From Longimicrobiaceae bacterium (GTDB taxonomy: Bacteria; Gemmatimonadota; Gemmatimonadetes; Longimicrobiales; Longimicrobiaceae): 64,000 bases of DNA. The number at the start of each line of letters is the position of its first letter. Positions within the stretch are counted from its first letter, which is position 1. The notes beneath the pieces are model-generated. The model ran no database searches. It was not told the DNA's origin and saw only the letters and a program-made list of their open reading frames with translations. This document shows positions 1-64,000 of the stretch, in pieces. The stretch is taken from NCBI GenBank assembly GCA_036375715.1, contig DASVBS010000031.1:186001-250000 (forward strand). The letters run 5' to 3'. Position numbers and translations under genes: made by a program.

Positions 1-2
1 TG

Positions 3-1232
3 GACGTCGGCCTGGGAGAGCTCTGCCGGGTCACCAGCCTGAGCGAGGATCGTTCGATCCTCGCCGAGGTGGTCGGCTTCCACGAGCGCGGGGTGCAGCT
101 GATGCCGCTCGGCGAGCTCGACGGCCTGCACCCGGGGAGCAGCGTGCAGCCGCTGGGTCGCTCCTTTGGGGTGGACGTGGGACCGGGGCTCCTGGGCCGC
201 GTGCTCAACGGGCTGGGTCACCCGATCGACGGGAAGGGAAGGCTCGAGGTGGCGGAGCGCATGCCGCTCGCCGCCGAGCCGCCCAATCCCCTCGAGCGCC
301 AGATGGTCACGGAGCCGTTCGAGACCGGGGTGAGGGCGATCGACGGGCTGCTCACCCTGGGGCGCGGGCAGCGGGTCGGTATCTTCGCCGGGAGCGGCGT
401 GGGCAAGAGCACGCTCCTGGGGATGATCGCCCGGCACGCCACCGCCGACGTCAACGTGATCGCGCTGCTGGGAGAGCGAGGCCGCGAGGTCCGCGACTTC
501 CTCGAACATTCCCTCGGAGAGGAAGGGCTCGCCCGCTCGGTCGTGGTGGTCGCCACCGGCGACCAGGCGGCCCTGGTCCGCGCCCGGGGCGCCCTCGTTG
601 CCACCGCCATCGCGGAATATTTCCGCGACGAGGGAAAGCAGGTGTTGTTGATGATCGACTCCGTGACTCGCGTGGCGATGGCCTGGCGCGAGATCGGTCT
701 CGCCGTGGGCGAGCCGCCGACGACCAAAGGGTATCCGCCCTCCGTCTTCGCCTCGCTCCCGCGGCTTCTGGAGCGCGCCGGCAACGGCAGCCGCGGCGGG
801 ATCACCGGCATCTACACCGTCCTGGTGGATGGCGACGACTTCAATGAGCCGGTCGCCGACGCGACCCGTTCGATCCTGGACGGCCACCTGGTGCTGACGC
901 GCAAGCTGGCCACCGCGGGCCACTTCCCCTCGATCGACGTGCTGGAGAGCAAGAGTCGGGTGCGCGACCAGGTGATCGGCCGCGATCACCGCGATGCGGC
1001 GAACCTCTTCCTGCGACTCGAGGCGGCATATCGCGACAAGGAAGACCTGCTGCTGGTGGGCGCCTATCAGAAAGGCTCCGACCGGATGGTGGACACCGCG
1101 GTTACCCTGCGTGATTCGATGCTGTCGCTCCTCCAGCAGCCCCCCGAGGAGAGCTCGTCCTACGAAGAAACGACGCGCATGCTCACCGCCGTCGCGGCTC
1201 AGGGTACGGCGGCGCTGGCCGGGAAAGGTTGA
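3..1232 (+). CDS. fliI: Flagellum-specific ATPase FliI (5' end outside window)
   Basis: Flagellar type III export ATPase, which energises export of rod, hook and filament subunits at the cytoplasmic base. The reading frame is open from base 3, so the N-terminus lies upstream of the window. An internal ATG at 69 is not the start, because the residues before it (GELCRV, EVVGF) already match the F1-like N-terminal barrel. Visible motifs are the Walker A loop AGSGVGKS (around base 390) and Walker B VLLMIDS followed by TR. Family length is about 440 residues; about 409 are present. The fliJ start lies 3 nt past the stop, so the two are translationally coupled. Identification is secure. Confidence 0.96.
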   Translation, partial: DVGLGELCRVTSLSEDRSILAEVVGFHERGVQLMPLGELDGLHPGSSVQPLGRSFGVDVGPGLLGRVLNGLGHPIDGKGRLEVAERMPLAAEPPNPLERQMVTEPFETGVRAIDGLLTLGRGQRVGIFAGSGVGKSTLLGMIARHATADVNVIALLGERGREVRDFLEHSLGEEGLARSVVVVATGDQAALVRARGALVATAIAEYFRDEGKQVLLMIDSVTRVAMAWREIGLAVGEPPTTKGYPPSVFASLPRLLERAGNGSRGGITGIYTVLVDGDDFNEPVADATRSILDGHLVLTRKLATAGHFPSIDVLESKSRVRDQVIGRDHRDAANLFLRLEAAYRDKEDLLLVGAYQKGSDRMVDTAVTLRDSMLSLLQQPPEESSSYEETTRMLTAVAAQGTAALAGKG

Positions 1233-1234
1233 GG

Positions 1235-1699
1235 ATGATGTTCAGGTTCAGGCTGCAGCGAGTGCTCGATCTGCGGGTGCAGAGCGAACAGGAGGCGGCG
1301 ACTCGCCTGGCGGAAGCGCGCAGCGAAGAGGAGGCGGCCAGGCAGGAGCGGCTTCGGCTGGAAGCGGCGCGCATCGAAGGGATGGAGAAGGCGGCCGCGG
1401 CTTCGAGTCTGAGCCCGACCATCGGGCAGCTCCAGAATCTGCGCTTCCTGGTCGATCGGCTGACCCAGGAGATCGCCGCGACGGAGGACGAGATCGCGGC
1501 GGCGGAGGCCGACGTGCGCGAGAAGCTGGAGGCCTACTCGACTGCGTTCCGCGAGCGCCAGATGATCGACAAGCTCCGGGAGAAGGCGCTCGACGCACAC
1601 CGCGACGAGGAGACGAACGCCGACCGCAAGCTGATGGACAGCGTAGCAATCGCTCGTTTCGTCCGTACCCGCGCGACGCGCGCGCCGAGGGGCAGCTGA
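1235..1699 (+). CDS. fliJ: Flagellar export chaperone FliJ
   Basis: A protein of about 154 residues that is almost entirely charged heptad-like helix, as expected for FliJ, the coiled-coil stalk of the export ATPase. The N-terminus MFRFRLQRVLDLR is the characteristic FliJ opening (F-x-hydrophobic-Q-x-hydrophobic-L-x-hydrophobic-R). Position directly after fliI supports the call. Two adjacent ATGs (1235 and 1238) are possible starts; a TTG at 1229 overlapping the fliI stop is less likely. FliJ diverges strongly in sequence, so the call rests on length, coiled coil, N-terminal motif and synteny. Confidence 0.88.
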   Translation: MMFRFRLQRVLDLRVQSEQEAATRLAEARSEEEAARQERLRLEAARIEGMEKAAAASSLSPTIGQLQNLRFLVDRLTQEIAATEDEIAAAEADVREKLEAYSTAFRERQMIDKLREKALDAHRDEETNADRKLMDSVAIARFVRTRATRAPRGS

Positions 1700-1703
1700 G
1701 ACG

Positions 1704-2249
1704 ATGAAGAAGATCATCCTTCTTTCGGTGGTGGGGTTGCTGCTGGGACTCAGCGGCGCGGTGGGGATCGTCGTCGTGCGCGAGAAGCAGGCTCGGGCCG
1801 CGGCGGCGGCGCTGCTCGCCGACTCGCTGGCGGCCGACTCCGCCCGGCTCGCCACGGTTGCGGCCGATTCGATCCTCGCGGCGGACACCGCGACAGCGGT
1901 TGCGGCCGATGCCGCCGCTCTGGCCATGGCACCCGCCGAACCCGTCACCGCCGCGGCGGAAGGCGATTCGACAACCGCGCCCCCGCCCGAGAAGTCGGAT
2001 AGCTCCGCTGCCGTCATTGCGGGCGACGCCCAGCAACCGGCCGGCGAGGAGCGCCTGGCCCGGATCTTCGCCGCGATGCGTCCGGAGGAGGCCGCAAGGG
2101 TGCTCGAGCAGATGACCGACGCGGAGATCCAGCGTCTGCTGTGGCATCTGCGTGAGCGGCAGGCGGCGGCGATTCTCAGCAGCATCTCACCCGAACGGGC
2201 GGCGGTCATCAGCAGTGCGGTGATCCGCGCCCAAAGGAGTAACCCGTGA
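1704..2249 (+). CDS. MotE-like flagellar chaperone with MgtE_N-type domain
   Basis: Predicted bitopic membrane protein of 181 residues. It has an N-terminal hydrophobic segment (about residues 4-25), an Ala/Asp-rich low-complexity linker (about 30-115), and a C-terminal helical repeat domain (about 120-172) with the pattern MRPEEAARVLEQM / AAAILSSISPERAA typical of the MgtE intracellular N domain. That combination between fliJ and fliK matches MotE, reported as a chaperone for the stator-associated protein MotC in alphaproteobacteria. No MotC is visible here, so the partner is unknown. The stop overlaps the fliK GTG by 4 nt. An Mg2+ transporter is excluded because there are no further membrane segments. 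Confidence 0.75.
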   Translation: MKKIILLSVVGLLLGLSGAVGIVVVREKQARAAAAALLADSLAADSARLATVAADSILAADTATAVAADAAALAMAPAEPVTAAAEGDSTTAPPPEKSDSSAAVIAGDAQQPAGEERLARIFAAMRPEEAARVLEQMTDAEIQRLLWHLRERQAAAILSSISPERAAVISSAVIRAQRSNP

Positions 2250-3949
2250 CCGGTCTGCTCGTGAACCTGGTTGGCGCCGCTACCGCCGCGCTGAACCTGC
2301 GGTCCACGGAGGCGAACCCTCCAATGTCGAAGGAGGTCGGGTCGAATCCGTCCTTCGCCTCGGCGCTGTCCGCCGCCCTGGCGCCGCGACAGCGGAACTC
2401 GCACGCCGCGCCAGCCGAGCGATCGCGCTCCGCCGACCTGGACGACGCGGAGGATTCGGTGCACGACGGCGATTCCCGGTCCGCCCCCTCCGTCCCGGAA
2501 GCGGGAGCCGCGCAGGCGGCGCGGACCGGGAGATCCGCGGATGCACGCGACGCAAAAGCGGGCAACGAGGCGGCCCCTGCCGATTCGTCCGCCCCCGCGA
2601 TGGTGGCCGGTCCGGGGCCGGCCCGAGGTCCGACCGCGGCGCGGCGGAGCCTGGAAGGGCTCGACCCTGAGTTCCGGGAGCGCCTGGAGCGGGTGATCGC
2701 GCGGATGGAGCGTGAGTTCGGATACGACGTGCAGATCGTCGAGACGGTTCGTGACCAGGCGCGGCAGGACTACCTCTACGCCCAGGGTCGTACGCGGCCG
2801 GGTCCGGTCGTGACCTGGACGCGCGACTCGAATCACCTGCACGGGCGAGCGGCGGACGTCATGATCGACGGAAGGTTCGATCACCCGGCGCTGAAGCTGC
2901 TTGCCCGGATCGCCCGTGAAGAGGGCCTCAGGACCCTGGGTGCGCGCGACCCGGGACATATCGAGCTGCCCTCCGGCGCCCGCGTGGAGCGCCTGGCGGT
3001 GTCGACCGGCGGGAGCAGCGCCCTGCTCGACGGGCCGGCCAACCGAGCGGCGGAGGGTGTGCGGCTGGCCATGGCCACACCGAACACGGTCGGCGGCGGC
3101 GCCGCGACGGGATCAGGAGTCGCGCGCGTGGCCCGAGTGGCCACGCCGGCCCGCGTTGCGGAGATCGCGCAGCCGGCGGAGGTCGCCCGCGTCGCTACGG
3201 TGGCCCGCGTTGCGACACCCGGTGCCCCCGGCGCCGCGGGGGTCGCAAGTCCATCCGCCCCCGCGCCGCAGCTAGCGGGTACGGCCGCGCTGGCGGCGCG
3301 TTCCGGGGGCGGAGGCGGTGCCGCCTCCGATGACCCGGGTAAGCGGGAGGGCCACACCTCCCACGGCCAGGCGGCGGCGGAAGTCGGAACCGCCAGCTCC
3401 CGCATCGACGCGGCGGCGCTACTCCTCGCCTCCGATCCCGGCGGTGCGGCCGGCTCTCCGGGGGATGCCGGCGCTCTGTCGGCGACTCTCGGCAGCGACG
3501 CGGCCGAGCGGATCGCGCGGGTGCTCCAGCTCCAGGACACCCCCTCGGCGCGCGCTCTCAGCCAGGTAGTGCTGAGGCTCGACAACGGCGTCGGTGGGGA
3601 GGATCGGATCCGCGTGGATCTGCGAGGCTCCTCCGTGGGCGCCGCGCTCGAGGTCGGTGACCCGCTGACCGCGGCCCGTCTCCAGTCCGAGCTCGGGCAA
3701 CTTCAACGGGCGCTGGAGGGGAAGGGGCTGCAGGCAGAGCACCTGAGCGTTGGCGCCCTCGGGGCCCATAGGGAGCTGATGGACGCGCTCCGAGGCGCGC
3801 TGGCCGCGGACACGGGGCAGCGTGCCTCACAGGACCCGGGAGGCAGGGGTGACGGTTGGGGGGGGCGGTCGGGTGGAGGTCGACAGCAGTCGGATTCCGA
3901 GCCGCGGCAGCATCCGCGGCGGCATACCCAGCAAGAGAGGAACACGTGA
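2246..3949 (+). CDS. fliK: Flagellar hook-length control protein FliK with embedded M15-type peptidase domain
   Basis: 567 residues starting at a GTG that overlaps the preceding stop. Domains in order: a disordered Ala/Pro/Ser-rich N-terminal region (1-135); a domain (about 136-255) with the peptidase M15/VanY-like pattern YAQGRTRPGPVVT, then SNHLHGRAADV and DPGHIEL, giving candidate zinc ligands H197, D204 and H238; a second low-complexity stretch including ARVAT-like repeats (about 292-330); and a C-terminal Flg_hook domain (about 430-510; LRLDNGVGGEDRIRVDLRG). Location between motE and flgD fits FliK, the secreted ruler that switches export specificity. A zinc peptidase inside FliK is not a normal part of this family. 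The fusion is one uninterrupted frame. Activity is inferred only from motifs. Confidence 0.88.
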   Translation: MTGLLVNLVGAATAALNLRSTEANPPMSKEVGSNPSFASALSAALAPRQRNSHAAPAERSRSADLDDAEDSVHDGDSRSAPSVPEAGAAQAARTGRSADARDAKAGNEAAPADSSAPAMVAGPGPARGPTAARRSLEGLDPEFRERLERVIARMEREFGYDVQIVETVRDQARQDYLYAQGRTRPGPVVTWTRDSNHLHGRAADVMIDGRFDHPALKLLARIAREEGLRTLGARDPGHIELPSGARVERLAVSTGGSSALLDGPANRAAEGVRLAMATPNTVGGGAATGSGVARVARVATPARVAEIAQPAEVARVATVARVATPGAPGAAGVASPSAPAPQLAGTAALAARSGGGGGAASDDPGKREGHTSHGQAAAEVGTASSRIDAAALLLASDPGGAAGSPGDAGALSATLGSDAAERIARVLQLQDTPSARALSQVVLRLDNGVGGEDRIRVDLRGSSVGAALEVGDPLTAARLQSELGQLQRALEGKGLQAEHLSVGALGAHRELMDALRGALAADTGQRASQDPGGRGDGWGGRSGGGRQQSDSEPRQHPRRHTQQERNT

Positions 3950-4626
3950 TCAACGGGGTGACCACCGCCGCATCCGGGGTCGGAGCCACGGCAGCCGCCA
4001 CCGCGGTCAGCAAGCCGAACGGCGCGATGGGCAAGGAGGAGTTCCTGAAGCTCTTCGTCGCCCAGATGAAGAACCAGGATCCGCTGAATCCGATGGAGGG
4101 CCAGGAGCTCGCCGCGCAGCTCGCGCAGTTCTCCTCGGTGGAACAGCTCATCAACCTCAACCAGCAGCTCGAGGCGCAGGCCGACGCCTCCGCCTCGATG
4201 ATCCGGGCGCTGCAGAACGGCTCGGCCGCCAACCTCATCGGGCGCGAGGTCTACGCCGATGGCGATGCGCTGGTGGTCTCCGAGGGGGGTGCCGGGTCGG
4301 TGACGGTGGACGTGGCGAACAGCGGGGGCACCGGTGTCCTGCGCATCTTCGACCTGTCGGGCAAGGAAGTCGGCAGCCGCGAGCTGGGCTCGGTTCCGGG
4401 CGGACGCCGCACGATCGAGCTCGGCTCGGCGGCGGAAGGGCTCGCCCCCGGTGGCTACACCTACAAGGTCGAGCTGGTGGACGCGGACGGTACGGCGGTG
4501 CCGGTGCAGACCTACAGCCACGGAACGGTCGACGGGATCCGCTATCATGCGGACGGTCCCTATCTCACCTCCGGACCGATGCTGATCCCGCTGGGATCGG
4601 TGGTTGAGGTGGTGCAGGGGCAGTAG
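3946..4626 (+). CDS. flgD: Flagellar hook assembly scaffold FlgD
   Basis: Hook-cap protein needed for polymerisation of FlgE at the distal rod end. The start is taken at GTG 3946, which overlaps the fliK stop (GTGA) and follows a purine-rich GAGAGG at 3934-3940; the longer frame from 3856 would lie inside fliK. The N-terminal region has the FlgD signature EEFLKLFVAQMKNQDPLNPM followed by QFSSVEQL. The C-terminal half (about 110-226) is a FlgD Ig/Tudor-like region with SGKEV and PGGYTYKVE. Length of 226 residues is normal. Followed after 58 nt by flgE. Confidence 0.96.
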   Translation: MINGVTTAASGVGATAAATAVSKPNGAMGKEEFLKLFVAQMKNQDPLNPMEGQELAAQLAQFSSVEQLINLNQQLEAQADASASMIRALQNGSAANLIGREVYADGDALVVSEGGAGSVTVDVANSGGTGVLRIFDLSGKEVGSRELGSVPGGRRTIELGSAAEGLAPGGYTYKVELVDADGTAVPVQTYSHGTVDGIRYHADGPYLTSGPMLIPLGSVVEVVQGQ

Positions 4627-4684
4627 GCGCGGAGAGGTACGGAGACTCAGACTACTTTCTTCTCATAAAACGAGGTCAATCATC

Positions 4685-5929
4685 ATGATGCGTTCGCTTC
4701 TCTCCGCCGTCTCCGGAATGCGGAACCACCAGGTCCGGATGGACGTGATCGGGAACAACGTGGCCAACGTCAACACCACCGCCTACAAGGCGAGCCGGGC
4801 CACCTTCAAGGAGAGCTTCTCCCAGCTCGTGCAGAGCGCGGGGATGCCGACCAACGACTCGGGCGGGACGAACCCCAAGCAGATCGGTACCGGGGTCGAG
4901 CTGGGCAGCGTCGACACGATCTTCACCCAGGGCAACTTCGATGCGACCGGCGTCAGGACCGACCTGATGGTCCAGGGCGACGCCTTTTTCGTGGTGGCGC
5001 AGGGGAACCAGCGGCTCTTCACGCGGGCTGGAAACTTCCAGATCGACGCCGACGGCTATCTGGTCCACCCGACCAACGGCTACCGTCTGCAGGGTCGAAT
5101 GGCGGTGGACGGGGTGCTGCAGGGTGGTGTGACCGACGTGCGCATCCCCTTCGGGCTGCGCTCCCCTGCCCGCGCGACGACCGAGTTTGCCATCGGCGGT
5201 AACCTGGACGCGACAGCGGACCCAAATACGACGGTGTCTTCCAGCATCACCGTTTACGACAGCCTGGGAGAGCGGCACGAGGTGGAGATCACCTTCACGA
5301 AGACCGCGAACCCGAACGAGTGGACCTACACGATCTCCTCCGCGACCGCGACGGTCGACGCGAACGGTTCCGGAACGCTCCTGTTCAACAATGATGGCAC
5401 GCTGGACGTGGCCGGGTCCACCATCCCTGAGCCCCTACAGCTGACGCCAAACAGCGGTCAGGCGGATCAGCTCCAGATCAACCTGGTGGAGGGCGACGGG
5501 TCGATGACCAGCCTCACCCAGATGCGTGGTCCGTCCAGCCCGCTGCTCCACAGCCAGGACGGATACTCGATGGGCGATCTGATCGACTATTCGATCGACG
5601 AGCGCGGCGTGGTGACCGGAACCTTCACCAACGGCCACTCGCTCACGCTGGCGCAGATCGCTCTGGCGGACTTCAACAACCCCGCCGGGCTCATGCGGAT
5701 GGGCGACAACATGTACTCGACTTCGCCCAACTCCGGCGATGCGCAGGTGAGCTTCGCCGGCGAGGGGAGTCAGTCCTCCATCTCCAGCGGGGGTCTCGAG
5801 ATGTCGAACGTCGACCTGGCACAGGAGTTCACCCGCATGATCGTCACCCAGCGCGGCTTCCAGGCCGCCGGCCGGGTGATCACCAGCGCCGACGAGATGC
5901 TGCAGGAGGTCGTCAACCTCAAGCGGTAG
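4685..5929 (+). CDS. flgE: Flagellar hook protein FlgE
   Basis: Structural subunit of the hook, 414 residues. The N-terminus MMRSLLSAVSGMRNHQVRMD and the motif GNNVANVNTTAYKASRATF are the conserved flagellar rod/hook bottom region. The middle carries FlgE-type beta domains, and the C-terminus (LEMSNVDLAQEFTRMIVTQRGFQAAGRVIT) is the conserved C-terminal helix. Start chosen at ATG 4685 because it begins exactly at the conserved N-terminus and has GAGG about 12 nt upstream; the longer frame from 4604 overlaps flgD. A hairpin follows downstream (5976-6013), consistent with the end of the first flagellar transcription unit. Confidence 0.96.
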   Translation: MMRSLLSAVSGMRNHQVRMDVIGNNVANVNTTAYKASRATFKESFSQLVQSAGMPTNDSGGTNPKQIGTGVELGSVDTIFTQGNFDATGVRTDLMVQGDAFFVVAQGNQRLFTRAGNFQIDADGYLVHPTNGYRLQGRMAVDGVLQGGVTDVRIPFGLRSPARATTEFAIGGNLDATADPNTTVSSSITVYDSLGERHEVEITFTKTANPNEWTYTISSATATVDANGSGTLLFNNDGTLDVAGSTIPEPLQLTPNSGQADQLQINLVEGDGSMTSLTQMRGPSSPLLHSQDGYSMGDLIDYSIDERGVVTGTFTNGHSLTLAQIALADFNNPAGLMRMGDNMYSTSPNSGDAQVSFAGEGSQSSISSGGLEMSNVDLAQEFTRMIVTQRGFQAAGRVITSADEMLQEVVNLKR

Positions 5930-6252
5930 TGACGTGAACCGCGCCGAGGGCTAGTCGACGGATCGTCGACGCAGGGAGGGCAGCAGGGCAGATCGACTTG
6001 CCTCGCTGCCCTCGCTCCTTTCCCACCCGTCTCCGCCCTACGTCCCTAAAGATCCCCCGGAAGAAGCGCCCTACCGCACCCGGCAGACCCTGCCGCTTTT
6101 CTTGCCGAAGACCTCCCGATCCTACACGCCAGGAATTTTCATAAGTTACTTCTACAGCGGTGCTTAGGTAGATCTGCCAGGGGCGCGCTGCGGCTGGTAT
6201 GGCACGTGCCTTAGCCAGTGGCCACGAATCCGCACTCTTACGTCGTGGAGTC
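5930..6252 (+). other. Intergenic region between flgE and fliL
   Basis: About 320 nt without a credible gene. It contains a hairpin near the flgE end (listed separately), a small inverted GTCGAC pair before it, and an AT-richer stretch around 6120-6170 that may hold the promoter for the fliL-flhA genes. I could not assign a clear sigma-28, sigma-54 or sigma-70 promoter by eye. This is the only large break in an otherwise tightly packed flagellar block. Confidence 0.6.
5976..6013 (+). terminator. Stem-loop terminator after flgE
   Basis: The 9-nt arm GAGGGCAGC at 5976-5984 is exactly complementary to GCTGCCCTC at 6005-6013, with a 20-nt loop that can itself pair (GGCAGATC...). A pyrimidine-rich run (GCTCCTTTCCC) follows instead of a clean U tract, so termination may be partial or Rho-assisted. 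Located 47 nt after the flgE stop. Confidence 0.55.
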
Positions 6253-6780
6253 ATGGCCGACGAGAAAGAAAAGGACGCCGCGCCGAAGCGCGGCGGGAAG
6301 AAGATGATCCTGGCCATCGTGCTGCTGGTGGGCGCGGTGGCGGGCGGTGGAGCGGGGGCCGTCTTCGCGGGCCCCCTGCTGGCGGAGATGATCCTGGGGC
6401 CCGCGGGCGCACCCGTCGCTGAAGCGCGGACGAGCGGGGAAGGGGAGCACGGGGAATCGGATGGTCATGGCGCCGTCGGGGCAGCCACGTATCTGGTCGA
6501 CAATCTCGTCCTCAACCCGGCCGGATCGAATGGCACGCGCTTCCTGATGGCGACCGTCGCCTTCGACCTCGAGCAGGCCGAGGCGGCCGCCCAGATGGGG
6601 GCGCGCGACGCCCAGGTGCGTGATGCTCTGCTCAGCGTGCTCGGCCACAAGACCGTCGAGCAGCTCACCGACATCACCGCTCGTGACAGCCTGAAGAGCG
6701 AGCTGAAGGACGCCGTATCCGGATTCTTCCCCGAGGGAACGATCCGGGCGATCTACCTCCCACAGTTCGTCATCCAATAA
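6253..6780 (+). CDS. fliL: Flagellar basal body-associated protein FliL
   Basis: Single-pass inner-membrane protein, 175 residues, with a short basic cytoplasmic N-terminus, one membrane segment (about residues 18-42, ILAIVLLVGAVAGGGAGAVF), a linker rich in Gly/Glu/His, and a periplasmic FliL domain (NLVLNPAGSNGTRFLMATVAFDLEQ ... LTDITARDSLKSELKDAVSGFF). FliL surrounds the stator units and supports torque. Start taken at ATG 6253; the upstream ATG at 6199 would add an untypical leader. It is immediately followed by fliM, a common arrangement. Confidence 0.92.
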   Translation: MADEKEKDAAPKRGGKKMILAIVLLVGAVAGGGAGAVFAGPLLAEMILGPAGAPVAEARTSGEGEHGESDGHGAVGAATYLVDNLVLNPAGSNGTRFLMATVAFDLEQAEAAAQMGARDAQVRDALLSVLGHKTVEQLTDITARDSLKSELKDAVSGFFPEGTIRAIYLPQFVIQ

Positions 6781-6784
6781 GCCC

Positions 6785-7816
6785 GTGTCCAACGAGCACT
6801 TCGATCCGGAGGCGGGCCAGGGGGGCACGGCGGTGGAGGAGGAGCTCCCGACCGCGGAGCGTCGCGAGCGCGGTCTGCGCTCGGTAGCGGAGGTCAAGAC
6901 CTACGACTTCCGTCGCCCTCACCGCGTGTCCAAGGAGCGCCTGCTCGCCCTGGAGGCGATGTACGAGCGCTTCGTGAAGTCGCTCGAGGGATGGCTGGTC
7001 GGCCGCGTGCGAACCAAGGTCGAGCTGGCCCTGTCCTCGGTGGAGCAGATCAGCTTCTCCGAGTTCACCCACACACTCAGCACTCCCTGCGCAGCCTATC
7101 TCTTCCGGATCCAGGATTCGGGCGGGATGAAGGGGGTGATCGACGTGGGTCAGGACTTCGCCTACTTCCTGGTCGATCGACTCTTCGGCGGGGGCGGCAC
7201 GCCGTCCGTCCTGCCGCGCGCGCTCACCCCCCTCGAGCGCATGGCGGTGCGTACCGTCGCGGACCGGGTGCTCGTGCTCCTGACCGAGATCTGGCAGGAC
7301 CACATCGCCCTCGACGTCGAGGTCAGCGGGTTCGAGTCGATCCCGGAGATCCTGCGCGCGGAGAGCCGCGACGACCCCATGCTCGTCGCGAACATCGAGA
7401 CCACCGCGCCGGGCGTGAAGAGTCACCTCTCCATCTGCCTGCCGCTCGCCACGCTGGAGAAGTTCTTCAGCTCGAGCGGCCAGGGGCAGGCGGGGATGAT
7501 CACCGGCTCGGAGAAAGAGCGTAGCCACTATCGGCGGATGGCCGAGAAGTCGTTGCGCGCCACCCGCCTCGACATCTCCGCTCGGATGCCGGACTTCAAG
7601 CTTTCCATGCGCGAGCTGGGCGCGCTGCGGGAAGGAAGCGTCGTGGCGACGGGGATCCCCTGCGACACCGAGCTCCAGATCCTGATCAATGGTCGGCTTC
7701 GCTTCCGTGCGGCTCCCGGACGGGTAGGTCGACGCCTGGCCGTGAAGATCCTGGGGCAGCTCGGCCCCGGAAACATCGACGACATCACCAATCATTCAGG
7801 CGAATCGGATGTCTGA
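6785..7816 (+). CDS. fliM: Flagellar motor switch protein FliM
   Basis: C-ring switch protein of 343 residues. It has the FliM middle CheC-like domain (KTYDFRRPHRVSKERLLALEAMYERF opening, DVGQDFAYFLVDRLFGG) and a C-terminal SpoA/surface domain (about 265-335). The N-terminal CheY-binding peptide (typically LSQxEIDALL) is not evident in the first 30 residues, which are acidic; CheY-P binding at this site is therefore uncertain. GTG start at 6785, 4 nt after the fliL stop. The 3' end overlaps fliN by 8 nt. Confidence 0.94.
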   Translation: MSNEHFDPEAGQGGTAVEEELPTAERRERGLRSVAEVKTYDFRRPHRVSKERLLALEAMYERFVKSLEGWLVGRVRTKVELALSSVEQISFSEFTHTLSTPCAAYLFRIQDSGGMKGVIDVGQDFAYFLVDRLFGGGGTPSVLPRALTPLERMAVRTVADRVLVLLTEIWQDHIALDVEVSGFESIPEILRAESRDDPMLVANIETTAPGVKSHLSICLPLATLEKFFSSSGQGQAGMITGSEKERSHYRRMAEKSLRATRLDISARMPDFKLSMRELGALREGSVVATGIPCDTELQILINGRLRFRAAPGRVGRRLAVKILGQLGPGNIDDITNHSGESDV

Positions 7817-8153
7817 CATCGAAGCGATGAACAAGCTGACCGAGCCCCCCGTGTCCGCAAACTTCGCGGAGCTCGCGGATGGCGAGGCGACGGACGGCGA
7901 GGTCTCCATCAACATGCTCCTCGACCTCACCCTGCCGGTCTCCGTCGAGCTGGGGCGAACCAGCATGCTGGTGCAGGACATCCTGCGCCTCGGGCGGGGC
8001 TCGGTGATCCAGCTCGAGCGCCTCGCGGGCGAGCCGATCGACATCTACGTCGGTGACCGGCGCTTTGCCGAAGGCGAGGTGGTGGTGCTGGGTGAGCAGT
8101 TCGGCATCCGCATCACCCGGATCGTGTCCCAGGTGACCGGCGCCGAAGCCTGA
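7809..8153 (+). CDS. fliN: Flagellar motor switch protein FliN
   Basis: Short C-ring subunit of 114 residues built around one SpoA domain: LLDLTLPVSVELGRTSM, ILRLGRGSVIQLERLAGEPIDIYV, and a C-terminal GEQFGIRIT segment match the FliN consensus closely. The ATG at 7809 lies inside the end of fliM, and the stop overlaps the fliOP start by one base, so all three are probably co-translated. FliN gives the docking site for FliH on the C-ring. Confidence 0.96.
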   Translation: MSDIEAMNKLTEPPVSANFAELADGEATDGEVSINMLLDLTLPVSVELGRTSMLVQDILRLGRGSVIQLERLAGEPIDIYVGDRRFAEGEVVVLGEQFGIRITRIVSQVTGAEA

Positions 8154-9325
8154 TGAGCTTTGCCGCGGTCGGGAGCATCGTCTTCTCCCTGGTCCTGGTT
8201 CTGGCACTGGTCGGGATCGGCGCACGGCTGGCGCAGCGCTTCGCGGGCCGCATCGGCTCGGGTCGCGGTCGGCTGCCGCTCGAGGTGGTGCAGCGCGTGG
8301 CGTTGGGGCCGAAGCAGGGAGTCGCCATCGTCCGCATCGGCGAGCGTGCGCTCGCCGTGTCGATGGGGGAGGGTGGCGTGCGAACGTTGATGGAGCTGGA
8401 CGAGGGGAGCGTCCGCGCCATCACCGCACCCGCCGAAGCGGCGCCGCCGCCGCTCCGTGCCGTGCCGAGCTTCCGCGAGGCCCTGGGGTCCGCTGTCCGC
8501 TCCGCGTTGCGCGGCGCGGCGATCTTCGCGGCCATCTCGCTCGCGCTGAGCGCGAGTCCCGCCGAAGCGCAGCAGGCCCAGCAGGTGGAGTCGATCACCA
8601 GCGTCTCCACCCCCGACGTGGAGCGGATCGACCAGGCTATTACCCGTGTGGCGCCGACCATCGACCTGCGGGTAGGTGACGAGGCGGAAGGTGGGCTGCG
8701 GCTGAGTGGCACCGTGGGCGTGGTGGTGATGATGGGGCTGCTGACGCTCCTGCCCACCCTGATCCTGATGATGACCAGCTTCACCCGCATCCTGGTCGTC
8801 CTCCACTTCCTGCGGCAGGCGCTGGGGACGCAGAGCGCCCCGCCCGCTCACCTGGTCGCGGCGCTGGCGCTGCTGCTCAGCGGCTTCGTCATGGCGCCCA
8901 CCCTCCGTGAGGTGAATCAGACCGCCATCCGCCCCTGGCTCGACGGCGAAATCCAGCAGGCGGAGATGATGAAGACCGGCGTCGTTCCGTTCCGCGAGTT
9001 CATGGCGGATCAGGTGCGCGAGCGCGACCTCGCGATGTTCATGGATCTGGCCGAGGTGCCCGCGGTGCGTAGCGTCGACGAGGTGCCGCTCGTGGTGCTG
9101 GTCTCCGCCTTCGTCACCAGCGAGCTGCGCACCGCCTTCCAGATCGGCTTCGCGCTCTTTCTCCCCTTTATCATCATCGACCTCGTGGTCGCGGCGGTGC
9201 TGATGAGCATGGGGATGTTCATGCTCCCGCCGGCGATGGTCTCCCTGCCGGTGAAGCTCCTTCTCTTCGTCCTCGTGGACGGGTGGTCCCTGATCGTACA
9301 GGGGCTGATTTCCAGCTTCCGCTAG
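8153..9325 (+). CDS. Fused FliO-FliP flagellar export gate protein
   Basis: A single 390-residue frame covering two normally separate proteins. Residues 1 to about 100 are FliO-like: an N-terminal membrane helix, then a small cytoplasmic domain (LPLEVVQRVALGPKQGVAIVRIGERAL). Residues about 105-140 look like the retained FliP signal peptide (RSALRGAAIFAAISLALSASPAEA). From about 180 to the end is FliP (MMTSFTRILVVLHFLRQALGTQ, PFREFM, ELRTAFQIGFALFLPFIIIDLVVA). FliP forms the core of the export pore with FliQ and FliR; FliO helps its assembly. An internal GTG in frame near 8462 could also start a separate FliP, so the fusion product may be cleaved or partly re-initiated. Confidence 0.92.
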   Translation: MSFAAVGSIVFSLVLVLALVGIGARLAQRFAGRIGSGRGRLPLEVVQRVALGPKQGVAIVRIGERALAVSMGEGGVRTLMELDEGSVRAITAPAEAAPPPLRAVPSFREALGSAVRSALRGAAIFAAISLALSASPAEAQQAQQVESITSVSTPDVERIDQAITRVAPTIDLRVGDEAEGGLRLSGTVGVVVMMGLLTLLPTLILMMTSFTRILVVLHFLRQALGTQSAPPAHLVAALALLLSGFVMAPTLREVNQTAIRPWLDGEIQQAEMMKTGVVPFREFMADQVRERDLAMFMDLAEVPAVRSVDEVPLVVLVSAFVTSELRTAFQIGFALFLPFIIIDLVVAAVLMSMGMFMLPPAMVSLPVKLLLFVLVDGWSLIVQGLISSFR

Positions 9326-9335
9326 AGGCGCCGTC

Positions 9336-9605
9336 ATGTCGCAGGGAATGGTGATCGATCTCGCGCGTAACGCGGTGATGCTGGCGCTTCTGGTGGGCGG
9401 CCCGCTGATGGTCGTGGCGCTGGTGGTCGGCCTCCTCGTGAGCGTGCTGCAGGCCGTGACTCAGATCCAGGAGCAGACCCTTTCCTTCGTGCCGAAGCTG
9501 ATCGCGGTCTCGATCGCTTTCCTGGTCGCGCTGCCCTGGATGATCGAGATGATGGTCCGCTACACGACGGACCTGTTCCGCAGCATTCCGGTGATCGCCT
9601 CGTGA
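9336..9605 (+). CDS. fliQ: Flagellar export gate protein FliQ
   Basis: Normal-length FliQ (89 residues) with two long hydrophobic helices separated by the conserved loop VLQAVTQIQEQTLSFVPK. FliQ encircles the FliP5R1 core of the export pore in the inner membrane. ATG at 9336, 10 nt after fliOP; its stop overlaps the GTG of fliR. Confidence 0.97.
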   Translation: MSQGMVIDLARNAVMLALLVGGPLMVVALVVGLLVSVLQAVTQIQEQTLSFVPKLIAVSIAFLVALPWMIEMMVRYTTDLFRSIPVIAS

Positions 9606-10396
9606 CGCACTCCCCCGCCGACCTGCTCACCCCAGCGGCCGTGAACGCGCTGCTTCTACTCGCCTTTCGGCTGGGCGGGATGCTGCTCGTCGCGCCGATG
9701 TTCTCGTCGCGCACGGTGCCGGTGATGGTCCGCACGTCCCTGTTGATCGTGCTGACCTGGTTCCTGGCTCCGGTGGCGGTCGGTGCGGCAGGCGCAGGCG
9801 CTCCCTCGCTCACCCCGCTGAACGCCCTCACCGAGACGATGGTGGGGTTCGCAATCGGTCTGGGGGCGGCGGTGCTCCTGGCGGGCGCCGAGGCGGCGGG
9901 CGAGATCCTCTCGCTTTCCATTGGTCTGTCAGGCGCCGCCGCGCTGGATCCGGTCAGCCACGCGTCGCTGCCGGTGATGGGCCAGTTCACGAACCTCTTC
10001 GCGCTGACGCTCCTGCTGTCGCTCGACGGCCATATCGGGATGCTCGACGCCCTGGCGGCGACCCTGCGCTTCCTTCCGGTGGGCGCGGTGGTAGAGGGCG
10101 CCGACGGGCTGATCGCCATGGTTGCACTGGGCTCACGGCTGTTCCTGCTCGGGCTCCAGTTCGCGGCTCCGGTCGTCATGGTAGTCATGCTGGCCAACCT
10201 GGCCCTCGGCGTGCTCAGCCGCGCCGCGCCCCAGATGAACATTCTGGCGGTCGCCTTTCCGGTACAGATCGGTCTGGGGCTGATCGCGCTGTTCGCCTCG
10301 CTGCCGCTGATCGCGACCTTCTTCACGGGCTGGGATCGCGTCTACGACGAGGTCATCAGCCAGGTCCTCTTCGCGCTGTCCGGAGGGAGGCGCTGA
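9602..10396 (+). CDS. fliR: Flagellar export gate protein FliR
   Basis: 264-residue integral membrane protein with about six hydrophobic segments and FliR features (FRLGGMLLVAPMFSSRTVPVMVR near the start; RAAPQMNILAVAFPVQIGLG in the second half). FliR completes the FliPQR pore. It starts at GTG 9602 overlapping the fliQ stop and ends one base into the flhB ATG, so it is part of the same coupled block. Confidence 0.96.
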   Translation: MTHSPADLLTPAAVNALLLLAFRLGGMLLVAPMFSSRTVPVMVRTSLLIVLTWFLAPVAVGAAGAGAPSLTPLNALTETMVGFAIGLGAAVLLAGAEAAGEILSLSIGLSGAAALDPVSHASLPVMGQFTNLFALTLLLSLDGHIGMLDALAATLRFLPVGAVVEGADGLIAMVALGSRLFLLGLQFAAPVVMVVMLANLALGVLSRAAPQMNILAVAFPVQIGLGLIALFASLPLIATFFTGWDRVYDEVISQVLFALSGGRR

Positions 10397-11475
10397 TGGC
10401 GGATCGGGAGGATCGCACAGAGGAAGCAACCCCCCGGAAACGGGAGGATGCACGTCAGGAAGGACGGGTTCCCCGCAGCCAGGAGCTCACCACCGCGATG
10501 CTATTCCTGGCTGCGGCGGGGATTCTGTACGGACTCGGTCCGGCGCTCGCCCGCGGGGTCGCCTCCACGGTGACCTACGGGATGATGTCGGCCACCTCGT
10601 CCCTGCTCAACGAGCAGGGGGCGGTGGAGTTCATCCGGCAGATCGGCTGGAAGCTGCTGGCGGCCATGTCCGCCTTCCTGCTGGCGACAAGCGGCGCGGC
10701 GCTGGGGGTGTCCGCGGTTCAGGCGCGCGGAGTTCTCACGCTGAAGCCGCTCGAGCCAAAGTGGGAGCGCCTCAACCCGATCCCCAACGCCCGGCGCATC
10801 TTCGGTCTGCAGAGCCTGATGGAGCTCTGCAAGTCGCTGCTGAAGCTGCTGGTGATCGGTCTGATGCTCTACTTCGCGCTGCGAAACGCGTGGAGTGACG
10901 GCCTCGCCCTCGCCCAGCAGTCGCCGCGCCAGCTCGTGGAGGTGCTGCTCCGGTACTCCGTCCGTGTGCTGATGACCGTGGGGATCGCCTACCTCGCGCT
11001 CGCCCTCGCCGATTACACCTGGCAGATCTGGCAGCACGAGAGAGATCTGCGGATGACCAAGCAGGAGGTGAAGCAGGAGCACCGCGAGAACGAAGGCGAC
11101 CCGATGCTCAAGGCCCGCCGTCTGTCGATGGGACGATCGCTGGCCCGGCGGCAGATGTTCCAGGAGGTGCCGAACGCCGACGTGGTGGTCACCAACCCGA
11201 CGCACATCGCCGTCGCGTTGCGCTATGACCCCGCCCGCGCCGACGCCCCCATCGTGGTGGCGATGGGGCAGCGGAAGGTGGCCGAGCGCATCAAGCGGAT
11301 CGCCCGCGAGGCGGGGGTTCCCACGATCGAGAACAAGCCGCTCGCGCGCGCCCTGCTCGCCAGTGCGAAGGTCGGCATGATGATCCCGGCAGAGCTGTAC
11401 GTGGCGGTCGCCGAGATCCTCGCCTTCGTCTACAGCCGACGCGGCGACCCGCGGCGTGAGAGAGGGTACGCGTGA
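10396..11475 (+). CDS. flhB: Flagellar export switch protein FlhB
   Basis: 359 residues: the N-terminal motif DRTEEATPRKREDARQEG, four membrane helices, and the cytoplasmic autocleavage site N267-P-T-H (VVTNPTHIAVALRY). Cleavage after this Asn lets FlhB switch export from rod/hook to filament substrates, in response to FliK. Because the FliK of this window is unusual, FlhB is its expected direct partner. Start overlaps fliR, end overlaps flhA by 4 nt. Confidence 0.97.
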   Translation: MADREDRTEEATPRKREDARQEGRVPRSQELTTAMLFLAAAGILYGLGPALARGVASTVTYGMMSATSSLLNEQGAVEFIRQIGWKLLAAMSAFLLATSGAALGVSAVQARGVLTLKPLEPKWERLNPIPNARRIFGLQSLMELCKSLLKLLVIGLMLYFALRNAWSDGLALAQQSPRQLVEVLLRYSVRVLMTVGIAYLALALADYTWQIWQHERDLRMTKQEVKQEHRENEGDPMLKARRLSMGRSLARRQMFQEVPNADVVVTNPTHIAVALRYDPARADAPIVVAMGQRKVAERIKRIAREAGVPTIENKPLARALLASAKVGMMIPAELYVAVAEILAFVYSRRGDPRRERGYA

Positions 11476-13553
11476 GCACCGCCGCCGTGGGGATCCTGCC
11501 GCCGGTGCTTGCCAGCCGGCGGAACGCGGAAGTGGGGATGGCGATCGCAGTGGTGCTCGTCATCGCCCTGCTGATCGTTCCACTGCCGGCCTTCCTGCTG
11601 GACCTCTGCCTGGCGCTGAGCATCAGCCTCAGCCTGGTGGTGCTGCTGGTCGCGCTCTACACGACCGACCCGCTGGAATTCAGTGCCTTCCCGGCGCTGA
11701 TCCTCCTGCTCACACTGTTCCGTCTGTCGCTGAACGTCGCCAGCACGCGGCTGATCCTGTCCGAGGGCGAGGCGGGCGCGGTGATCGAGGCCTTCGGTCA
11801 GTTCGTGATCGGCGGCAATTACGTCGTCGGCCTGGTGATCTTCCTGATCCTGGTCGGGATCAACTTCATCGTGATCACCAAGGGTGCGGGCCGCGTGGCC
11901 GAAGTCGCGGCGCGTTTCACCCTCGATGCGATGCCCGGCCGGCAGATGGCGATCGACGCCGACCTCAGCGCCGGCCTGATCGACGAGGTAGAGGCGAAGC
12001 GACGGCGCGAGGAGATCACGCGCGCGGCGGACTTCTACGGCGCCATGGACGGCTCCTCGAAGTTCGTGAAGGGAGACGCCATCGCCGGGCTGCTGATCAC
12101 GGCCATCAACATCCTCGGTGGGATCTTCGTCGGGATGGGGCAGCGGGGTATGCCGCTGTCGCGCGCGCTCACGGAGTACACGATTCTGACCGTCGGCGAC
12201 GGGCTCATCTCGCAGATCCCGGCGCTGATCGTCAGCACCGCCGCCGGCATCATGGTGACGCACGCCTCGGGCGGCCTCCGTGTGGGTCCCGCGCTGGCGA
12301 GCCAGCTCAGCGCGCACCCGCGGGCATTGTGGATCTCCTCGGGGGTGATGGCGACCTTCGCGGTCGTTCCCGGCCTGCCTACCCTCCCCTTTCTCACGCT
12401 GGCGGGCGGTACCGCGCTGCTCGCCCGCGCCGCGACGGCGAGCGAGAAGCTGCGACTGGCACGGGCGGAGGAAGCGGAAGCCATCGAGCAGGAGCCGGCG
12501 GTCGAGGAGAGCCCGCTGCGCGACCTGCTGCAGCTCGATCCGATCGAGCTCGAAGTTGGTTACGCGGTGATTCCGCTGATCGACGAGGGTCAGGGCGGCG
12601 ACCTGCTGGAGCGCATTTCCCTGCTGCGGAAGCAGGCCGCGCTGGAGCTGGGAATCCTGATCCCGCCGGTGCGCATCCGCGACGACCTGCGACTTCCCGC
12701 CAACGAGTACGTCATCAAGCTGCGCGGCGCCGAGATCGCCCGCGCCGAGGTGATGCCGCGCTTCCTTCTCGCCCTGGATACGGGCGGGGTCTTACGCCCG
12801 ATCGAGGGGATCGAGACGGTCGATCCCAGCTTCGGCATGCCCGCGCGCTGGATCGCCGCCACCAAGCGGGGAGAGGCGGAGTCGCTCGGCTATGTGGTGG
12901 TAGAGCCGTCCACGGTGGTGGCGACTCACCTGATGGAGGTGCTGAAAGGCAACGCGGCGGATCTCCTCGGGCGGCAGGACGTGCAGGAGATGCTGGATGC
13001 GCTGCGGAAGACGCATCCCGCGCTGGTCGACGACATGGTGCCCAACCGGGTCTCGCTCGGGCTGCTGCACCGCGTGCTTCAGCGGCTGCTGAAGGAGCGC
13101 ATCCCCATTCGCGACCTGGTGACCATTCTCGAGGCGCTGGGGGACGCCGCGGAAGGGACGAAGGATCCCGAGGTGCTCACCGAGCACGTCCGCCGGGCGC
13201 TCTCCAACGTGATCGCGCGCCTGTACATGGACAGCTCGGGTTCGATCCGGGGGATCACGGTGGGCCCGCGGCTCGAGGCGGCGCTCATGGGCCTCTTCAG
13301 CCCCCGCGCCGGCCAGTCGAACCAGACCCTGCTGAATCCGGATTCGCTCGCGGCGCTGCTGCGCGACCTGTCGCAGCTGGCGGCGACCCACTCGACCGAC
13401 GGTCGTCCCGTGCCGCTGATCACGCCGCCCGGCCTGCGCGTCGGCATCCGCCGCCTCATCGAGCCCGTGCTCCCCGCGCTCCCGGTGGTCTCCATCGGCG
13501 AGCTGCCACCGCACGTGAATCTCAATAGTGTGGCGACGTGGGAAATGGTATGA
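11472..13553 (+). CDS. flhA: Flagellar export gate protein FlhA
   Basis: 693 residues, normal for FlhA. The N-terminal half has about eight membrane helices (residues 18-320) including the FHIPEP-type region (FPALILLLTLFRLSLNVASTRLIL; RADFYGAMDG-type loop). The C-terminal cytoplasmic domain (about 350-693) forms the nonameric ring that docks chaperone-substrate complexes. GTG start at 11472 overlapping flhB. A tandem/inverted repeat element begins 4 nt after the stop and separates it from flhF. Confidence 0.97.
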   Translation: MSTAAVGILPPVLASRRNAEVGMAIAVVLVIALLIVPLPAFLLDLCLALSISLSLVVLLVALYTTDPLEFSAFPALILLLTLFRLSLNVASTRLILSEGEAGAVIEAFGQFVIGGNYVVGLVIFLILVGINFIVITKGAGRVAEVAARFTLDAMPGRQMAIDADLSAGLIDEVEAKRRREEITRAADFYGAMDGSSKFVKGDAIAGLLITAINILGGIFVGMGQRGMPLSRALTEYTILTVGDGLISQIPALIVSTAAGIMVTHASGGLRVGPALASQLSAHPRALWISSGVMATFAVVPGLPTLPFLTLAGGTALLARAATASEKLRLARAEEAEAIEQEPAVEESPLRDLLQLDPIELEVGYAVIPLIDEGQGGDLLERISLLRKQAALELGILIPPVRIRDDLRLPANEYVIKLRGAEIARAEVMPRFLLALDTGGVLRPIEGIETVDPSFGMPARWIAATKRGEAESLGYVVVEPSTVVATHLMEVLKGNAADLLGRQDVQEMLDALRKTHPALVDDMVPNRVSLGLLHRVLQRLLKERIPIRDLVTILEALGDAAEGTKDPEVLTEHVRRALSNVIARLYMDSSGSIRGITVGPRLEAALMGLFSPRAGQSNQTLLNPDSLAALLRDLSQLAATHSTDGRPVPLITPPGLRVGIRRLIEPVLPALPVVSIGELPPHVNLNSVATWEMV

Positions 13554-13556
13554 GCT

Positions 13557-13658
13557 GGAAATTACGAATTACGAATTACGAATTACCAATTCTTGATTCA
13601 TTCGTAATCCGTAATTCGTAATCGGTCATTCGTAATCCGTAATTCGTAATCCGCAATT
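13557..13658. repeat. Intergenic element 1: inverted arms of GTAATTC-type heptamers
   Basis: Directly after the flhA stop, an AT-rich left arm (13558-13593) repeats the 7-nt unit AATTACG. After a few bases a right arm (13599-13658) carries the opposite-strand unit GTAATTC / GTAATCC. The two arms can fold into a long hairpin. The composition (about one third GC) is far below the flanking genes. It fills nearly the whole flhA-flhF gap. The same heptamer appears in elements 6 and 7 around gvpG. Confidence 0.85.
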
Positions 13659-13682
13659 GCCGCCAACGTTTGGGATCGTCCC

Positions 13683-14522
13683 GTGAACCTTCAGCGTTTC
13701 CTCGCTTCCGACCCCTACCGCGCCTTCGAGGCCGCTCGTGCGGCGCTCGGGGACGACGTGATGGTGGTTCGCTCGCGGGATTACCGCGAGGGGGAGCGGA
13801 GGGTCTTCGAGATCGTGGCGACCACGGAGGCCGAGGTCGCGGCGTTCCGGCGTCGGATCGAGGCGGGTCCGTTGCCGGAGCGGGGGCATGTCGTTCGACG
13901 GGGGGCGGCGCGGCCGCTGGTGATCGCGCTGGTCGGGCCGACGGGGGCGGGGAAGACGACCACCCTCGCCAAGCTGGCGTCGCACCCGCAGGTCTTCGGC
14001 AAGCGCGCGGTAGGGCTGCTGACGCTGGACACCTATCGGGTGGGCGCGATCGAGCAGCTCGGCATCGTGGCCGAGCTGACGGGGCTGCCGCTGGAGGTGG
14101 CGTACGCTGCGGGCGAGGTTCGCGCGGCGATCGACCGCCTGGCCGCCTCCTGCGAGGTGATCCTCGTCGACACCCCCGGGCGCGGCCCGAAATCCGAGGC
14201 GAACGGGGAGTGGGGCTCCCTCCTCGAGGAAGCCGACGCGGACGAGGTGCACCTCGTCCTGCCGGCGACCCTGCGCGGAGACGTGGCGGACGCCGCCGTT
14301 CGCTCCTTTGCCGAGCGCGGCGTCACCCACCTCCTGTTGACCAAGCTCGACGAGGTGCCGGGCGAGGTCGGGGTCGCCGACCTGGCGGCGGCGGTCAGCC
14401 TGCCGGCGCGCTGGATCACCGACGGGCAGGAGATCCCCACGGACCTGCGCCCCGCGGGCACTCGCATCCTCGCCTCGCTGGGGCTGTCCTTCACCGCTGA
14501 TCCGCTGCGGAGCGTCGCATGA
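13683..14522 (+). CDS. flhF: Flagellar SRP-type GTPase FlhF, short form
   Basis: 279-residue SIMIBI GTPase that guides flagellar placement. The first about 60 residues resemble the FlhF B domain (MNLQRFLASDPYRAFEAARAALGDDVMVVRS). The G domain follows almost at once with G1 VGPTGAGKTTTLAKLA, DTYRVGAIEQL, G3 DTPGRG and G4 TKLDE. Full-length FlhF proteins are about 350-450 residues and have a four-helix N domain between B and G; here there is no room for it. GTG start at 13683. The stop overlaps the flhG ATG by 4 nt. Confidence 0.92.
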   Translation: MNLQRFLASDPYRAFEAARAALGDDVMVVRSRDYREGERRVFEIVATTEAEVAAFRRRIEAGPLPERGHVVRRGAARPLVIALVGPTGAGKTTTLAKLASHPQVFGKRAVGLLTLDTYRVGAIEQLGIVAELTGLPLEVAYAAGEVRAAIDRLAASCEVILVDTPGRGPKSEANGEWGSLLEEADADEVHLVLPATLRGDVADAAVRSFAERGVTHLLLTKLDEVPGEVGVADLAAAVSLPARWITDGQEIPTDLRPAGTRILASLGLSFTADPLRSVA

Positions 14523-15361
14523 GCACGCAGCTCGAGGCTCTGCGCCGGCAACGCTCCGTACGCCCGTTCCTGTCCTCACGCGGGGATGAACGGAGTCCGG
14601 TCGTCTTCGCCAGCGGGAAGGGTGGAAGCGGCACCTCCACGCTGGCCGCGCTGCTCGCAGTGGGTGCCGCCGGCGAGGGCCTGCGGGTTCTGCTGGTGGA
14701 TGGCAGTGCGGGGATTGGCTCGCTGCACCTCTACCTGGGGACCGAGGCTGGTAGAGGTTGGGCCGCCCTGAAGGAAGGCGCTTCGCCGGAGGAACTGCTG
14801 GTGGCCGTAGCGGAGCGGCTCACCCTGCTCCCGAGCGGTGAGGCCACGGCCGCGAGCGCGGTCTCGGCCGCGGAAAGGCAGGCGCTCTTCCGCCGCCTCG
14901 CGCCGCTCTTCCCCGCCTACGACCTCGTGGTGGTGGACGGCGGCTCGCGCGTGGAGTCTGTGATGGCCGCATGCGCGGCCGGCGCTTCCCGGCTGGTGGC
15001 CGTCACCACGCCTGATCGGGTGTCGCTCGCCGCCACCTACGCGCTGGTCAAGGTGGCTCTCGCGCGCATGCCGGATCTGTCGGTGGCGGTCCTCGCGAAC
15101 CGGGGTGGCGATGGGGCGGGCGAGAGTATTCGCGCGGCGGCGGTGCGCTTCCTCGACCGAACGGTGGATGCAGTGGGCGCCATCCCGGACGACGAGTGCC
15201 TGCGCGCGGGGATCAACGCGGGCATGAACCTACAGGACGCGGCGACGGGATCTCCGGCCGCCGCAGCAATCATCAAAGCGGGAAGTCGATTCGTGCGCGG
15301 TCTCCGTGCGGGTTCGGCGGCCGGCGAAACGCTACAACTCTCTCGGAGGTCGTTCCCATGA
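14519..15361 (+). CDS. flhG: FlhG/FleN-type MinD-like protein with degenerate P-loop
   Basis: 280 residues with the FlhG fold: N-terminal QLEALR helix similar to the FlhF-activating helix, a deviant P-loop region, and the late motif LVAVTTPDRVSLAATYALVKV typical of MinD/FlhG. The P-loop reads GKGGSGTST: the signature lysine (K34) is kept but the Walker lysine (position 39) is Thr. The usual DxDxGLAN and DTGAG motifs are also replaced (VDGSAGIGS, VDGGSRVE). ATP hydrolysis is therefore doubtful. Position between flhF and fliA is the standard one, so the role in controlling flagellar number or placement is probable, perhaps as a non-catalytic regulator of FlhF. Confidence 0.88.
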   Translation: MSTQLEALRRQRSVRPFLSSRGDERSPVVFASGKGGSGTSTLAALLAVGAAGEGLRVLLVDGSAGIGSLHLYLGTEAGRGWAALKEGASPEELLVAVAERLTLLPSGEATAASAVSAAERQALFRRLAPLFPAYDLVVVDGGSRVESVMAACAAGASRLVAVTTPDRVSLAATYALVKVALARMPDLSVAVLANRGGDGAGESIRAAAVRFLDRTVDAVGAIPDDECLRAGINAGMNLQDAATGSPAAAAIIKAGSRFVRGLRAGSAAGETLQLSRRSFP

Positions 15362-16122
15362 ACGAGGCATCCTTCCCGGAACAGCGGCCGGACGGCACGC
15401 TGGAGCCGCTCGCGCGCGACCGTCTGCTCACCGAGCACCTCGGCCTGGTGCACCACGTGGCCCGGCAGCTCTCTCGCCGCCTGGCCGTGGAGGTCGATTT
15501 CGACGAGCTGGTCAGTGCCGGCACCATCGGCCTGATGAACGCCGTCGACTCGTTCGACCCTGGGCGCGGCCTCGCGTTCAGCACCTTCGCCGCCCCCCGG
15601 ATTCGCGGCGCCATTCTGGACGAGTTGCGCCGCCAGGACCACGTACCGCGCTCGATCCGGCGCAAGAGCCGCGACATCGCAGCTGCGCGCGAGGGCTTCA
15701 CCCGGGAGCACGGCTACGCCCCCACCGACCAGGAGCTGGCGGACCAGCTTCAGGTGGATCTGAAGACCTTCTGGCGGTGGCAGTCCGAGGTCGAGGGAGC
15801 CTTCTTCGTGCCGCTCGACCAGCCCTTCAACGAGGACGACCGCCGCTCCGGCACCCCCATGCAGAGCGTCCCCGGTGTGACCGGGGAGATGATCGAGGAC
15901 GACATCAACCATCAGCAGGAGGTCGAAGTCCTCCGCGAAGCGATCATGGGGCTGAAGGAGCAGGAGCGCATCGTCCTCTCCCTCTACTACTTCGAGGAGC
16001 TGAAGCTGCACGAGATCGCGACCATTCTCGAGCTGACTGAATCGCGCGTCTCGCAGATTCGCTCCAAGGCGATCTCCAAGCTGCGCTCGGAGATCGGCTC
16101 TCTCCGGGAGCAGGTCGCATGA
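15358..16122 (+). CDS. fliA: Flagellar sigma factor FliA (sigma-28)
   Basis: 254-residue alternative sigma factor for late flagellar genes. Region 2: HLGLVHHVARQLSRRLAVEVDFDELVSAGTIGLMNAVDSFDPGRGLAFSTFAAPRIRGAILDELR in outline (core motif DELVSAGTIGL). Region 3 follows (YAPTDQELADQLQV), and region 4 ends with LKLHEIATILELTESRVSQIRSKA. Start chosen at ATG 15358, which overlaps the flhG stop (ATGA); the longer frame from 15196 lies inside flhG. No anti-sigma factor flgM is visible in the window. The stop overlaps the next gene. Confidence 0.96.
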   Translation: MNEASFPEQRPDGTLEPLARDRLLTEHLGLVHHVARQLSRRLAVEVDFDELVSAGTIGLMNAVDSFDPGRGLAFSTFAAPRIRGAILDELRRQDHVPRSIRRKSRDIAAAREGFTREHGYAPTDQELADQLQVDLKTFWRWQSEVEGAFFVPLDQPFNEDDRRSGTPMQSVPGVTGEMIEDDINHQQEVEVLREAIMGLKEQERIVLSLYYFEELKLHEIATILELTESRVSQIRSKAISKLRSEIGSLREQVA

Positions 16123-16598
16123 GCACGGTCATCGAGGCGCTGCTCGCCGTGGTGCGGGAGGCGCGGGTCTCGCCAGGCCCCTACGCGTTCGCCGTCGGTG
16201 CGGGTGCGCTCGGAGGGGCATTGCTGGCGCTGGCGATTGCGCGGATCGCGCTGGCAATTGTGAGGTTCCCGCGCCGGCGCTCGAGCCACGTCGCTTCGCT
16301 CTTCCCCAGGAGAGGAGCACAGACGGAGATCGTCCGTGCCGGCATCCCGCGGGACGCGATGGAGTTGCTGAGGCACGTCCGCGCGAGTCCTCGCGGCCGG
16401 CGGAATCTGCCGCTTCCGGCACGAATTGCCGTGCCTTTGTCGGCAGCGGGCCTGCGCGCCAACCGCGATCTGAACCTGGAACTCGTTGCCACGGAGGGAG
16501 TTGCGCACGATGTCCGACGACGCCGCCGGTCGGCACGGCCGTTGCCCCTCCGCCCGCCGACCCACACCTCGACTCACTCGCTCGGGAGCAGGGCATGA
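16119..16598 (+). CDS. Unknown small membrane protein between fliA and flgF
   Basis: 159 residues, not recognised. It is linked on both sides: its ATG overlaps the fliA stop and its stop overlaps the flgF ATG, both by 4 nt, which strongly argues that it is a real, co-translated flagellar gene. It has one hydrophobic segment (about residues 22-48, Ala/Leu-rich) followed by a basic region (RFPRRRSS) and a very Arg-rich C-terminus (about 125-159). The topology suggests a single membrane anchor with a basic tail in the cytoplasm. Nothing more can be said of function. Confidence 0.7.
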   Translation: MSTVIEALLAVVREARVSPGPYAFAVGAGALGGALLALAIARIALAIVRFPRRRSSHVASLFPRRGAQTEIVRAGIPRDAMELLRHVRASPRGRRNLPLPARIAVPLSAAGLRANRDLNLELVATEGVAHDVRRRRRSARPLPLRPPTHTSTHSLGSRA

Positions 16599-17296
16599 GC
16601 GGTCCGATCAACGGGATGAGGCAGGCGGCCAGTGCGATGCGCTACTGGGAGCGCCGCCAGGAGATCGTCGCGAACAACCTCGCGAACGTGGATACCACCG
16701 GCTTCAAGGCCGAGCGGGTTTTCGCGCGGATGCTTGGCGATGGGATGGGGCCCGTGGCGGATACCCGCACCGATCTCCGGCACGGTGCGCTCCAGCAGAC
16801 GGGCTCCCCCCTCGATCTCGCTATTGGCGGCGACGGCTTCTTCGTCGTCTCCACGCCGGCCGGCGAGCGGCTCACGCGCGGCGGGAGCTTCCGCCTGGAC
16901 GATGAAGGGAGAATCGTCGACGCGAACGGAAACTTCCTCCTGGCGGAGACCGGTTCCGTGGTCGTGGACGGTGGGGCGGTCGAAATCGATGGATCGGGGG
17001 AGATCCGGGTGGACGGCAAGGTCGTCGGCACCCTTCGGATCGAAACCGTCCCGCCCGGAGCGGAGCTGCTGCACCAGGAGGGGACCCTCTTCGTCCCCGG
17101 CGACGCCACGATACCGATCCCCGCGGGGGATCGCCAGGTACGCCAGGGCCACCTCGAGGATAGCAACGTCAGCTCGATTGACGCGCTGGTCGACATGATC
17201 TCGATCCAGCGCGCCTACTCCGCGGCTCAGAAGGCCATGGTCACCCTGGACGAGGTCCGGGGCACGATCGCGAACGATCTGGCGAAGCCGGTATGA
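16595..17296 (+). CDS. flgF: Flagellar proximal rod protein FlgF
   Basis: 233-residue rod protein. The N-terminal motif EIVANNLANVDTTGFKAERV and the C-terminal DSNVSSIDALVDMISIQRAYSAAQKAM are the conserved rod/hook helices; the middle has PLDLAIGGDGFFVV. It is shorter than FlgG and precedes it, as usual, so FlgF is preferred over a second FlgG. The ATG overlaps the upstream unknown gene. A short repeat element starts 1-2 nt past the stop. Confidence 0.93.
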   Translation: MSGPINGMRQAASAMRYWERRQEIVANNLANVDTTGFKAERVFARMLGDGMGPVADTRTDLRHGALQQTGSPLDLAIGGDGFFVVSTPAGERLTRGGSFRLDDEGRIVDANGNFLLAETGSVVVDGGAVEIDGSGEIRVDGKVVGTLRIETVPPGAELLHQEGTLFVPGDATIPIPAGDRQVRQGHLEDSNVSSIDALVDMISIQRAYSAAQKAMVTLDEVRGTIANDLAKPV

Positions 17297-17372
17297 CGGC
17301 TATCGGCTACAGCCGACCGACAGCTCAAGCCGGGCTGACAACTGATAGCCGACGCTGATAGCCGATAGCCAG
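17297..17372. repeat. Intergenic element 2: inverted GATAGCC heptamers
   Basis: Begins directly after the flgF stop with GGCTATCGGCTA (17298-17310) and returns in the opposite orientation as TGATAGCC, TGATAGCCGATAGCC (17342-17371). The unit is GATAGCC, period 7, with about 35 nt between arms. It fills the gap before flgG. Element 5 after trpS uses the same unit. Confidence 0.75.
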
Positions 17373-17406
17373 AGGCAAGCCTACTCCACCTACTCGCAAA
17401 CGCAAA

Positions 17407-18198
17407 ATGGATCCAGCACTTCGCGCCGCGGCAACCGGGATGCGGGCGCAGCAGACCCGCACCGAAGTCATCGCGAACAACCTCGCCAACGTCAGCACGA
17501 CCGGGTTCAAGCGGAGCCGCGCGCACTTCGAGGACCTGCTCTACCAGACGGTGCAGGGGTCGAGCACGGTCGGGCAGGATGCCGCCTCCACCGTGCCCGC
17601 CATTCAGGTGGGGCGCGGCACGCGGCTCTCCGCGGTGCAGCGACTGCACACGCAGGGGCCGCTGGAGCAGACCGATCGCCCGCTCGACGTGGCCATCGAA
17701 GGCGAGGGCTTCTTCCAGATCGAGCTGCCCAACGGGACCATCGGCTACACCCGCGACGGCTCCTTCACCATCTCGGACGAGGGGACGCTGGTTACGCAGA
17801 GCGGGTACGCCGTGGTGCCCGGGATCCGCGTTCCGGACGACGCCTCCGACATCGCCATCTCCCGCACCGGCATCGTGACGGTGCAGGTCGCCGGCGAAGC
17901 CGGACGGATGGAGGAGATCGGACGGATCGAGCTGGCGCGCTTCGCTAATCCGACCGGTCTGCTCGCGCTCGGGGAGAACCTCTATGCGGAAACGGCCGCC
18001 TCAGGCGAGCCGGTGCTCGGCTACCCGCAGGAGGACGGGCTCGGGCGGCTGGTTCAGGGGAGCCTGGAAGCGAGCAATGTGGAGATCGTGCAGGAGATGG
18101 TCGACATGATCACCGCCATGCGCGCCTACGAGGTCAACTCGAAGTCGATCCGCAACAGCGAGGAGATGCTGCAGATCGCCAACAGCCTGGTCCGCTAA
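17407..18198 (+). CDS. flgG: Flagellar distal rod protein FlgG
   Basis: 263 residues, standard FlgG length. It contains MDPALRAAATGMRAQQTRTEVIANNLANVSTTGFKRSR in outline, PLDVAIEGEGFFQI, and the C-terminal EASNVEIVQEMVDMITAMRAYEVNSKSI. FlgG forms the long distal rod crossing the peptidoglycan and P/L rings. ATG at 17407. The flgA GTG follows one base after the stop. Confidence 0.97.
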   Translation: MDPALRAAATGMRAQQTRTEVIANNLANVSTTGFKRSRAHFEDLLYQTVQGSSTVGQDAASTVPAIQVGRGTRLSAVQRLHTQGPLEQTDRPLDVAIEGEGFFQIELPNGTIGYTRDGSFTISDEGTLVTQSGYAVVPGIRVPDDASDIAISRTGIVTVQVAGEAGRMEEIGRIELARFANPTGLLALGENLYAETAASGEPVLGYPQEDGLGRLVQGSLEASNVEIVQEMVDMITAMRAYEVNSKSIRNSEEMLQIANSLVR

Positions 18199-18199
18199 G

Positions 18200-18748
18200 G
18201 TGCCACTGCAGTCGGCCACGTACCGGATCTTCCTGGTGATCTCCTGGGCGGTGGGACTGGCGGCAGTTAGGACGGCAGAGGCGCAGGCTCAGGCGCCGAC
18301 CTCTGCGCCCGAGCTCGCCTCGGCCGCTGGCGACGGGGCCGGTTCTGCCATGCCGGCCGTCTTGAGGACGCAGCCGGTCGCGGCGCGGGAGATCGGACGG
18401 GGCTCGGTCCTGACCGAAGAAGACATCCGCTACGCGCCGGTGCCGGAGCGGGAAGAGAGCTGGCAGGAGGCGCCCGCTAATCTGGTCGGATGGAAGGTGC
18501 GCCGACTGATCCGGGAAGGAGAGCCGCTGCGTCCCCCGGCGGTGTCACCGCCCGAGCTGGTTCGCGCGGGCGAGCCCGTGGAGGTGCTGTATCGGGGCCG
18601 TTCCGTGGTGGTCCGCGTGAAAGGCACCGCGGCCGGTTCAGGCACGATGGGCGAGCGCGTGCTGGTGCGCGTGGACGCGCATCGGCGCCTGGAGGGGGTG
18701 GTCATCGGACCGGCCCTCGTCGAACTCGAATCGAATGAGCGCAGGTGA
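18200..18748 (+). CDS. flgA: P-ring assembly chaperone FlgA
   Basis: Periplasmic protein of 182 residues with a signal peptide (about 1-28, ending ...RTAEAQA) and a C-terminal SAF-like domain (about 55-182: LRTQPVAAREIGRGSVLTEEDI, LVGWKVRRLIREGEPLR, GEPVEVLYRGRSVVVRVKGTA). FlgA helps FlgI assemble the P ring; being beside flgH and flgI supports this. Starts at GTG 18200. The alternative ATG of flgH at 18735 overlaps its end. Confidence 0.93.
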   Translation: MPLQSATYRIFLVISWAVGLAAVRTAEAQAQAPTSAPELASAAGDGAGSAMPAVLRTQPVAAREIGRGSVLTEEDIRYAPVPEREESWQEAPANLVGWKVRRLIREGEPLRPPAVSPPELVRAGEPVEVLYRGRSVVVRVKGTAAGSGTMGERVLVRVDAHRRLEGVVIGPALVELESNERR

Positions 18749-18752
18749 CGAT

Positions 18753-19400
18753 ATGACACGCAGGTACACCCTTCCGGCCGCCTTCCTGAGCCTGTTCGTC
18801 GCAGCGACGCCGGTGCAAGGACAGGACGTCCCCAGCGCGCAACCGGCGGCGAGCGCGGAAAGTTCGCAGCCGGCTGCCGCGCGGCCGCGGCGTCAGTCGT
18901 GGACCTCCAGCCGACGCAGTTTCGTCGAAGGCGACGTGCTCACCGTGCTGGTGGACGAGCACACTCTTGCCGCCGCCCTCAAGGGGGCGAACAACAGTGA
19001 TCGCCGGTTCCGCGATCTCGGCGTCAGTGTGGGTGGAGGTCCGGGCATGCCGATACCTGATATAGACGCGGGGATCTCCAGCACCAACTCCGCCGAGTCG
19101 CGCCAGCGTGGTGATCTCACGCGCGAGAACCGTTTTCGCGGCGAGATGAGCGTGCGGATCGTGGAGATCGATCCCCGGACGGGTCTGATGCGCATCGAGG
19201 GATCGAAGGTGGTGGCGGTCGACAAGCATCGGGAAGAGCTGACGCTCACCGGGTGGGCACGTCCCCAGGACGTCTCCCATAACAACCTGCTCGATTCCTG
19301 GCGCATCGCCGACGCGGAGCTGATCTACTCTTCGACGGGCAACCTCGGTAAGCCGTCGCAGAGCATGCTCTCGCGCATTCTGTCGATCTTCTGGCCATGA
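18753..19400 (+). CDS. flgH: Flagellar L-ring protein FlgH, apparently not a lipoprotein
   Basis: 215 residues from ATG 18753, chosen because AGGTGA lies 6-11 nt upstream; ATG 18735 is a second option. It has a signal peptide (RYTLPAAFLSLFVAATPVQGQ) and FlgH motifs (RSFVEGDVLTVLVDE; RGEMSVRIVEIDPRTGLMRIEGSKVV; VSHNNLLDSWRIADAELIYSSTG). FlgH is normally a lipoprotein with a lipobox Cys, but neither the signal region nor the mature N-terminus has a cysteine. The L ring may be held by protein contacts only. The stop overlaps flgI. Confidence 0.92.
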   Translation: MTRRYTLPAAFLSLFVAATPVQGQDVPSAQPAASAESSQPAAARPRRQSWTSSRRSFVEGDVLTVLVDEHTLAAALKGANNSDRRFRDLGVSVGGGPGMPIPDIDAGISSTNSAESRQRGDLTRENRFRGEMSVRIVEIDPRTGLMRIEGSKVVAVDKHREELTLTGWARPQDVSHNNLLDSWRIADAELIYSSTGNLGKPSQSMLSRILSIFWP

Positions 19401-20509
19401 GGCACACCGAGGTGGTGAGCCCGCCACAGTTCCTTCGCACCCGCGGTCGCGCTCCACGCGGCCGAGCGGCGAATAGGCTCGCCGCAGCGATGCTGGTCGC
19501 GGCCGGCCTGCTGGTCAGCCGGGCGGAGGTGGCAAGCGCCCAGGAGATCCGGGTGCGCGACCTGACCATCCAGGAGCAGGCGGTGCCTGTGCGGCTGATG
19601 GGCTACGGCCTGGTGGTCGGCCTGGACGGAACCGGTGATCGAACCTCGACCGGTGGGCGCTCAGGACACACGGTGCGCTCGGTGGCGAACCTGCTCCGGC
19701 GCTTCGAAGTGGAGGTGCCCGAGGAGATGCTCACCATGCGCAACGTCGCGGCGGTGCTCGTCACCGCCGAGGTGTCTCCGTACCTGCGGCCCGGCGGACG
19801 CTTCGAGGTCCACGTTGCCTCCGTGGGCGACGCCCGGTCCATCCGGGGAGGCGTGCTGTGGATGACCCCGCTCGTCGCCGAAGCCGGCGGTGAGCCGGTG
19901 GCCAGCGCCCAGGGACCTCTACTGATCAGCGACGGGAATACCGGACGCGGCTCCTACACGGTGGAGACGACCGCACGGATTCCGGCCGGCGGCATCCTCG
20001 AGTTCGACCTGCCACGGCCGCAGTTTGCCACCGCCAACCGGCTGCTCCTGCGCTCGCCCGACCTGGGCACGGCCGCGCGTATCGCACAGGCGATCAACGG
20101 GGCGATCGGGGGCCAGACCGCCACGGTGGAGGACCCGGGCGCGATCGCCCTCACGCTACCTGACGACCCGGTCGCGCGCGTACAGATGCTGACGCAGATC
20201 GCTGATCTTCGCGTTCAGGTCGAGTCCGCGAATCGGCTGGTCATCGACGGTCGAGACGGAACGGTGGTCGCGGGCGGCGACCTGGCGGTCGGCAACGCGG
20301 TGGTGAGTCACGGTGTCATCACCCTCACCATCGGAGGTGCGCCGACCGATGGCGACATCCCCGGTTCCGTGCACATGGAAGCCGGCACGCCGGCCCAGGA
20401 AGTGGCGATCGCGCTGCAGGCGCTGCAGACGCCCCCCATGGAGATCGCGGCGATCTTCGAGTCGCTACGCGAGGTGGGCGCCTTGGCTGCGGAAGTTGTG
20501 ATCCGCTAA
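19397..20509 (+). CDS. flgI: Flagellar P-ring protein FlgI
   Basis: 370 residues with a long, basic N-terminal region and signal peptide (to about residue 48, ...VASAQ), then the FlgI consensus: VRLMGYGLVVGLDGTGDRTS, LRRFEVEVPEEMLTMRNVAAVLVTAEV in outline, VVSHGVITLTI, and the terminal LREVGALAAEVVIR. Secreted to the periplasm and assembled around the rod with help of FlgA. The ATG overlaps the flgH stop by 4 nt. A GTG/ATG closer to the signal peptide might be the true start, as the leader is rather long. Confidence 0.96.
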   Translation: MRHTEVVSPPQFLRTRGRAPRGRAANRLAAAMLVAAGLLVSRAEVASAQEIRVRDLTIQEQAVPVRLMGYGLVVGLDGTGDRTSTGGRSGHTVRSVANLLRRFEVEVPEEMLTMRNVAAVLVTAEVSPYLRPGGRFEVHVASVGDARSIRGGVLWMTPLVAEAGGEPVASAQGPLLISDGNTGRGSYTVETTARIPAGGILEFDLPRPQFATANRLLLRSPDLGTAARIAQAINGAIGGQTATVEDPGAIALTLPDDPVARVQMLTQIADLRVQVESANRLVIDGRDGTVVAGGDLAVGNAVVSHGVITLTIGGAPTDGDIPGSVHMEAGTPAQEVAIALQALQTPPMEIAAIFESLREVGALAAEVVIR

Positions 20510-20758
20510 GCGCCTGGGGGCATGCCTGCGTGTGTTCGCGACCTGTATGTGCGGGTCGGTTGCGCAGGTGAAGCGAACGCAGCGGCCGGGACCGCTTGAC
20601 GTCGATGAACGTCCCCCGGGTGGGTTTGTGGCCAATGACATTTGTGCCAATGACAATCGTGCCATGCGGCGGCGAGCGGCGGCCGCGGACGTTTTCGAGT
20701 GAAATGGTCAGGCGCCGCCGGCGCGGCCCTGCATGATACGGATGATCAGGTTGCATAG
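20510..20758 (+). other. flgI-flgJ intergenic region with paired direct repeats
   Basis: A 249-nt gap inside the cluster with no gene. The 10-mer GCCAATGACA occurs at 20631-20640 and again at 20646-20655, 15 nt apart, with a further GTGCCA at 20659. The spacing and similar flanks (TTGTG before each copy) look like a tandem binding site for a regulator upstream of flgJ-flgN-flgK. No convincing promoter was found by eye. Confidence 0.45.
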
Positions 20759-21154
20759 ATGAGCACGATCGAACGCTCGACGGCCCTCGGGGCTTCGACC
20801 CCTCCCTCGGACGAGGCGCGGCTACGCAAGGCAAGCCAGGATCTGGAGGGTGTCTTCGTTGAGCAGCTCTTCAAAGCCATGCGGGAGACCGTCCCCGAGA
20901 ACTCGCTCCTGGACGGGGGAACCGGCGAGGAGATGTTCACGAGCATGCTGGATTCGCACCTGGCCGCGGAAGTCCCCTCCCAGTGGGCGAGTGGGCTGGC
21001 GGAGGCGCTCTATCGGCAGCTTCGTGGCGCACTGCCGGGAGGGGAGAACGCGGACGGCGCGGGCGAGGTGAAAGCCGCCCTGGAGAAGGCCGCGTCCACC
21101 CCGGCTGTGCCTACGCTGGCGCGGGAGCTCTCCGCCGGCGGGGCACTTCCATGA
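20759..21154 (+). CDS. flgJ: Rod-binding protein FlgJ, N-terminal domain only
   Basis: 131 residues covering only the FlgJ rod-binding/rod-cap domain (LRKASQDLEGVFVEQLFKAMRETVP; GEEMFTSMLDSHLA). The C-terminal muramidase domain found in gamma- and betaproteobacterial FlgJ is absent, so another peptidoglycan hydrolase must open the wall for the rod. The peptidase-like domain in FliK of this cluster is one candidate. The stop overlaps the flgN ATG (ATGA). Confidence 0.92.
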   Translation: MSTIERSTALGASTPPSDEARLRKASQDLEGVFVEQLFKAMRETVPENSLLDGGTGEEMFTSMLDSHLAAEVPSQWASGLAEALYRQLRGALPGGENADGAGEVKAALEKAASTPAVPTLARELSAGGALP

Positions 21155-21696
21155 ACGCGCCGCACCTGGACGCCGAGCCCTCGGGTGTCGGCAGGGGAAG
21201 AGCGTCGGCGCTGCAGGCGCTCGCGGAAGCAATCAACTCCGAGATCCGGTTGCTCGAGGACCTTATCGGGGTGATGCGACGTCAGCGCAGCGCGGTCGCG
21301 GCCGACGACCTTCAAGCGATCGACGACAGCGTCTACGCCACCCACCGGGTCCTCGTGACCCTTACGGAAGCTCGGCGCCGTCGTCGCTCGCTCAGCCAGA
21401 TCGTTTGCGGCACCGACGATTTTCCCCTGCGGGACCTGGAGCTGTTGCTGGGAGAGGAGATGACCGACGAGCTGCGCGACTCGCGCGACGGGCTGCACGC
21501 GGCAGCTCTCACCCTCTCCCAGGAAGTGGAGATGAACCGGCAGGTGTTACGGCAGGCGATGGCGGCCGGCAGCGAGTACGTGCGCAGTCTCTACGGCGGT
21601 CAGGGCGCGGAGGGTGTGGCGCTCTACTCCGCTGAGCCGCAGCGCGTCGAGCGGGAGTCGTCCCGCGGCGGGATCCTCGTAGATCGTCGGGCATAG
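21151..21696 (+). CDS. flgN: Flagellar export chaperone FlgN
   Basis: 181 residues, mostly helical, with LAEAINSEIRLLEDLIGVMRRQRSAV in the N-terminal third and long amphipathic helices after it, as in FlgN, the chaperone for FlgK and FlgL. Start at ATG 21151, overlapping the flgJ stop; a longer frame from 20983 would run through flgJ. It lies 4 nt before flgK, its client. The sequence family is divergent, so context carries part of the call. Confidence 0.85.
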   Translation: MNAPHLDAEPSGVGRGRASALQALAEAINSEIRLLEDLIGVMRRQRSAVAADDLQAIDDSVYATHRVLVTLTEARRRRRSLSQIVCGTDDFPLRDLELLLGEEMTDELRDSRDGLHAAALTLSQEVEMNRQVLRQAMAAGSEYVRSLYGGQGAEGVALYSAEPQRVERESSRGGILVDRRA

Positions 21697-21700
21697 CGTC

Positions 21701-23125
21701 ATGTTTACTCTCAACAACATCCTGAGCGTCGCCCGCAGCGCAATCGCCGCGCAGCAGACGGCCGTGCAGGTCGCCTCGAACAACATCGCCAACGCGAACA
21801 CCGAGGGGTACACGCGGCAACGGGTGGTGCTGCGACCCGGAGCGCCGGTAAACACGGCGCTGGGTCCGGCGGCGACCGGGGTGCATGTCGCCTCCTACGA
21901 GCGCATGCGAGACCCGCTGCTCGACGTGAGCTTCCGCCGCGACGAGGGTAAGTCGGCGGCAAGCAGCATGCGGCGGGACCTGCTGCGGCAGATCGAGGGC
22001 GTTTTCGGCGAGCCCTCCGAGTACGGGCTCGGCGCGGCGATGGATCGCTTCTGGAGCGCCTGGGACGACCTCGCGAGCGATCCGCTCAACGACGCCGCGC
22101 GCGGCATGGTGAGGCAGCGGGCGATCCAGCTCACCTCCACGTTCCAGAATGCCGCCGCTGAGCTGGATGCGGTGGCATCCGGAGCCGAGACGCGCCTGCG
22201 CGATTCGTTGACCCGTCTCAACGAGCTCGGGAAAGAGGTGGCCCGGCTCAACGTGGAGATCGTGGCTGCCGAGGCGGGTGGGGCAACCGCGAACGAGCTT
22301 CGAGACGCCAGAGATCGGCTCATCGACGAGATGGCCGGTCTGGCGAGCGTCAGAGTGACCGAGCAGGCGAACGGGAGCGCCAGCGTCTTCGTGGAGAACA
22401 CCCTCTTCGTGGACGGTGGCGATTCCAAAGCGCTCGAGCTCACCGAGACGGCTGGCACCTACGGCGTCGCGGTGAAGGGGAGCGGCGCCTCCGTCTCCAC
22501 CGCTCGCGAGGGGAGTGCGCTCAACGAGGCCCTGCGCGTGCTGAACGAGGATTTACCGGCGGTGGGGCAGAAGCTCGATGACCTCGCCCGCGCGCTGGTG
22601 GAGCGGGTGAACGCGGTGCACGCGGGGGCGTACGCCGCCGGCGACGGCTTCACCAACCCGGCCGGGGATTTCTTCCGTAGCGACGATCTTCCCGGCACCC
22701 CCAACGGCTATGTGGTCAGCGCCGCCTCCATCACCCTCGCGGATCCGATCGAGCAGAGCGCCGCGAACATTGCCACCAGCACCGTGGCCGGTCAGCCGAC
22801 CAACAATGAGGCGGCACTGCAGCTCGCGGCCCTGCGCAACGACAGCAATGCGATAACCATCGACGGGATCCCGACCACATTGTCGGGTGCATACCAGTCG
22901 CTGGTGACCGGCGTCGCGCAGGAAACCCGGGCGGCGGAAGACTCCGCCACCGTCTTCAGCACCCTCGTCGCCCAGACGGAGACGCGCCGCGCGAGCGTCA
23001 GCGGCGTGTCCATCGACGAGGAGCTGATTCGCCTGATGCAGCACCAGCAGGCCTACGTGGCGGCCACCCGCATGGTCACGGCGGTCGATGAAATGCTGGG
23101 AGAACTGCTGGGGATGGTCCGGTGA
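21701..23125 (+). CDS. flgK: Hook-filament junction protein FlgK
   Basis: 474 residues. The N-terminus LSVARSAIAAQQTAVQVASNNIANANTEGYTRQRVVL and the C-terminus EELIRLMQHQQAYVAATRMVTAVDEMLGELLGMV carry the conserved terminal helices of FlgK. Central coiled regions (residues about 90-190) are typical. The usual partner flgL does not follow; instead, a repeat element begins at the base after the stop codon. Confidence 0.96.
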   Translation: MFTLNNILSVARSAIAAQQTAVQVASNNIANANTEGYTRQRVVLRPGAPVNTALGPAATGVHVASYERMRDPLLDVSFRRDEGKSAASSMRRDLLRQIEGVFGEPSEYGLGAAMDRFWSAWDDLASDPLNDAARGMVRQRAIQLTSTFQNAAAELDAVASGAETRLRDSLTRLNELGKEVARLNVEIVAAEAGGATANELRDARDRLIDEMAGLASVRVTEQANGSASVFVENTLFVDGGDSKALELTETAGTYGVAVKGSGASVSTAREGSALNEALRVLNEDLPAVGQKLDDLARALVERVNAVHAGAYAAGDGFTNPAGDFFRSDDLPGTPNGYVVSAASITLADPIEQSAANIATSTVAGQPTNNEAALQLAALRNDSNAITIDGIPTTLSGAYQSLVTGVAQETRAAEDSATVFSTLVAQTETRRASVSGVSIDEELIRLMQHQQAYVAATRMVTAVDEMLGELLGMVR

Positions 23126-23326
23126 GAAGCTGGGAGCTAGAAGCTAGAAGCTAGAATATTCCGCCCTCTCCTCCGCGAGTTCAGCGGCATTGACATGCGG
23201 TCGCGAGTTGCGGCGATTGCATTGACATGCTCCATTGCTGGGCACCATGCTTGTCAGCCGGCGCGCGCTCCAGGGAAAATGGAATCGAGAATTCTAGCTT
23301 CTAGCTTCTAGCTCCTAGCTTCTTCA
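23126..23326. repeat. Intergenic element 3: inverted AGCTAGA heptamers with 125-nt core
   Basis: The left arm (23126-23160) repeats AGCTAGA three times straight after the flgK stop. The right arm (23288-23326) repeats TCTAGCT in the opposite orientation and ends 4 nt before the csrA ATG. The two arms match over about 30 nt. The core contains a 12-nt direct repeat GCATTGACATGC (first copy near 23188, second near 23218, first base differing in context). No open frame of note. In other bacteria this place holds flgL and fliW. Confidence 0.85.
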
Positions 23327-23330
23327 AGAA

Positions 23331-23567
23331 ATGCTCATCCTCAGCCGCAAGCCAGGAGACGCGATCCTTGTCGGCGATGGCATCCGGATCGTCGTCGTTT
23401 CCGCAGAGCGGGGGGCAGTGCGCCTGGGGATCGAAGCCCCCGCGGACGTGACCATTCTCCGCGAGGAGATCGTGGAGCAGATCGCGGAGGAGAACCGGCG
23501 GGCCGGCGAAGCGGTGGATCGGCGCGACTGGCTCGATGTCGCGCCGGTTCGCCCCAGAAAGCCGTAG
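23331..23567 (+). CDS. csrA: Translational regulator CsrA
   Basis: 78-residue RNA-binding protein. It begins MLILSRKPGDAILVGDGI and has RLGIEAPADVTILREEI, including the RNA-contact residues Leu4 and the Arg of the ILREE motif. CsrA represses flagellin translation in many bacteria and is antagonised by FliW; no fliW is present here. The C-terminal extension of about 20 residues (RDWLDVAPVRPRKP end) is slightly longer than in enteric CsrA. Confidence 0.96.
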   Translation: MLILSRKPGDAILVGDGIRIVVVSAERGAVRLGIEAPADVTILREEIVEQIAEENRRAGEAVDRRDWLDVAPVRPRKP

Positions 23568-23577
23568 CCGCGACCGC

Positions 23578-24273
23578 TTACTCCATTCCGGCGGCTTTTC
23601 GCGCCGCCAGCAGGGTCGGCAGGCGAAGCTCGTAGGCGAGCTCGCCTCCCGGGCAGGTCTTCACCTCCAGCCTTCCTCCCATGGGCGCCACCCCTTCAGC
23701 GGCTGCCCGTGCATCCAGCCGTCGCACCTGAGCTTCCGCGGGCCCCGTCCCCTCTCCGTTCCGATTGCAGGCGAAGCGTATGGTGACGGCCTCGTCGTCT
23801 CCGCGGTAGGCGATGCTGACCCGCCGGCATCCGCTCCGCTCAGCTTCCAGCCCCAGTGCCACGGCCAGCGTCAGCAAAACGCGGGTGAGCTGATCCCGCT
23901 CCGCCCAGACCGGCAGCACGTCTGCGCTCGCAGCGGTAAAGGTGATCTCCTTCAGGTCGTTGTGCTGCGCCAGGAGCGGCGGCAGCGTGCCGATCAGCTC
24001 GTGTACCTGGACCGGCTCGGGCCGGCGCGTGCGCGCCCTCCGCAGCAGCGAGAGCAGCGCCACCGTCTCCTCGAGCTGCCGGACCTCGCTCGCGAGGGAT
24101 GCCACCAGCGGCGCCGCATCCGGCAACCCGGCTCGCAGCACCTGTGCGATGGCGCTGAGCGCCGCCACCCGATTGTTGAGCGCGTGGTGTACCCCGCTGA
24201 GTAGACTCTCACCCACAATCCCCCACAGCTCCGTCCAGTCGGCGGGAGCGTCCACCATCTCCTTGTTCTGCAT
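23578..24273 (-). CDS. Histidine kinase-like protein with degenerate ATPase domain (possible phosphotransferase)
   Basis: 231 residues on the opposite strand, between csrA and motA. Residues about 20-70 form a DHp-like helical hairpin with the H-box GVHHALNNRVAALSAIAQVL. A second domain (about 90-225) resembles an HATPase fold in layout (AERDQLTRVLLTLAVAL; a final GGRLEVKTCPGGELAYELRLP) but lacks the N-box Asn pair and a DxGxG motif. No input domain or membrane segment. Length and architecture are like ChpT-type histidine phosphotransferases, which derive from kinases that lost ATP binding. This is a structural analogy, not a proven relation. Start at ATG 24273, or ATG 24258. Confidence 0.65.
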   Translation of the reverse strand: MQNKEMVDAPADWTELWGIVGESLLSGVHHALNNRVAALSAIAQVLRAGLPDAAPLVASLASEVRQLEETVALLSLLRRARTRRPEPVQVHELIGTLPPLLAQHNDLKEITFTAASADVLPVWAERDQLTRVLLTLAVALGLEAERSGCRRVSIAYRGDDEAVTIRFACNRNGEGTGPAEAQVRRLDARAAAEGVAPMGGRLEVKTCPGGELAYELRLPTLLAARKAAGME

Positions 24274-24373
24274 TGGTTTGCTCGTCGCGAGATCCAGTTC
24301 GAGGTGAGATCGTCCGATACTCAGGTACGGACCAGAGCTCGATAGGCCCCCTCTTCACGCTACGGATGGTACT

Positions 24374-25231
24374 GTGTTCGTCATCATCGGCCTTCTGATC
24401 GTCTTCGGGAGCATCATCGGCGGTTACGTGATGCACCATGGACAGATCGCCGTCCTCCTCCAGGTGAATGAGTTCATCATCATCGGGGGGGCGGGGCTGG
24501 GTTCGATGATCGTGGCGAACCCGATGCCTCTCGTGAAGCGAGTCTTCGCTCGGACGTTCGGGCTGCTGAAGCCGAACGCGTTCGGGGAGAAGGCCTACGC
24601 GGAGCTCCTGCGGGTACTCTACGACGTCTTTCAGACCGCCCGCAAGGAAGGGCTGGTCGGACTGGAGCAGCACATCGAGGAGCCGGAGAAGAGCGAGCTC
24701 TTCCGTAAGTATCCGATCTTCCAGCGGAACCACCACGCGGTGGCCTTCCTGACTGACACATTGAAGGTCATGCTCAGCGGCGCCATCGAGGATCACCATC
24801 TGGCCGAGATCCTGGATCTCGACCTCGAGCAGATGCTCGAGGAGGAGATGGCGGTGCCGACGGCGCTCCACCGGGTCGGCGATGCAATGCCGGGGTTCGG
24901 CATCGTCGCGGCCGTCCTCGGCGTGATCATCACCATGGGCGCCATCGGCGGTGACCCGGCAGAGCTCGGGCAGAAGGTGGCCGCGGCCCTGGTGGGGACC
25001 TTCGTCGGCATCCTGCTCGCCTACGGCGTTATCGGCCCACTGGGGACGGCCGTGGAGGCCCGCATCAAGGCCGAGCACGCTTACATGTGCTGCATTCGCA
25101 CCGCGCTTCTATCCTTCGCCCGGGGTGACTCCCCGATGACGAGCGTCGAGTTCGCGCGTCGCAACATCGAGCCGGCCGATCGGCCCAGCTTCACCGAGCT
25201 GGAGCAGATGACTCGCCGCAGGGCCGCGTAG
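24374..25231 (+). CDS. motA: Flagellar motor stator protein MotA
   Basis: 285-residue stator subunit with four membrane helices. The first is IIGLLIVFGSIIGGYVMHHG. The signature PGFGIVAAVLGVIITMGAIGGDPAELGQKVAAALVGTFVGILLAYG in outline spans helices 3 and 4. The cytoplasmic loop (about residues 60-175) carries charged residues that contact FliG. GTG start at 24374. motB follows with no gap, as expected for a coupled stator pair. Confidence 0.96.
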   Translation: MFVIIGLLIVFGSIIGGYVMHHGQIAVLLQVNEFIIIGGAGLGSMIVANPMPLVKRVFARTFGLLKPNAFGEKAYAELLRVLYDVFQTARKEGLVGLEQHIEEPEKSELFRKYPIFQRNHHAVAFLTDTLKVMLSGAIEDHHLAEILDLDLEQMLEEEMAVPTALHRVGDAMPGFGIVAAVLGVIITMGAIGGDPAELGQKVAAALVGTFVGILLAYGVIGPLGTAVEARIKAEHAYMCCIRTALLSFARGDSPMTSVEFARRNIEPADRPSFTELEQMTRRRAA

Positions 25232-26044
25232 ATGAGCGACCGAAAGAAGTCCGTCATCGTTATCAAGAAGGTCCGCAAGAAGCACGGCGCGCACCACGGG
25301 GGAAGCTGGAAGGTCGCCTACGCGGATTTCGTCACCGCCATGATGGCGTTCTTCATGGTGATGTGGATCCTGGGGATGGACAGCGACGTGCGGAAGGCGA
25401 TCCAGGGCTACTTCACCAACCCCGTCGGGATGGACCGCGGGTATTCGTCGGGTGTGAGCCCGATTGCGACCGGCACCTCGCCCGCCGCGGTGAAGACCCC
25501 GCAGCCCCTCCGCCTGATCACGCGGGGCTTCGAAGAGGAGCGGTTCCGCGAGCTGGCGGCCCGCATCCAGGCGAGACTCCGGGAGGCGGAAGGGTTGAGA
25601 GAGATCGCCGCCCAGATCGAGGTGGTGATCACCAAAGACGGTCTCCGCATCGAGCTGGTCGAGGGTGGCAACGGGGAGATGTTCTTCGCGCTGGGCAGCT
25701 CCAAGCTGAAGCCGGCGGCGGCCCGGGCCCTCGCCGCGATCGCGACGGAGCTGAAGGAGACCCAGACCCCCCTCGTGGTGGAGGGGCACACCGATGCGGC
25801 CCCGTTCGGACCAGGCCGCCGCTACAGCAACTGGGAGCTGTCCGTGGATCGCGCCAATGCCGCCCGCCAGGCGATGGCGGCCGCCGGTCTCGGTGACCAT
25901 CGCATTCGGGAGATCCGCGGCTACGCCGATCGCACTCTGCGAAACCCAGACAATCCGCTCGACCCCGCCAACCGGCGGATCTCGATCCTCCTGCCGTTCT
26001 CCAGCGAGCCCCCGGCCGTACGGACCACCGTCGCCGAAGGGTAG
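25232..26044 (+). CDS. motB: Flagellar motor stator protein MotB
   Basis: 270 residues. A basic N-terminus (IVIKKVRKKHGAHHGGSWK) precedes the single membrane helix, VAYADFVTAMMAFFMVMWIL, with the proton-carrying Asp of YADF. The periplasmic OmpA-like domain (about 150-262: LVVEGHTDAAPF, NWELSVDRANAARQAM, NRRISILL) binds peptidoglycan. The Asp and absence of Na+-type PomB features suggest proton coupling, which is inference. The ATG directly follows the motA stop. Confidence 0.96.
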   Translation: MSDRKKSVIVIKKVRKKHGAHHGGSWKVAYADFVTAMMAFFMVMWILGMDSDVRKAIQGYFTNPVGMDRGYSSGVSPIATGTSPAAVKTPQPLRLITRGFEEERFRELAARIQARLREAEGLREIAAQIEVVITKDGLRIELVEGGNGEMFFALGSSKLKPAAARALAAIATELKETQTPLVVEGHTDAAPFGPGRRYSNWELSVDRANAARQAMAAAGLGDHRIREIRGYADRTLRNPDNPLDPANRRISILLPFSSEPPAVRTTVAEG

Positions 26045-26176
26045 GGTAGGGGCAGGCTCGGCGCTCCTCTTAAGGCTCATCGAATCCCACGGCGGTCTGG
26101 ACAACGATGGCTGAATGGAAGGACGCCGGGGCCCCCGGGGCTACCCTGTCTCGCCCTCGCGTCCTATCCTCCAGGC

Positions 26177-26821
26177 ATGACTTGCTGTCCACATTGCCAG
26201 GACGCCGGGGCCACCTTCAACGCCAGCGCCGCCCGGCGTGATCTGAAGCGCTATCGGTCCCGCGGTCCACTCGGAACCACCCGTATGCTGGTGGATGCGA
26301 TCCTGGAGCAGCGCGACTCCGACCGATCGCTCCTGGACATCGGTGGCGGCGTCGGGGCGATCTCCCACGAGCTCATCGGCGCCGGGTTCGCCGAGGCGGT
26401 GCTGGTCGATGCCTCTCCCGCGTACCTTCAGGCGGCCAGAGCGGAGGCGGCGCGGCGCGGACACGCCGCTCGATTCACCTACCACTACGCCGACTTTGTC
26501 GACCTCTCCCCGACCCTCGAGGCGGCCGACGTTGTCACCCTCGACCGGGTGGTCTGTTGTTATCCCGACATGGTCGCGCTGGTGACCGCGTCCGCCGCCA
26601 AGGCGCGCCACCTGTACGGCCTGGTGATCCCGCGACGGCGGGCGATCGTCCGCTTCGGCAACGCCGCCTACAACCTCTTCAGCCGACTCCGGGGCAGCGC
26701 CTTCCGCAGCTACGTCCACCCTCCCGCCGAAGTCGACGAGGTCGTACGCGATTGCGGCCTCGCGCGCACCTATGCGGCGGAGACTCCTGTCTGGCACGTC
26801 CTGACCTACGCCCGCACCTGA
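26177..26821 (+). CDS. Class I SAM-dependent methyltransferase
   Basis: 214 residues with the SAM-binding motif I LLDIGGGVGAISHELI, an acidic end of strand 2 (LVDAS), and motif DVVTLDRVVCCYPDM. The C-terminal region (LFSRLRGSAFRSYVHPP) resembles the magnesium-protoporphyrin O-methyltransferase/UbiG-like branch. The N-terminus has a CCPHC cluster that could bind metal. No photosynthesis genes are nearby, so the substrate cannot be named. It stands alone between motB and the sugar locus. Confidence 0.82.
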   Translation: MTCCPHCQDAGATFNASAARRDLKRYRSRGPLGTTRMLVDAILEQRDSDRSLLDIGGGVGAISHELIGAGFAEAVLVDASPAYLQAARAEAARRGHAARFTYHYADFVDLSPTLEAADVVTLDRVVCCYPDMVALVTASAAKARHLYGLVIPRRRAIVRFGNAAYNLFSRLRGSAFRSYVHPPAEVDEVVRDCGLARTYAAETPVWHVLTYART

Positions 26822-26851
26822 GCGGAGCTCCCCCCGGCCTCAAACTCTCCT

Positions 26852-26863
26852 GCAAACGTTAGC
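26852..26863. promoter_or_regulatory. Distal LacI-type operator
   Basis: GCAAACGTTAGC, an imperfect palindrome centred on ACGT. It is one of three related 12-mers around the sugar locus, here about 180 bp upstream of the operator next to the porter promoter, a spacing that would permit repression by looping. Confidence 0.55.
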
Positions 26864-26995
26864 CACGCTCGCGCGCCTCGGAGCGCCTCCCGGTGGTCGG
26901 CGAAGACATCTCCTGAGACGATCATAAGATATTCCATTGCAATGGCGTGAGAAGGGGAGGGGCGACGTTGTTCCGCTCACTTTGTGACGAAGTGC

Positions 26996-27024
26996 TTGAC
27001 GCGTCGTGTCACGGGATTTACCGT
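26996..27024 (+). promoter_or_regulatory. Probable sigma-70 promoter of the sugar porter gene
   Basis: TTGACG at 26996-27001, then 17 nt, then TACCGT at 27019-27024. The -35 matches the consensus in five positions and the -10 keeps TA...T. A LacI-type operator starts 5 nt downstream, where binding would block transcription. Confidence 0.55.
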
Positions 27025-27029
27025 ACGCG

Positions 27030-27041
27030 GCAAACGTTCGC
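27030..27041. promoter_or_regulatory. LacI-type operator at the porter promoter
   Basis: GCAAACGTTCGC, differing at one position from the perfect palindrome found upstream of susC. It overlaps the expected transcription start of the porter-lacI unit, so the regulator encoded in the same unit probably represses itself and the porter. Confidence 0.65.
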
Positions 27042-27102
27042 ATCGGCAGTCTGTCTCCGGCTGCTGCCTGTCCCGCTATTCCCCACAAAGCCGCGGCCCA
27101 TC

Positions 27103-28494
27103 GTGAAGGCACCTCGCCAGGTAATCTTCAGCACAGTGGTTGCCGCTCTCGGCGGCTTGCTTTTCGGGTTCGACACCGCCGTCATCTCGGGCACCACCGA
27201 GGCTCTTCAAAGCATCTTCGCGCTGGACGAGTTCTGGCTGGGCTTCGCCGTGGCCTCCGCGCTCATCGGGACGATCGTCGGGGCGTTTGCCGTCGGAAGG
27301 CCGGTCGAGAAATTCGGGCGCAAGCTGATCCTGCTGACGCTGGCCGTCCTGTATTTCATTTCCGCGGTCGGAAGTGCCCTGGCGCAATCGCTGGTGAGCT
27401 TTGTGATCTACCGGTTCATCGGGGGCCTGGCGGTCGGCGCGGCGTCCGTCGTCTCTCCGATGTACATCGCCGAGATCGCTCCGGCCCGTCTCCGCGGCCG
27501 CCTGGTCGCCGTCAACCAGCTCAACGTGGTCTCGGGGATCCTCCTGGCCTTCCTTTCCAACTACGCGATCGGGAGGGCGCTGTCGGAAGACATCGCCTGG
27601 CGCTGGATGCTCGGAGTCGAGGCGTTTCCGGCCGCACTGTTCTTCGCACTCATCTTCCTCATTCCGGAAAGTCCCCGGTGGCTGGTGAAGCGTGGCCGCA
27701 ACGAGGATGCGAGGGCCGTTCTCGCGCAGGTCAGCGAGGGGGACGTCCAGCAGGAGCTCCAGGAAATCGTCGCGTCCCTCCGAGCGGAGGAAGGAGAGAA
27801 GGTCCACGCATTGTTCCAGCAGCGCTACGCATTTCCGATCTTCCTGGCCTTTGCCGTCGCGATGTTCAATCAGCTATCGGGAATCAATGCGCTGATGTAC
27901 TACGCACCGCGCATCTTTCAGATGGCCGGCGCGGGAGCCGAGGACGCGTTGCTGCAAGCGGTAGCGGTGGGCGGCATTAACCTGCTCTTTACGATTGTCG
28001 CGCTGTTCGTGATCGATCGTTTCGGCCGGCGCCCGCTTCTCATGATCGGTGGCGCCGGGGCTGCCGCCTCGCTCGCCCTGGTAGCATTCGCCTTCTACAC
28101 GGGCAGCTTTTCAGGCAACCTCGTCCTCCTGGGGTTGCTGGGATTCATTGCCAGCCACGCCATTGGCCAGGGGGCGGTGATCTGGGTGTTCATTTCAGAG
28201 GTCTTTCCCAACCGGGTGCGCGCCAAAGGACAGGCGCTGGGCAGCTTCACCCACTGGTTCATGGCGGCGGCCGTTTCCTGGACCTTCCCTGTCATCGCTG
28301 AGGTCTCGGGTGGCCATGCGTTCGCCTTCTTCAGTGCCATGATGCTGTTGCAGGTACTTTTCGCCTGGAAGATCATGCCCGAGACCCGAGGTGCTACCCT
28401 CGAGGAACTGGGTGCCAGACTGGAGTCGCCGAGTGCCCCGCCGGGGGGCGCCGGCGGTAGAAAGGGCACCGTGGGGGAGGGGGTTACTCGATGA
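27103..28494 (+). CDS. MFS sugar porter, probably for fructose or a fructo-oligosaccharide
   Basis: 463-residue sugar/proton symporter with twelve predicted membrane helices. Family motifs: GGLLFGFDTAVISG in helix 1, PMYIAEIAPARLRGRLV, PESPRWL after helix 6, NQLSGINALMYYAPRIF in helix 7, DRFGRRPLL, and PETRGATLEEL near the end. Start taken at GTG 27103, where the family N-terminus begins; the longer frame from 26947 would pass through the promoter and operator. The substrate is inferred from the adjacent GH32 enzyme and sugar kinase. The stop overlaps the lacI start. Confidence 0.88.
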   Translation: MKAPRQVIFSTVVAALGGLLFGFDTAVISGTTEALQSIFALDEFWLGFAVASALIGTIVGAFAVGRPVEKFGRKLILLTLAVLYFISAVGSALAQSLVSFVIYRFIGGLAVGAASVVSPMYIAEIAPARLRGRLVAVNQLNVVSGILLAFLSNYAIGRALSEDIAWRWMLGVEAFPAALFFALIFLIPESPRWLVKRGRNEDARAVLAQVSEGDVQQELQEIVASLRAEEGEKVHALFQQRYAFPIFLAFAVAMFNQLSGINALMYYAPRIFQMAGAGAEDALLQAVAVGGINLLFTIVALFVIDRFGRRPLLMIGGAGAAASLALVAFAFYTGSFSGNLVLLGLLGFIASHAIGQGAVIWVFISEVFPNRVRAKGQALGSFTHWFMAAAVSWTFPVIAEVSGGHAFAFFSAMMLLQVLFAWKIMPETRGATLEELGARLESPSAPPGGAGGRKGTVGEGVTR

Positions 28495-29555
28495 AGCGCC
28501 GCAACTCACGGCCCTCATCGGAGAAGCGTGGTACGGTCAAACTTGAAGACGTGGCTCGAGCGGCGAACGTATCGATCTCGACGGTCTCGCGGGCGATCTC
28601 GCAGCCCGACCGCGTAGGGGAGGCGACCCGGGCACGGGTGATGGCGGTGATCCGGGAGATGGGCTACGTACCGAGCCGGGTCGCGCAGCGGCTGCGCAAG
28701 GAGCACGGCCATGCTCACCTCATCGGGTTGATCCTGCCCGACATCCAGAACCCCTTTTTCGCCGACCTGGCACGGGGTGTCGAGGACCTGGCCCAGAAGC
28801 ACGGCTACGCGCTGTTCCTGGGCAACTCGGATGAGGACCTGGAGAAGGAGCGTCAATACCTGGAGGCGATGCGCGCCGAATCGGTCGACGGCGTGATCGT
28901 GCCGCCCATCTCCGACTCCGACAAGGCCGTGTCGTCTATGATTCGCGTCGGGGTGCCGGTGGTGTGCGTGGACCGGCGTATCGATGGCGCGGACGCCGAC
29001 ACCGTCGTCGTCGACAATGTGCGCGGAGCATACGCGGCCACCGACCACCTCATCCGGCTTGGCCACCGACGCATCGGCTTCATCGAGGGGAGGCCCCAGA
29101 TCTCGACGAGCCGAGAGCGTATGCAAGGCTATCGACAAGCGCTGCAGGCACACGGGCTCGAGTTCGATCCGGAGCTCGTTCGCGAGGGAGACTCGCGTCA
29201 GGCGAGCGGGGCTCGACTGGCAGGAGAACTTCTCGACATCTCGGATCGCCCGACAGCGCTACTGGTGGGGAACAATCTGATGACCCTTGGCGCCCTCGAG
29301 ACCTGCCACGCGCGACAGATACACATTCCCGAGCAGCTGGCGGTCGTCGGGTACGACGACATGCCATGGGCTCTCGCGCTCAACCCTCCCCTTACCGCGG
29401 TCAGACAACCCGGGTACGAAGTGGGGCAGCGCGCGATGGAGCTCCTGCTCGCTCGCATCCGGGAGCCAGACCGGAGCACGGCTCTCATCGTGTTGCAGCC
29501 ACAGCTCATTGTCCGGCGCTCCTGCGGCGCGGGGCTCCCCCTTCGGAAGCGCTGA
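28491..29555 (+). CDS. LacI-family transcriptional regulator of the fructan locus
   Basis: 354 residues. The N-terminal helix-turn-helix and hinge (about 16-70: VKLEDVARAANVSISTVSRAIS, EMGYVPSRVAQRLR) are followed by a periplasmic-binding-protein-like effector domain (IGLILPDIQNPFFADLARGVEDLA, GHRRIGFIEG, LAVVGYDDMPWA). The ATG overlaps the porter stop (ATGA). Three palindromic GCAAACGTTNGC-type sites flank its own unit and susC, as expected for an autoregulated local repressor. The effector is probably a fructose derivative, by context only. Confidence 0.92.
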   Translation: MKRRNSRPSSEKRGTVKLEDVARAANVSISTVSRAISQPDRVGEATRARVMAVIREMGYVPSRVAQRLRKEHGHAHLIGLILPDIQNPFFADLARGVEDLAQKHGYALFLGNSDEDLEKERQYLEAMRAESVDGVIVPPISDSDKAVSSMIRVGVPVVCVDRRIDGADADTVVVDNVRGAYAATDHLIRLGHRRIGFIEGRPQISTSRERMQGYRQALQAHGLEFDPELVREGDSRQASGARLAGELLDISDRPTALLVGNNLMTLGALETCHARQIHIPEQLAVVGYDDMPWALALNPPLTAVRQPGYEVGQRAMELLLARIREPDRSTALIVLQPQLIVRRSCGAGLPLRKR

Positions 29556-29589
29556 TCCTCCACCTTTCGCCTTTCTCATGCAATTGATG

Positions 29590-29601
29590 GCAAACGTTTG
29601 C
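29590..29601. promoter_or_regulatory. Perfect LacI-type operator upstream of susC
   Basis: GCAAACGTTTGC is a perfect 12-nt palindrome, 101 nt before the susC ATG and 34 nt after the lacI stop. It is the best match of the three sites and probably controls the SusC-SusD-GH32 unit. Confidence 0.75.
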
Positions 29602-29702
29602 AGAGTTGAGCTGATTTTACCACGTGCTCCGCCGGCTGGCGGCTGGGAACAGGTCGCGGTTCTGCCACTTCATATACCAATCCTCCACGGAGAACGTTCG
29701 CC

Positions 29703-32700
29703 ATGCTCGAACGACTTCACATTCTGCCTACAGGAATGAGCGCGACGGCGAAGATGGTCGGGGCAGCGTTGCTGCCAGCATCGCTCGCATTGCTCTGCCT
29801 CGTGGGCTCAGCGCAGTCACTGCAAGCTCAACAGCACCGGGTCACGGGAACCGTAACGGATGTAACTACGGGAGAGCCGCTCGCCGGAGCCAGTGTTCGC
29901 GTCCAGGGGACCTCCGCAGTCACGCTAACCGATGCCGACGGGCGCTACGCGATCTCCGCTCCGTCGCCCAATACCACGCTGACGTTCTCGATGCTGGGGT
30001 ACGTCAGCCAGGATGTTCCGGTCGACGGCGGCGTGGTCGTCAACGTCGCCCTCGAAGCCACTGCGGTTGCGCTCGAAGGCCTCACCGTCATCGGGTACCA
30101 GACGGTCGAGCGGGACAAGATGACGGCAGCGGTATCGGTCGTGGATGTGGAGGACATCCAAGCAACCACGAGCAACAGCGCCATCAAGGCGCTGCAGGGG
30201 CGGGTCCCGGGCCTCACCGTCTCCTCCACCGGTGATCCATTGCAGGAAGGTGCAACGGTGCGGGTGCGAGGAATCAGCACGCTCGGGAACAACGATCCCC
30301 TCTACGTCATCGATGGGATTCCCACCAAATCGCTTGCTGCACATCGCCTTCGCCCGGAGAACATCGAATCCATTCAGGTGCTCAAGGACGCGGCTTCGGC
30401 ATCGATCTATGGAGCACGCGCCTCCAACGGCGTGATCGTCATCACCACGAAATCTCCGGAGCAACAACCCATCACCATCAACTATAGCACGAGCTTCACT
30501 CACTCAGCCTACGTAGACAAGCTGGACGTCCTGAATACGGAAGAGCGCGGTCGTGCGCTCTGGCAGGCAGCGATCAACGACGGAGTCGACCCTGCCACTC
30601 TTCCCATCTACGACTACGAGTGGGAAAGGCATCCGGACGGGCGAGCGGAGCTGCTCAGGGTGATCGTTCCCGAATACGTGAACGACCCCTCTGCTGGAAT
30701 CCGTTCCGCGGACACGGATTGGTACGACGAGGTGACGCGCGGCGGGCTGCTGCAAGAACATTCGATTTCCGCCTCGATGTCCGGGGAGCGGGGTGGTGCG
30801 CTGCTGTCACTGAGCCTCTTCGACGACAAGGGCATCGTAAAAGGCACGGATTTCCGACGCATCAATGCCCGCGTGAACTCTTCGTACAGCTTCTTCGACG
30901 GACGACTTCGCGTTGGTGAAAACCTCGGACTCACCAGGGGGAGCGGGACACCCGTGCCCAGCGGATTGGGGGGTAACCCGCTGGCTCTTGGGCTCATCGC
31001 TCAACCGATACTGCCGGTGCGGACAGAGTCCGGGGCGTGGGCCGGCCCCTGGGGCGCGGGTTTCGATGACCGCGACAATCCGGTCATGCTGATCGACATC
31101 AACCAGTGGGATCAGAACACTCAGGCGCAGGTGTTCGGTAACGTCTTTGCCGACTACCACGTCACCGACAACCTTCTGGCAACCGTTCGCTTCGGCGTGG
31201 ACTGGCAGGATGGGGTCAACCGAGACATCCAGCGCCGCTACCAGGCCGGGTTCCTGCGGCGGGACGTGAACTCACTCTCGAACTTCAACTACAACAACTT
31301 CGACTGGACTTTCAACAGCACGCTCAACTACAACCTGTCCCGCTCGGCCCACAGCGCAACCATCCTGGGCGGCTTCGAGGCCGTGCGGAGCACGTTTGCG
31401 AATTCTCGCACGTTCAGAGAGGGCTTCGCGCTGGAAACGGAGTCCTTCTTCGTGGAAAATGCCGGGACAGGCCGTCAGGTGGTCGAGGGGAGTCGCGGTG
31501 GATACTCCCTGGCCTCGTTCTTCGGCAAAGTCGATTACGACTACGACGACCGGTATCTCGCGAGCCTCACCGTTCGCCACGACGGCTCATCCCGCTTCGG
31601 TGAGAACAACCGCTTCGGGACGTTCCCCGCGGTGGCTGTAGCCTGGAGACTGAGCAACGAGACCTTCTTCCCCTCGAACGATCTGGTGACCGATTTCAAG
31701 CTCCGCGCAAGCTGGGGACGGACCGGCAACCAGGAGATCGACAACAACGCAGCATTCGCCCTCTACATACCCAACTACGGCGACGATAAGACCTGGGGGC
31801 CCAGCAACGGGACGGCGTACGACCTCAACGGGTCTGATTCGGGTACGCTGCCTTCCGGATTCTTCAGGACGCAGACCGGCAATCCCGATCTGCGCTGGGA
31901 ATCGACCACCGAGATCAATTTGGGGGTCGACTTCAGGCTGCTGAGCGACCGCGTGAGCGGCGCATTCGACTACTTTCAACGAGAAACCGATGACATCCTG
32001 ATTCAACCGGCCTTCATCGGGGTTATCGGCGATGGTGGTGCTCGCTGGGTGAACGGGGCAGCGATGGAGACGGAGGGGGCGGAGTTCGTTCTTGGCTATG
32101 ACGATCAGTGGGGTGATCTATCCGTCGGCATCACCGGGAACCTGGGAGCATTCACCAATCGCATCACCAAGCTGCCCGACGACGTCGTCAAGTCCTATCC
32201 GGGCAATGTAGAGCAGACGATTCTCGGCCATTCCGTCAATTCCATTTTCGGCTATGTGGTCGACGGAATCTTCCGATCGGAAGAAGAGGTCGAGGCGCAC
32301 GCCGAGCAACCCGGCAAGGCAGTTGGAAGGCTCCGCTACGCGGACCTGAACGGGGACGGAAGGATCGACGCTCTAGACCAGCGCTTCCTGGGTGATACGA
32401 ACCCCGACTTCACCTACGGTCTGAACAGCAACTTTTCTTACCGGGGATTCGACCTGAGCCTGTTCTTCCAGGGTGTATACGGCCCGGAGATCTACAATGG
32501 CATAAAGACGCAGACGGACTTCACCTCCATTTTCACGGGAGCCAACTTCGGCAAGCGCGTGCTGGATGCGTGGACGCCGGAGAACCCCGATAGCAGGATT
32601 CCCGCGCTCACCCTCGCAAACACAAACAATGAGGACCGGCCCTCGACATACTTCGTCGAGGATGGGTCCTATCTGAAGCTTCGTGAGCTCGTCCTCGGCT

Positions 32701-32900
32701 ACACGCTGCCCGGCGATGCCTCCCTTCCGGGCCCTCTAGCGGCACTGGATGGCGCGAGGATCTATGTGCGGGGAGGCAATCTGTTCACGATCAAAAAGAC
32801 CTCGGGGGAGAACGCTACGACTTTGCCTGACCCCGAGGTGCCCTTCGGCGGCTACCCGCTGCCAAGGACGCTGACCTTCGGTGTGGATCTGTCATTCTAA
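29703..32900 (+). CDS. SusC/RagA-family TonB-dependent outer-membrane transporter
   Basis: 1065 residues. A signal peptide (about to residue 47, with SLQAQQ at its end) is followed by a carboxypeptidase-like regulatory domain (HRVTGTVTDVTTGEPLAGASVRVQG), a plug domain (IKALQGRVPGLTVSS; TVRVRGISTLGNNDPLYVIDGIP), and a 22-strand barrel ending in aromatic LTFGVDLSF. With the SusD partner it imports oligosaccharides across the outer membrane. Start at ATG 29703 with GGAG 12-15 nt upstream; ATG 29739 is a second option. Substrate is inferred to be levan or inulin fragments from the adjacent GH32 gene. Confidence 0.95.
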   Translation: MLERLHILPTGMSATAKMVGAALLPASLALLCLVGSAQSLQAQQHRVTGTVTDVTTGEPLAGASVRVQGTSAVTLTDADGRYAISAPSPNTTLTFSMLGYVSQDVPVDGGVVVNVALEATAVALEGLTVIGYQTVERDKMTAAVSVVDVEDIQATTSNSAIKALQGRVPGLTVSSTGDPLQEGATVRVRGISTLGNNDPLYVIDGIPTKSLAAHRLRPENIESIQVLKDAASASIYGARASNGVIVITTKSPEQQPITINYSTSFTHSAYVDKLDVLNTEERGRALWQAAINDGVDPATLPIYDYEWERHPDGRAELLRVIVPEYVNDPSAGIRSADTDWYDEVTRGGLLQEHSISASMSGERGGALLSLSLFDDKGIVKGTDFRRINARVNSSYSFFDGRLRVGENLGLTRGSGTPVPSGLGGNPLALGLIAQPILPVRTESGAWAGPWGAGFDDRDNPVMLIDINQWDQNTQAQVFGNVFADYHVTDNLLATVRFGVDWQDGVNRDIQRRYQAGFLRRDVNSLSNFNYNNFDWTFNSTLNYNLSRSAHSATILGGFEAVRSTFANSRTFREGFALETESFFVENAGTGRQVVEGSRGGYSLASFFGKVDYDYDDRYLASLTVRHDGSSRFGENNRFGTFPAVAVAWRLSNETFFPSNDLVTDFKLRASWGRTGNQEIDNNAAFALYIPNYGDDKTWGPSNGTAYDLNGSDSGTLPSGFFRTQTGNPDLRWESTTEINLGVDFRLLSDRVSGAFDYFQRETDDILIQPAFIGVIGDGGARWVNGAAMETEGAEFVLGYDDQWGDLSVGITGNLGAFTNRITKLPDDVVKSYPGNVEQTILGHSVNSIFGYVVDGIFRSEEEVEAHAEQPGKAVGRLRYADLNGDGRIDALDQRFLGDTNPDFTYGLNSNFSYRGFDLSLFFQGVYGPEIYNGIKTQTDFTSIFTGANFGKRVLDAWTPENPDSRIPALTLANTNNEDRPSTYFVEDGSYLKLRELVLGYTLPGDASLPGPLAALDGARIYVRGGNLFTIKKTSGENATTLPDPEVPFGGYPLPRTLTFGVDLSF

Positions 32901-32931
32901 CGCTGCACACACCCCAAGGGATTTATTGATC

Positions 32932-34650
32932 ATGAGCAGAGCATTCCAGACGCTGGGTCTGATCGCAGCTTTCGGACTCTCCATGGCTGCGTGCGACAAC
33001 TTCCTGGCCTATGAGCCGAAAGGAACCATCTCCGGCGAGCTCCTGGATTCCCCCGAGAACATCGAGGGTCTGGTGACAGCCGCCTACGCCGCACTCGGCA
33101 ACGATCACTGGGAAGTCCCCTACACGAGTCTGTGGCCCTATGGCGACATGCGCGCAGGCGACGCCTACAAGGGTGGGGGTGGAACTGGTGATCAGGGAGG
33201 CTACAACAACATCGAGCAGTTCGTGTACCTGACACCCTCCGAGGGTAAGCTCGATTTGATGTGGTACCGGCTCTATGTCGGCATATCGAGGGCCAATGAC
33301 GCGCTCCGCCGCCTTGCCGCGCAGACCGACGAGGCAATGCCCATCCGGACCACACGGATGGCGGAGATGCGGTTCATCCGTGGTCACTTCTACTTCCTTC
33401 TCAAGATCCTCTTCAACCGGGTGCCGTGGATCGACGAGACGGTGCCGCCGGAGGAATACGAGACGATCTCGAACGTGGCACTCAGTAGCGAGGAGCTGTG
33501 GGCGAAGATCGCCGAGGACTTCCGATATGCTGCGGACAACCTGCCTGCGACGCAGCCTGAGGAGGGGCGCGTAAACCGATACGCTGCTTTGGCGTATCTC
33601 GCCAAGGTACAGCTGTATCGAGCCTATAAGCAGGATGAAAGCCACGCCGTGACCAGTGTCGATCCGGCGCTGCTGCAAGAGGTAGTTGACCTGACGGATC
33701 AGGTGATTGGCTCAGGTCGGTACGCTCTGACGGCCGATTTTGCGGAGAATTTCCTCTGGGAGACCGAGGACAATCTGGAGGCGGTGTTCGCCATCGAGAT
33801 GTCCATTTCGGATGGCACACCCACGGGTCGCCTCGACATGGGCAATGGGCTCAACTACTCCATGGCGCCCGGATACGGCTGCTGCTGGTTCCACATCCCG
33901 ACCCAGAACCTCATCAACGCCTTCCAGACCGATGGCAACGGCCTGCCGAAATTCGACACGTTCAACGACAACGTGCTGTCGGATTCGATCGATTTCTGGA
34001 CCAACACAGTGGATCCGCGGTTGGATCACACCGTCGGAATCGTGGGACACCCCTTCAAGTACGATCCGGAGTTCATCTTCCAGCCGAGCTGGGCGAGGAC
34101 TCCCCAGGTCTACGGTGCGCACTCCTCGATGAAGGAGTTGCAGCACCCCGACTGCCCCTGCCTCCGAGCGGTCGGCCCGTTCTTCGCGAGCTCCAAGGAC
34201 GTGGTGGTCATCCGATATGCCGACCTGTTGCTCTGGAAAGCGGAAGCGCTGATCGAGCTAGGGCGCCACATGGAGGCGCTACCCATCATCAACGAGATAC
34301 GGCAGCGAGCGGCCAATAGCACCGCACGGCTGAAGTACGCGGACGGCTCCCCCATCTCGAACTACAAGATCGGACTGTACTCGGCCTCCGGCTGGACCCA
34401 GAGCTTCGCGCGCGAGGCTCTCCGCTTCGAGCGTCGCCTCGAATTCGCGATGGAAGGGCACCGCTTCTTCGACTTAGTCCGCTGGGGTATAGCCGCGGAG
34501 ACTCTCAACGAATACTTCGCCGTCGAAAAGACACGGCGTGAGTACCTTGTAAATGCGCGCTTTACACCTGGTCGGGATGAGTATCTTGCCATTCCGGAAC
34601 AGCAGATCTCGTTCAGCCGGGGCCTGTACGAGCAGAATCCAGGCTACTGA
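32932..34650 (+). CDS. SusD/RagB-family outer-membrane binding lipoprotein
   Basis: 572 residues from ATG 32932. The signal peptide ends in the lipobox LSMAAC, so Cys21 is lipidated. SusD features are the N-terminal NFLAYEPKGTISGELLDSPENIEGLVTAAY in outline, TPR-like helices, RMAEMRFIRGHFYFLLKILFNRVP, and the C-terminal ALRFERRLEFAMEGHRFFDLVRWG. It caps the SusC barrel and captures the glycan. The longer frame from 32881 would overlap the susC end and lacks a signal. 31-nt gap to susC. Confidence 0.95.
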   Translation: MSRAFQTLGLIAAFGLSMAACDNFLAYEPKGTISGELLDSPENIEGLVTAAYAALGNDHWEVPYTSLWPYGDMRAGDAYKGGGGTGDQGGYNNIEQFVYLTPSEGKLDLMWYRLYVGISRANDALRRLAAQTDEAMPIRTTRMAEMRFIRGHFYFLLKILFNRVPWIDETVPPEEYETISNVALSSEELWAKIAEDFRYAADNLPATQPEEGRVNRYAALAYLAKVQLYRAYKQDESHAVTSVDPALLQEVVDLTDQVIGSGRYALTADFAENFLWETEDNLEAVFAIEMSISDGTPTGRLDMGNGLNYSMAPGYGCCWFHIPTQNLINAFQTDGNGLPKFDTFNDNVLSDSIDFWTNTVDPRLDHTVGIVGHPFKYDPEFIFQPSWARTPQVYGAHSSMKELQHPDCPCLRAVGPFFASSKDVVVIRYADLLLWKAEALIELGRHMEALPIINEIRQRAANSTARLKYADGSPISNYKIGLYSASGWTQSFAREALRFERRLEFAMEGHRFFDLVRWGIAAETLNEYFAVEKTRREYLVNARFTPGRDEYLAIPEQQISFSRGLYEQNPGY

Positions 34651-34660
34651 CCTCCCTTAG

Positions 34661-34694
34661 GGCGCCCTGCGGCGTGGGCAAGCCGTGGGGCGCC
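34661..34694 (+). other. Stem-loop between susD and the GH32 gene
   Basis: GGCGCCC at 34661-34667 pairs with GGGCGCC at 34688-34694, and the stem continues inward through CGG/CCG with mismatches. It is GC-rich and has no U tract, so attenuation or RNA stabilisation between cistrons is more likely than termination. Confidence 0.35.
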
Positions 34695-34731
34695 GCCCGC
34701 GCTGAATGACGACTTCAACCTGGAGCCTGAC

Positions 34732-36435
34732 ATGAGAGCTCTTATCGCTGCTGTGTGCGTCGGCCTGTGCGCCGCCTCCCCTGGCCGATCCCAGGAACTC
34801 GTCAAACGGATCAACGTCGCCGAGGACGACGTGTACCTGAATCTGCCGGTCAAGCAATCAAATCCGCTGGTCAAGGCCAGAATCAAGCTCGATGGTGTTT
34901 CGCTCGACGAGTTCACGCTCAAGCTCGCGAGCGAAGATCCCGACTACTGGACCTTCTTCGATGTCACGCGCTATCGCGGGAAGACCTTGACGCTGGAAGT
35001 GGATGAGGCGGGAGATGGCCTACGCGATCTGGATCTGGTTGATGCGGCCCCGACGTTTCCGGGGCAGGAATCGGTATACAGCGAAAGATATCGGCCCCAG
35101 GTTACCTTCTCGTCCCGCCGCGGCTGGCACAACGATCCTAATGGCCTGATCTACTACAACGGCGAGTATCACCTGTTCTACCAGCACAACCCATATGGCG
35201 TAGAATGGGGCAACATGCACTGGGGGCACGCGGTCAGCACCGACCTCGTGCACTGGCGCGAGCTGCCCGATGCCCTTTACTCGCCCGACCACGATCACAT
35301 GGCCTTCTCCGGCTCCGCGGTCGTAGATACCGCGAACACGAGCGGTCTCTCCAGGAACGGAGTAGACCCGCTGCTCGCCTTCTACACTCGCACCGGTGTG
35401 GGCGAGAATCTGGCCATCAGCTATGACAATGGTCTTACTTTCGAAGAATACCCTGGAAACCCGGTTGTCAGTCACGAAGGTCGCGACCCGAAGGTAATCT
35501 GGTACGAGCCGGGTAAGCACTGGGTCATGGTCGTCTGGGACGAGGGGCATACTCGACGCTCCTCCCTGGGCGAGCATGTCCGTTACCAGGTTTCCTTCTA
35601 CTCCTCCCCGGATCTGAAGAACTGGACGTACGAGTCGGGCCTTCCCGGATTCTTCGAATGCCCGGAGCTTTTCGAAATCGAGGTCGAAGGCCAACCGGGC
35701 GTCACCAAATGGGTCCTCTATGACGCCAATGGTGACTACGTCGTGGGGGGCTTCGACGGGCGCAAGTTCACCGTCGAGCAGCCCTTCCGAAAGCTGGACA
35801 ATGGAGGCGACTTCTACGCGTCACAGATGTTCAACAACATTCCGGAGAGTGACGGACGACATATCCAGATCGGCTGGTTCAGGAACGGCGATTACGAAGG
35901 CATGCCCTTTAGCCAGAAGATGACGTTCCCGACTTCGCTCAAGCTGCGCGAGAGCTTCGATGGGCTTCGTCTAACCCCGACTCCGATAGAGGAAATCCGC
36001 AGTCTTCACAAGAAGACTCATGTCTTTACCGGCCAGCTCGTTCGGGGCGATCAGGCATTCGCGTCGCCAGTGACCGGGGACGTGCTCCACGTGATCGCGG
36101 AGATCGATCCTGGCGATGCCCCGACGGTGGGTCTCGATATCAATGGTTATCGTCTGACCTATGATCGGTTCCTCAACACCTTCAACGGCCTCAACTTCGT
36201 GCTGCCCGAAGGTGAACGTCTCAAGATCGAGGCAATCGTCGACCGTGTGGCTGTCGAGGTCTTTGTCAACGACGGCGAGCTATACTTCGTGAAGCGGCAC
36301 AACTCGGTCGATGCGGACAAGAAGCTGGAAGTGTTTACTGGCGGCGGATCCAATCGGAGTGCGGTCCTGGAGACCCTCACCGTGCATGAATTGGAGTCGA
36401 TCTGGCAGCAGAATGTCGTCACATCGAATCCGTGA
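34732..36435 (+). CDS. GH32 fructan hydrolase (levanase/inulinase type), secreted
   Basis: 567 residues with a signal peptide (to about residue 20), an extra N-terminal beta domain (about 22-90, DUF4980-like), the five-bladed GH32 propeller and a C-terminal beta-sandwich (about 430-560). The catalytic residues are visible: nucleophile D135 in WHNDPNG, transition-state stabiliser D252 in RDPK, and acid/base E312 in ECPEL. It releases fructose from levan, inulin or sucrose; domain order is closer to exo-acting levanases than to intracellular invertases. It follows susD and precedes a sugar kinase. Confidence 0.93.
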   Translation: MRALIAAVCVGLCAASPGRSQELVKRINVAEDDVYLNLPVKQSNPLVKARIKLDGVSLDEFTLKLASEDPDYWTFFDVTRYRGKTLTLEVDEAGDGLRDLDLVDAAPTFPGQESVYSERYRPQVTFSSRRGWHNDPNGLIYYNGEYHLFYQHNPYGVEWGNMHWGHAVSTDLVHWRELPDALYSPDHDHMAFSGSAVVDTANTSGLSRNGVDPLLAFYTRTGVGENLAISYDNGLTFEEYPGNPVVSHEGRDPKVIWYEPGKHWVMVVWDEGHTRRSSLGEHVRYQVSFYSSPDLKNWTYESGLPGFFECPELFEIEVEGQPGVTKWVLYDANGDYVVGGFDGRKFTVEQPFRKLDNGGDFYASQMFNNIPESDGRHIQIGWFRNGDYEGMPFSQKMTFPTSLKLRESFDGLRLTPTPIEEIRSLHKKTHVFTGQLVRGDQAFASPVTGDVLHVIAEIDPGDAPTVGLDINGYRLTYDRFLNTFNGLNFVLPEGERLKIEAIVDRVAVEVFVNDGELYFVKRHNSVDADKKLEVFTGGGSNRSAVLETLTVHELESIWQQNVVTSNP

Positions 36436-36707
36436 CCGTCCTCTCACCCCTGAAAACAGGGTCGATCGTACCCCGAGGGGCACACTGCCGCCGGTGGGCT
36501 CCCCTGTTCACCGCCATTTGCCTTCCAATAGGATGCTGTCCTTGGCGTCCGCGGGGGACGGGCGACGCGGCACAGTGACGGAGTCCAGCGCCCCGCCGAG
36601 GCGGAACGGCACGAGCCGCGTCACCGGAGGACTGGCAGCTTCAATCGGCGCGGAATGCCGCACACTAGCCAATCCACGCGAGAGGCCAAACGCGGAGGGA
36701 ATGGGTC

Positions 36708-37655
36708 GTGGTTGGATCGGAAGTTCTTTGTGTCGGAGAGGTGTTGTGGGATTCACTTCCCTCCGGGTTGTTCCTCGGCGGAGCCCCCTTCAACGTCGCT
36801 GGTCACCTCAATGCCCTGGGCGTTGCAGCCAGCATCGTCAGTCGAGTCGGCGTGGACCGCCTCGGTGATGAAGCCCTGCTGCGGATCGCAGCCCGAGGAA
36901 TCGACACGGGTCTGATTCAACGGGACCCAGAGCTGGAGACCGGGTTCGTCTCCGTCTCCATGACAGGGGAGGGCATACCCTCATACCGGATTGTCGAGCC
37001 CGCGGCGTGGGATCGAATTGAGCTCAATGACGGGCTCATCGACCGGACGGCCAGCGCGTCGGCGATCGTCTACGGCTCCCTGGCCCAGCGGCATCCTCGC
37101 TCACGCCTCTGTATCGAGCGACTCTGCGAGTTGGCGACCTACAGGGTATTCGACGTCAATCTTCGCCCGCCGCACGAAAGTCCCGATGTGGTGAGCCGAT
37201 CGCTGCGATACGCCGATCTCGTGAAGCTCAACGAGGCCGAGCTCAGGCAGATGGCTACATGGTTCGACCTGCCTGCCGACGCCCGGGAGGCGGTCACCGC
37301 TCTGGCCGCCGAGTTTGGTTGCCAGATCGTGTGCGTAACCAGAGGGAGCGAGGGAGCCGCCATCCTGAATGATGGAAGGTGGTCTGAACACGCGGGATTC
37401 GAAGTCCGCGTCGTTGATACGGTAGGAGCGGGTGACGCTTTCCTGGCGGCTGTTCTCTTCGGTCTATCGGCGGGTCGCGAGGATGACGAAATCCTCGAAC
37501 AGGCCAACCTCCTTGGTGCCTACGTGGCGACACAGCCAGGAGCGATTCCGGATTACCGACAGGAGGTGATCGCTCGTATTCTGGAAGACAATGGGTACAG
37601 CCAAGAGGACTGCCGCTTCCTTGTTTGGGGTCGGTTCCCGCGAGCCCTCCCATGA
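36708..37655 (+). CDS. PfkB-family sugar kinase, probable fructokinase
   Basis: 315 residues. The N-terminal GEVLWDSLPSGLFLGGAPFNVAGHLNALG matches the ribokinase/fructokinase opening with the substrate-binding GGAPxN. The C-terminal signature DTVGAGDAFLAAVLFG holds the catalytic base D243. It would phosphorylate fructose released by the GH32 enzyme. GTG start at 36708 with GGAGGGAATG upstream. 272 nt separate it from the GH32 stop with no clear terminator, so it may be read through or have its own promoter. Confidence 0.9.
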   Translation: MVGSEVLCVGEVLWDSLPSGLFLGGAPFNVAGHLNALGVAASIVSRVGVDRLGDEALLRIAARGIDTGLIQRDPELETGFVSVSMTGEGIPSYRIVEPAAWDRIELNDGLIDRTASASAIVYGSLAQRHPRSRLCIERLCELATYRVFDVNLRPPHESPDVVSRSLRYADLVKLNEAELRQMATWFDLPADAREAVTALAAEFGCQIVCVTRGSEGAAILNDGRWSEHAGFEVRVVDTVGAGDAFLAAVLFGLSAGREDDEILEQANLLGAYVATQPGAIPDYRQEVIARILEDNGYSQEDCRFLVWGRFPRALP

Positions 37656-37884
37656 CAGGTCCGAGTCTCAGTCGGATTGCGGGTCCGGGTAGCCACGGCC
37701 GCAAGGGTGGCGGGCAACGCGGCACGTCATAGACCCGCACGGCATAAATTCGTTGACTTTCGCCTGGGATGTCACGTAACCTCCCCGGCGCCTCCTGCCG
37801 CTGTCTTCAGCTCTGGAGACGCTAGGCGGATCACAGGCACTCCGGCGGCCGGTTCACTCGTTCGCCCTGGCGGAGGGAAATCTC

Positions 37885-38271
37885 GTGAAGCTGCGCGTGC
37901 TTTTCACGATCGCCTCGATCTACATGGGGCTCGTGGGCCTCGGTCTGATCTTCTTCCCCACAGCCTTCGGTACCGGGGCGGTTCCCCCCGATCCCTCCGT
38001 CGAGCTGGTCTCCTTCCTGCGCCTCTGGGGGAGCCCGCTCCTCGGCATCGCGGTGATGGACTGGATCGCGCGGGACCTCGAACCGAGTCGTGCCCGCGAT
38101 GCGATCATCATCGGAAACACGGTCGGGTTCGGGGTGATTGCACTGATCGACCTCTGGGGCTCGCTGGGCGGCGGTCGCCCGATCACCAAGGTGTTTGTGG
38201 TCGTCCACTTCCTCTTCACCCTCGCCTTCATCTGGATCGGGCGACAGAACCGATCGAGCCGCACTGCCTGA
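37885..38271 (+). CDS. Small four-helix membrane protein of unknown function
   Basis: 128 residues, about four predicted membrane helices (first VLFTIASIYMGLVGLGLIFFP, last VFVVVHFLFTLAFIWIG). The pattern resembles small DUF4345-like or DoxX-like proteins, but no diagnostic motif is visible, so no function is given. GTG start at 37885. Stands alone, head to tail with the minus-strand binding-protein gene. Confidence 0.6.
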   Translation: MKLRVLFTIASIYMGLVGLGLIFFPTAFGTGAVPPDPSVELVSFLRLWGSPLLGIAVMDWIARDLEPSRARDAIIIGNTVGFGVIALIDLWGSLGGGRPITKVFVVVHFLFTLAFIWIGRQNRSSRTA

Positions 38272-38348
38272 CCGTCCGAGCCGCACGGTCGAGCGCCCGC
38301 GAGCCCTCCTGAGCTCGCGGGCGCGACTGCTTTTCTCCCGCGGTATTG

Positions 38349-39944
38349 CTACTGGCGGATCCACCAATCGTGCACGGACACGAGGTGACCGCGGGCGTCA
38401 GCCTTCACTCCCTGCAGCCGCTCCGAGATGCCCAGGCGCTCGTCCAGGTAGTAGAGGAACGTGTAGGGCTGCTCTTCGTGGATGATGTGCTGGTACGCCT
38501 CCCACAACGGCCTTGCCTCCTCGTGATCCAGGGTGGTCAGGGCACGGAGAACGAGCGAATCCGCCCTTGGGTTGCAGTACCCGGGGTAGTTGTAGACACC
38601 TGCGTCGCAGCCCAGGGTCTCGGACGGATCGAACTTGAAGTCCACGCTCCAGCCGGTCACCACGGCTTGGAAATCGAAGCGCTTGAGCCGGTCGATCAGC
38701 GAGTTCCACTCCGCCAGGCGAGGCTGGGCGTCGATGCCGACCGCACGCAGGTTGCTCTGCACGATGACGATGATGTCCTCGCGCAGGTCGTTCCCCTGGT
38801 TCGTCTCCAGGGTGAAGCGGAACGGCCTGCCGTCGCGGTCCAGCACCCCGTCTCCATCCGAGTCGCTCCATCCGGCTTCGGCCAGGAGCTCGCGGGCTGC
38901 GTCCGGGTCGTACGGCCACGGCTCGAGCGATTCGTCGAACTGCCACTGGAAGGGCATGACGTCGGTCACGGCTACCCTTCCGTACCCGAACAGCAGCGCG
39001 TCGACGATTCGCTGGCGATCGATCGCCAGGGTGAGGGCGCGGCGTACCCGCGGATCGGCGAAGAGAGAATCCCGCGCGTTCCAGGCAACGAAGGCATACG
39101 CGCGGGACGGGTAGCTCACCAGCCGCGCCCCGCGGGTGGCTTCAACCCGCTTGGCCTCCGACGGCGGTACGCCGCGGATCAGATCGACGCGTCCGGTGAA
39201 GAGCTCCGCGAGCTCGGTCGTCTGCTCCGGAATCACCCGGAACACCAGCCGGTCGAGGTTCGGGCGGCCAAGGGCGAAGTCGGTATTGGCCTCGAAAACC
39301 ACCTGCTGGTTGGGCGTCCACGAGACGAACCGGAAGGGTCCGTTGCCGACCGGCGCGCGGTTGAACGGCGCATTCCGCATCTCGGCAGCGCTGACATTCT
39401 CGAGCAGATGCTTGGGCATCGGCACCCACTCGAGGAAATCGGCCAGCGCGTCCGAGTGAACCTGGTTGAAGTGGAAGACCACGGTAGAGTCGTCCACCTT
39501 CTCCACCCGGTCCACGAACTGGAAATACTGTATGTTGGCGAAAGCCAGGTCGGGGTTCATATACATCTCGACCGACCAGACGACGTCGTCTGCGGTCACC
39601 GGCGTGCCATCGTGCCAGGTGATGCCGTCCCGCAGGCGGAAGGTAAGCGTTCTGCCGTCCTCGGAGAGCTCTGCCGACTCCGCCAGGTAGGGTTCGTAGT
39701 TCATCTCGTCATCCAGTCGTACCAGGGGCATGTAGAGCATCAACCGGAGCACCTGGCCGGTGTCGTAGTCGGTCGAGGTAAACTGGTTGAAGGAATCGAA
39801 ATCGCTCACTCGGGAAACGACCGCCGTTCCGCCCTGGACCGGGGTTCCCCCTTCTGAAGTCGAGCCCGGTCCGCCGTCAGGCCCATCTCCACAGGCGGCG
39901 AGAAAAAATGGGAGCAGAAAGAGCGGGATGGCTCGTCTGTACAC
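38349..39944 (-). CDS. Peptide/oligosaccharide ABC transporter substrate-binding lipoprotein (SBP_bac_5)
   Basis: 531 residues. The signal peptide ends in the lipobox FLAAC. The body matches family 5 extracellular binding proteins: LAESAELSEDGRTLTFRLRDGITWHDGTPVTADDVVWSVE in outline, then VRRALTLAIDRQRIVDALLFGYGRV and the final FLYYLDERLGI segment. Such proteins deliver peptides, nickel or oligosaccharides to a DppBCDF-type transporter. No permease or ATPase genes lie beside it, so it must share a transporter or have another role. It is encoded opposite to its neighbours. Confidence 0.9.
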   Translation of the reverse strand: MYRRAIPLFLLPFFLAACGDGPDGGPGSTSEGGTPVQGGTAVVSRVSDFDSFNQFTSTDYDTGQVLRLMLYMPLVRLDDEMNYEPYLAESAELSEDGRTLTFRLRDGITWHDGTPVTADDVVWSVEMYMNPDLAFANIQYFQFVDRVEKVDDSTVVFHFNQVHSDALADFLEWVPMPKHLLENVSAAEMRNAPFNRAPVGNGPFRFVSWTPNQQVVFEANTDFALGRPNLDRLVFRVIPEQTTELAELFTGRVDLIRGVPPSEAKRVEATRGARLVSYPSRAYAFVAWNARDSLFADPRVRRALTLAIDRQRIVDALLFGYGRVAVTDVMPFQWQFDESLEPWPYDPDAARELLAEAGWSDSDGDGVLDRDGRPFRFTLETNQGNDLREDIIVIVQSNLRAVGIDAQPRLAEWNSLIDRLKRFDFQAVVTGWSVDFKFDPSETLGCDAGVYNYPGYCNPRADSLVLRALTTLDHEEARPLWEAYQHIIHEEQPYTFLYYLDERLGISERLQGVKADARGHLVSVHDWWIRQ

Positions 39945-40125
39945 GGTAGGTCTCCGGAGTTCGGGGTTCGATCGGGCGGGACGATGATTTGATTGAGCAA
40001 ACTACCAAAAATCGCCTGCGAAGATCCGTCAAGCGACCCCGCAGAGCCCATCTTCCTTGCCCGACCCACGCGCCGGTAGCAACGTATCCGGAACCGCCTC
40101 TCTCCCGCGCGAACCGGCATCCCCC

Positions 40126-40728
40126 ATGACCGCCCAGCGACCCGTCGAACATCCCATCCCCACGGAGACCCTCGCCGACGTTCTCTGGAGGCGTCTGGAC
40201 CGTCCCTCCTTCGAGCACTGCCGCGTGCTCCGCGCAGATCCTCTCATCTCCGTCCAGGGTTGCGTCCTTACCGTGGCGGAGGGAACACCCCTGCGGGTCG
40301 ACTATCTGGTGGTCTGCTCGCCGGAATGGATCACACACACCGCCAACGTCCACCTGACGCACGGGAGGGAGCACCGCGTGATGGAGCTGCGGCGGGGCGA
40401 TTCCGGCGTGTGGGTGCGGGATGGCCAGGAGGTGCCCGAGATGGAGGGGTTGATCGACATCGATCTCGCGTTGACCCCCGCGACAAACACGTTGCCGATA
40501 AGGCGGTTGGGCCTGAACCTGGGCGAGGAAGCGAAGGTCGAGGCCGTCTGGGTCGAGTTTCCGAGTCTCTCCCTGCAGCGGCTTGCCCAGCAGTACACTC
40601 GCACGGCCCAGCAGCGCTACCTCTACCAGAGTCGGGACGGCGCGTTCCATGCCGATCTCGACGTGGATGCCGAGGGGGTCGTGGTGAGGTACGGAAACAT
40701 CTGGGAGCGCGTCGCGCCCACTCCGTAG
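40126..40728 (+). CDS. Putative glycolipid-binding family protein
   Basis: 200 residues from ATG 40126. The pattern FEHCRVLRADPLISVQGCVL, PLRVDYLVVCSPEWITHTANVHL, RRGDSGVWVRDGQEVPEMEGLIDIDLALTPATNTLPIRRL in outline is that of the putative glycolipid-binding family (formerly DUF1089), named after a weak structural link to glycolipid transport. No signal peptide, so probably cytoplasmic. Monocistronic as far as can be seen. Confidence 0.72.
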   Translation: MTAQRPVEHPIPTETLADVLWRRLDRPSFEHCRVLRADPLISVQGCVLTVAEGTPLRVDYLVVCSPEWITHTANVHLTHGREHRVMELRRGDSGVWVRDGQEVPEMEGLIDIDLALTPATNTLPIRRLGLNLGEEAKVEAVWVEFPSLSLQRLAQQYTRTAQQRYLYQSRDGAFHADLDVDAEGVVVRYGNIWERVAPTP

Positions 40729-40909
40729 GCCGGCGAGCGGAAGCGGCTGGCGACCCTGGGCTCTGTAACGAGTGTTGGGCGCGCGGCCGGCTGTCACCCC
40801 CCGGTTGTTCACTACCTTGAGTGGATGAAGTGGAGTGTGTCGATCGAGCGGTCCCGTCTTCGTCATGGTCGGGAACGAATCGATGCACCCTCAACCGGAG
40901 GACCTGACC

Positions 40910-41284
40910 ATGCGTTACACGTTGCTGCTGCACTACCTCGAGCTGACTGAGGCGGAGCTCGGTGAGGAGGCCATGGAGGCCGGGAAGGCTGCGTTCCACG
41001 CTTACGCGGAGGCCCTGGATCGAGAAGGGATCCTGGTGAGCGCCGAGGTGCTCCAGCCCTCACCCGCGACCACCACCCTGCGCGTGCGGAACGGGCGCCT
41101 GCAGATCGAAGATGGCCCCTTTGCCGATACGAAGGAGCAGCTAGGGGGCAGCTTTGTGATCGACGTCCCCGACCTCGACGCCGCCCTCGCCTGGGCGGAG
41201 AAGTGCCCGGCCGCCGAGTGGGGCGCGATCGAGGTCCGTCCCTCGGCGGTGCGCTTCGAGGCGGGTACGTGGATTCCAGCGTGA
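40910..41284 (+). CDS. YCII-like DGPF-domain protein, ECF42 partner
   Basis: 124 residues starting at ATG 40910, with an AGGAGG-like site (CGGAGG) upstream. It contains the DGPF motif (IEDGPFADTKEQLGGSFVIDV) and the YCII-type alpha-beta fold with a C-terminal GAIEVRPS. DGPF proteins are regularly encoded next to ECF42 sigma factors, and here the stop overlaps the sigma factor GTG by 4 nt (GTGA). The biochemical role of the family is unknown. Confidence 0.88.
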   Translation: MRYTLLLHYLELTEAELGEEAMEAGKAAFHAYAEALDREGILVSAEVLQPSPATTTLRVRNGRLQIEDGPFADTKEQLGGSFVIDVPDLDAALAWAEKCPAAEWGAIEVRPSAVRFEAGTWIPA

Positions 41285-42570
41285 CCGCTTCGCAACATCA
41301 GCAACCCCAGCTACCGGGTTCGTCGGCGGTCGAGGTCGGCGAGGGTTCGGCTGCGTGGGTGCGGGCCGAGCAGGTGGCCCGCACCTCCTACGGCCGTCTA
41401 GTGGCCCTCCTGGCCGAGAGCACCGGCGATTTGGAGATGGCGGAGGATTGCCTGGCCGATGCGTTCGCTCGGGCGCTCCGTGTATGGCCGCGGGATGGCG
41501 TTCCGCAGAAGCCGGAAGCATGGCTTCTTACCGTCGCTCGTAACCGCGGCCGGGACCTCTTTCGATCCGCCCCTGTCCGGAGCTCGGTCCCCCTCGACCC
41601 CGAGGCGGTGGAAGGGATTTCTCCCGCGCTCGAGCCGATCGATCCTGAGGCGATCCCGGATCGGCGCCTCGCCCTCCTGTTCGTTTGCGCGCACCCGGCG
41701 ATCGATCCGGGAATCCGTGCTCCGCTGATGCTACAGACTGTGCTCGGCTTCGAGGCGCGCGAGATTGCCAGGGCGTTTGTGCTGCCGCCCGCCACGATGG
41801 CTCAGCGCCTGGTGCGGGCGAAGCGGCGCATCCGCGACGCCAGAATCCCCTTCGTGTTGCCCGAGCGGTCGCAGATGGCCGGGCGGCTTACGGTCGTCCT
41901 GGAGGCGGTCTACGGCGCGTACTCCATCGACTGGGACGGCATTTCCGGACGCCTCCCCCGCGCGGGGATGGCGGCCGAAGCGCACTACCTCGCCGTCACC
42001 CTTGCCCATCTGTTGGAGCAGGAGCCGGAAGCCTGGGGTCTCGCTGCCCTGATTTCACTCTCCCGCGCCCGCGCGCCTGCCCGGCTGGATGGCAGCGCCT
42101 TTGTGCCGCTGGAAGACCAGGATCCCGCCCGCTGGGACCTGGACTTGGTTGGCGAGGGCGAGCGGTATCTCCGGCGCGCGGCCCGGTTCGGCCGAATCGG
42201 CCGCTTCCAGCTCGAGGCGGCGATCCAGTCAGTGCACTGCGCGCGGGCGACTTCCGGAGAGACCGACTGGAACGCGCTCGGCCGACTGTACTCCGGTCTG
42301 CTGGCCGTGGCGCCCACCCTCGGCGCCCGCGTTGCTTACGCTACTACCGTGGCCCGGCTGAAGGGGGCCGCCGCCGGGCTCGAGGCGCTCGACGGCATCG
42401 AGGATCCTCGGATCGACCGGTTCCAGCCTGCCTGGGCGGCGCGAGCCCACCTGCTGGCCGAGGCGGGACGACTCGAAGAAGCGCGCCGAGCGTACGATCG
42501 GGCGATCCGGCTCACCGTCGATCCCGCCGTTCGGCACTACCTGGAGCGGCGTCGGGAGGAAGCCGCGTGA
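41281..42570 (+). CDS. ECF42-type RNA polymerase sigma factor with long C-terminal extension
   Basis: 429 residues from GTG 41281. Sigma region 2 is at about 25-90 (YGRLVALLAESTGDLEMAEDCLADAFARAL, PEAWLLTVARNRGRDLFR in outline) and region 4 at about 140-190 (VLGFEAREIARAFVLPPATMAQRLVRAKRRIRD). The remaining about 230 residues form the helical, TPR-like extension (DUF6596) that marks ECF42 and replaces a classical anti-sigma factor. The overlap with the DGPF gene fixes the start; a longer frame from 41203 lies within that gene. Confidence 0.92.
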   Translation: MTASQHQQPQLPGSSAVEVGEGSAAWVRAEQVARTSYGRLVALLAESTGDLEMAEDCLADAFARALRVWPRDGVPQKPEAWLLTVARNRGRDLFRSAPVRSSVPLDPEAVEGISPALEPIDPEAIPDRRLALLFVCAHPAIDPGIRAPLMLQTVLGFEAREIARAFVLPPATMAQRLVRAKRRIRDARIPFVLPERSQMAGRLTVVLEAVYGAYSIDWDGISGRLPRAGMAAEAHYLAVTLAHLLEQEPEAWGLAALISLSRARAPARLDGSAFVPLEDQDPARWDLDLVGEGERYLRRAARFGRIGRFQLEAAIQSVHCARATSGETDWNALGRLYSGLLAVAPTLGARVAYATTVARLKGAAAGLEALDGIEDPRIDRFQPAWAARAHLLAEAGRLEEARRAYDRAIRLTVDPAVRHYLERRREEAA

Positions 42571-42739
42571 GATCGGGATTCGAGCCAGGCGGCGCGAAAT
42601 CCGCATCCGGGCCCGGGTACGATGTCCTGCGTCGGGCTTGCCAGACGAGCGGCACGTGATGCGGCGCGTCGGATCAGATTGGGGTAGCCGCCGGTGGTCA
42701 GAGATGCTCGGGTGCGGAGCCACGCGGAGCGCGGTCGGG

Positions 42740-43462
42740 ATGAACCCGCAAAGGCTGGCGCCGTGGCCCGGGTGGCGCGAGGGTGCCGTACGTGTATGGC
42801 TGTCCCTGACGCTTCTCTGCTCCGTCCTCGCGTGTGGTGAATCCCCGCGCATTCCTGCGAACGCGGCGTCCGGGGGCGCGGACTCGGCGGCCGAGGTTGC
42901 GAGTTCCCCGTCCGAGGGTGCAAACGCCGGGTCCAAGGTCGCGGGCTTGCCGGCTTCGCCTACGCCTGACTCGGCTGAGTCGCGGACGCCCGCTACGGAG
43001 CCTCCGCGGGCGCAGGCTTCTCCCTTGCTCGCGCTGGACCCCGAAGGTTTGCGGCTGGTGGATCGGGAGACGGGCCGGGCGCGCTCCATCGCTTTCGGCT
43101 CTCCGGGTGACTTCGTCGTCGAGGTGACCTCCCTGGCCCTCGGGGCGCCGTTGGAGAGAGGCTCTTCCCGCGATTGCGGAACGGAGGATGTCTCCTGGGA
43201 AGAGGGTCTCAGCGTCACCCTGCGCTCCAACCGCTTCGTCGGCTGGTTCGTCCGCGGAGACGCGTCCTCCCTGACGACCATGAGTGGAATCGGGGTGGGT
43301 TCTACCCGCGCCGAGCTGGAGAGCGTGTACGTGGCGCAGGTCGCTCCGTCGTCTCTCGGCACCGAGTTCACCGCGGGTGGCATGGCCGGGCTGCTTTCCT
43401 CCACCTCCCCCGATGCGCGCATCACCCGTCTGTGGGCGGGGGAGGTGTGCCTGGGGAGGTAA
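42740..43462 (+). CDS. Hypothetical lipoprotein
   Basis: About 240 residues from ATG 42740; the signal segment VWLSLTLLCSVLAC ends in a lipobox cysteine. A disordered Ser/Ala/Pro-rich linker (about 35-90) precedes a C-terminal domain (about 95-240) with a repeated glycine-turn pattern (GIGVGSTRAELES). The VGSTRAELE motif resembles small outer-membrane assembly domains of the SmpA/BamE-like kind, but I do not claim membership. Not recognised. Start could also be the ATG at 42638 or 42656. Confidence 0.6.
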   Translation: MNPQRLAPWPGWREGAVRVWLSLTLLCSVLACGESPRIPANAASGGADSAAEVASSPSEGANAGSKVAGLPASPTPDSAESRTPATEPPRAQASPLLALDPEGLRLVDRETGRARSIAFGSPGDFVVEVTSLALGAPLERGSSRDCGTEDVSWEEGLSVTLRSNRFVGWFVRGDASSLTTMSGIGVGSTRAELESVYVAQVAPSSLGTEFTAGGMAGLLSSTSPDARITRLWAGEVCLGR

Positions 43463-43620
43463 GATCCCACCCTCTTGAATCCTGCCGGACGCCGCGAGTA
43501 CTTTGACATCCCGGCCTCATCGCAGGCCACGCCGGTCCTACCGTCCCACGCCGGTCGCACCATCCCCGGCCGACCTGCCGAGTCGCGTCGACGCGGCGAT
43601 CCCATGAGAGGAGACGATCG

Positions 43621-44739
43621 ATGATTCCACCTACGCTCGAGCGCGCCGCGATCGTCGCGGTGATCTTTCTGAGCGCCTGCGGCGATTCCCAGCCGGCGAG
43701 CGACCGGGCCTCCGGGGCCGATTCCGCCCAGGCGGCCGAAGCGCTTTCGCCTGAGGGATACCGCTATCTCTCCCAACCGCTGGTCACCGAGATCTACACC
43801 GCCGATCCATCGGCGCACGTCTTCGACGGCCGGATCTACGTCTACGGCTCGCACGACATCGACGGCGACACACCCGCCGACGACATGGGGTCCCACTTCG
43901 AGATGAGGGACTATCAAGTGCTGTCGATGGATAGCGTTGGTGCTCCGGTGACGGTACATCCGGTAGCACTCGACGTCGACGACGTTCCCTGGGCGGATCG
44001 GCAGATGTGGGCGCCGGATGCCGTCTTCAAGGACGGTACTTACTACTTCTACTTCCCGGCCAAGGACACTGCCGGGATCTTCCGCATCGGCGTTGCGACC
44101 GGTGACCGCCCGGAAGGCCCGTTCGAGCCGCAGCCGCAGCCTATCCAGGGGAGCTTCAGCATCGACCCGGCGGTCTTCACCGACGAGGATGGCACCAGCT
44201 ACATGTACTTCGGCGGGATCTGGGGCGGGCAGCTCCAATGCTGGACGACGGGCGAGTACGATCCGAATTGCCAGCGCACGGACCACCAGGAGGAGGGTCA
44301 GCCGGCGCTGATGCCCAAGGTTGCCCGATTGAGCGACGATATGCTGCAGTTCGCCGAGCCTCCGCGCGACGCCGTGATCGTGGATGAGCAGGGGAGGCCG
44401 CTCCTCGGGGGCGACACGGAGCGGCGCTTCTTCGAGGCGCCGTGGATGCACAAGTACAACGGGCAATACTACCTGAGCTACTCCACCGGAGACACCCACT
44501 ACCTCGTCTACGCCGTGGGCGACTCGCCCTACGGGCCGTTCACTTATCGCGGGCGCATCCTGGAGCCGGTGCAGGGATGGACCACCCACCACTCCATCGT
44601 AGAGGTGGATGGCCGCTGGTACCTGTTCTACCACGACACCCAGCTCTCCAACGAGACGCACCTGCGCAACATCAAGGTCACGGAGCTTACGCACCGTCCA
44701 GACGGCACGATCGAGACGATCGACCCCTTCATCCGCTGA
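43621..44739 (+). CDS. GH43-family glycoside hydrolase lipoprotein
   Basis: 372 residues. The signal peptide ends in the lipobox LSAC. Five-bladed propeller residues of GH43 are present: catalytic base in TADPSAHVFDGRIYVYGSHD, DRQMWAPDAVFKDGTYYFYF, the pKa-modulating Asp in FSIDPAVFTDEDG, and the general acid Glu in FFEAPWMHKYNGQYYLSYS. Such enzymes act on beta-xylosides or alpha-arabinosides. Without a C-terminal sandwich domain the specificity cannot be told. Encoded alone; surface or periplasmic location is inferred from the lipobox. Confidence 0.9.
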   Translation: MIPPTLERAAIVAVIFLSACGDSQPASDRASGADSAQAAEALSPEGYRYLSQPLVTEIYTADPSAHVFDGRIYVYGSHDIDGDTPADDMGSHFEMRDYQVLSMDSVGAPVTVHPVALDVDDVPWADRQMWAPDAVFKDGTYYFYFPAKDTAGIFRIGVATGDRPEGPFEPQPQPIQGSFSIDPAVFTDEDGTSYMYFGGIWGGQLQCWTTGEYDPNCQRTDHQEEGQPALMPKVARLSDDMLQFAEPPRDAVIVDEQGRPLLGGDTERRFFEAPWMHKYNGQYYLSYSTGDTHYLVYAVGDSPYGPFTYRGRILEPVQGWTTHHSIVEVDGRWYLFYHDTQLSNETHLRNIKVTELTHRPDGTIETIDPFIR

Positions 44740-45095
44740 CCTGCCGAGCCCCTGGTCGGCCCGGGTGGATCAAGACTACCGCCCGCTTGCCCACGCCGGG
44801 GCGACCGGGGAGCGGATGCGGCACGGAGCAACCGACCCAGGCCGACCAGGGAGCTATTGCACCACGCTCTCGCGGCGTCGTCGGCCCTCGGCAAGAGCCG
44901 GGCAGGTAGGAGGCGGAAAAAGGACCTTGGCGAAGATCATCCCCGGGCCGTATCTGGCCCGGGGACCAATGGTCGGTCCGGTCAGGCTTTTGCGTGAGCT
45001 CTCTGCGGTTTCCGCCCCGCGGCGGCAGTTGCTGACCTTCAGATCCACTCGATGCACGCATGAGCAGAGCACCCGGTAGCTTCTCCAGGATTCCG
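44740..45095 (+). other. Intergenic region with a perfect GC-rich hairpin
   Basis: About 355 nt without a convincing gene. CCCCGGGCC at 44941-44949 pairs exactly with GGCCCGGGG at 44956-44964 around a 6-nt loop. No U tract follows, but TTTT occurs some 25 nt later. It may terminate the GH43 transcript weakly or act in the leader of the next small gene. Confidence 0.4.
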
Positions 45096-45254
45096 ATGGA
45101 AAACGCTGCGCGCCAGCTCAACAAGAGCGCGGGGCTGTACCTTTCCGAGTCGCAGCAGAGAGGGCTGGCCGTCGGTCTGTTCGTGGGCACCGTGGCTGGC
45201 TTTGCCGCCCTCACCTGGGGGTTGGGGGTCGCCCTGCGTCGTCACCTGAAATAG
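45096..45254 (+). CDS. Possible small single-pass membrane protein
   Basis: 52 residues from ATG 45096 (or 64 from ATG 45060). One clear membrane segment (GLAVGLFVGTVAGFAALTWGLGVALRR) ends with basic residues. The frame uses high third-position GC like its neighbours. Too short for a family call; function unknown. Confidence 0.4.
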   Translation: MENAARQLNKSAGLYLSESQQRGLAVGLFVGTVAGFAALTWGLGVALRRHLK

Positions 45255-45327
45255 GCGGTCACCGCGGCGCGTCGGACCTTCACCAAGGCCGCCACGCGAC
45301 ATCGATTCCCACACTCGCTCTGCATCG

Positions 45328-45963
45328 GTGTCATTCCGTCTGCTGCCCGCGCTTATCACCCTGCTCGCGGTCGGCTCCGCCTTCGCGCAGCCCCTCCAGG
45401 CGCAGGCGGAGCGGTCGCTTTTCGACGGCACCTCCCTTGCCGGCTGGGAAGTCAGCGACTTCTTCGCGCCGGGCGAAGTGGAGGTCCGGGAGAGGGCGAT
45501 TTATCTCCGCCAGGGTGACCCTCTCGCCGGAATCACGTGGACCGGCGAGTTCCCCACGATCGACTACGAGGTCAGCCTCGAGGCGATGCGCGTGCGGGGG
45601 AGCGATTTCTTCAGCGCGATCACTTTCCCGGTTGGCGAGGAGCACTGCACCCTGGTGATGGGGGGCTGGGGCGGGAGCGTCGTCGGTCTGAGCAGCATCA
45701 ATGGCGCGGATGCCTCCGAGAATGAGACGAGCCGCTGGGTGCGATTCGAGAACGGTCGATGGTATCGGGTGCGGCTGCGCGTCACCAGGGAGAAGATCGA
45801 GGCCTGGATCGACGACGAATCGGTGGTGGACTTCACCCACATCGGACGGCTCCTCTCGGTGCGTGTGGAGGTGGTTCCCAGCCAGCCGTTCGGCATCGCC
45901 ACCTGGATGACGGAGGGTGCAGTGCGCGACATCCGCCTGCGGTTGCTCCAGCCGGATTCCTGA
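45328..45963 (+). CDS. Secreted DUF1080 (LamG-like) protein
   Basis: 211 residues with a signal peptide (LPALITLLAVGSAFAQ) and one jelly-roll domain: SLFDGTSLAGWEVSDFF at the start, then YEVSLEAMRVRGSDFF and FENGRWYRVRLRVTREKIEAWIDDESVVDF. This is the DUF1080 fold, also called 3-keto-disaccharide hydrolase domain after characterised members. It may bind or cleave a sugar. GTG start at 45328. A second DUF1080 gene follows 0.8 kb later. Confidence 0.8.
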   Translation: MSFRLLPALITLLAVGSAFAQPLQAQAERSLFDGTSLAGWEVSDFFAPGEVEVRERAIYLRQGDPLAGITWTGEFPTIDYEVSLEAMRVRGSDFFSAITFPVGEEHCTLVMGGWGGSVVGLSSINGADASENETSRWVRFENGRWYRVRLRVTREKIEAWIDDESVVDFTHIGRLLSVRVEVVPSQPFGIATWMTEGAVRDIRLRLLQPDS

Positions 45964-46125
45964 GGGCGGCAGGCACCCGGGCTCGGCCCCGGGGCACGCA
46001 CGCGCGATGATTGCCCGGCTCCGCAGACGATTGCCCGCTACAGAATGGGCCGTGCCCTTCCGATCCCTGCCGCACAGGGCGTGCGGCGCTTCCCGCTGCG
46101 AGCTTCACCGTGCAGGAGGTGCAGT

Positions 46126-46638
46126 ATGATCCGCCTCGCCCGCTCGTTCGCACTCATCCTCTTTGCCCTTCTCACCGCCGGTACGCTGCTGGCGCAGGAG
46201 CCGCCGCCGGAGCCAGAGCCGGGCAGTGAACCCGGGATCTGGATCGCCGATGCCAGCGGGGAGCTGCGACCGGTACCGCCGGTCGCCGCGACTTTCCTGC
46301 GTGAGGAGAAGGATGCCGGAGGGGAGCTCGTACTGCTGATCGAACGCTTCGAGGGCACCGTGACGGCAGCGCTTTCCTCGGGTCAGCTCGGCGTCACCCG
46401 AGTTCGCCAGGCGCTCGCCCAGAACGGCGTGCCGGCGCAGCGTGTGAGCTCCGAGTTGGCGTATGTGGAGCCACGCTACCGTCCGCTCATCCTGACCGGC
46501 AGCCGTCCCTTTCCGGAGCGACTCGGCTTCGATGCGGCGTACCTGGTCAAGGTTCGCCTGGCGAAAGGGTGGGACCCGGGCCGGTTGATCGACGCGGCGT
46601 TCGGCGCGGGTGCCACGCGGGTGCTGTCGCTGCGCTGA
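46126..46638 (+). CDS. Secreted SIMPL-domain-like protein
   Basis: 170 residues from ATG 46126, with a strong AGGAGGT site upstream. Signal peptide (SFALILFALLTAGTLLAQ), a Pro/Glu linker, then a domain with SSGQLGVTRVRQALAQNGVPAQRVSSELAYVEPRY and AAYLVKVRLAKGWDPGRLIDAAFGAGATRV. This order (pairing helix, then VxV strand, then AGA turn) is that of SIMPL/DUF541 periplasmic proteins. Function of the family is poorly known. Confidence 0.6.
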   Translation: MIRLARSFALILFALLTAGTLLAQEPPPEPEPGSEPGIWIADASGELRPVPPVAATFLREEKDAGGELVLLIERFEGTVTAALSSGQLGVTRVRQALAQNGVPAQRVSSELAYVEPRYRPLILTGSRPFPERLGFDAAYLVKVRLAKGWDPGRLIDAAFGAGATRVLSLR

Positions 46639-46751
46639 GACGGCGGCCAGGCAACCGGGCACGGGCAGCGCGGTTGCCGGGGTAGCCCTGACGGCCGATC
46701 TTGTCGTCGGCCTCGCACTACCCGGAATCCACCGTTCTGCCCGACACCTCG

Positions 46752-47531
46752 ATGCGTCTCACATACGCTGCGGCTCCGCTTCTGCTCTGCCTTCTCTCCA
46801 GTTGTGCCTCCACCGCTCCTGGCTCGCCTTCCATCGGCGTCGGAGCGCCGCCACCGGAGGGCGCGGAAGTGCTCTTCGACGGCACGCGCGAGATGCTGGA
46901 CGAGAAGTGGACGTACTGGGAAGGGCCGCGCTTCTCCTCCTCACTCCCCATCAAGTGGCGCATCGTGGACGACCCGGTGGACGAGGGGACGGTTTTGATG
47001 AGCTGGGATCCCGCGGCGGAGGGCGGGCTCTACGGCGCGGCGGACATCGTCACCCAGAAGGAGTTCAGGGATTTCCAGCTCCACGTGGAGTTCCTGGTGG
47101 CGAACCCCGGCGGCAACAGCGGCGTTTATCTCCAGAACCGCTACGAGATCCAGATACTCGATGGCGATTCGACGGCCCACGGTATGGCGGCCGTGATCAA
47201 CGAGGCGGCGGCACCGTATCACCCCTATCGCGGGGCAGGCCAGTGGAACGCCTACGACGTGCGGTTCCGCGCCGCGCGCTTCGAGAACGGCGTTCGCACC
47301 GAGCCCGCAATGGTCACCCTCTACTTCAATGGTGTAAAGGTCCACCAGAACCAGCCGATCCAGCGCGTCTGGGGCGGCCCGAATTCCGGCATCGACGGGG
47401 GGAACGACGAAGGGCGGGGGATCACGGACACTCCCGGCGGAATCAAGCTCCAGGCCGAGGGACACGACGTACGCTACCGCAACATCTGGATTCGGGAGCT
47501 GAACCTGGAGGAGCCGAATACCGACTTCTGA
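46752..47531 (+). CDS. DUF1080-domain lipoprotein (3-keto-disaccharide hydrolase type)
   Basis: 259 residues from ATG 46752; the signal peptide ends in the lipobox LLSSC. The domain shows EVLFDGTREMLDEKW, FRDFQLHVEFLVANPGGNSGVYLQNRYEIQILD, and the C-terminal GGIKLQAEGHDVRYRNIWIREL, which are the classic DUF1080 motifs. Members have been linked to hydrolysis of 3-keto-glycosides. It is closer to the family core than the gene at 45328. Start could also be ATG 46701. Confidence 0.88.
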   Translation: MRLTYAAAPLLLCLLSSCASTAPGSPSIGVGAPPPEGAEVLFDGTREMLDEKWTYWEGPRFSSSLPIKWRIVDDPVDEGTVLMSWDPAAEGGLYGAADIVTQKEFRDFQLHVEFLVANPGGNSGVYLQNRYEIQILDGDSTAHGMAAVINEAAAPYHPYRGAGQWNAYDVRFRAARFENGVRTEPAMVTLYFNGVKVHQNQPIQRVWGGPNSGIDGGNDEGRGITDTPGGIKLQAEGHDVRYRNIWIRELNLEEPNTDF

Positions 47532-47577
47532 TCAGGCTGACACCCGGCAAGTAAACCCGCGGGATGCTTGATCTCTC

Positions 47578-48228
47578 CTACGACGCCGGCTTCTCCACGA
47601 ATCTATAGCTCGCGTGCGTGTCGTAGTCGATTCCGTGCTTGCGCTTGAGCTCCTGAATGTACGCGAGCGTAACGCGTGTGTGTGGACTGGCGACGCCGTC
47701 CCCGTAGGGCTCGCAGGTGTGGAGCAGAATTTCCTCCAGGCATTCCGAGAGCGTCATGCGCTTGTGGACAGCGAGGTCCTCCAGCAACGCGGCCAACCGC
47801 TTCTCCAGGCGCACCGGCACGTCCACCCGCTCGATCTCCACCGGATCGCCGACGTGGTAGATGGAATGACCGAACGATAGCCGATAGCCGTTCAGGTCCT
47901 CGACCAGGTAATCGCGGATGCCATAGTCCCGGTCCCCGGGGGGCTCTATGATGCGCGCCCCCCTGCTCGCCTGCATTGCGTGCAGGCCATCCGCATCGTC
48001 CACGACGATCGCCACCGCAAGCCCCGCCGGTTGGGGCACGCCCAGTTGGAAGAAGAGGACGATCTCGTCCAGCCGCACTCCGCCGAAGGTCGGGGGCTCA
48101 CCCCAGGTGAACTCTTCCTCGAACCCCAGGACGGACGTGTAGTAGTCGATCGCGGCGCGTATCTCAGGGACGGTCAGGACCGGGTGGAGGCGATCGCTCT
48201 GGACCGGCGTGGGCGGTGGGTTGGACAT
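47578..48228 (-). CDS. VOC (glyoxalase-like) protein with C-terminal helical domain
   Basis: 216 residues from the ATG at 48228, which is preceded by AGGAGG on the minus strand; the longer frame from 48312 is less likely. Residues 10-125 form a VOC fold (LHPVLTVPEIRAAIDYYTSVLGFEEEF; YLVEDLNGYRLSFGH). Residues about 135-216 form a separate helical region (VRLEKRLAALLEDLAVHKRMTLSECLEEILLHTCEP) resembling a ribbon-helix-helix or MetJ/Arc-like segment. The combination suggests a ligand-binding or antibiotic-resistance-type domain attached to an oligomerisation module. Confidence 0.75.
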   Translation of the reverse strand: MSNPPPTPVQSDRLHPVLTVPEIRAAIDYYTSVLGFEEEFTWGEPPTFGGVRLDEIVLFFQLGVPQPAGLAVAIVVDDADGLHAMQASRGARIIEPPGDRDYGIRDYLVEDLNGYRLSFGHSIYHVGDPVEIERVDVPVRLEKRLAALLEDLAVHKRMTLSECLEEILLHTCEPYGDGVASPHTRVTLAYIQELKRKHGIDYDTHASYRFVEKPAS

Positions 48229-48329
48229 GGTTCCTCCTGGAGAGGCGGGGGGAGGCGGAAAGACGATCGGCGCCACTGCCATCACCTTGGCGGCGGCGCC
48301 GATCGCAAGCAATGCCTTTGCTTCGAAGC

Positions 48330-48701
48330 TCAGTCGTAGCGGCTATCCATCCGCAGCTCCTCCTCCACCGGCCGGACCTCGATCGATCCGATCCGCGCGG
48401 ACGGCCACCCCGCGGCCACCTCGAGCGCCTCCTCCCGGTTCGCCACCTCGATCAGGAAGTAGCCGCCGATGTACTCCTTGGCCTCGGTGAAAGGGCCATC
48501 CGTGATCGACGGCTTCCCGTCGCGTACCCGCACGGTGGCCGACTTGCGGGCGCTCTGCAAGGCGTACGTCGAGACCAGCTTGCCGCTGCGACGCAGGGAA
48601 TCGACGTAATCCAGCGTCTCCTGCCTGAGCCGATGCCACTCCTCTTCCGAGAGGGCATTCAGCTTCGCTTCCTCCTCGTACGCGAAGCAGAGAAACTTCA
48701 T
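48330..48701 (-). CDS. YCII-like DGPF-domain protein (no sigma factor beside it)
   Basis: 123 residues: MKFLCFAYEEEAKLNALSEE opening, then the motif ITDGPFTEAKEYIGGYFLIEV and GSIEVRPVEE at the end. Same family as the gene at 40910, about a third similar by eye. Unlike that one, it has no ECF42 gene next to it, so it may work with the sigma factor 6 kb away. The EAL/HDOD gene lies 4 nt upstream on the same strand. Confidence 0.88.
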   Translation of the reverse strand: MKFLCFAYEEEAKLNALSEEEWHRLRQETLDYVDSLRRSGKLVSTYALQSARKSATVRVRDGKPSITDGPFTEAKEYIGGYFLIEVANREEALEVAAGWPSARIGSIEVRPVEEELRMDSRYD

Positions 48702-48705
48702 CGCG

Positions 48706-49932
48706 TCACCCCGCGGTTACGGGCACTCGATCACGCGCCCAGTTCAATGACTCCAGGTAGATGTCGGGGAGCTCGAACGGCGAGATGGCCACCGAGGCGG
48801 CCAGGGCCGTCATCCTTTCCCACTCCGCCGCCTCGTACGATTCCGCCAGCTGCAGCCATACGGCGTACGGTCCGTCGCGCTTCAGCAGCGCGGTCTTCAC
48901 CTCCTCCGCCAGGTCCACCCGTTCGAGAAGCTCCGCCATCGGCATGCGCAGGAGCGCATCCATCAGTGAAAACAGCCCGACCATGAAGAGCGACCCCGCT
49001 TGCTCCCGCTTACCCGCCGCTTCTCCCAGCCGTTCCAGCAGCCGACCGCGCAGCACCGCGGCGTGTACGAGCTCGACGTCAGTCGCCTTGCCGCGCGCCA
49101 GTGACGAGGCGAAGAGCAGCGCCAGCCAGCGGTGCAGCTGCTCCCGTCCGAGCAGGCGGATCGCGTGCATGATCGACTCGATGCCGCGCCCACCGCCCGC
49201 GGCGGCGTTCACCATACGCAGAAGCTTGTAGCTGAGGGAGGGGTCGCGGCGGAAGGTCTCCTCGATCTCGATGTCGGAGGTCCCGTCATCGCGCAGGCGG
49301 TTCATGAGCTGCAGGATGGCGAGCTGATCCGCCGAGATCCCCTGACCGGAGATCACCTCGGGACGGGCGAAGAAGTATCCCTGGAAGAGCTCGAAGCCGA
49401 TCTCGCGACAGGCGTCACGAACCTCCGCTGTTTCCACGCGTTCGGCCAGCAGTCGCACCGGCTGACCGCGCAGCCTGTCGGCTACCGCCCGCAGCTCTTC
49501 CATGGGCCGGTTCAGCACGTCGACTTTAACGATGCGCGCGTGCGGAAGCAGCGCCTCGTGCGGCCCGCCCGGTTCGTAATCGTCGAGCGCGAGTTGGTAC
49601 CCGGCCTGCGCGAGGTGGGCACAGGCGCGGGCGACCGGCTCGTCGCCGAGCACGTCTTCGAGCAGCTCCACGATCACCGTCTCGGGGTCGAGCAGGTCGT
49701 AGGAGCCGCTCAGGAGCATCTGGCGGCTGAAGTTCAGGTAGGCGGTGTGACCGCGAGTGATCCGGTCGAGGCCGATTTCGAGGAAGGACTGGACGATGAC
49801 ATCGAGCGACATCTGCTCGGTGCTCGTCCCGTCTGCGCTGGAGCTCTGGGCTCCGCCCCGGTAAAGCAGCTCGTATCCGTGCAGCTCACCGGCCGCGTCG
49901 AAGATCGGCTGCCGCGCAACAAAGAGTTCCAA
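48706..49932 (-). CDS. EAL-HDOD signalling protein (YuxH type), probably non-catalytic EAL
   Basis: 408 residues. The N-terminal EAL domain (1-200) starts ARQPIFDAAGELHGYELLYR, with ELL in place of EAL, LNFSRQ, VIVELLEDV, and LALDDYEPG where active enzymes have DDFG. Metal and substrate residues look altered, so c-di-GMP hydrolysis is unlikely. The HDOD domain (about 205-400) has AILQLMNRLRDDG, SYKLLRMVNAA and SIMHAIRLLGREQLHRWL. Such proteins act as signalling hubs for motility or division. Flanked by the kinase pair, which suggests one pathway. Confidence 0.9.
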   Translation of the reverse strand: MELFVARQPIFDAAGELHGYELLYRGGAQSSSADGTSTEQMSLDVIVQSFLEIGLDRITRGHTAYLNFSRQMLLSGSYDLLDPETVIVELLEDVLGDEPVARACAHLAQAGYQLALDDYEPGGPHEALLPHARIVKVDVLNRPMEELRAVADRLRGQPVRLLAERVETAEVRDACREIGFELFQGYFFARPEVISGQGISADQLAILQLMNRLRDDGTSDIEIEETFRRDPSLSYKLLRMVNAAAGGGRGIESIMHAIRLLGREQLHRWLALLFASSLARGKATDVELVHAAVLRGRLLERLGEAAGKREQAGSLFMVGLFSLMDALLRMPMAELLERVDLAEEVKTALLKRDGPYAVWLQLAESYEAAEWERMTALAASVAISPFELPDIYLESLNWARDRVPVTAG

Positions 49933-49971
49933 AGAGACCCCACAGCGACCGTTCCTCCCCGGACGAGGAAG

Positions 49972-51486
49972 TCAGCGGGCGACGTCCTCCACGAGGCGGA
50001 TGACCTCGGTCATGTCGAATGGTTTGATCAGGTGCGGCCGATCCGCCAGCTGCACCCCGGGATCCGGAGCCGCGTCGGACATGAAGATCGTCCGCCCTTT
50101 CAGCTCAGGGTTCTGGTCGAGGTGCCGGAGCAGGTCCGACTTACCCGCCATTCCGAGATCCGCCAGGACGACGTCGAACGGCTGCTGGGTAGCGAGGCGC
50201 AACGCCTCGAAGGCATCCACCGCCTGGACCACCTCGTGTCCGTGCCGCCCCAGGAAGAGCGTGATGGCCAGCCGCAGAGTGGGCTCGTCATCCGCCACGA
50301 GCACGCGCAGAGGGCGAGTCGGAAGGCTGCGAAGCCGCGGCCGCGGTGTGCGCCGAGCGACCTGGGTCGGGACCGGCTCATAGCGCGGCAGGCGAAGATA
50401 AAAGGCGCTCCCCCGTCCGTCCACGCTGTCGGCCCACAGGTGCCCGCCGTGCTCCCGCACGATCGAGTGCGCGACGCCCAAGCCGATCCCCGCTTCCGCC
50501 TCCTCCAGCTCCAGCGAGCCAAAGAGGTGAGGCAGCTTGGAACGCGGGATCGCCGGGCCATTGTCGATCACGCTGAGAAGCACTCCGTCGCTGGACTCAC
50601 GCGTGCGCACGGTCAGGCGGGCATCGGGCACGCCGTCGAGCGTTCGCTCTGCCCGGATCACCAGTGCCAGCACCGCGCGCTGGATAGCTCCGCGATCGCC
50701 GCAGATCTGGGCGAGACCCGGGTCCAGATCGCGTCGCACCTCGATTCCGGAGGTCTCGAGGGGGTACTGGCGCAGCATCAGGATCGTGTCCACGAGCTCG
50801 TTCAGGTCGAGCGTGCCCCCGGACGGCCGTAGTTGCTGGTCCGCAAAGCCCAGCAGGTTGCCAATGATGGTGGCGATCCGGTTGCACTCCTGGCTGACGA
50901 TCTCCAGGGCCTGCGCCTGCTCCGGATCCTCCGTTTCGCGCGCGACGAGCTGGGCGAACCCTTTGATGCTCGCGAGCGGATTGTTGATCTGGTGCGCGAC
51001 GCCACCGGCGAGCTCGCCCACCGCGGCAAGGCGCTCCGCGCGCTTCCGCCGGGCCACCTCTGCCGCCAGCACTGTGCGATCCTCGATCAACACGAAAGCA
51101 CCAAGGGTGCCTCCGAAGATGAACGATCGGACTCCCAGGCCCAGACGCGCATCTCCCCAGGCCGTCTCGCACGCGAAGGCGATGCGGCCCGCCATCATTC
51201 CGGCGCGGTACCGCTCGCCCCACCCCTCCACCTCGAGCTTCGGCATGACCTCCCGGAAGAGGTCCCGGCCGATCAGCTCGGCCGCCACGGCGTCCAGGCG
51301 CAACTCGGCCACGTTGTTCAGGTAGCCGATGCGCCCCAACCCGTCGAGCAGCAGGACGGCACCCGGAAACTGGTCCAGTAGCCCGAGCGGCATCGTGGAA
51401 AGCGCCGCAAGACTGCCCACCAGTAGCTCCGGACTCTCGCTACTGGCAGCCTGATCAGGGGGGCCGTAGACGGCTTGGTTCATCAC
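49972..51486 (-). CDS. PAS-histidine kinase-receiver hybrid, decayed copy
   Basis: 504 residues, a close paralogue of the gene just upstream (same domain order and length). PAS (about 30-145), DHp with H-box VAHQINNPLASI (Gln replaces the conserved Glu after His), HATPase, then a receiver (about 390-504; VLVADDEPTLRLAI, phosphoacceptor Asp in VVLADLGM, LIKPFD). The N-box reads LALVIRAERTL with no Asn, and the G1 box is DNGPAIP. ATP binding is doubtful, while His and the receiver Asp remain. The start overlaps the paralogue stop by 4 nt. Confidence 0.9.
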   Translation of the reverse strand: MMNQAVYGPPDQAASSESPELLVGSLAALSTMPLGLLDQFPGAVLLLDGLGRIGYLNNVAELRLDAVAAELIGRDLFREVMPKLEVEGWGERYRAGMMAGRIAFACETAWGDARLGLGVRSFIFGGTLGAFVLIEDRTVLAAEVARRKRAERLAAVGELAGGVAHQINNPLASIKGFAQLVARETEDPEQAQALEIVSQECNRIATIIGNLLGFADQQLRPSGGTLDLNELVDTILMLRQYPLETSGIEVRRDLDPGLAQICGDRGAIQRAVLALVIRAERTLDGVPDARLTVRTRESSDGVLLSVIDNGPAIPRSKLPHLFGSLELEEAEAGIGLGVAHSIVREHGGHLWADSVDGRGSAFYLRLPRYEPVPTQVARRTPRPRLRSLPTRPLRVLVADDEPTLRLAITLFLGRHGHEVVQAVDAFEALRLATQQPFDVVLADLGMAGKSDLLRHLDQNPELKGRTIFMSDAAPDPGVQLADRPHLIKPFDMTEVIRLVEDVAR

Positions 51487-53000
51487 TGCCCCAGCTTCTC
51501 GATCAGGTTGACCGCGTCCGTCATGTCGAACGGTTTGACGAGATACGGCCTACCGGTGGTGATTCCCTGGGAGGTGCGGGCGCGGCCGAGGTCTCCGGTC
51601 ATCAACGCCGTGCGACCGCGAAGGGTAGGCATCGCCTCGAGCTGCTCGAGCAGGTGCAGGCCGTCGCCGGGCATGCGGGCGTCGACCAGGGCCGCGTCGA
51701 ACTGCTGCTCCTGCGCCAGTCGCAGCGCCTCGTAGGCATCCGCGGCCTGCACCACCTGATGACCTCGTCGCCCCAGGAAGAGGGCAATGGCCAGGCGGAG
51801 CGTCGGCTCGTCGTCCGCTACCAGCACCTTCAGCGGGCGTGCGGGGGTGGGGGCGACCGGCGCCGGAGAAGACTCCGGGAGCGGTGCGGCCGTCGGGCCG
51901 CAGCGGGGCAGTCGCACGAAGAAGGCGGCTCCCCGGCCTTCCTCGCTCTCGGCCATGATCTGGCCGCCGTGCTCGCGGATGATCTGCGCCGAGATCCCCA
52001 GCCCCAACCCCGAGTCGCGGCCCTGGCCGGCCACGTATCCATCGAAGATGTGGGGTAGCTTCTCGCGAGGAATCCCCGGTCCGTTGTCCACGACGGAGAG
52101 GACGACCCCTTCGGAAGACTCACGCGTGCGGACGATCAGCAGGCGATGGCCGGGCTTCGACGCGAGCGCTTGCTCGGCGTTGACGATCAGGTTGAGGATC
52201 ACCTGCTGCAGCGCACCCGCCTCTCCCATCACCGAAGAGAGGTTCTGGTCGAGGTCGCGGCGTACCTCGATGCCCGCGGTCTCGAGCGAGTAGCGCTGCA
52301 GCTCCAGCACGCGCTCCGCCTCGTGGGTGAGGTTGACCGGCTCGCGGCCGCTCACCCCCTGCTGACGCGCAAAGCTGAGGAGGTTCTCCACCACCCGCGC
52401 GATGCGGGTGCTCTCTTCCACGATGATCTCGAGCGCGCGCTGATGCTCGGCGCCGGTCACCTCCCGGGCGAGGAGTTGCGCAAAGCTCTTGATCGAAGCG
52501 AGCGGATTGTTGACCTCATGCGCGACTCCGGCGGCGAGCTCTCCCACAGCCGCAAGGCGTTCAGCACGGCGTCGCCGCTCTTCCTCTTCCGCCAGCAGCG
52601 AGCGGTCCTCCAGAACGAGCACCCCCCAGAGGTTCTCGCGGATGGTCAGGGAGCGCAGCCCCATCCACAGGCGCAGCTCTCCGCTGGGGCCGGCAAGAGT
52701 GCCGTCCCACTCGAAGCGGGTTTCGCCCGTCTGCATCTCCCGTCGATAGCGCTCGCCAAGGCCGGCCTCCTCCAGCTCCGGGCAGACCTCGCGAAAAAAG
52801 TCGAGGCTCACGATCTCGGCGTCCGCGCGGCCCAGGAGCGTCGTGGCCACCGGGTTCACCCGGACGACCTGCCCCTCCGCGTCGAGGAGCAGAACCGCCG
52901 CCGGGAGCGTGTCGAGCAGCACGAACAGGTCCCGCGCTTCGGGTTGCGCAGAGGGACTCGTCGGCTCGGCTTCCGACGTGGGTCCAGAATCGCTCAGCAT
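51483..53000 (-). CDS. PAS-histidine kinase-receiver hybrid, intact copy
   Basis: 505 residues: PAS (about 25-135), DHp with H161 in GVAHEVNNPLASIKSFAQLL, HATPase with N-box QVILNLIVNAEQAL, G1 DNGPGIPREKL and G2 GLGLGIS, and a C-terminal receiver (VLVADDEPTLRLAIALFLGRRGH, Asp in AALVDARMPG, LVKPFDM). No membrane segment, so it senses a cytoplasmic signal. Receiver at the C-terminus suggests a phosphorelay or feedback. Co-transcribed with the decayed copy and the EAL-HDOD gene. Confidence 0.93.
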   Translation of the reverse strand: MLSDSGPTSEAEPTSPSAQPEARDLFVLLDTLPAAVLLLDAEGQVVRVNPVATTLLGRADAEIVSLDFFREVCPELEEAGLGERYRREMQTGETRFEWDGTLAGPSGELRLWMGLRSLTIRENLWGVLVLEDRSLLAEEEERRRRAERLAAVGELAAGVAHEVNNPLASIKSFAQLLAREVTGAEHQRALEIIVEESTRIARVVENLLSFARQQGVSGREPVNLTHEAERVLELQRYSLETAGIEVRRDLDQNLSSVMGEAGALQQVILNLIVNAEQALASKPGHRLLIVRTRESSEGVVLSVVDNGPGIPREKLPHIFDGYVAGQGRDSGLGLGISAQIIREHGGQIMAESEEGRGAAFFVRLPRCGPTAAPLPESSPAPVAPTPARPLKVLVADDEPTLRLAIALFLGRRGHQVVQAADAYEALRLAQEQQFDAALVDARMPGDGLHLLEQLEAMPTLRGRTALMTGDLGRARTSQGITTGRPYLVKPFDMTDAVNLIEKLGQ

Positions 53001-53377
53001 ATGACTCCAGGAACTCGTTCCCAGTGGATATACAGGGTCGCTCCGTGTGCGGACGGAGGTCGAACCTGGCGGTTACGGCGGAGGGAGATAACTGCGTGGA
53101 TGGACGACGGGCGTGCTCCGGATTCGCAAATCCAGGCCGCGACGGCAGCACTGAAATCATACGGCGTGTCAGTCGCCCGAACAAGCCTCCCCGGCCGCCA
53201 GCGAATGCGAGCGGTGCCTGCGCCGCAATGGCGTCGGGCACCTTGGAATCCGCAAATCCGAGTATCGGCCGGTCACCCCCTCCGCTGGAGGGGGGAGGCA
53301 AGTCACTGGCGTGGAGCGCCGCGACGTGTATCCTACTCCCGAAAAGTGATCACCTGCTCCCCGACCTGTCCTCATCC
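53001..53377. other. Divergent promoter region with strong hairpin
   Basis: 377 nt between the minus-strand kinase genes and the plus-strand DinB gene. CCCCCTCC at 53276-53283 pairs perfectly with GGAGGGGG at 53287-53294 across a 3-nt loop. It lies about 85 nt before the DinB start and could fold in its leader. CGCAAATCC occurs twice (near 53131 and 53251). I found no gene here; a frame open through this region has no support. Confidence 0.45.
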
Positions 53378-53902
53378 ATGGACGACCTGCGTTATCCGAT
53401 CGGACGGTTTCGTTACGACCCGAGCGCCGGCGAAGAGGCACTCGGAGCTGCTATTGACCGGATCGCGGAGGTGCCCGCGCGGCTGCGGGAGGCTGTTCAG
53501 GGTCTGAGCGACGCGCAGCTGGACACTCGCTATCGACCCGGCGGATGGACGGTGCGCCAGGTGGTTCACCACGTGGCCGATAGCCACATCAACGCCTACG
53601 TGCGGCTACGGCTCGCGCTCACCGAGGAGACGCCCACCGTCCGACCCTATCAGGAAGGACGTTGGGCCGAGCTCGAGGACGCGCGTACCGCGCCCGTGGG
53701 AGTTTCGCTCAGATTGCTAGAGGTATTGCATGAACGCTGGGTGCGGTTGTTGAGGGCTCTGCCGAGCGATGCCATGCAGCGCCCCCTCCATCACCCGGGT
53801 CATGGGCAGCTCACGGTGTCTTTCCTGGTTCAGATGTACGCCTGGCACGGGCAGCACCACGTGGCGCACGTGACCCGGCTGCGCGAGCGGGAGGGCTGGT
53901 AG
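53378..53902 (+). CDS. DinB/YfiT-family metal-dependent enzyme
   Basis: 174 residues, the usual length for YfiT/BstA-type proteins. A four-helix bundle with metal-binding histidines: TVRQVVHHVADSHINAYVR and AWHGQHHVAHVTRL. The opening DLRYPIGRF is typical. In bacilli such proteins transfer bacillithiol; in other lineages the thiol cofactor and substrate are unknown. ATG at 53378 chosen by homology to the family start; the frame extends far upstream but without similarity. Confidence 0.85.
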   Translation: MDDLRYPIGRFRYDPSAGEEALGAAIDRIAEVPARLREAVQGLSDAQLDTRYRPGGWTVRQVVHHVADSHINAYVRLRLALTEETPTVRPYQEGRWAELEDARTAPVGVSLRLLEVLHERWVRLLRALPSDAMQRPLHHPGHGQLTVSFLVQMYAWHGQHHVAHVTRLREREGW

Positions 53903-53982
53903 GCACCCGCCTTGCAGCGATCGAGGCCAGCCGTCTGGAAGGTGAGGGCGGGGTTGAACGTGACGACAGCAACGGAGAAACG

Positions 53983-54666
53983 ATGAGAGCAACTCGCAAT
54001 GTTGCCGCGCTGATGGTCGTGGCGACGCTGGGTACCGGAGTGACCGCCTGCAGCAGCATGAATCGAACGGGGCGGGGTGCGGTGATCGGTGCTGCGGGCG
54101 GCGCAGCCGTGGGCGCGGTTATCGGCAACCAGGTGGGTTCCACCGCGCGCGGCGCCATCATCGGCGCGGCGGTTGGTGGTGCGGCGGGGGCCATCATCGG
54201 CCGGCAGATGGATCGTCAGGCGGAGGAGCTGGCCGCGAAGATCCCCGGCGCCACCGTGCAGCGGGTTGGTGAAGGGATCGTGGTGACCTTCGACTCGGGG
54301 CTGCTCTTCCCCTTCAACTCCACCGAGCTGCTTCCCGCGGGTCGGGAGAACCTGCTCAACCTGGCGGCGAGCCTGCGTGAGAATCCCGAGACCGAGGTGC
54401 TCATCGTCGGTCACACCGATGCCGTCGGGTCCGACGCCTACAACCAGACGCTCTCCGAGCGACGGGCCGAGTCCGCCGCCCAGATCCTGGCCGCGAACGG
54501 CGTCCCCCGCGATCGCATCCGCACTTCCGGCCGCGGCGAGCTCGAGCCCATCGCCGAGAACGAGACCGAGGCCGGCCGTCAGCAGAACCGCCGCGTCGAG
54601 GTCGCCATCTTCGCCAGCGAGGAGTACCGCGAGCGGCTGCTGCGGAACAATCCGGGTGGCGAGTAA
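53983..54666 (+). CDS. OmpA-family lipoprotein with glycine-zipper domain
   Basis: 227 residues. Lipobox at VTAC (Cys23), then a YMGG-type glycine zipper (AVIGAAGGAAVGAVIGNQVG, IIGAAVGGAAGAIIG) and an OmpA C-terminal peptidoglycan-binding domain (about 100-215: LFPFNSTELLPAGRENLLNLA, VGHTDAVGSDAYNQTLSERRAESA, NRRVEVAI). Links the outer membrane to the wall. The combination is common in lipoproteins of the YiaD group. A repeat element and terminator follow the stop. Confidence 0.93.
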   Translation: MRATRNVAALMVVATLGTGVTACSSMNRTGRGAVIGAAGGAAVGAVIGNQVGSTARGAIIGAAVGGAAGAIIGRQMDRQAEELAAKIPGATVQRVGEGIVVTFDSGLLFPFNSTELLPAGRENLLNLAASLRENPETEVLIVGHTDAVGSDAYNQTLSERRAESAAQILAANGVPRDRIRTSGRGELEPIAENETEAGRQQNRRVEVAIFASEEYRERLLRNNPGGE

Positions 54667-54672
54667 CGGCAG

Positions 54673-54853
54673 GGGTGACAAGGTGACAAGGTGGACGGGT
54701 GAACGGGTGAACGGGTGAACAAAGCGGAGGCCGGTATCCAGAACGATACCGGCCTCTTGCTTTGATCCACTTCGGGGTGCAGGGGACGAATCTCTCACCT
54801 TGTCACCTTGTCACCCCGTCACCTTGTCACCCGTTCACCCGTTCACGTCTCAC
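54673..54853. repeat. Intergenic element 4: inverted GGTGACAA/CGGGTGAA octamers around a terminator
   Basis: Left arm 54674-54720 has GGTGACAA twice, then CGGGTGAA three times. Right arm 54794-54853 has CACCTTGT, CACCTTGT, CACCCCGT, CACCTTGT and CCCGTTCA units in the opposite orientation. Unit length is 8 here rather than 7. A strong terminator hairpin sits between the arms. Starts 7 nt after the OmpA-gene stop. Confidence 0.85.
54721..54763. terminator. Bidirectional intrinsic terminator
   Basis: GAGGCCGGTATC at 54727-54738 pairs perfectly with GATACCGGCCTC at 54745-54756 around a 6-nt loop (CAGAAC); outer AAAGC/GCTTT extend it, giving a U-rich tail on both strands. The strongest terminator in the window, ending the OmpA-lipoprotein unit and possibly opposing transcription too. 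Confidence 0.85.
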
Positions 54854-54976
54854 CTCCCTCTCCCACTCCCTCTCCGCCGCGGCCTGTACGCGCTGGATCA
54901 GGGCGCGGGTGTCGGCGAGGCGGGTGCGGGCGGGGGATTGGGTAAGGATCTGCGTGGGAAGGTCGGTCGGCGACAT
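54827..54976 (-). CDS. Doubtful small protein
   Basis: 49 residues from ATG 54976 on the minus strand, preceded by AAGGAAA. The sequence is a single amphipathic helix (LADTRALIQRVQAAAEREWEREVR), but its last residues are encoded by the repeat arm of element 4. The rest of 54854-55165 (about 310 nt) shows no other gene. Given as a weak candidate only. Confidence 0.25.
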   Translation of the reverse strand: MSPTDLPTQILTQSPARTRLADTRALIQRVQAAAEREWEREVRRERVNG

Positions 54977-55165
54977 TGCTGTTTCCTTGGAATCCGGGAG
55001 CACTTCATCCTGCAGAAATTCTCGGCAGGTGGCGCAAAAGCATGAGTCCCCCGGAGCCGAATCCCGGAAGGGGATCGCTCTTTCCCCGGCAGGACTGGCG
55101 AAGCGGGTGAAAATCGGGCTAGGTTGGCGCTGCTCGGACCACCAGTATCGACCTGTTTGTTTCGC

Positions 55166-56131
55166 ATGAAGCGCATACTCACCGGATTCCAACCGTCCGG
55201 AATCCTTCATGTCGGCAACTATTTCGGCGCGATTCGCCCGATCGTGGAGATGCAGTCGCAGGGGGAGGTCTTTGTCTTCCTCGCCGATCTGCACGCCCTG
55301 ACCTCGCTCAAGGACCCTGAGAGGCTCCGGCACTACGTGCGCGAGGCGGCCATCGACCTGCTGGCCTGCGGTGTCGATCCCTCACGCACGATCTTCTGGC
55401 GCCAGTCGGACGTGCACGAGCACACGGAGCTCATGTGGGTGCTCCTCACGGTCACGCCGATGGGCCTGCTGGAACGCTGTCACGCGTACAAGGACAAGGT
55501 CGCGCGCGGGTTGCCGGCGGGGGCGGGCCTTTTCACCTATCCCGTGCTGCAGGCGGCCGACGTCCTGCTCTATGAGCCGGACCTCGTCCCGGTAGGGAAG
55601 GATCAGAAGCAGCACCTCGAGGTGACGCGCGACATCGCCATCAAGATCAACGAGACGTACGGCGAGGTGTTCCGCCTCCCGGAAGCGCATATTCCCGAGG
55701 AGATCGCGACCATTCCCGGCGTCGACGGCCAGAAGATGAGCAAGAGCTACGGCAACACTATTGACATCTTCATGGACGAGAAGGCGCTGCGGAAACGGGT
55801 GATGAGCATCGTCACCGACTCCACCCCGCTGGAGGCGCCCAAGGACCCGACCAACTCGACCATCGTGCAGCTCTATGCGCTGGTGGCCGAGCCGGAGCAG
55901 GTCGAGGTGATGCGCCAGGAGTTCCGCGCCGGCGGGGTCGGCTACGGCCACTTCAAGCAGCGCCTGTTCGAGCAGCTCTGGGAGTACTTCGCCCCGATCC
56001 GGGCGCGGCGGCAGGAGTTGCTGGACGACCCCGGCTATGTCGACGCCGTTCTGCGAGAGGGGGGCGAGCGGGCCCGCGCCATCGCAGCGGAGACGATGCA
56101 GCGTGTGCGTGAGGCAGTAGGGATACGCTGA
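55166..56131 (+). CDS. trpS: Tryptophanyl-tRNA synthetase
   Basis: 321-residue class I synthetase that charges tRNA-Trp. The HIGH-like signature is GFQPSGILHVGNYFGAI near the start and KMSKS occurs in VDGQKMSKSYGNTIDIF. LFTYPVLQAADVLLY and VPVGKDQKQHLEVTRDIA are typical of the bacterial TrpS. Start at ATG 55166, exactly at the family N-terminus; a GTG/ATG upstream (55124) has no support. Single-copy housekeeping gene. Confidence 0.97.
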   Translation: MKRILTGFQPSGILHVGNYFGAIRPIVEMQSQGEVFVFLADLHALTSLKDPERLRHYVREAAIDLLACGVDPSRTIFWRQSDVHEHTELMWVLLTVTPMGLLERCHAYKDKVARGLPAGAGLFTYPVLQAADVLLYEPDLVPVGKDQKQHLEVTRDIAIKINETYGEVFRLPEAHIPEEIATIPGVDGQKMSKSYGNTIDIFMDEKALRKRVMSIVTDSTPLEAPKDPTNSTIVQLYALVAEPEQVEVMRQEFRAGGVGYGHFKQRLFEQLWEYFAPIRARRQELLDDPGYVDAVLREGGERARAIAAETMQRVREAVGIR

Positions 56132-56147
56132 GACGTTCGCGGAGAAA

Positions 56148-56275
56148 CGGCTGTCGGCCGTCACCTATCGGCTATCGTTCCGGAACGGCTGGTCCTGGCT
56201 CCAGCTGTCGGGTCGACTGGCGGCCTGATACCGGTCCGGACTGTCCGGATCGATAGCTGAAAGCTGATAGCCGGG
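56148..56275. repeat. Intergenic element 5: inverted CTATCGG / GATAGCC units
   Basis: CTATCGGCTATCG at 56165-56177 on one side and CGATAGCTGAAAGCTGATAGCC at 56250-56271 on the other, facing opposite ways, with about 70 nt between. Weaker than elements 1, 3 and 4 but uses the same heptamer as element 2. Located after trpS. Confidence 0.6.
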
Positions 56276-56359
56276 CGGGACGGTCCCGCGGGGTGGCGGA
56301 AGGTACGACTTGTGCGACGCCCGCGCCCTCGAGGAGGGTCATCTAACGAGGAGCGAAAG

Positions 56360-56638
56360 ATGGTGGACGAGGCGCGGGAAGAGCGCGGGGACGACGAGGG
56401 AGTTCTCACCCTCGTATGCCTCAAATGCGGCCAGGAGTATTACTTTTCGGACGGTTCTCCCCCCGATGGCATGACCTGCGAGAAGTGCGGCAACGGGGTC
56501 TTCCGCGACTTCTACACCCACCAGGTGGGTGACGAAGCGTCGGACGATTTCGAGGACGAGACCGCCCGCGACATGAACCCCGATGATCCCGAAGGGGATA
56601 CCCTGCCGGGCGACGTACTGGATCTGAACCTTGATTGA
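56360..56638 (+). CDS. Small acidic zinc-ribbon protein
   Basis: 92 residues from ATG 56360 (GAGGAG upstream). Two CxxC knuckles, CLKCGQEYYF and CEKCGNGVF, would bind one zinc, as in FmdB-like or rubrerythrin-type ribbons. The C-terminal half is strongly acidic (DEASDDFEDETARD; MNPDDPEGD). Function unknown; it precedes dapA by 46 nt and may share its transcript. Confidence 0.7.
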   Translation: MVDEAREERGDDEGVLTLVCLKCGQEYYFSDGSPPDGMTCEKCGNGVFRDFYTHQVGDEASDDFEDETARDMNPDDPEGDTLPGDVLDLNLD

Positions 56639-56684
56639 ACCGCTCGCGGCCACGCCGATGCCCCGCGAGCAGCGGACGGATTCG

Positions 56685-57587
56685 ATGGCCACACCCCTCT
56701 TTGTCGGGTGCGCGGTAGCGCTCGTGACTCCATTCAGGCGGGACGGGATCGACGAGGACTGTCTCGCCGAGCTGGTCCGCTTCCACCTGCGCGAGCGTAC
56801 CGACGCGCTGGTGGTCAACGGCAGCACCGGCGAGGCGGCGACGATGTCGCCCGACGAGCAGCGCCGCGTGGCTGAGGTGGCGGTGAGCGCGACCGGCGGG
56901 CAGATCCCGGTGATCGTTGGTGCGGGTGGAGCTGACACGGCGGCCGTGTCGCGCCTGGCGCGGGCTGCTCGCGCGGCGGGCGCGGATGGACTGCTGCTCT
57001 CCCCTCCGCCGTACAGCAAGCCACCGCAGCGCGGAATCGTCGCACACTATCGGGCGGTGATGGACGCGGCCGACCTTCCTACCATCATCTACAACATTCC
57101 GGGCCGCACGGCGTGCAATATCCTCCCCGAGACGATCGAGGAGATCGCCAGCGACCCGCGGGTGGTCGGGGTCAAGGAGGCGAGCGGCGATATCGCGCAG
57201 ATCGCGGAGTTGCTGCGTCGGGTGGGTGATCGCCTCGCGGTGTACTCCGGCAACGACGATCAGGTGGTGCCGGTGATGTCTCTGGGGGGCAAGGGTGTGA
57301 TCTCCGTACTCGCCAACATCGCCCCCGCGGATGCCTCGCGGCTCGCCCACAGCTACCTCGATGGTCAGCTCGACGCCGCCCGCGATCTCCAGCTACGCTA
57401 CCTGCCGCTGATCCGCACTCTGTTCCGTGAGGCCAATCCGATCGTGGTTAAGGCAGCGGTGCGAGCGCTCGGCTTCAACGTGGGAGAGGTCCGCCTCCCC
57501 CTGGTCCCGGTCTCCGAGGAGGTCCGCCGGGAACTGTTGGAGCAGATGCGCGCTGCGGGCCTCCCCGTGGCGGAAGAGGGGGTTTGA
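56685..57587 (+). CDS. dapA: 4-hydroxy-tetrahydrodipicolinate synthase
   Basis: 300 residues. Condenses pyruvate with aspartate semialdehyde in lysine and peptidoglycan-precursor synthesis. Catalytic residues are visible: Schiff-base K164 in GVKEASGD and Y136 in YNIPGRT; NGSTGEAATMSPDE is the family's early motif. Start at ATG 56685 (ATPLFVG...) rather than the upstream ATG 56658. The stop overlaps the dapB ATG by one base. Confidence 0.96.
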   Translation: MATPLFVGCAVALVTPFRRDGIDEDCLAELVRFHLRERTDALVVNGSTGEAATMSPDEQRRVAEVAVSATGGQIPVIVGAGGADTAAVSRLARAARAAGADGLLLSPPPYSKPPQRGIVAHYRAVMDAADLPTIIYNIPGRTACNILPETIEEIASDPRVVGVKEASGDIAQIAELLRRVGDRLAVYSGNDDQVVPVMSLGGKGVISVLANIAPADASRLAHSYLDGQLDAARDLQLRYLPLIRTLFREANPIVVKAAVRALGFNVGEVRLPLVPVSEEVRRELLEQMRAAGLPVAEEGV

Positions 57588-58372
57588 TGTCGCTGAAGCT
57601 GGTGCTGAGCGGCGCGACGGGACGGATGGGCACCGCCCTGCGACGGCTGATCGAAGCGGACTCGGAGCTGGAGCTGGTGGGAGGGATCGATCGGGCCGAC
57701 GCAGCGGAGCGTGTCGGAGGCGTCCGCGTAGCCCCGCTGGCCTCCTCCGCCGATCTCATCCGCCAGGCTGACGCCGTGATCGATTTCTCGGCGCCAGCGT
57801 TCCTGGGCTCGCTGCTGCGCGAGCATTCGGAGTCGCTCGCGGGGAAGGCTCTGCTCGTGGGTACCACCGGCCTGGGCGACGCGGAACGCTCGCTCCTGCA
57901 GGCGCAGGCGGAACGCGGCCCGGTGCTGGTGGCCGCCAACTTCAGCGTCGCGGTGAACCTCGTGCTGATCCTGGCCGAGCAGGCCGCTCGGGTTCTCGGC
58001 CCCGAGTACGACGTGGAGATCGTGGAGGCGCACCATCGCCGCAAGGAGGACGCGCCGAGCGGCACAGCACTGGCTCTCGGTGAAGCGGTCGCGCGCGGCC
58101 GCTCGGTCGAACTGGGCTCGGTGCGCCGCGATGGGCGAAGTGGTCGACCCGGGGCACGGCCGGCGGGGGAGATCGGCTTTCACGCCATCCGCGGGGGCGA
58201 CCTGATCGGCGAGCACGACGTCATGTTCATCGGTGAGCTCGACCGGCTCACGCTTTCCCATCACGCCGCCGACCGCTCGCTCTTCGCGGCGGGGGCGCTA
58301 CGTGCCGCCCGCTGGCTGGTCGGCCGCCCTGCCGGGCAATACTCCATGCAAGACGTGCTCGGCCTCGGCTGA
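57587..58372 (+). CDS. dapB: 4-hydroxy-tetrahydrodipicolinate reductase
   Basis: 261 residues, the next step after DapA. Nucleotide-binding GATGRMGTALRRLIE at the N-terminus, GTTGL, and the catalytic EAHHRRKEDAPSGTALALGEA with the Lys-Asp-Ala-Pro-Ser-Gly-Thr motif. ATG 57587 overlaps the dapA stop. A second gene follows 2 nt on, so a dapA-dapB-mgtC-like operon is likely. Confidence 0.96.
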   Translation: MSLKLVLSGATGRMGTALRRLIEADSELELVGGIDRADAAERVGGVRVAPLASSADLIRQADAVIDFSAPAFLGSLLREHSESLAGKALLVGTTGLGDAERSLLQAQAERGPVLVAANFSVAVNLVLILAEQAARVLGPEYDVEIVEAHHRRKEDAPSGTALALGEAVARGRSVELGSVRRDGRSGRPGARPAGEIGFHAIRGGDLIGEHDVMFIGELDRLTLSHHAADRSLFAAGALRAARWLVGRPAGQYSMQDVLGLG

Positions 58373-58374
58373 AT

Positions 58375-59145
58375 GTGGCTGAATCCGGCGGCGAATCCCC
58401 GAACCTACCGTACCCGACCGTGGACGATCTCGCGGTGTGGCTCGGGATGAGTCCCGAGCTGGCGGAGGCGCTGCAACTCGACCTGCTGGGCCGCCTGGTG
58501 CTCGCGGCCCTGCTCGGAGGCCTCATCGGTCTGGAGCGAGAGATCCAGGCAAAGCCCGCCGGTCTACGCACCAACCTGCTCATCTGCATGGGGGCGGCTC
58601 TGTTGATGGAGGTTTCCGTGCGGGTGGGGGCCAACGTCACGGGTGGCGCGCGGTTGCCCGGTGGCGACGTGATCGGGGATCCGGGGCGAATTGCCGCGCA
58701 GATCGTCTCGGGGATCGGCTTCCTGGGCGCGGGGACCATCCTGCAATCGCGCGGCAGCATCACCGGCCTCACCACCGCAGCGACCATCTGGGTGGTTGCT
58801 GCGATCGGCATGGCGGTAGGAGCGCACGCCTACGTCGAGGCGATCGGAAGCGCCGTGCTGGTGGTAGTCACTCTCGTGGGGCTGGGCTGGCTCGAGGAGG
58901 CCCTGATCCGCCGACAGCGCGCCCAACGGTACGCGGTCACGATTGAGCCGTCCCAGGATCTCATTCGAGCTCTCGAGGAGCGGCTGGCGCAATCCGGCCT
59001 GCGTATCGAGTCGCAGTCGTACGAGCGCACGGCGGAGGGCGTCGAAATCTCTCTCGAGCTCTACGGACCCTCCAGGGAGCACGACGCGCTGATTCGCGAG
59101 CTGGCGACGAAAGCCGGCGTTCTGAGGGCGCGGCGGGAATCCTGA
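58375..59145 (+). CDS. MgtC/SapB-family membrane protein
   Basis: 256 residues: N-terminal extension, then about five membrane helices with the MgtC motifs LLGGLIGLEREIQAKPAGLRTNLLICMGAAL in outline and IVSGIGFLGAGTI, TGLTTAATIWVVAAIGMAVG. A C-terminal ACT-like soluble domain (about 175-256) follows. MgtC proteins modulate ATP synthase or magnesium homeostasis. GTG start at 58375. The cytoplasmic C-terminal domain is present, as in the longer branch of the family. Confidence 0.92.
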   Translation: MAESGGESPNLPYPTVDDLAVWLGMSPELAEALQLDLLGRLVLAALLGGLIGLEREIQAKPAGLRTNLLICMGAALLMEVSVRVGANVTGGARLPGGDVIGDPGRIAAQIVSGIGFLGAGTILQSRGSITGLTTAATIWVVAAIGMAVGAHAYVEAIGSAVLVVVTLVGLGWLEEALIRRQRAQRYAVTIEPSQDLIRALEERLAQSGLRIESQSYERTAEGVEISLELYGPSREHDALIRELATKAGVLRARRES

Positions 59146-59191
59146 GCCGCGGATCTCGCCGGCGTGATGCCCGGCCATCGGAGGGCGCTAT

Positions 59192-59683
59192 TTGGCATAT
59201 CTCCTGCTCGTCGTATTACAGTTCCTTGGTCTCGGGCTGATCGTCTTCGGCCTCCCCGGCTTGTGGGTGGAGGTCGCGGCCCTCATCGGCTACGCGTGGC
59301 TCACCGATTTCCGCACGGTCGGAGCTGTCGCCATCCTCGCGGTGTTGGGGATGGCGTTGCTCGCGGAGCTGGCCGAGCTGGTGCTCGGCGCTCGCTTCGC
59401 CAGGAAGTATGGTGGAGGCCGGAGGGCGGCCTGGGGGGCGGTCCTCGGTGGGATCGTGGGTGCGGTGGTCGGCCTTCCGCTGCCCCTGATCGGTAGCGTG
59501 GTGGGAGCCATGGTGGGCTCGTTTCTCGGCGCCTTCCTGCTCGAGCTTACCCGGCGGAAGGGCGCCGCGCCCGCGCTGCGGGTGGGTTGGGGTGCACTGC
59601 TCGGCTGGTGCACGGCCATCGCGCTGAAGGTCGGAGTGGGAATGGTGATCCTCGTCTTCACCCTGGCGACGGCTCTCCGATAG
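59192..59683 (+). CDS. DUF456-family membrane protein
   Basis: 163 residues, nearly all hydrophobic, with glycine-zipper repeats (GAVLGGIVGAVVGLPLPLIGSVVGAMVGSFLGAFL in outline). Start at TTG 59192 with GGAGGG upstream at 59178. The pattern of helices and the GxxG-rich centre match DUF456. Function unknown. Confidence 0.75.
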   Translation: MAYLLLVVLQFLGLGLIVFGLPGLWVEVAALIGYAWLTDFRTVGAVAILAVLGMALLAELAELVLGARFARKYGGGRRAAWGAVLGGIVGAVVGLPLPLIGSVVGAMVGSFLGAFLLELTRRKGAAPALRVGWGALLGWCTAIALKVGVGMVILVFTLATALR

Positions 59684-59737
59684 GCGGACTGCGCCGCCGT
59701 TCGGGCGAATCGATCCTTCCAGAAAGCGTCCGCACCG

Positions 59738-60526
59738 ATGTCCACCAACGAAGAGCTCGTGACCGTGGAGGAAGGCAAATACGTCTACTGCATCATCAAG
59801 AGCCCCAAGCCCCGGGAGTTCGGGCAGATCGGCATTGGTGAGGGGACGAACAACGTCTATACCGTTCACTACGGCGAGCTCGCGGCGGTGGTGAGTGACA
59901 CGCCGATCCGCATCTACGATCCCACCCGCGAGAACGTGCTGGCGCACGAGTTCGTCAACGAGACGGTGATGCGCGAGTACACGGTGATCCCGATGAGCTT
60001 CGGGACGCTGTTCCGCACGGAGGAGGATATCGTCGAACTGCTGAAGTCTACCTATCAGGCCTTCGACGACGTCCTCGAGAAGATGAAGGACAAGATCGAG
60101 TTCGGCCTGAAGGTGCTGTGGGACCGGGAGAAGGTCATCGCCACCATCGAGGAGGAGAACGAAGAGATTCGCCGCCTCAAGGACGAGATCAATCGCAGCG
60201 CTCAGAGCTCGACCTACTTCGCCCGCATGCAGCTCGGCCGACTCATCGAGGCTGCCCTCGAGGAGGCCGGCAACCGCTACGTACGCGATATCCACGACGC
60301 CCTGAAGCCCGCCGCCGTCGCCTCCCGCTCCAACAAGCCGATCGGCGACCGCATGATCCTGAACGCCGCCTTCCTCGTCGAGCGCGACCGCGAGAAGGCT
60401 TTCGACGAGGCGGTGAAGGAGATCTCCCTGCGCTACGAGGACCTGCTCACCTTCAAATACACCGGCCCCTGGCCACCGTACAACTTCGTCAATATCAAGC
60501 TGAAGCTGGAGAAGGCGAGCGGGTGA
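59738..60526 (+). CDS. Gas vesicle protein GvpL/GvpF
   Basis: 262 residues. The N-terminal VYCIIKSPKPREFGQIGIG and the C-terminal signature FKYTGPWPPYNFVNIKL identify the GvpL/F family, which assembles with GvpA during vesicle nucleation. A helical insert (about residues 95-150, charged) is typical. First gene of a gas-vesicle cluster that continues past the window. A repeat element starts 5 nt after the stop. Confidence 0.95.
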   Translation: MSTNEELVTVEEGKYVYCIIKSPKPREFGQIGIGEGTNNVYTVHYGELAAVVSDTPIRIYDPTRENVLAHEFVNETVMREYTVIPMSFGTLFRTEEDIVELLKSTYQAFDDVLEKMKDKIEFGLKVLWDREKVIATIEEENEEIRRLKDEINRSAQSSTYFARMQLGRLIEAALEEAGNRYVRDIHDALKPAAVASRSNKPIGDRMILNAAFLVERDREKAFDEAVKEISLRYEDLLTFKYTGPWPPYNFVNIKLKLEKASG

Positions 60527-60531
60527 CGACG

Positions 60532-60712
60532 ATTTTGAATTTTTGAATTCCTGATTCCCAATTCCTGACTGCGAATTACGAATTAGTGTGGGGTTGGCGC
60601 CCAGACGTTGCATTCAGGCGAAACTGTCTGGCGCAGCGCATGCGAAACCGGTCTCACAGCCATTTCATTTCCGACTCGCCTTCAATCCGTAATTCGTAAT
60701 TCGTAATTCAAA
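60532..60712. repeat. Intergenic element 6: AT-rich inverted arms between gvpL and gvpG
   Basis: Left arm (60532-60585) mixes AATTTTTGAATT and GAATTACGAATTA units. Right arm (60683-60712) repeats GTAATTC in the opposite direction. The core has an imperfect stem (GGCGCCCAGAC near 60596, GTCTGGCGC at 60626-60634). GC falls well below the genes on both sides. Ends 17 nt before the gvpG ATG. Confidence 0.85.
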
Positions 60713-60729
60713 CGCTCCGCTGCGCTGCC

Positions 60730-61026
60730 ATGGGCTTGCTCAAGCACCTCCTCTTCTGGCCGGTTACCGGGCCGGAGTTCCTCGTGAAGTTCGCGCTGGA
60801 CAAGGTCCACGGGACGGTGCGCGAGGAGCTGACCAACGACGAGGCGGTGAAGGAGGAGCTGCTGGCGCTGCAGATGCGCCTTGAGCTGGGGGAGATCGAC
60901 GAGACTGAGTACCTCCGCCAGGAGGGACTCCTCATGGAACGCCTGCGCGAGGTGCGCCGCTGGCGCGAGGAGTTCGGTATGGGAACCGCCGGAGGGCCCG
61001 TCAGGGTAGCCCGGGATAATTATTAA
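60730..61026 (+). CDS. Gas vesicle protein GvpG
   Basis: 98 residues. The opening MGLLKHLLFWPVTGPEFLVKF and the acidic helical remainder (ELLALQMRLELGEIDETEYLRQEG) match GvpG, a small accessory protein of gas-vesicle clusters. ATG at 60730. Its stop codon lies inside the first bases of element 7, so the gene is bracketed by repeats. Confidence 0.93.
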   Translation: MGLLKHLLFWPVTGPEFLVKFALDKVHGTVREELTNDEAVKEELLALQMRLELGEIDETEYLRQEGLLMERLREVRRWREEFGMGTAGGPVRVARDNY

Positions 61027-61245
61027 TTACGAATTACGAATTACGCGCCTTGCCATCTTCCGTGCTACCGCGGCCATCCTCGGTCCGACTCCTGCCTTCC
61101 AAAGCGAATCCAACGATGCGGCGGTGGCGGGCTACACACACGATGACAAAGGTAAGTGATTCATAATTCAAATTCGTAATTCGTAATTCGTAATTTGTAA
61201 TTTGTAATTTTTCAGACCCGATACAAAATTCAAAATTCAAAATTA
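61020..61245. repeat. Intergenic element 7: inverted heptamer arms reaching the ArsA-like gene
   Basis: Left arm (61020-61046) repeats AATTACG over the gvpG stop. Right arm (61160-61213) repeats GTAATTC then GTAATTT. A further AAAATTC x3 tract (61223-61245) ends within codons just before the P-loop of the next gene. Core of about 115 nt has no gene. The last tract repeats the reverse complement of part of the left arm of element 6. Confidence 0.85.
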
Positions 61246-63064
61246 CCTGGTCTGCGGTAAGGGCGGCGTCGGCAAGACGACCGTGGCCGCGGCGCTGGCG
61301 GTGGAGCGGGCGGACGCGGGGGAGCGGGTGCTGGTGGTGTCGGTCGATCCGGCGCATTCGCTGGGAGATGCGCTGGGGGTGCGACTCGGGCCGGAACCCA
61401 CCGCCGTCCCCGGAGTGCGCGGGCTCTCCGCGCTCGAAGTCGACGCCGAGCTGGAGCGGCGGCGCTTTCTCGCGTCGCACCGCGGCGCCCTCCTCGCCCT
61501 GCTGGACCGCGGGACCTACCTCGACGCGCAGGACGCTGCCGAACTGGTGGAGCTGACCGTCCCGGGGATGGACGAGTTGGCGGCCCTCTTCCGTCTTCGC
61601 GAGCTAATGTCTGGCGGTGAGACGATCATCGTAGACACCGCACCCACCGGTCACACCCTCCGCCTTCTCGATCTCCCCGACCTCGCCAACGCCTGGCTCC
61701 AGGCACTGCAGGCGCTCGAGTCCCGCAGCCGGGCGGTCAGCACCGCCCTGGTGGGAGCGTACCAGCCGGACGAGGCCTCGGCGCTGCTGGATCAGCTCGG
61801 GCGCGAGCTGACGGAACTGTCCGCGCTGCTGAAGGATCCCGACCGCACGCGCTGCATCCTGGTCACCGGCCGCGAGCCGATGATCCTGGCGGAGACGCTG
61901 AGGCTGCAGGAAGAGCTCGCCCGCCGACACATCGCCGTGGAAGCCGTTGTCGTGAATCGCTCGACGCCCGCTTCCGCTCGGATCCACCGGGACGTGCCGG
62001 TCTTCTTCGTACCGCCGCTGTCCGAACCCCCTGTCGGGGTGGATTTCCTGCGCGCCTTCGCAGCGCTCCTGCATCAGGATGCTCAGCAACAGGGTGCTCG
62101 GGAAGTGCGCGGGAACGCCCCTCTGGCGCGTTCGAGCCTCCATCTGGGCAGCCCGTTCACGCCCCCGCTCGATCGCTCCCTCTATTTCGTGGCCGGCAAG
62201 GGCGGGGTGGGGAAGACGACCACCGCGGCCGCCCTGGCCGTCCGTCTGAGTGAGGCGGGAAAGAACGTCCTCCTGCTGGGCGTCGACCCGGCCGGCTCTC
62301 TCGGCGACGTTCTCGGGACCGCTGCGGAGGGGGCGGAGTCGCTGCGGCTGGGAGAGCGGCTGGTGGCGCGGCAGCTCGATGCGCACTCCACCTGGGAGGC
62401 CTTCCGCGCGGAGTACGAGCAGGAAGCGAAGCGGGTCTTCGCCGCCCTCAGCCCGGGACCGGATCACTCCGGGATCTCCCGCCTCGTGGACCTCGCACCC
62501 CCGGGGATCGACGAGCTGTCAGCGCTCGTGGAAGTGGTTGACGCAACGGAAGATCGCCCCTATGATGCCGTCGTCGTGGACTGCGCCCCGAGCGGTCATT
62601 TTCTGCGTCTCATGGAGCTTCCCCGGGTGGCCCTGAAGTGGACGCACCAGGCAATGCGGCTGCTGCTGAAGTACCGCGAGGTGGTACCGCCGGGCGGCCT
62701 GGGGGAGCGCCTGTTGCGTCTGGCCCGCTCGCTCCGGGTGTTCGAGGGAAGGCTTCGGGACGTCGACCGCACGTGGCTGCTGATCGTCGCGCTCCCCGAG
62801 CCACTGAGCGTGGCCGAGAGCGGTCGCCTGTTTACCCGTCTCGGGGAGTTGGGGATCCGGCCGGGGGCGCTCGTCGTCAACCGGCTCTTCGCGCCCGGAA
62901 CGGCGACGGCGGAGATCCGTAACGACCACGCTGCCGAGCTCTGCCGGCTGGCGGGGGCAACTCCCGTCTTCGCCGCTCCGGCGCTCCCCGAGGGGCCGCG
63001 CGGAGTGCACGCGCTGTCTCGGCTGGCGGCCGGCTGGGTCGGTCTGAACAGAGTGCAGGACTGA
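61235..63064 (+). CDS. Two-domain ArsA/Get3-like ATPase in gas-vesicle cluster (start uncertain)
   Basis: About 609 residues of two homologous halves. Each half has a deviant Walker A (CGKGGVGKTTVAAALA; AGKGGVGKTTTAAALA), the switch I motif SVDPAHSLGD / GVDPAGSLGD, and the switch II signature DTAPTGHTLRLLDLP / DCAPSGHFLRLMELP. No CxxC of Get3 is present. The first half has no ATG, GTG or TTG before its P-loop; GTG 61283 would cut the P-loop away. ATT 61235 or CTG 61247 are the only in-frame alternatives before the stop at 61205; 61235 gives the expected leader. Arsenic genes are absent, so a role in gas-vesicle assembly is inferred. Confidence 0.8.
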   Translation: MQNYLVCGKGGVGKTTVAAALAVERADAGERVLVVSVDPAHSLGDALGVRLGPEPTAVPGVRGLSALEVDAELERRRFLASHRGALLALLDRGTYLDAQDAAELVELTVPGMDELAALFRLRELMSGGETIIVDTAPTGHTLRLLDLPDLANAWLQALQALESRSRAVSTALVGAYQPDEASALLDQLGRELTELSALLKDPDRTRCILVTGREPMILAETLRLQEELARRHIAVEAVVVNRSTPASARIHRDVPVFFVPPLSEPPVGVDFLRAFAALLHQDAQQQGAREVRGNAPLARSSLHLGSPFTPPLDRSLYFVAGKGGVGKTTTAAALAVRLSEAGKNVLLLGVDPAGSLGDVLGTAAEGAESLRLGERLVARQLDAHSTWEAFRAEYEQEAKRVFAALSPGPDHSGISRLVDLAPPGIDELSALVEVVDATEDRPYDAVVVDCAPSGHFLRLMELPRVALKWTHQAMRLLLKYREVVPPGGLGERLLRLARSLRVFEGRLRDVDRTWLLIVALPEPLSVAESGRLFTRLGELGIRPGALVVNRLFAPGTATAEIRNDHAAELCRLAGATPVFAAPALPEGPRGVHALSRLAAGWVGLNRVQD

Positions 63065-63089
63065 GGTCGGATCCCCACCCTGGAGGCCT

Positions 63090-63902
63090 GTGACCGAAGC
63101 GATGGAGAACGCGCTGGTCTATCTCTACGGCATCGTACCGGCCGAGGCACCGGAGCCGCCGGAGGATCTCCTGGGGCTGGAAGGGAAGCCCGTGAAGTTG
63201 CTGTGCGAAGGGCCCCTGGCCGCGGTCGTGGGGGAGGTCCCGGAGGAGGAGTACTCGGACGAGGTCCTGAACGAGCGGCTCGGCGACCTCGCCTGGGTGG
63301 GTGAGCGGGGGATCGCCCACGAGCGGGTGCTGGATTGGTACGCCGAGCGCGGCCCGGTCATTCCGCTGAGCCTCTTCTCCCTCCATCGTGACCTCGATCG
63401 GGTCCGTGCGCGGCTCCTGGCGGAGGCGGATCGCGTCCTCCCGCTTCTCGAGCGGCTGCGCGGGCGACGGGAATGGCAGGTGAGGATCTGGCGGCGGGAT
63501 GCGCGCGTCGCTGAGAGCCTGGAGGAGCTCTCGCCCACGCTGAAGGCGCTGTCCACCGAGATCGAGACTGCCCCGCCGGGGCGCCGCTACCTCCTGCGGA
63601 AGAAGCGTGATGCGGCGCGAGCCGAGGAGCTGCGCCGCGTCTCGGAGCGGGTGGCGCACCTCGTCTATGCCGAGCTCGCTAAAATCGCGGAGCGCGAGTG
63701 CCTGGTCCCGCGGCCGCACGGCGCGCCGGATTCGGGTCGCGTCCTCGCGCTGGACAGCGCCTGGCTCGTCCCCGAGGAGGTATACCCCGCCTTCCAGCAG
63801 CGCCTGGGCGAGCTCGCCGGGGAGTTCCAACCCAACGGCTTCGAGTTCGAGTTCACCGGTCCCTGGCCGCCGTATCACTTCACCGACGTCGATGACGACT
63901 GA
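63090..63902 (+). CDS. Gas vesicle protein GvpL/GvpF, second copy
   Basis: 270 residues from GTG 63090 (GGAGG upstream). ALVYLYGIVPAEAPEPP at the start and FEFTGPWPPYHFTDV at the end match GvpL/F, as for the gene at 59738, but the middle differs and is richer in Arg. Clusters often carry two members (GvpF and GvpL), one binding GvpA. It overlaps the next gene by 11 nt. Confidence 0.93.
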   Translation: MTEAMENALVYLYGIVPAEAPEPPEDLLGLEGKPVKLLCEGPLAAVVGEVPEEEYSDEVLNERLGDLAWVGERGIAHERVLDWYAERGPVIPLSLFSLHRDLDRVRARLLAEADRVLPLLERLRGRREWQVRIWRRDARVAESLEELSPTLKALSTEIETAPPGRRYLLRKKRDAARAEELRRVSERVAHLVYAELAKIAERECLVPRPHGAPDSGRVLALDSAWLVPEEVYPAFQQRLGELAGEFQPNGFEFEFTGPWPPYHFTDVDDD

Positions 63903-64000
63903 GGCGGGGAGCCCCCAAGGACGTGACGATCCGCTCGCGCGGGAGATCGACCTCTGGGAGGGAAGCCTGGCCAGCAACGAGCCGCACTCGCTGGTCGACC
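63892..64000 (+). CDS. Start of probable GvpJ/GvpS-type gas-vesicle gene (truncated by window)
   Basis: ATG at 63892 overlaps the end of the GvpL/F gene; 36 residues are visible. The last residues, EPHSLVD, are the beginning of the SLVDLLDRVLxKG motif shared by GvpA, GvpJ, GvpM and GvpS proteins. The window ends before the motif can be confirmed. Called from context and these few residues. Confidence 0.5.
   Translation, partial: MTTEAGSPQGRDDPLAREIDLWEGSLASNEPHSLVD

Follow-up and report, generated by a model that had tools for sequence, protein, structure and literature searches.

Does the FliK ruler encoded in this 64,000-nucleotide stretch of DNA (the window) carry a genuine peptidoglycan peptidase within its own chain, and could such an enzyme open the cell wall for the flagellar rod in a cluster whose FlgJ has no hydrolase domain? 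The initial annotation had recognized a VanY-like M15 zinc-peptidase domain in the product of the open reading frame at 2246–3949, based on the motifs YAQGRTRPGP, SNHLHGRAAD and DPGHIEL. All three motifs are present in this frame, and H197, D204 and H238 are found at the residues assigned to them.

The fliK locus and its product

The fliK gene overlaps the upstream gene by 4 nt. On the upstream side it is accompanied by fliI, fliJ and a gene for an MgtE_N/FliG-like protein, and on the downstream side by flgD, which lies directly 3′ of fliK in the source genome, and then by flgE. The MgtE_N/FliG-like gene, located at 1704–2249 (+) between fliJ and fliK, was named after a match at E = 8e-7; its product has a membrane segment at the N-terminus and is a candidate MotE-like protein. 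The features of FliK and the flgJ gene of the same cluster are as follows.

2246–3949, + strand: fliK with the embedded M15 domain (GTG start, 567-aa open reading frame)
2246–2650, + strand: low-complexity N-terminal segment of FliK, aa 1–135, read from the sequence
2651–2980, + strand: M15/LAS zinc-peptidase domain, aa 136–245, from profile, AlphaFold and fold match
2828–2857, + strand: SxHxxGxAxD zinc motif with S195, H197, G200, A202 and D204, as in Ply500 and LysB4 (PMC3315420)
2948–2959, + strand: D235-P-G-H238, with the likely catalytic base D235 and the third zinc ligand H238, equivalent to Asp129 and His132 of PlyP56 (PMC5977269)
3113–3228 (approximate), + strand: (V-A-x)n tract, about aa 290–327, linked to the M15 domain across the group
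3557–3757, + strand: C-terminal Flg_hook (specificity-switch) domain of FliK, aa 438–504 (Pfam PF02120, E = 4e-5)
20759–21154, + strand: flgJ, 131 aa, rod-binding only and with no hydrolase domain (Pfam PF10135, E = 4e-15, and nothing else)

By analogy with FliK proteins in general, an export signal is presumed to reside within the first 135 residues. The PF02120 match at the other end of the protein reached 23.9 bits, which is under the Pfam curated cut-off of 29.8 bits, and the FliK proteins of G021 and L024 also remained below this cut-off. Pfam detected no rod-binding domain in the source FliK.

Identity of the embedded domain

To what family the segment between these two ends belongs was addressed by sequence searches and structure prediction. 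In a phmmer search against the PDB, the source FliK matched Ply500 (2vo9) and LysB4 (6akv) at E = 1e-6, and the PHROG endolysin families matched its domain at E = 4e-16. A control profile was built from 52 M15 proteins, none of them FliK. The source FliK scored 104.6 bits with this profile; the best of 2,000 shuffled sequences reached 9.3 bits, and the other open reading frames of the window gave at most 5.3 bits. Chance resemblance was therefore ruled out by the shuffles, the decoy frames and the FliK-free profile. The Pfam M15 models gave no match to the source copy, so the domain would escape automatic annotation.

A second profile, made from 128 M15 sequences, was searched against the PDB and retrieved Ply500 at 7e-27 and LysB4 at 8e-27, whereas the VanY/LdcB types followed far behind at 4e-7 and weaker. 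These sequence comparisons place the M15 domain of FliK closest to the endolysin-type L-Ala-D-Glu endopeptidases and not to the VanY carboxypeptidases, and the VanY-like assignment in the initial annotation has to be given up. The AlphaFold model of the domain had a mean pLDDT of 94.4, and its top Foldseek match in the PDB was again Ply500 (2vo9; probability 1.00, TM 0.75 by the query), with LysECD7, LysB4 and ChiX in the next ranks. In a viral structure library the fold matches were phage M15 proteins. Hedgehog ligands share this fold. Judged from the profiles and the predicted structure, residues about 136–245 of FliK are a true LAS/M15 zinc-peptidase domain, and the initial annotation was correct in this respect.

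The active site and its conservation

The zinc ligands in the source FliK are H197, D204 and H238, the first two lying in the stretch S195-N-H197-L-H-G200-R-A202-A-D204. In Ply500 the corresponding ligands are His80, Asp87 and His133 (PMC3315420), and in PlyP56 the base is Asp129 and the ligand is His132 (PMC5977269). A fourth active-site residue of FliK, D235, which the initial annotation does not list, is the likely catalytic base; it precedes H238 by three residues, an arrangement shared with the endolysins, and aligns with the equivalent stretch of Ply500. Given the high-confidence fold match and the aligned ligands, the three ligands are likely to come together in a single site of the folded domain.

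Alignment of 81 FliK copies showed that D204, D235 and H238 are kept in all of them and H197 in 80, the lone exception being an H197Q substitution in G197. The mean identity was 56% in the M15 domain vs. 39% in the hook domain, and the M15 domain was the more conserved of the two in 97% of the pairs. A conserved domain with a metal site and a base would most simply be an enzyme under selection.

Distribution of the M15-FliK fusion

We surveyed 395 Gemmatimonadota genomes, many of them MAGs, and found the M15 domain in 85 of them, in long open reading frames and with E values below 1e-38. The 89 distinct domain sequences comprised 88 from Gemmatimonadota and one endolysin (L028). A group-specific profile detected the FliK C-terminal domain after the M15 domain in 82 of the 82 copies uncut by contig ends, the remaining six of the 88 being cut by a contig end, and flgD followed the fusion gene in 77 copies. 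The fusion also occurs in single-contig assemblies (e.g., G042, G077, G094 and G118), and its named carriers include Gemmatimonas sp. S07.Bin085 (L020), a G. phototrophica MAG (L022) and a Longimicrobiales MAG (L024). The insertion seen in the source FliK is thus neither a single-genome feature nor a degenerate one, recurring in about 85 related genomes and keeping its ligands in the aligned copies apart from the single H197Q.

Outside this phylum, none of 1,061 genomes (about 350 each from the phyla of L039, a Bradyrhizobium, L086, from Acidobacteria, and L073, from Syntrophobacteraceae) was positive at E ≤ 1e-20, in a set that contained no positive control and at a threshold above which no Gemmatimonadota FliK copy lies, all of these being below 1e-38. 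The 28 listed M15 matches outside Gemmatimonadota were rejected as FliK candidates, being endolysin-like or other stand-alone proteins. The M15 proteins of 13 relatives from the source family (L005–L017) were rejected as well, being separate proteins with a longer ligand spacing. They have the DPGH motif, and their gap is longer between the first two ligands; the ones whose complete sequence was read have an apparent signal peptide at the N-terminus, and most of the 13 genomes have no detected FlgJ. These proteins are possibly related to the M15 domain of FliK. In the M15 tree, which is based on few columns, the FliK copies and the Longimicrobium-type proteins were split from the other M15 proteins by a weak branch (72).

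In G095 (family f5; FliK at L171:1282–3003, − strand) the M15 domain has decayed, its zinc ligands are lost and the (V-A-x)n tract is gone; the genome keeps its flagellar genes despite this decay. G381 has two different M15-FliK genes (L209 and L210), owing either to a second flagellar system or to contamination (6%). In G323 there are two FlhA genes (L295 and C107), which likewise suggests a second flagellar export system or contamination.

A (V-A-x)n tract accompanies the M15 domain

The segment that follows the M15 domain contains a (V-A-x)n tract, exemplified in the source FliK by VARVARVATPARVAEIA. Such a tract was found after the M15 domain in 74 of 83 copies, the median gap being 37 residues, compared with 0.2% of shuffled tails. 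None of the 13 M15-less FliK proteins checked contained it, nor did the decayed FliK of G095. Among open reading frames of at least 400 aa in the surveyed loci, which partly overlap, 85 of the 87 with the tract were M15-FliKs. On this co-occurrence in the sequences, the M15 domain and the tract form a single module. As a guess, the tract might target the protein to the wall or the rod and so take the place of the wall-binding domain of endolysins.

FlgJ, other wall enzymes and the history of the fusion

The absence of a hydrolase domain from the FlgJ of this cluster, part of the initial annotation, was confirmed. In a survey that rests on a 51-residue model, FlgJ was detected in 102 genomes, 83 of which have M15-FliK, and only two M15-positive genomes had no detected FlgJ. 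In the 26 M15-positive genomes inspected, 6–42 residues follow the rod-binding domain of FlgJ; these FlgJ proteins contain no enzyme, because such tails are too short. A glucosaminidase was found neither in the source genome nor among seven genomes examined, and the SLT domains of the source genome are all located away from the flagellar contig. As an alternative to the M15 domain, an SLT or glucosaminidase linked to the flagellum was considered and rejected, the SLT domains of G000 and G099 lying away from the flagellar genes.

Two families of the phylum illustrate other arrangements. In family f11, outside the class, all six FlgJ proteins have an SLT-like tail, which matched Pfam SLT at 7e-30 in the single protein scanned. 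Of the six FliK frames of f11, five could be read completely and have no M15 domain; the sixth is partial. In family f4, inside the class, FlgJ is short in the 10 genomes having it, and FliK is without M15 in eight of the eight read. No wall enzyme was found within the approximately 19 kb read of the f4 flagellar clusters (e.g., L194, L266 of G099 and L267 of G088). These results imply that another route must exist in f4, and that not every member of the class needs the M15 domain.

In the FlhA tree, f4 is the sister of all M15-bearing lineages, with support of 100/99 for f4 and 97/93 for the rest. The simplest history is a single gain of the M15 domain after the f4 split, in a lineage whose FlgJ was already without an enzyme. 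This order fits a gained function, yet it does not establish M15 as the replacement for the FlgJ enzyme, since f4 dispenses with both.

Proposed role in rod assembly

We infer, with a probability of about 0.6, that this FliK is a hook-length ruler incorporating an endolysin-type L-Ala-D-Glu zinc endopeptidase that opens the wall for the rod, the activity, substrate and timing all forming part of this inference. FliK would pass in unfolded form through the elongating rod at a stage when the rod tip is still periplasmic, and the M15 domain, exiting the channel ahead of the C-terminal switch domain, would then fold in the periplasm and bind zinc. It would cut peptidoglycan stem peptides at the rod tip and thereby open or widen the hole for the rod and the P-ring, a job that elsewhere is done by dual-domain FlgJ or a separate transglycosylase. 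After the outer membrane has been crossed, FliK would leave the cell, so that the export process would by itself restrict when and where the wall is damaged.

Two lines of published evidence bear on this proposal. In Salmonella, a FliK-β-lactamase fusion (FliK-Bla) was exported to the periplasm and active there, and its periplasmic activity was highest in mutants whose structure stops short of the outer membrane (PMC13344023). A FliK-borne enzyme can therefore fold in the right compartment and at the right stage. In Borrelia, whose flagella have a single-domain FlgJ, a dedicated wall enzyme from another protein is needed (PMC8517470). For these reasons we propose that M15-FliK cuts the stem peptides close to the rod tip while the rod is growing. 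Against a wall-opening role we counted the f4 family, which is without both enzymes, the decayed M15 domain of G095 and the H197Q copy of G197. Few FliK molecules are exported per flagellum, which counts against this role as well.

It is also conceivable, if rather doubtful, that the M15 domain does cut the wall, yet not for the rod hole: it would serve later remodelling (P-ring, stators or polar cage) or, once FliK has been released, attack the walls of neighbouring cells. The conserved active site would agree with such a role, as would the passage of f4 rods without M15 in FliK and the secretion of FliK out of the cell when hook growth has begun (PMC13344023). However, the external FliK copies would be few and dilute, Salmonella FliK-Bla misfolds when secreted outside (PMC13344023), and the co-occurrence with hydrolase-free FlgJ fits a rod role at least equally well. 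We regard it as distinctly improbable that the domain no longer cuts and acts instead as a folded block, delaying export or attaching to the wall or to a component of the rod. Hedgehog ligands do employ this fold for binding, and an exported ruler could use a folded insertion as a timer, but the zinc ligands and the base would be needless in such a block, and yet they are kept in 81 or 80 of 81 copies across several families. Finally, chance resemblance, or an assembly artefact fusing a phage lysin gene to fliK, for which one might invoke the high GC content and low complexity of FliK and the silence of the Pfam M15 models on the source copy, can be dismissed in view of the margin of the profile score over the shuffles, and is refuted by the survey, in which the same fusion recurs in so many genomes, single-contig assemblies included.

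Extending the proposal of a wall-opening ruler to the whole class Gemmatimonadetes, we are slightly inclined to believe that the ruler there is a flagellum-dedicated endopeptidase, cutting peptides and not glycans, that arose once when an endolysin-type domain was captured together with the (V-A-x)n targeting tract, combining the timing switch with the opening of the wall.

Comparison with known systems and biological meaning

With Ply500, LysB4, PlyP56 and Serratia ChiX the FliK domain shares the fold, the SxHxxGxAxD motif, the three zinc ligands, the spacing from Asp to His and the YAQGRTxPGxxVT segment. Those proteins function in lysis or release, and the phage members also have a cell-wall-binding domain, whereas FliK has no recognized one. 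Unlike in the endolysins, the M15 domain occupies a central position in a ruler presumably exported by the type III system and is followed by the (V-A-x)n tract. As in dual-domain FlgJ (rod-binding plus glucosaminidase or SLT), a wall enzyme is carried by a protein exported during rod assembly, likely for the same task. In contrast to that FlgJ, however, the predicted enzyme is a stem-peptide peptidase and not a glycan cutter, its host is FliK and not the rod cap, and its time window differs, FliK being exported during hook growth as well. The systems of SltF in Rhodobacter and BB0259 in Borrelia (PMC8517470) are similar in that FlgJ has no enzyme and another protein supplies the cutting; in those systems, however, FlgJ is bound by an independent enzyme, whereas here the enzyme is part of FliK. 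Like the Salmonella-type FliK, the source FliK is encoded beside flgD and flgE and has a long low-complexity N-terminal part and a C-terminal Flg_hook domain, but Salmonella FliK has no enzyme domain, and the PF02120 match of the source FliK is weak.

In the open-licence literature we found no paper that joins FliK with peptidase M15, or Gemmatimonadota with FliK and peptidoglycan. The flagellum-dedicated wall enzymes that we found described are all glycan cutters, located on FlgJ or on a separate protein that meets FlgJ. Flagellated, culturable Gemmatimonas species exist (PMC9862903), and the G. phototrophica MAG has the fusion, which makes the idea directly testable. A conserved enzyme domain of a core flagellar protein has escaped Pfam annotation. 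If the proposal is true, a stem-peptide cutter in the ruler would represent a second solution to the problem of how the rod crosses the wall without lysis, and the opening of the wall would be coupled to the very export process by which the hook is measured.

Follow-up and report, generated by a model that had tools for sequence, protein, structure and literature searches.

FlhG proteins are described in PMC12826062 as ATP-dependent dimers that carry a DQAxxLR helix, and throughout as an ATP-driven switch. According to PMC12327844, the K36A exchange in the Geobacillus protein GtFlhG abolishes ATP binding and GpsB is lost, whereas hook distribution shows no discernible change in the hydrolysis mutant D65A; the same paper indicates that Gln8 of FlhG matters and that B. 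subtilis FlhG binds the C-ring protein FliY independently of nucleotide. In Vibrio, K31A is non-functional and D60A only slightly affected (PMC7226244). Given these published phenotypes, an FlhG that does without the catalytic Asp is no great puzzle, whereas loss of the P-loop Lys comes as a surprise. However, E. rectale TadZ shows ATPase activity without both lysines, a Lys of an adjacent helix compensating, and MSMEG_3743 K57A retains ATPase activity (PMC10482377), so that Lys loss by itself is no proof of lost ATP binding. Within the limited literature searched, no title or abstract start described a Lys-less FlhG.

The window, a stretch of 64,000 nucleotides from a Longimicrobiaceae bacterium, carries such a protein inside a flagellar operon, in which flhA, flhF, flhG, fliA, fliM, fliN and the other ORFs given with coordinates below lie on the forward strand. 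The flhG gene (14519..15361, 280 aa plus stop), defined by the ORF call and by PDB sequence and model matches, shares ATGA overlaps with the upstream flhF (13683..14522, 279 aa, GTPase motifs intact) and with the downstream sigma-28-type fliA (15358..16122, Pfam sigma-70 regions 2-4 at 15361-16119). Together with flhA (11472..13553), the first gene of the string, they form a conserved flhA-flhF-flhG-fliA arrangement whose order is the same in most fetched relative loci. Pfam supports fliI, fliK, fliM, fliN, fliO-fliP and a flgF-type rod gene in the window; further ORFs are, by our own reading, probably fliQ, fliR, flhB, flgE, flgG, flgA, flgH and flgI. In this operon fliO and fliP are fused into a single 390-aa ORF (8153-9325; PF04347 at 29-114, PF00813 at 193-385), and a 159-aa ORF without Pfam matches lies between fliA and flgF (16119-16598). 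Downstream of a fliJ-like ORF, a 181-aa ORF (1704-2249) has MgtE_N and weak FliG-like Pfam matches; it is perhaps a MotE-like protein. The window FlhF is short and scores 132.8 bits against an NCBIfam FlhF cut-off of 174.15 bits, which was passed by 0 of the 198 class genomes. The C-ring genes fliM and fliN (6785..8153, by Pfam) encode candidate partners of the FlhG core, by analogy with the systems in PMC12826062 and PMC12327844.

By PDB sequence comparison, the closest solved structures to the window protein are those of FlhG (4rz2/4rz3) and FleN. With its AlphaFold model (pLDDT 88, pTM 0.85), Foldseek placed FleN (FleN-AMPPNP) and FlhG in the top ranks; the VIA Z was 28.8 for 5j1j and 28.6 for 4rz3, with MinD at 26.0 and below and the second FlhG entry, 4rz2, at only 24.6. 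The predicted fold is therefore of the MinD/SIMIBI type and nearest to FlhG/FleN. Curated NCBIfam models gave general MinD/ParA matches only, all under cut-off. An origin from CpaE/TadZ was ruled out, since FlhG/FleN came out best in both sequence and structure and 3fkq, which we take to be TadZ, ranked far down. The window protein is a true FlhG of the Gemmatimonadota. A second, canonical FlhG was not found in the window's genome, where the other five matches are weak (E 4e-8 or worse): one (L003) is an ApbC/Mrp-like ORF carrying GKS and the remaining ones are long ORFs that, from their length only, we take to be tyrosine kinases. The plasmid collection contained no FlhG match, and the window's assembly has no 16S of its own.

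The P-loop of this protein reads SGKGGSGTST (residues 32-41, 14612..14641). Residue 39 is Thr, encoded by ACC at 14633-14635, where 4rz2 (FlhG) and 8pb9 (FleN) have Lys at the equivalent spot, so the sequence-only reading, which had noticed Thr in place of the Walker A Lys in GKGGSGTST, was correct. The signature Lys34 of KGG is retained, and position 34 is K or R in 59/69 Lys-less rows of the alignment described below, but KGGSGTS departs from the deviant Walker A pattern KGGxGK(T/S). That reading also stated that the Asp motifs differ, which holds for one residue: in the A-prime motif D61-G-S63 (14699..14707) the catalytic second Asp of DxD is replaced by Ser63 (Asp in 41/69 Lys-less relatives), but Asp61 is retained, as is the Walker-B Asp140 of the switch II motif D140-G-G-S-R144 (14936..14950). 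The last residue of this motif, Arg144, takes the place of a Gly found in Lys-bearing FlhG rows.

We then looked at how widespread the change is. With FlhA as the marker, 42 of the 198 genomes of the class count as flagellate, and FlhG turned up in 38 of the 42. In three of the four others (G094, G159, G173) flhA or flhF sits at a contig end; in the fourth, G002 (L100), fliA is directly 3' of flhA, and flhF and flhG are both missing. Further draws brought the sample to 81 FlhG loci, not counting the MinD-like L036 and G396, a ParA-like protein dropped for having no flagellar neighbours; one locus (L034) has no P-loop sequence, so that P-loop counts cover 80 rows. The phylum-level draw yielded matches from the same class only. 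The Lys is retained in 11/80 rows, namely 10/10 of family f6 plus G106 of f9, and is replaced in the other 69 by T (47), A (14), V (7) or S (1). These Lys-less rows span 28 genera and four families (f1, f2, f3 and f7), and one of them, G148 of f7, is Gemmatirosa kalamazoonensis of the phylum Gemmatimonadota (100% DNA identity to NZ_CP007129.1 over an 8-kb stretch), a phylum to which kinship with these genomes also assigns the window. Alignment with related FlhG sequences, the check proposed by the earlier reading, thus shows a conserved loss (69/69 rows outside f6 and G106) and not a base difference unique to this genome. As ACC is moreover two bases away from either Lys codon (AAA, AAG), the absence of Lys is not a matter of chance or error. 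A Lys loss that affects these genomes as a whole was rejected on a small control: ParA-like proteins have retained GGVGKT in 4/4 sibling loci examined.

The timing of the loss was studied on an FlhG tree from which the helix, P-loop, DxD and switch II columns had been removed and 14 degenerate, long or incomplete rows left out beforehand. All 56 Lys-less rows used fell on one side of one branch (bootstrap and SH-aLRT 100), and the arrangement with two independent losses, f6 being joined with f1, f2 and f3, was rejected (AU p 0.003). A larger, quick tree of 82 rows, all but one of that alignment, also gave one change. The FlhA tree alone neither rejected a single Lys-less clade (AU p 0.137) nor proved it, and 2 changes were counted on the FlhA+FliA tree, in our view an effect of the very long G106 row. 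Judged from these trees, a single loss of the P-loop Lys lies in the ancestry of many Gemmatimonadota; the operon may also have spread horizontally.

Pairwise flhG dN/dS within genera, obtained by a simple counting method with several dS values near or above 1, ranged from 0.06 to 0.38, and Lys-less groups lay in the same range as the Lys-bearing f6 (0.18-0.36). By this measure the flhG genes are kept under purifying selection, and this includes the FlhF-less groups g120 (0.24-0.33) and g56 (0.07-0.19). In genus g56 (L064, L066, L154, L155; L154 is cut by a contig end), FlhF is gone and FlhG is about 184 aa long, without the Asp61 region or the helix.

The N-terminal helix that the sequence-only reading had reported as kept is indeed present: TQLEALR occupies residues 3-9 (14525..14545; Gln4 at 14528-14530), within a model helix of residues 3-12, and retains the Gln and LR of the canonical FlhF-activating DQAxxLR motif, but not its Asp and Ala. 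Its presence covaries with that of FlhF among relatives. When the helix was scored as Q-x-x-x-(LVIMA) upstream of the P-loop, 51 of 80 rows had both helix and FlhF, 18 had FlhF without the helix, 11 had neither and none had the helix without FlhF. The FlhF motif Gln (EQL-type) is retained in 51/51 helix-bearing rows and lost in 11/18 helix-less ones. On independent branches 5.5/7 pairs went in the same direction and none in the opposite one (median p 0.031), the separate helix-FlhF tests having too few pairs each for p 0.05. Counter-cases, in which the helix is absent but the FlhF Gln is present, are g65 (3 rows), g74 (L008), g119 (L047), L028 of f6 and G106; in the helix-less genera g65, g74 and g119 the FlhF motifs are normal. 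In family f3 (L007, L025, L039, L041, L042) the helix Gln is replaced, mostly by Ser, while in FlhF EQL becomes EEL/EEI-type and GQ becomes GH or GA, as if the two active sites were altering together. The covariation indicates that it is for FlhF that the helix has been retained, despite the Lys loss. FlhG is also kept without FlhF in 11/81 loci, and a genome-wide search of these 11 genomes gave Ffh/FtsY-level matches only in 11/11 (none better than E 3e-15, whereas two controls reached E 1e-70 or better; two of the FlhF-less genomes, G342 and G382, have a completeness of about 89%). Since purifying selection acts on the FlhG core even in genomes that have lost FlhF, FlhF regulation is not the sole job of FlhG.

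What, then, became of the nucleotide pocket? Rates were computed over 267 columns for 56 non-degenerate Lys-less rows, 13 rows being set aside (all 69 were also computed). Gly33, Lys/Arg34, Gly35, Gly36, Gly38, Ser/Thr40, Asp61, Asp140, Gly142 and Asn194 are all among the slowest 3-12% of columns, whereas residue 63, the catalytic-Asp position, is at the 44th percentile and changed 14 times over 76 rows. Position 40 holds Ser or Thr in 69/69 Lys-less rows, with 10 S/T swaps and no other residue over the 80-row tree. The pocket is broken in 13/68 Lys-less rows (L157 set aside), and FlhF is lost or altered in 12 of these 13; L032 is the exception, with FlhF and helix intact. Conversely, nine Lys-less rows have an intact pocket despite a lost or altered FlhF, and on independent pairs, which are few, the pocket-FlhF link is weak (median p 0.125). 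Slow evolution of the pocket and its FlhF-linked breakage argue, at the level of sequence, against an idle pocket. The pocket may nevertheless have a structural role, since even the 184-aa proteins of g56, which have no Asp61 region, retain Gly38 and Ser/Thr40.

A Lys-less FlhG that is kept by selection suggests a protein that no longer runs the textbook ATP cycle. The explanation that we favour, with about even confidence, is that the nucleotide switch of FlhG was rebuilt after one ancestral Lys loss, the helix still acting on FlhF and the core having an FlhF-independent job. It starts from what is directly observed, that is a single loss, purifying selection, helix-FlhF covariation, a constrained pocket and a core kept without FlhF. 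The N-terminal helix would insert Gln4 beside the FlhF active site and speed the FlhF GTPase, a stimulation to which the covariation points. The MinD-like core would keep a Mg/nucleotide-type pocket (Gly36, Gly38, Ser/Thr40, Asp61, Asp140, Asn194). Its binding of a nucleotide or phosphate would most likely be weak or atypical, probably with little or no hydrolysis, and hence there would be no ATP-driven monomer-dimer-membrane cycle. By analogy with described systems, the job of the core would most likely be C-ring binding through FliM/FliN, so that FlhG would survive where FlhF is lost. Against this explanation, model FlhG proteins need the Lys, as described for K36A and K31A, so that the pocket may be empty.

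A strong rival, and one that we consider quite possible, is the view put forward by the sequence-only reading, which inferred a fixed, non-cycling FlhF regulator: the pocket would be empty and structural only, and the protein a nucleotide-independent adaptor, its MinD-like scaffold carrying a helix that stimulates FlhF permanently. The Lys has been regained in 0/69 rows, the catalytic Asp position is relaxed, Lys mutants of model species lose ATP binding or function in the reports cited above, and the most degenerate cores of FlhF-less genomes, those of g56, are still selected. An amphipathic membrane-targeting helix at the C-terminus is likewise evident in neither Lys-less nor f6 rows, although these tails were judged by eye with no quantitative control. 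However, a pocket with a structural task alone would not be expected to follow the fate of FlhF, yet most breaks of the pocket coincide with a lost or altered FlhF, and its remaining residues rank among the slowest to evolve in the protein. A fixed and ATP-free FlhG is possible, and the conserved Lys loss and the retained, covarying helix stand; the wording "fixed, non-cycling" goes beyond the observations, given the slow pocket and relatives that keep ATPase activity without Lys, and FlhF regulation is not the whole of the protein's task.

Those relatives, TadZ without both lysines and MSMEG_3743 K57A, also favour a compensated ATPase, in which another basic residue, such as Arg144 of switch II or, on the TadZ pattern, a Lys from a helix, replaces the Lys and ATP cycling persists. 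Arg144 would be a suitable candidate, being found in 47/69 Lys-less rows against Gly in 13/13 Lys rows, but it is not universal; Lys178 is present in 68/69 Lys-less rows but also in all 13 Lys-bearing rows, and is thus not a new compensating residue. With, in addition, an unconstrained catalytic Asp position (Ser in the window protein), we regard persistent cycling as unlikely. Far less probable is decay, with the gene being lost and the Lys missing through relaxed selection or sequencing error: FlhF and parts of FlhG have gone in some lineages (g56, part of g63, G154), and both genes in G002, but a single ancient loss common to 28 genera, purifying selection, a two-base codon difference, the conserved operon and a helix that covaries with FlhF all speak against it. 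A bolder proposal, which we find rather doubtful, is that in most Gemmatimonadota the FlhG switch is wholly uncoupled from ATP, the helix being a permanent activator of the FlhF GTPase, the old pocket sensing another ligand or partner and the core acting as a stand-alone C-ring assembly factor that outlives FlhF.

In this Lys-less and partly FlhF-less clade, nature has taken apart the FlhG helix, the ATP switch and the C-ring-binding core as in an experiment, and the purpose of the FlhG ATP cycle becomes testable in cultured organisms. Compared with known systems, the window protein resembles FlhG/FleN/YlxH, the MinD-like regulators of flagellar number, in its fold, its best sequence and structure matches, the flhA-flhF-flhG-fliA order, the N-terminal Gln helix and the residues Asp61, Asp140 and Asn194. 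It differs from them in the change of the P-loop Lys to T/A/V/S, the unconstrained catalytic Asp position, the switch II Arg144 and, by eye, the lack of an evident C-terminal membrane helix. With TadZ/CpaE/Ssd, the pilus- or septum-linked atypical ParA/MinD proteins, it shares the ParA/MinD type and the lost P-loop Lys; in contrast to these, its first core strand follows after only 27 residues, with no receiver-like N-terminal domain of about 100 residues, and it has an FlhF-type helix and a flagellar operon on both sides, with no tad genes nearby. Finally, the residue changed is the same as in the K36A and K31A laboratory mutants of FlhG, but whereas ATP binding or function is abolished in those mutants, here a clade with intact flagellar operons carries the change as its fixed, natural condition.
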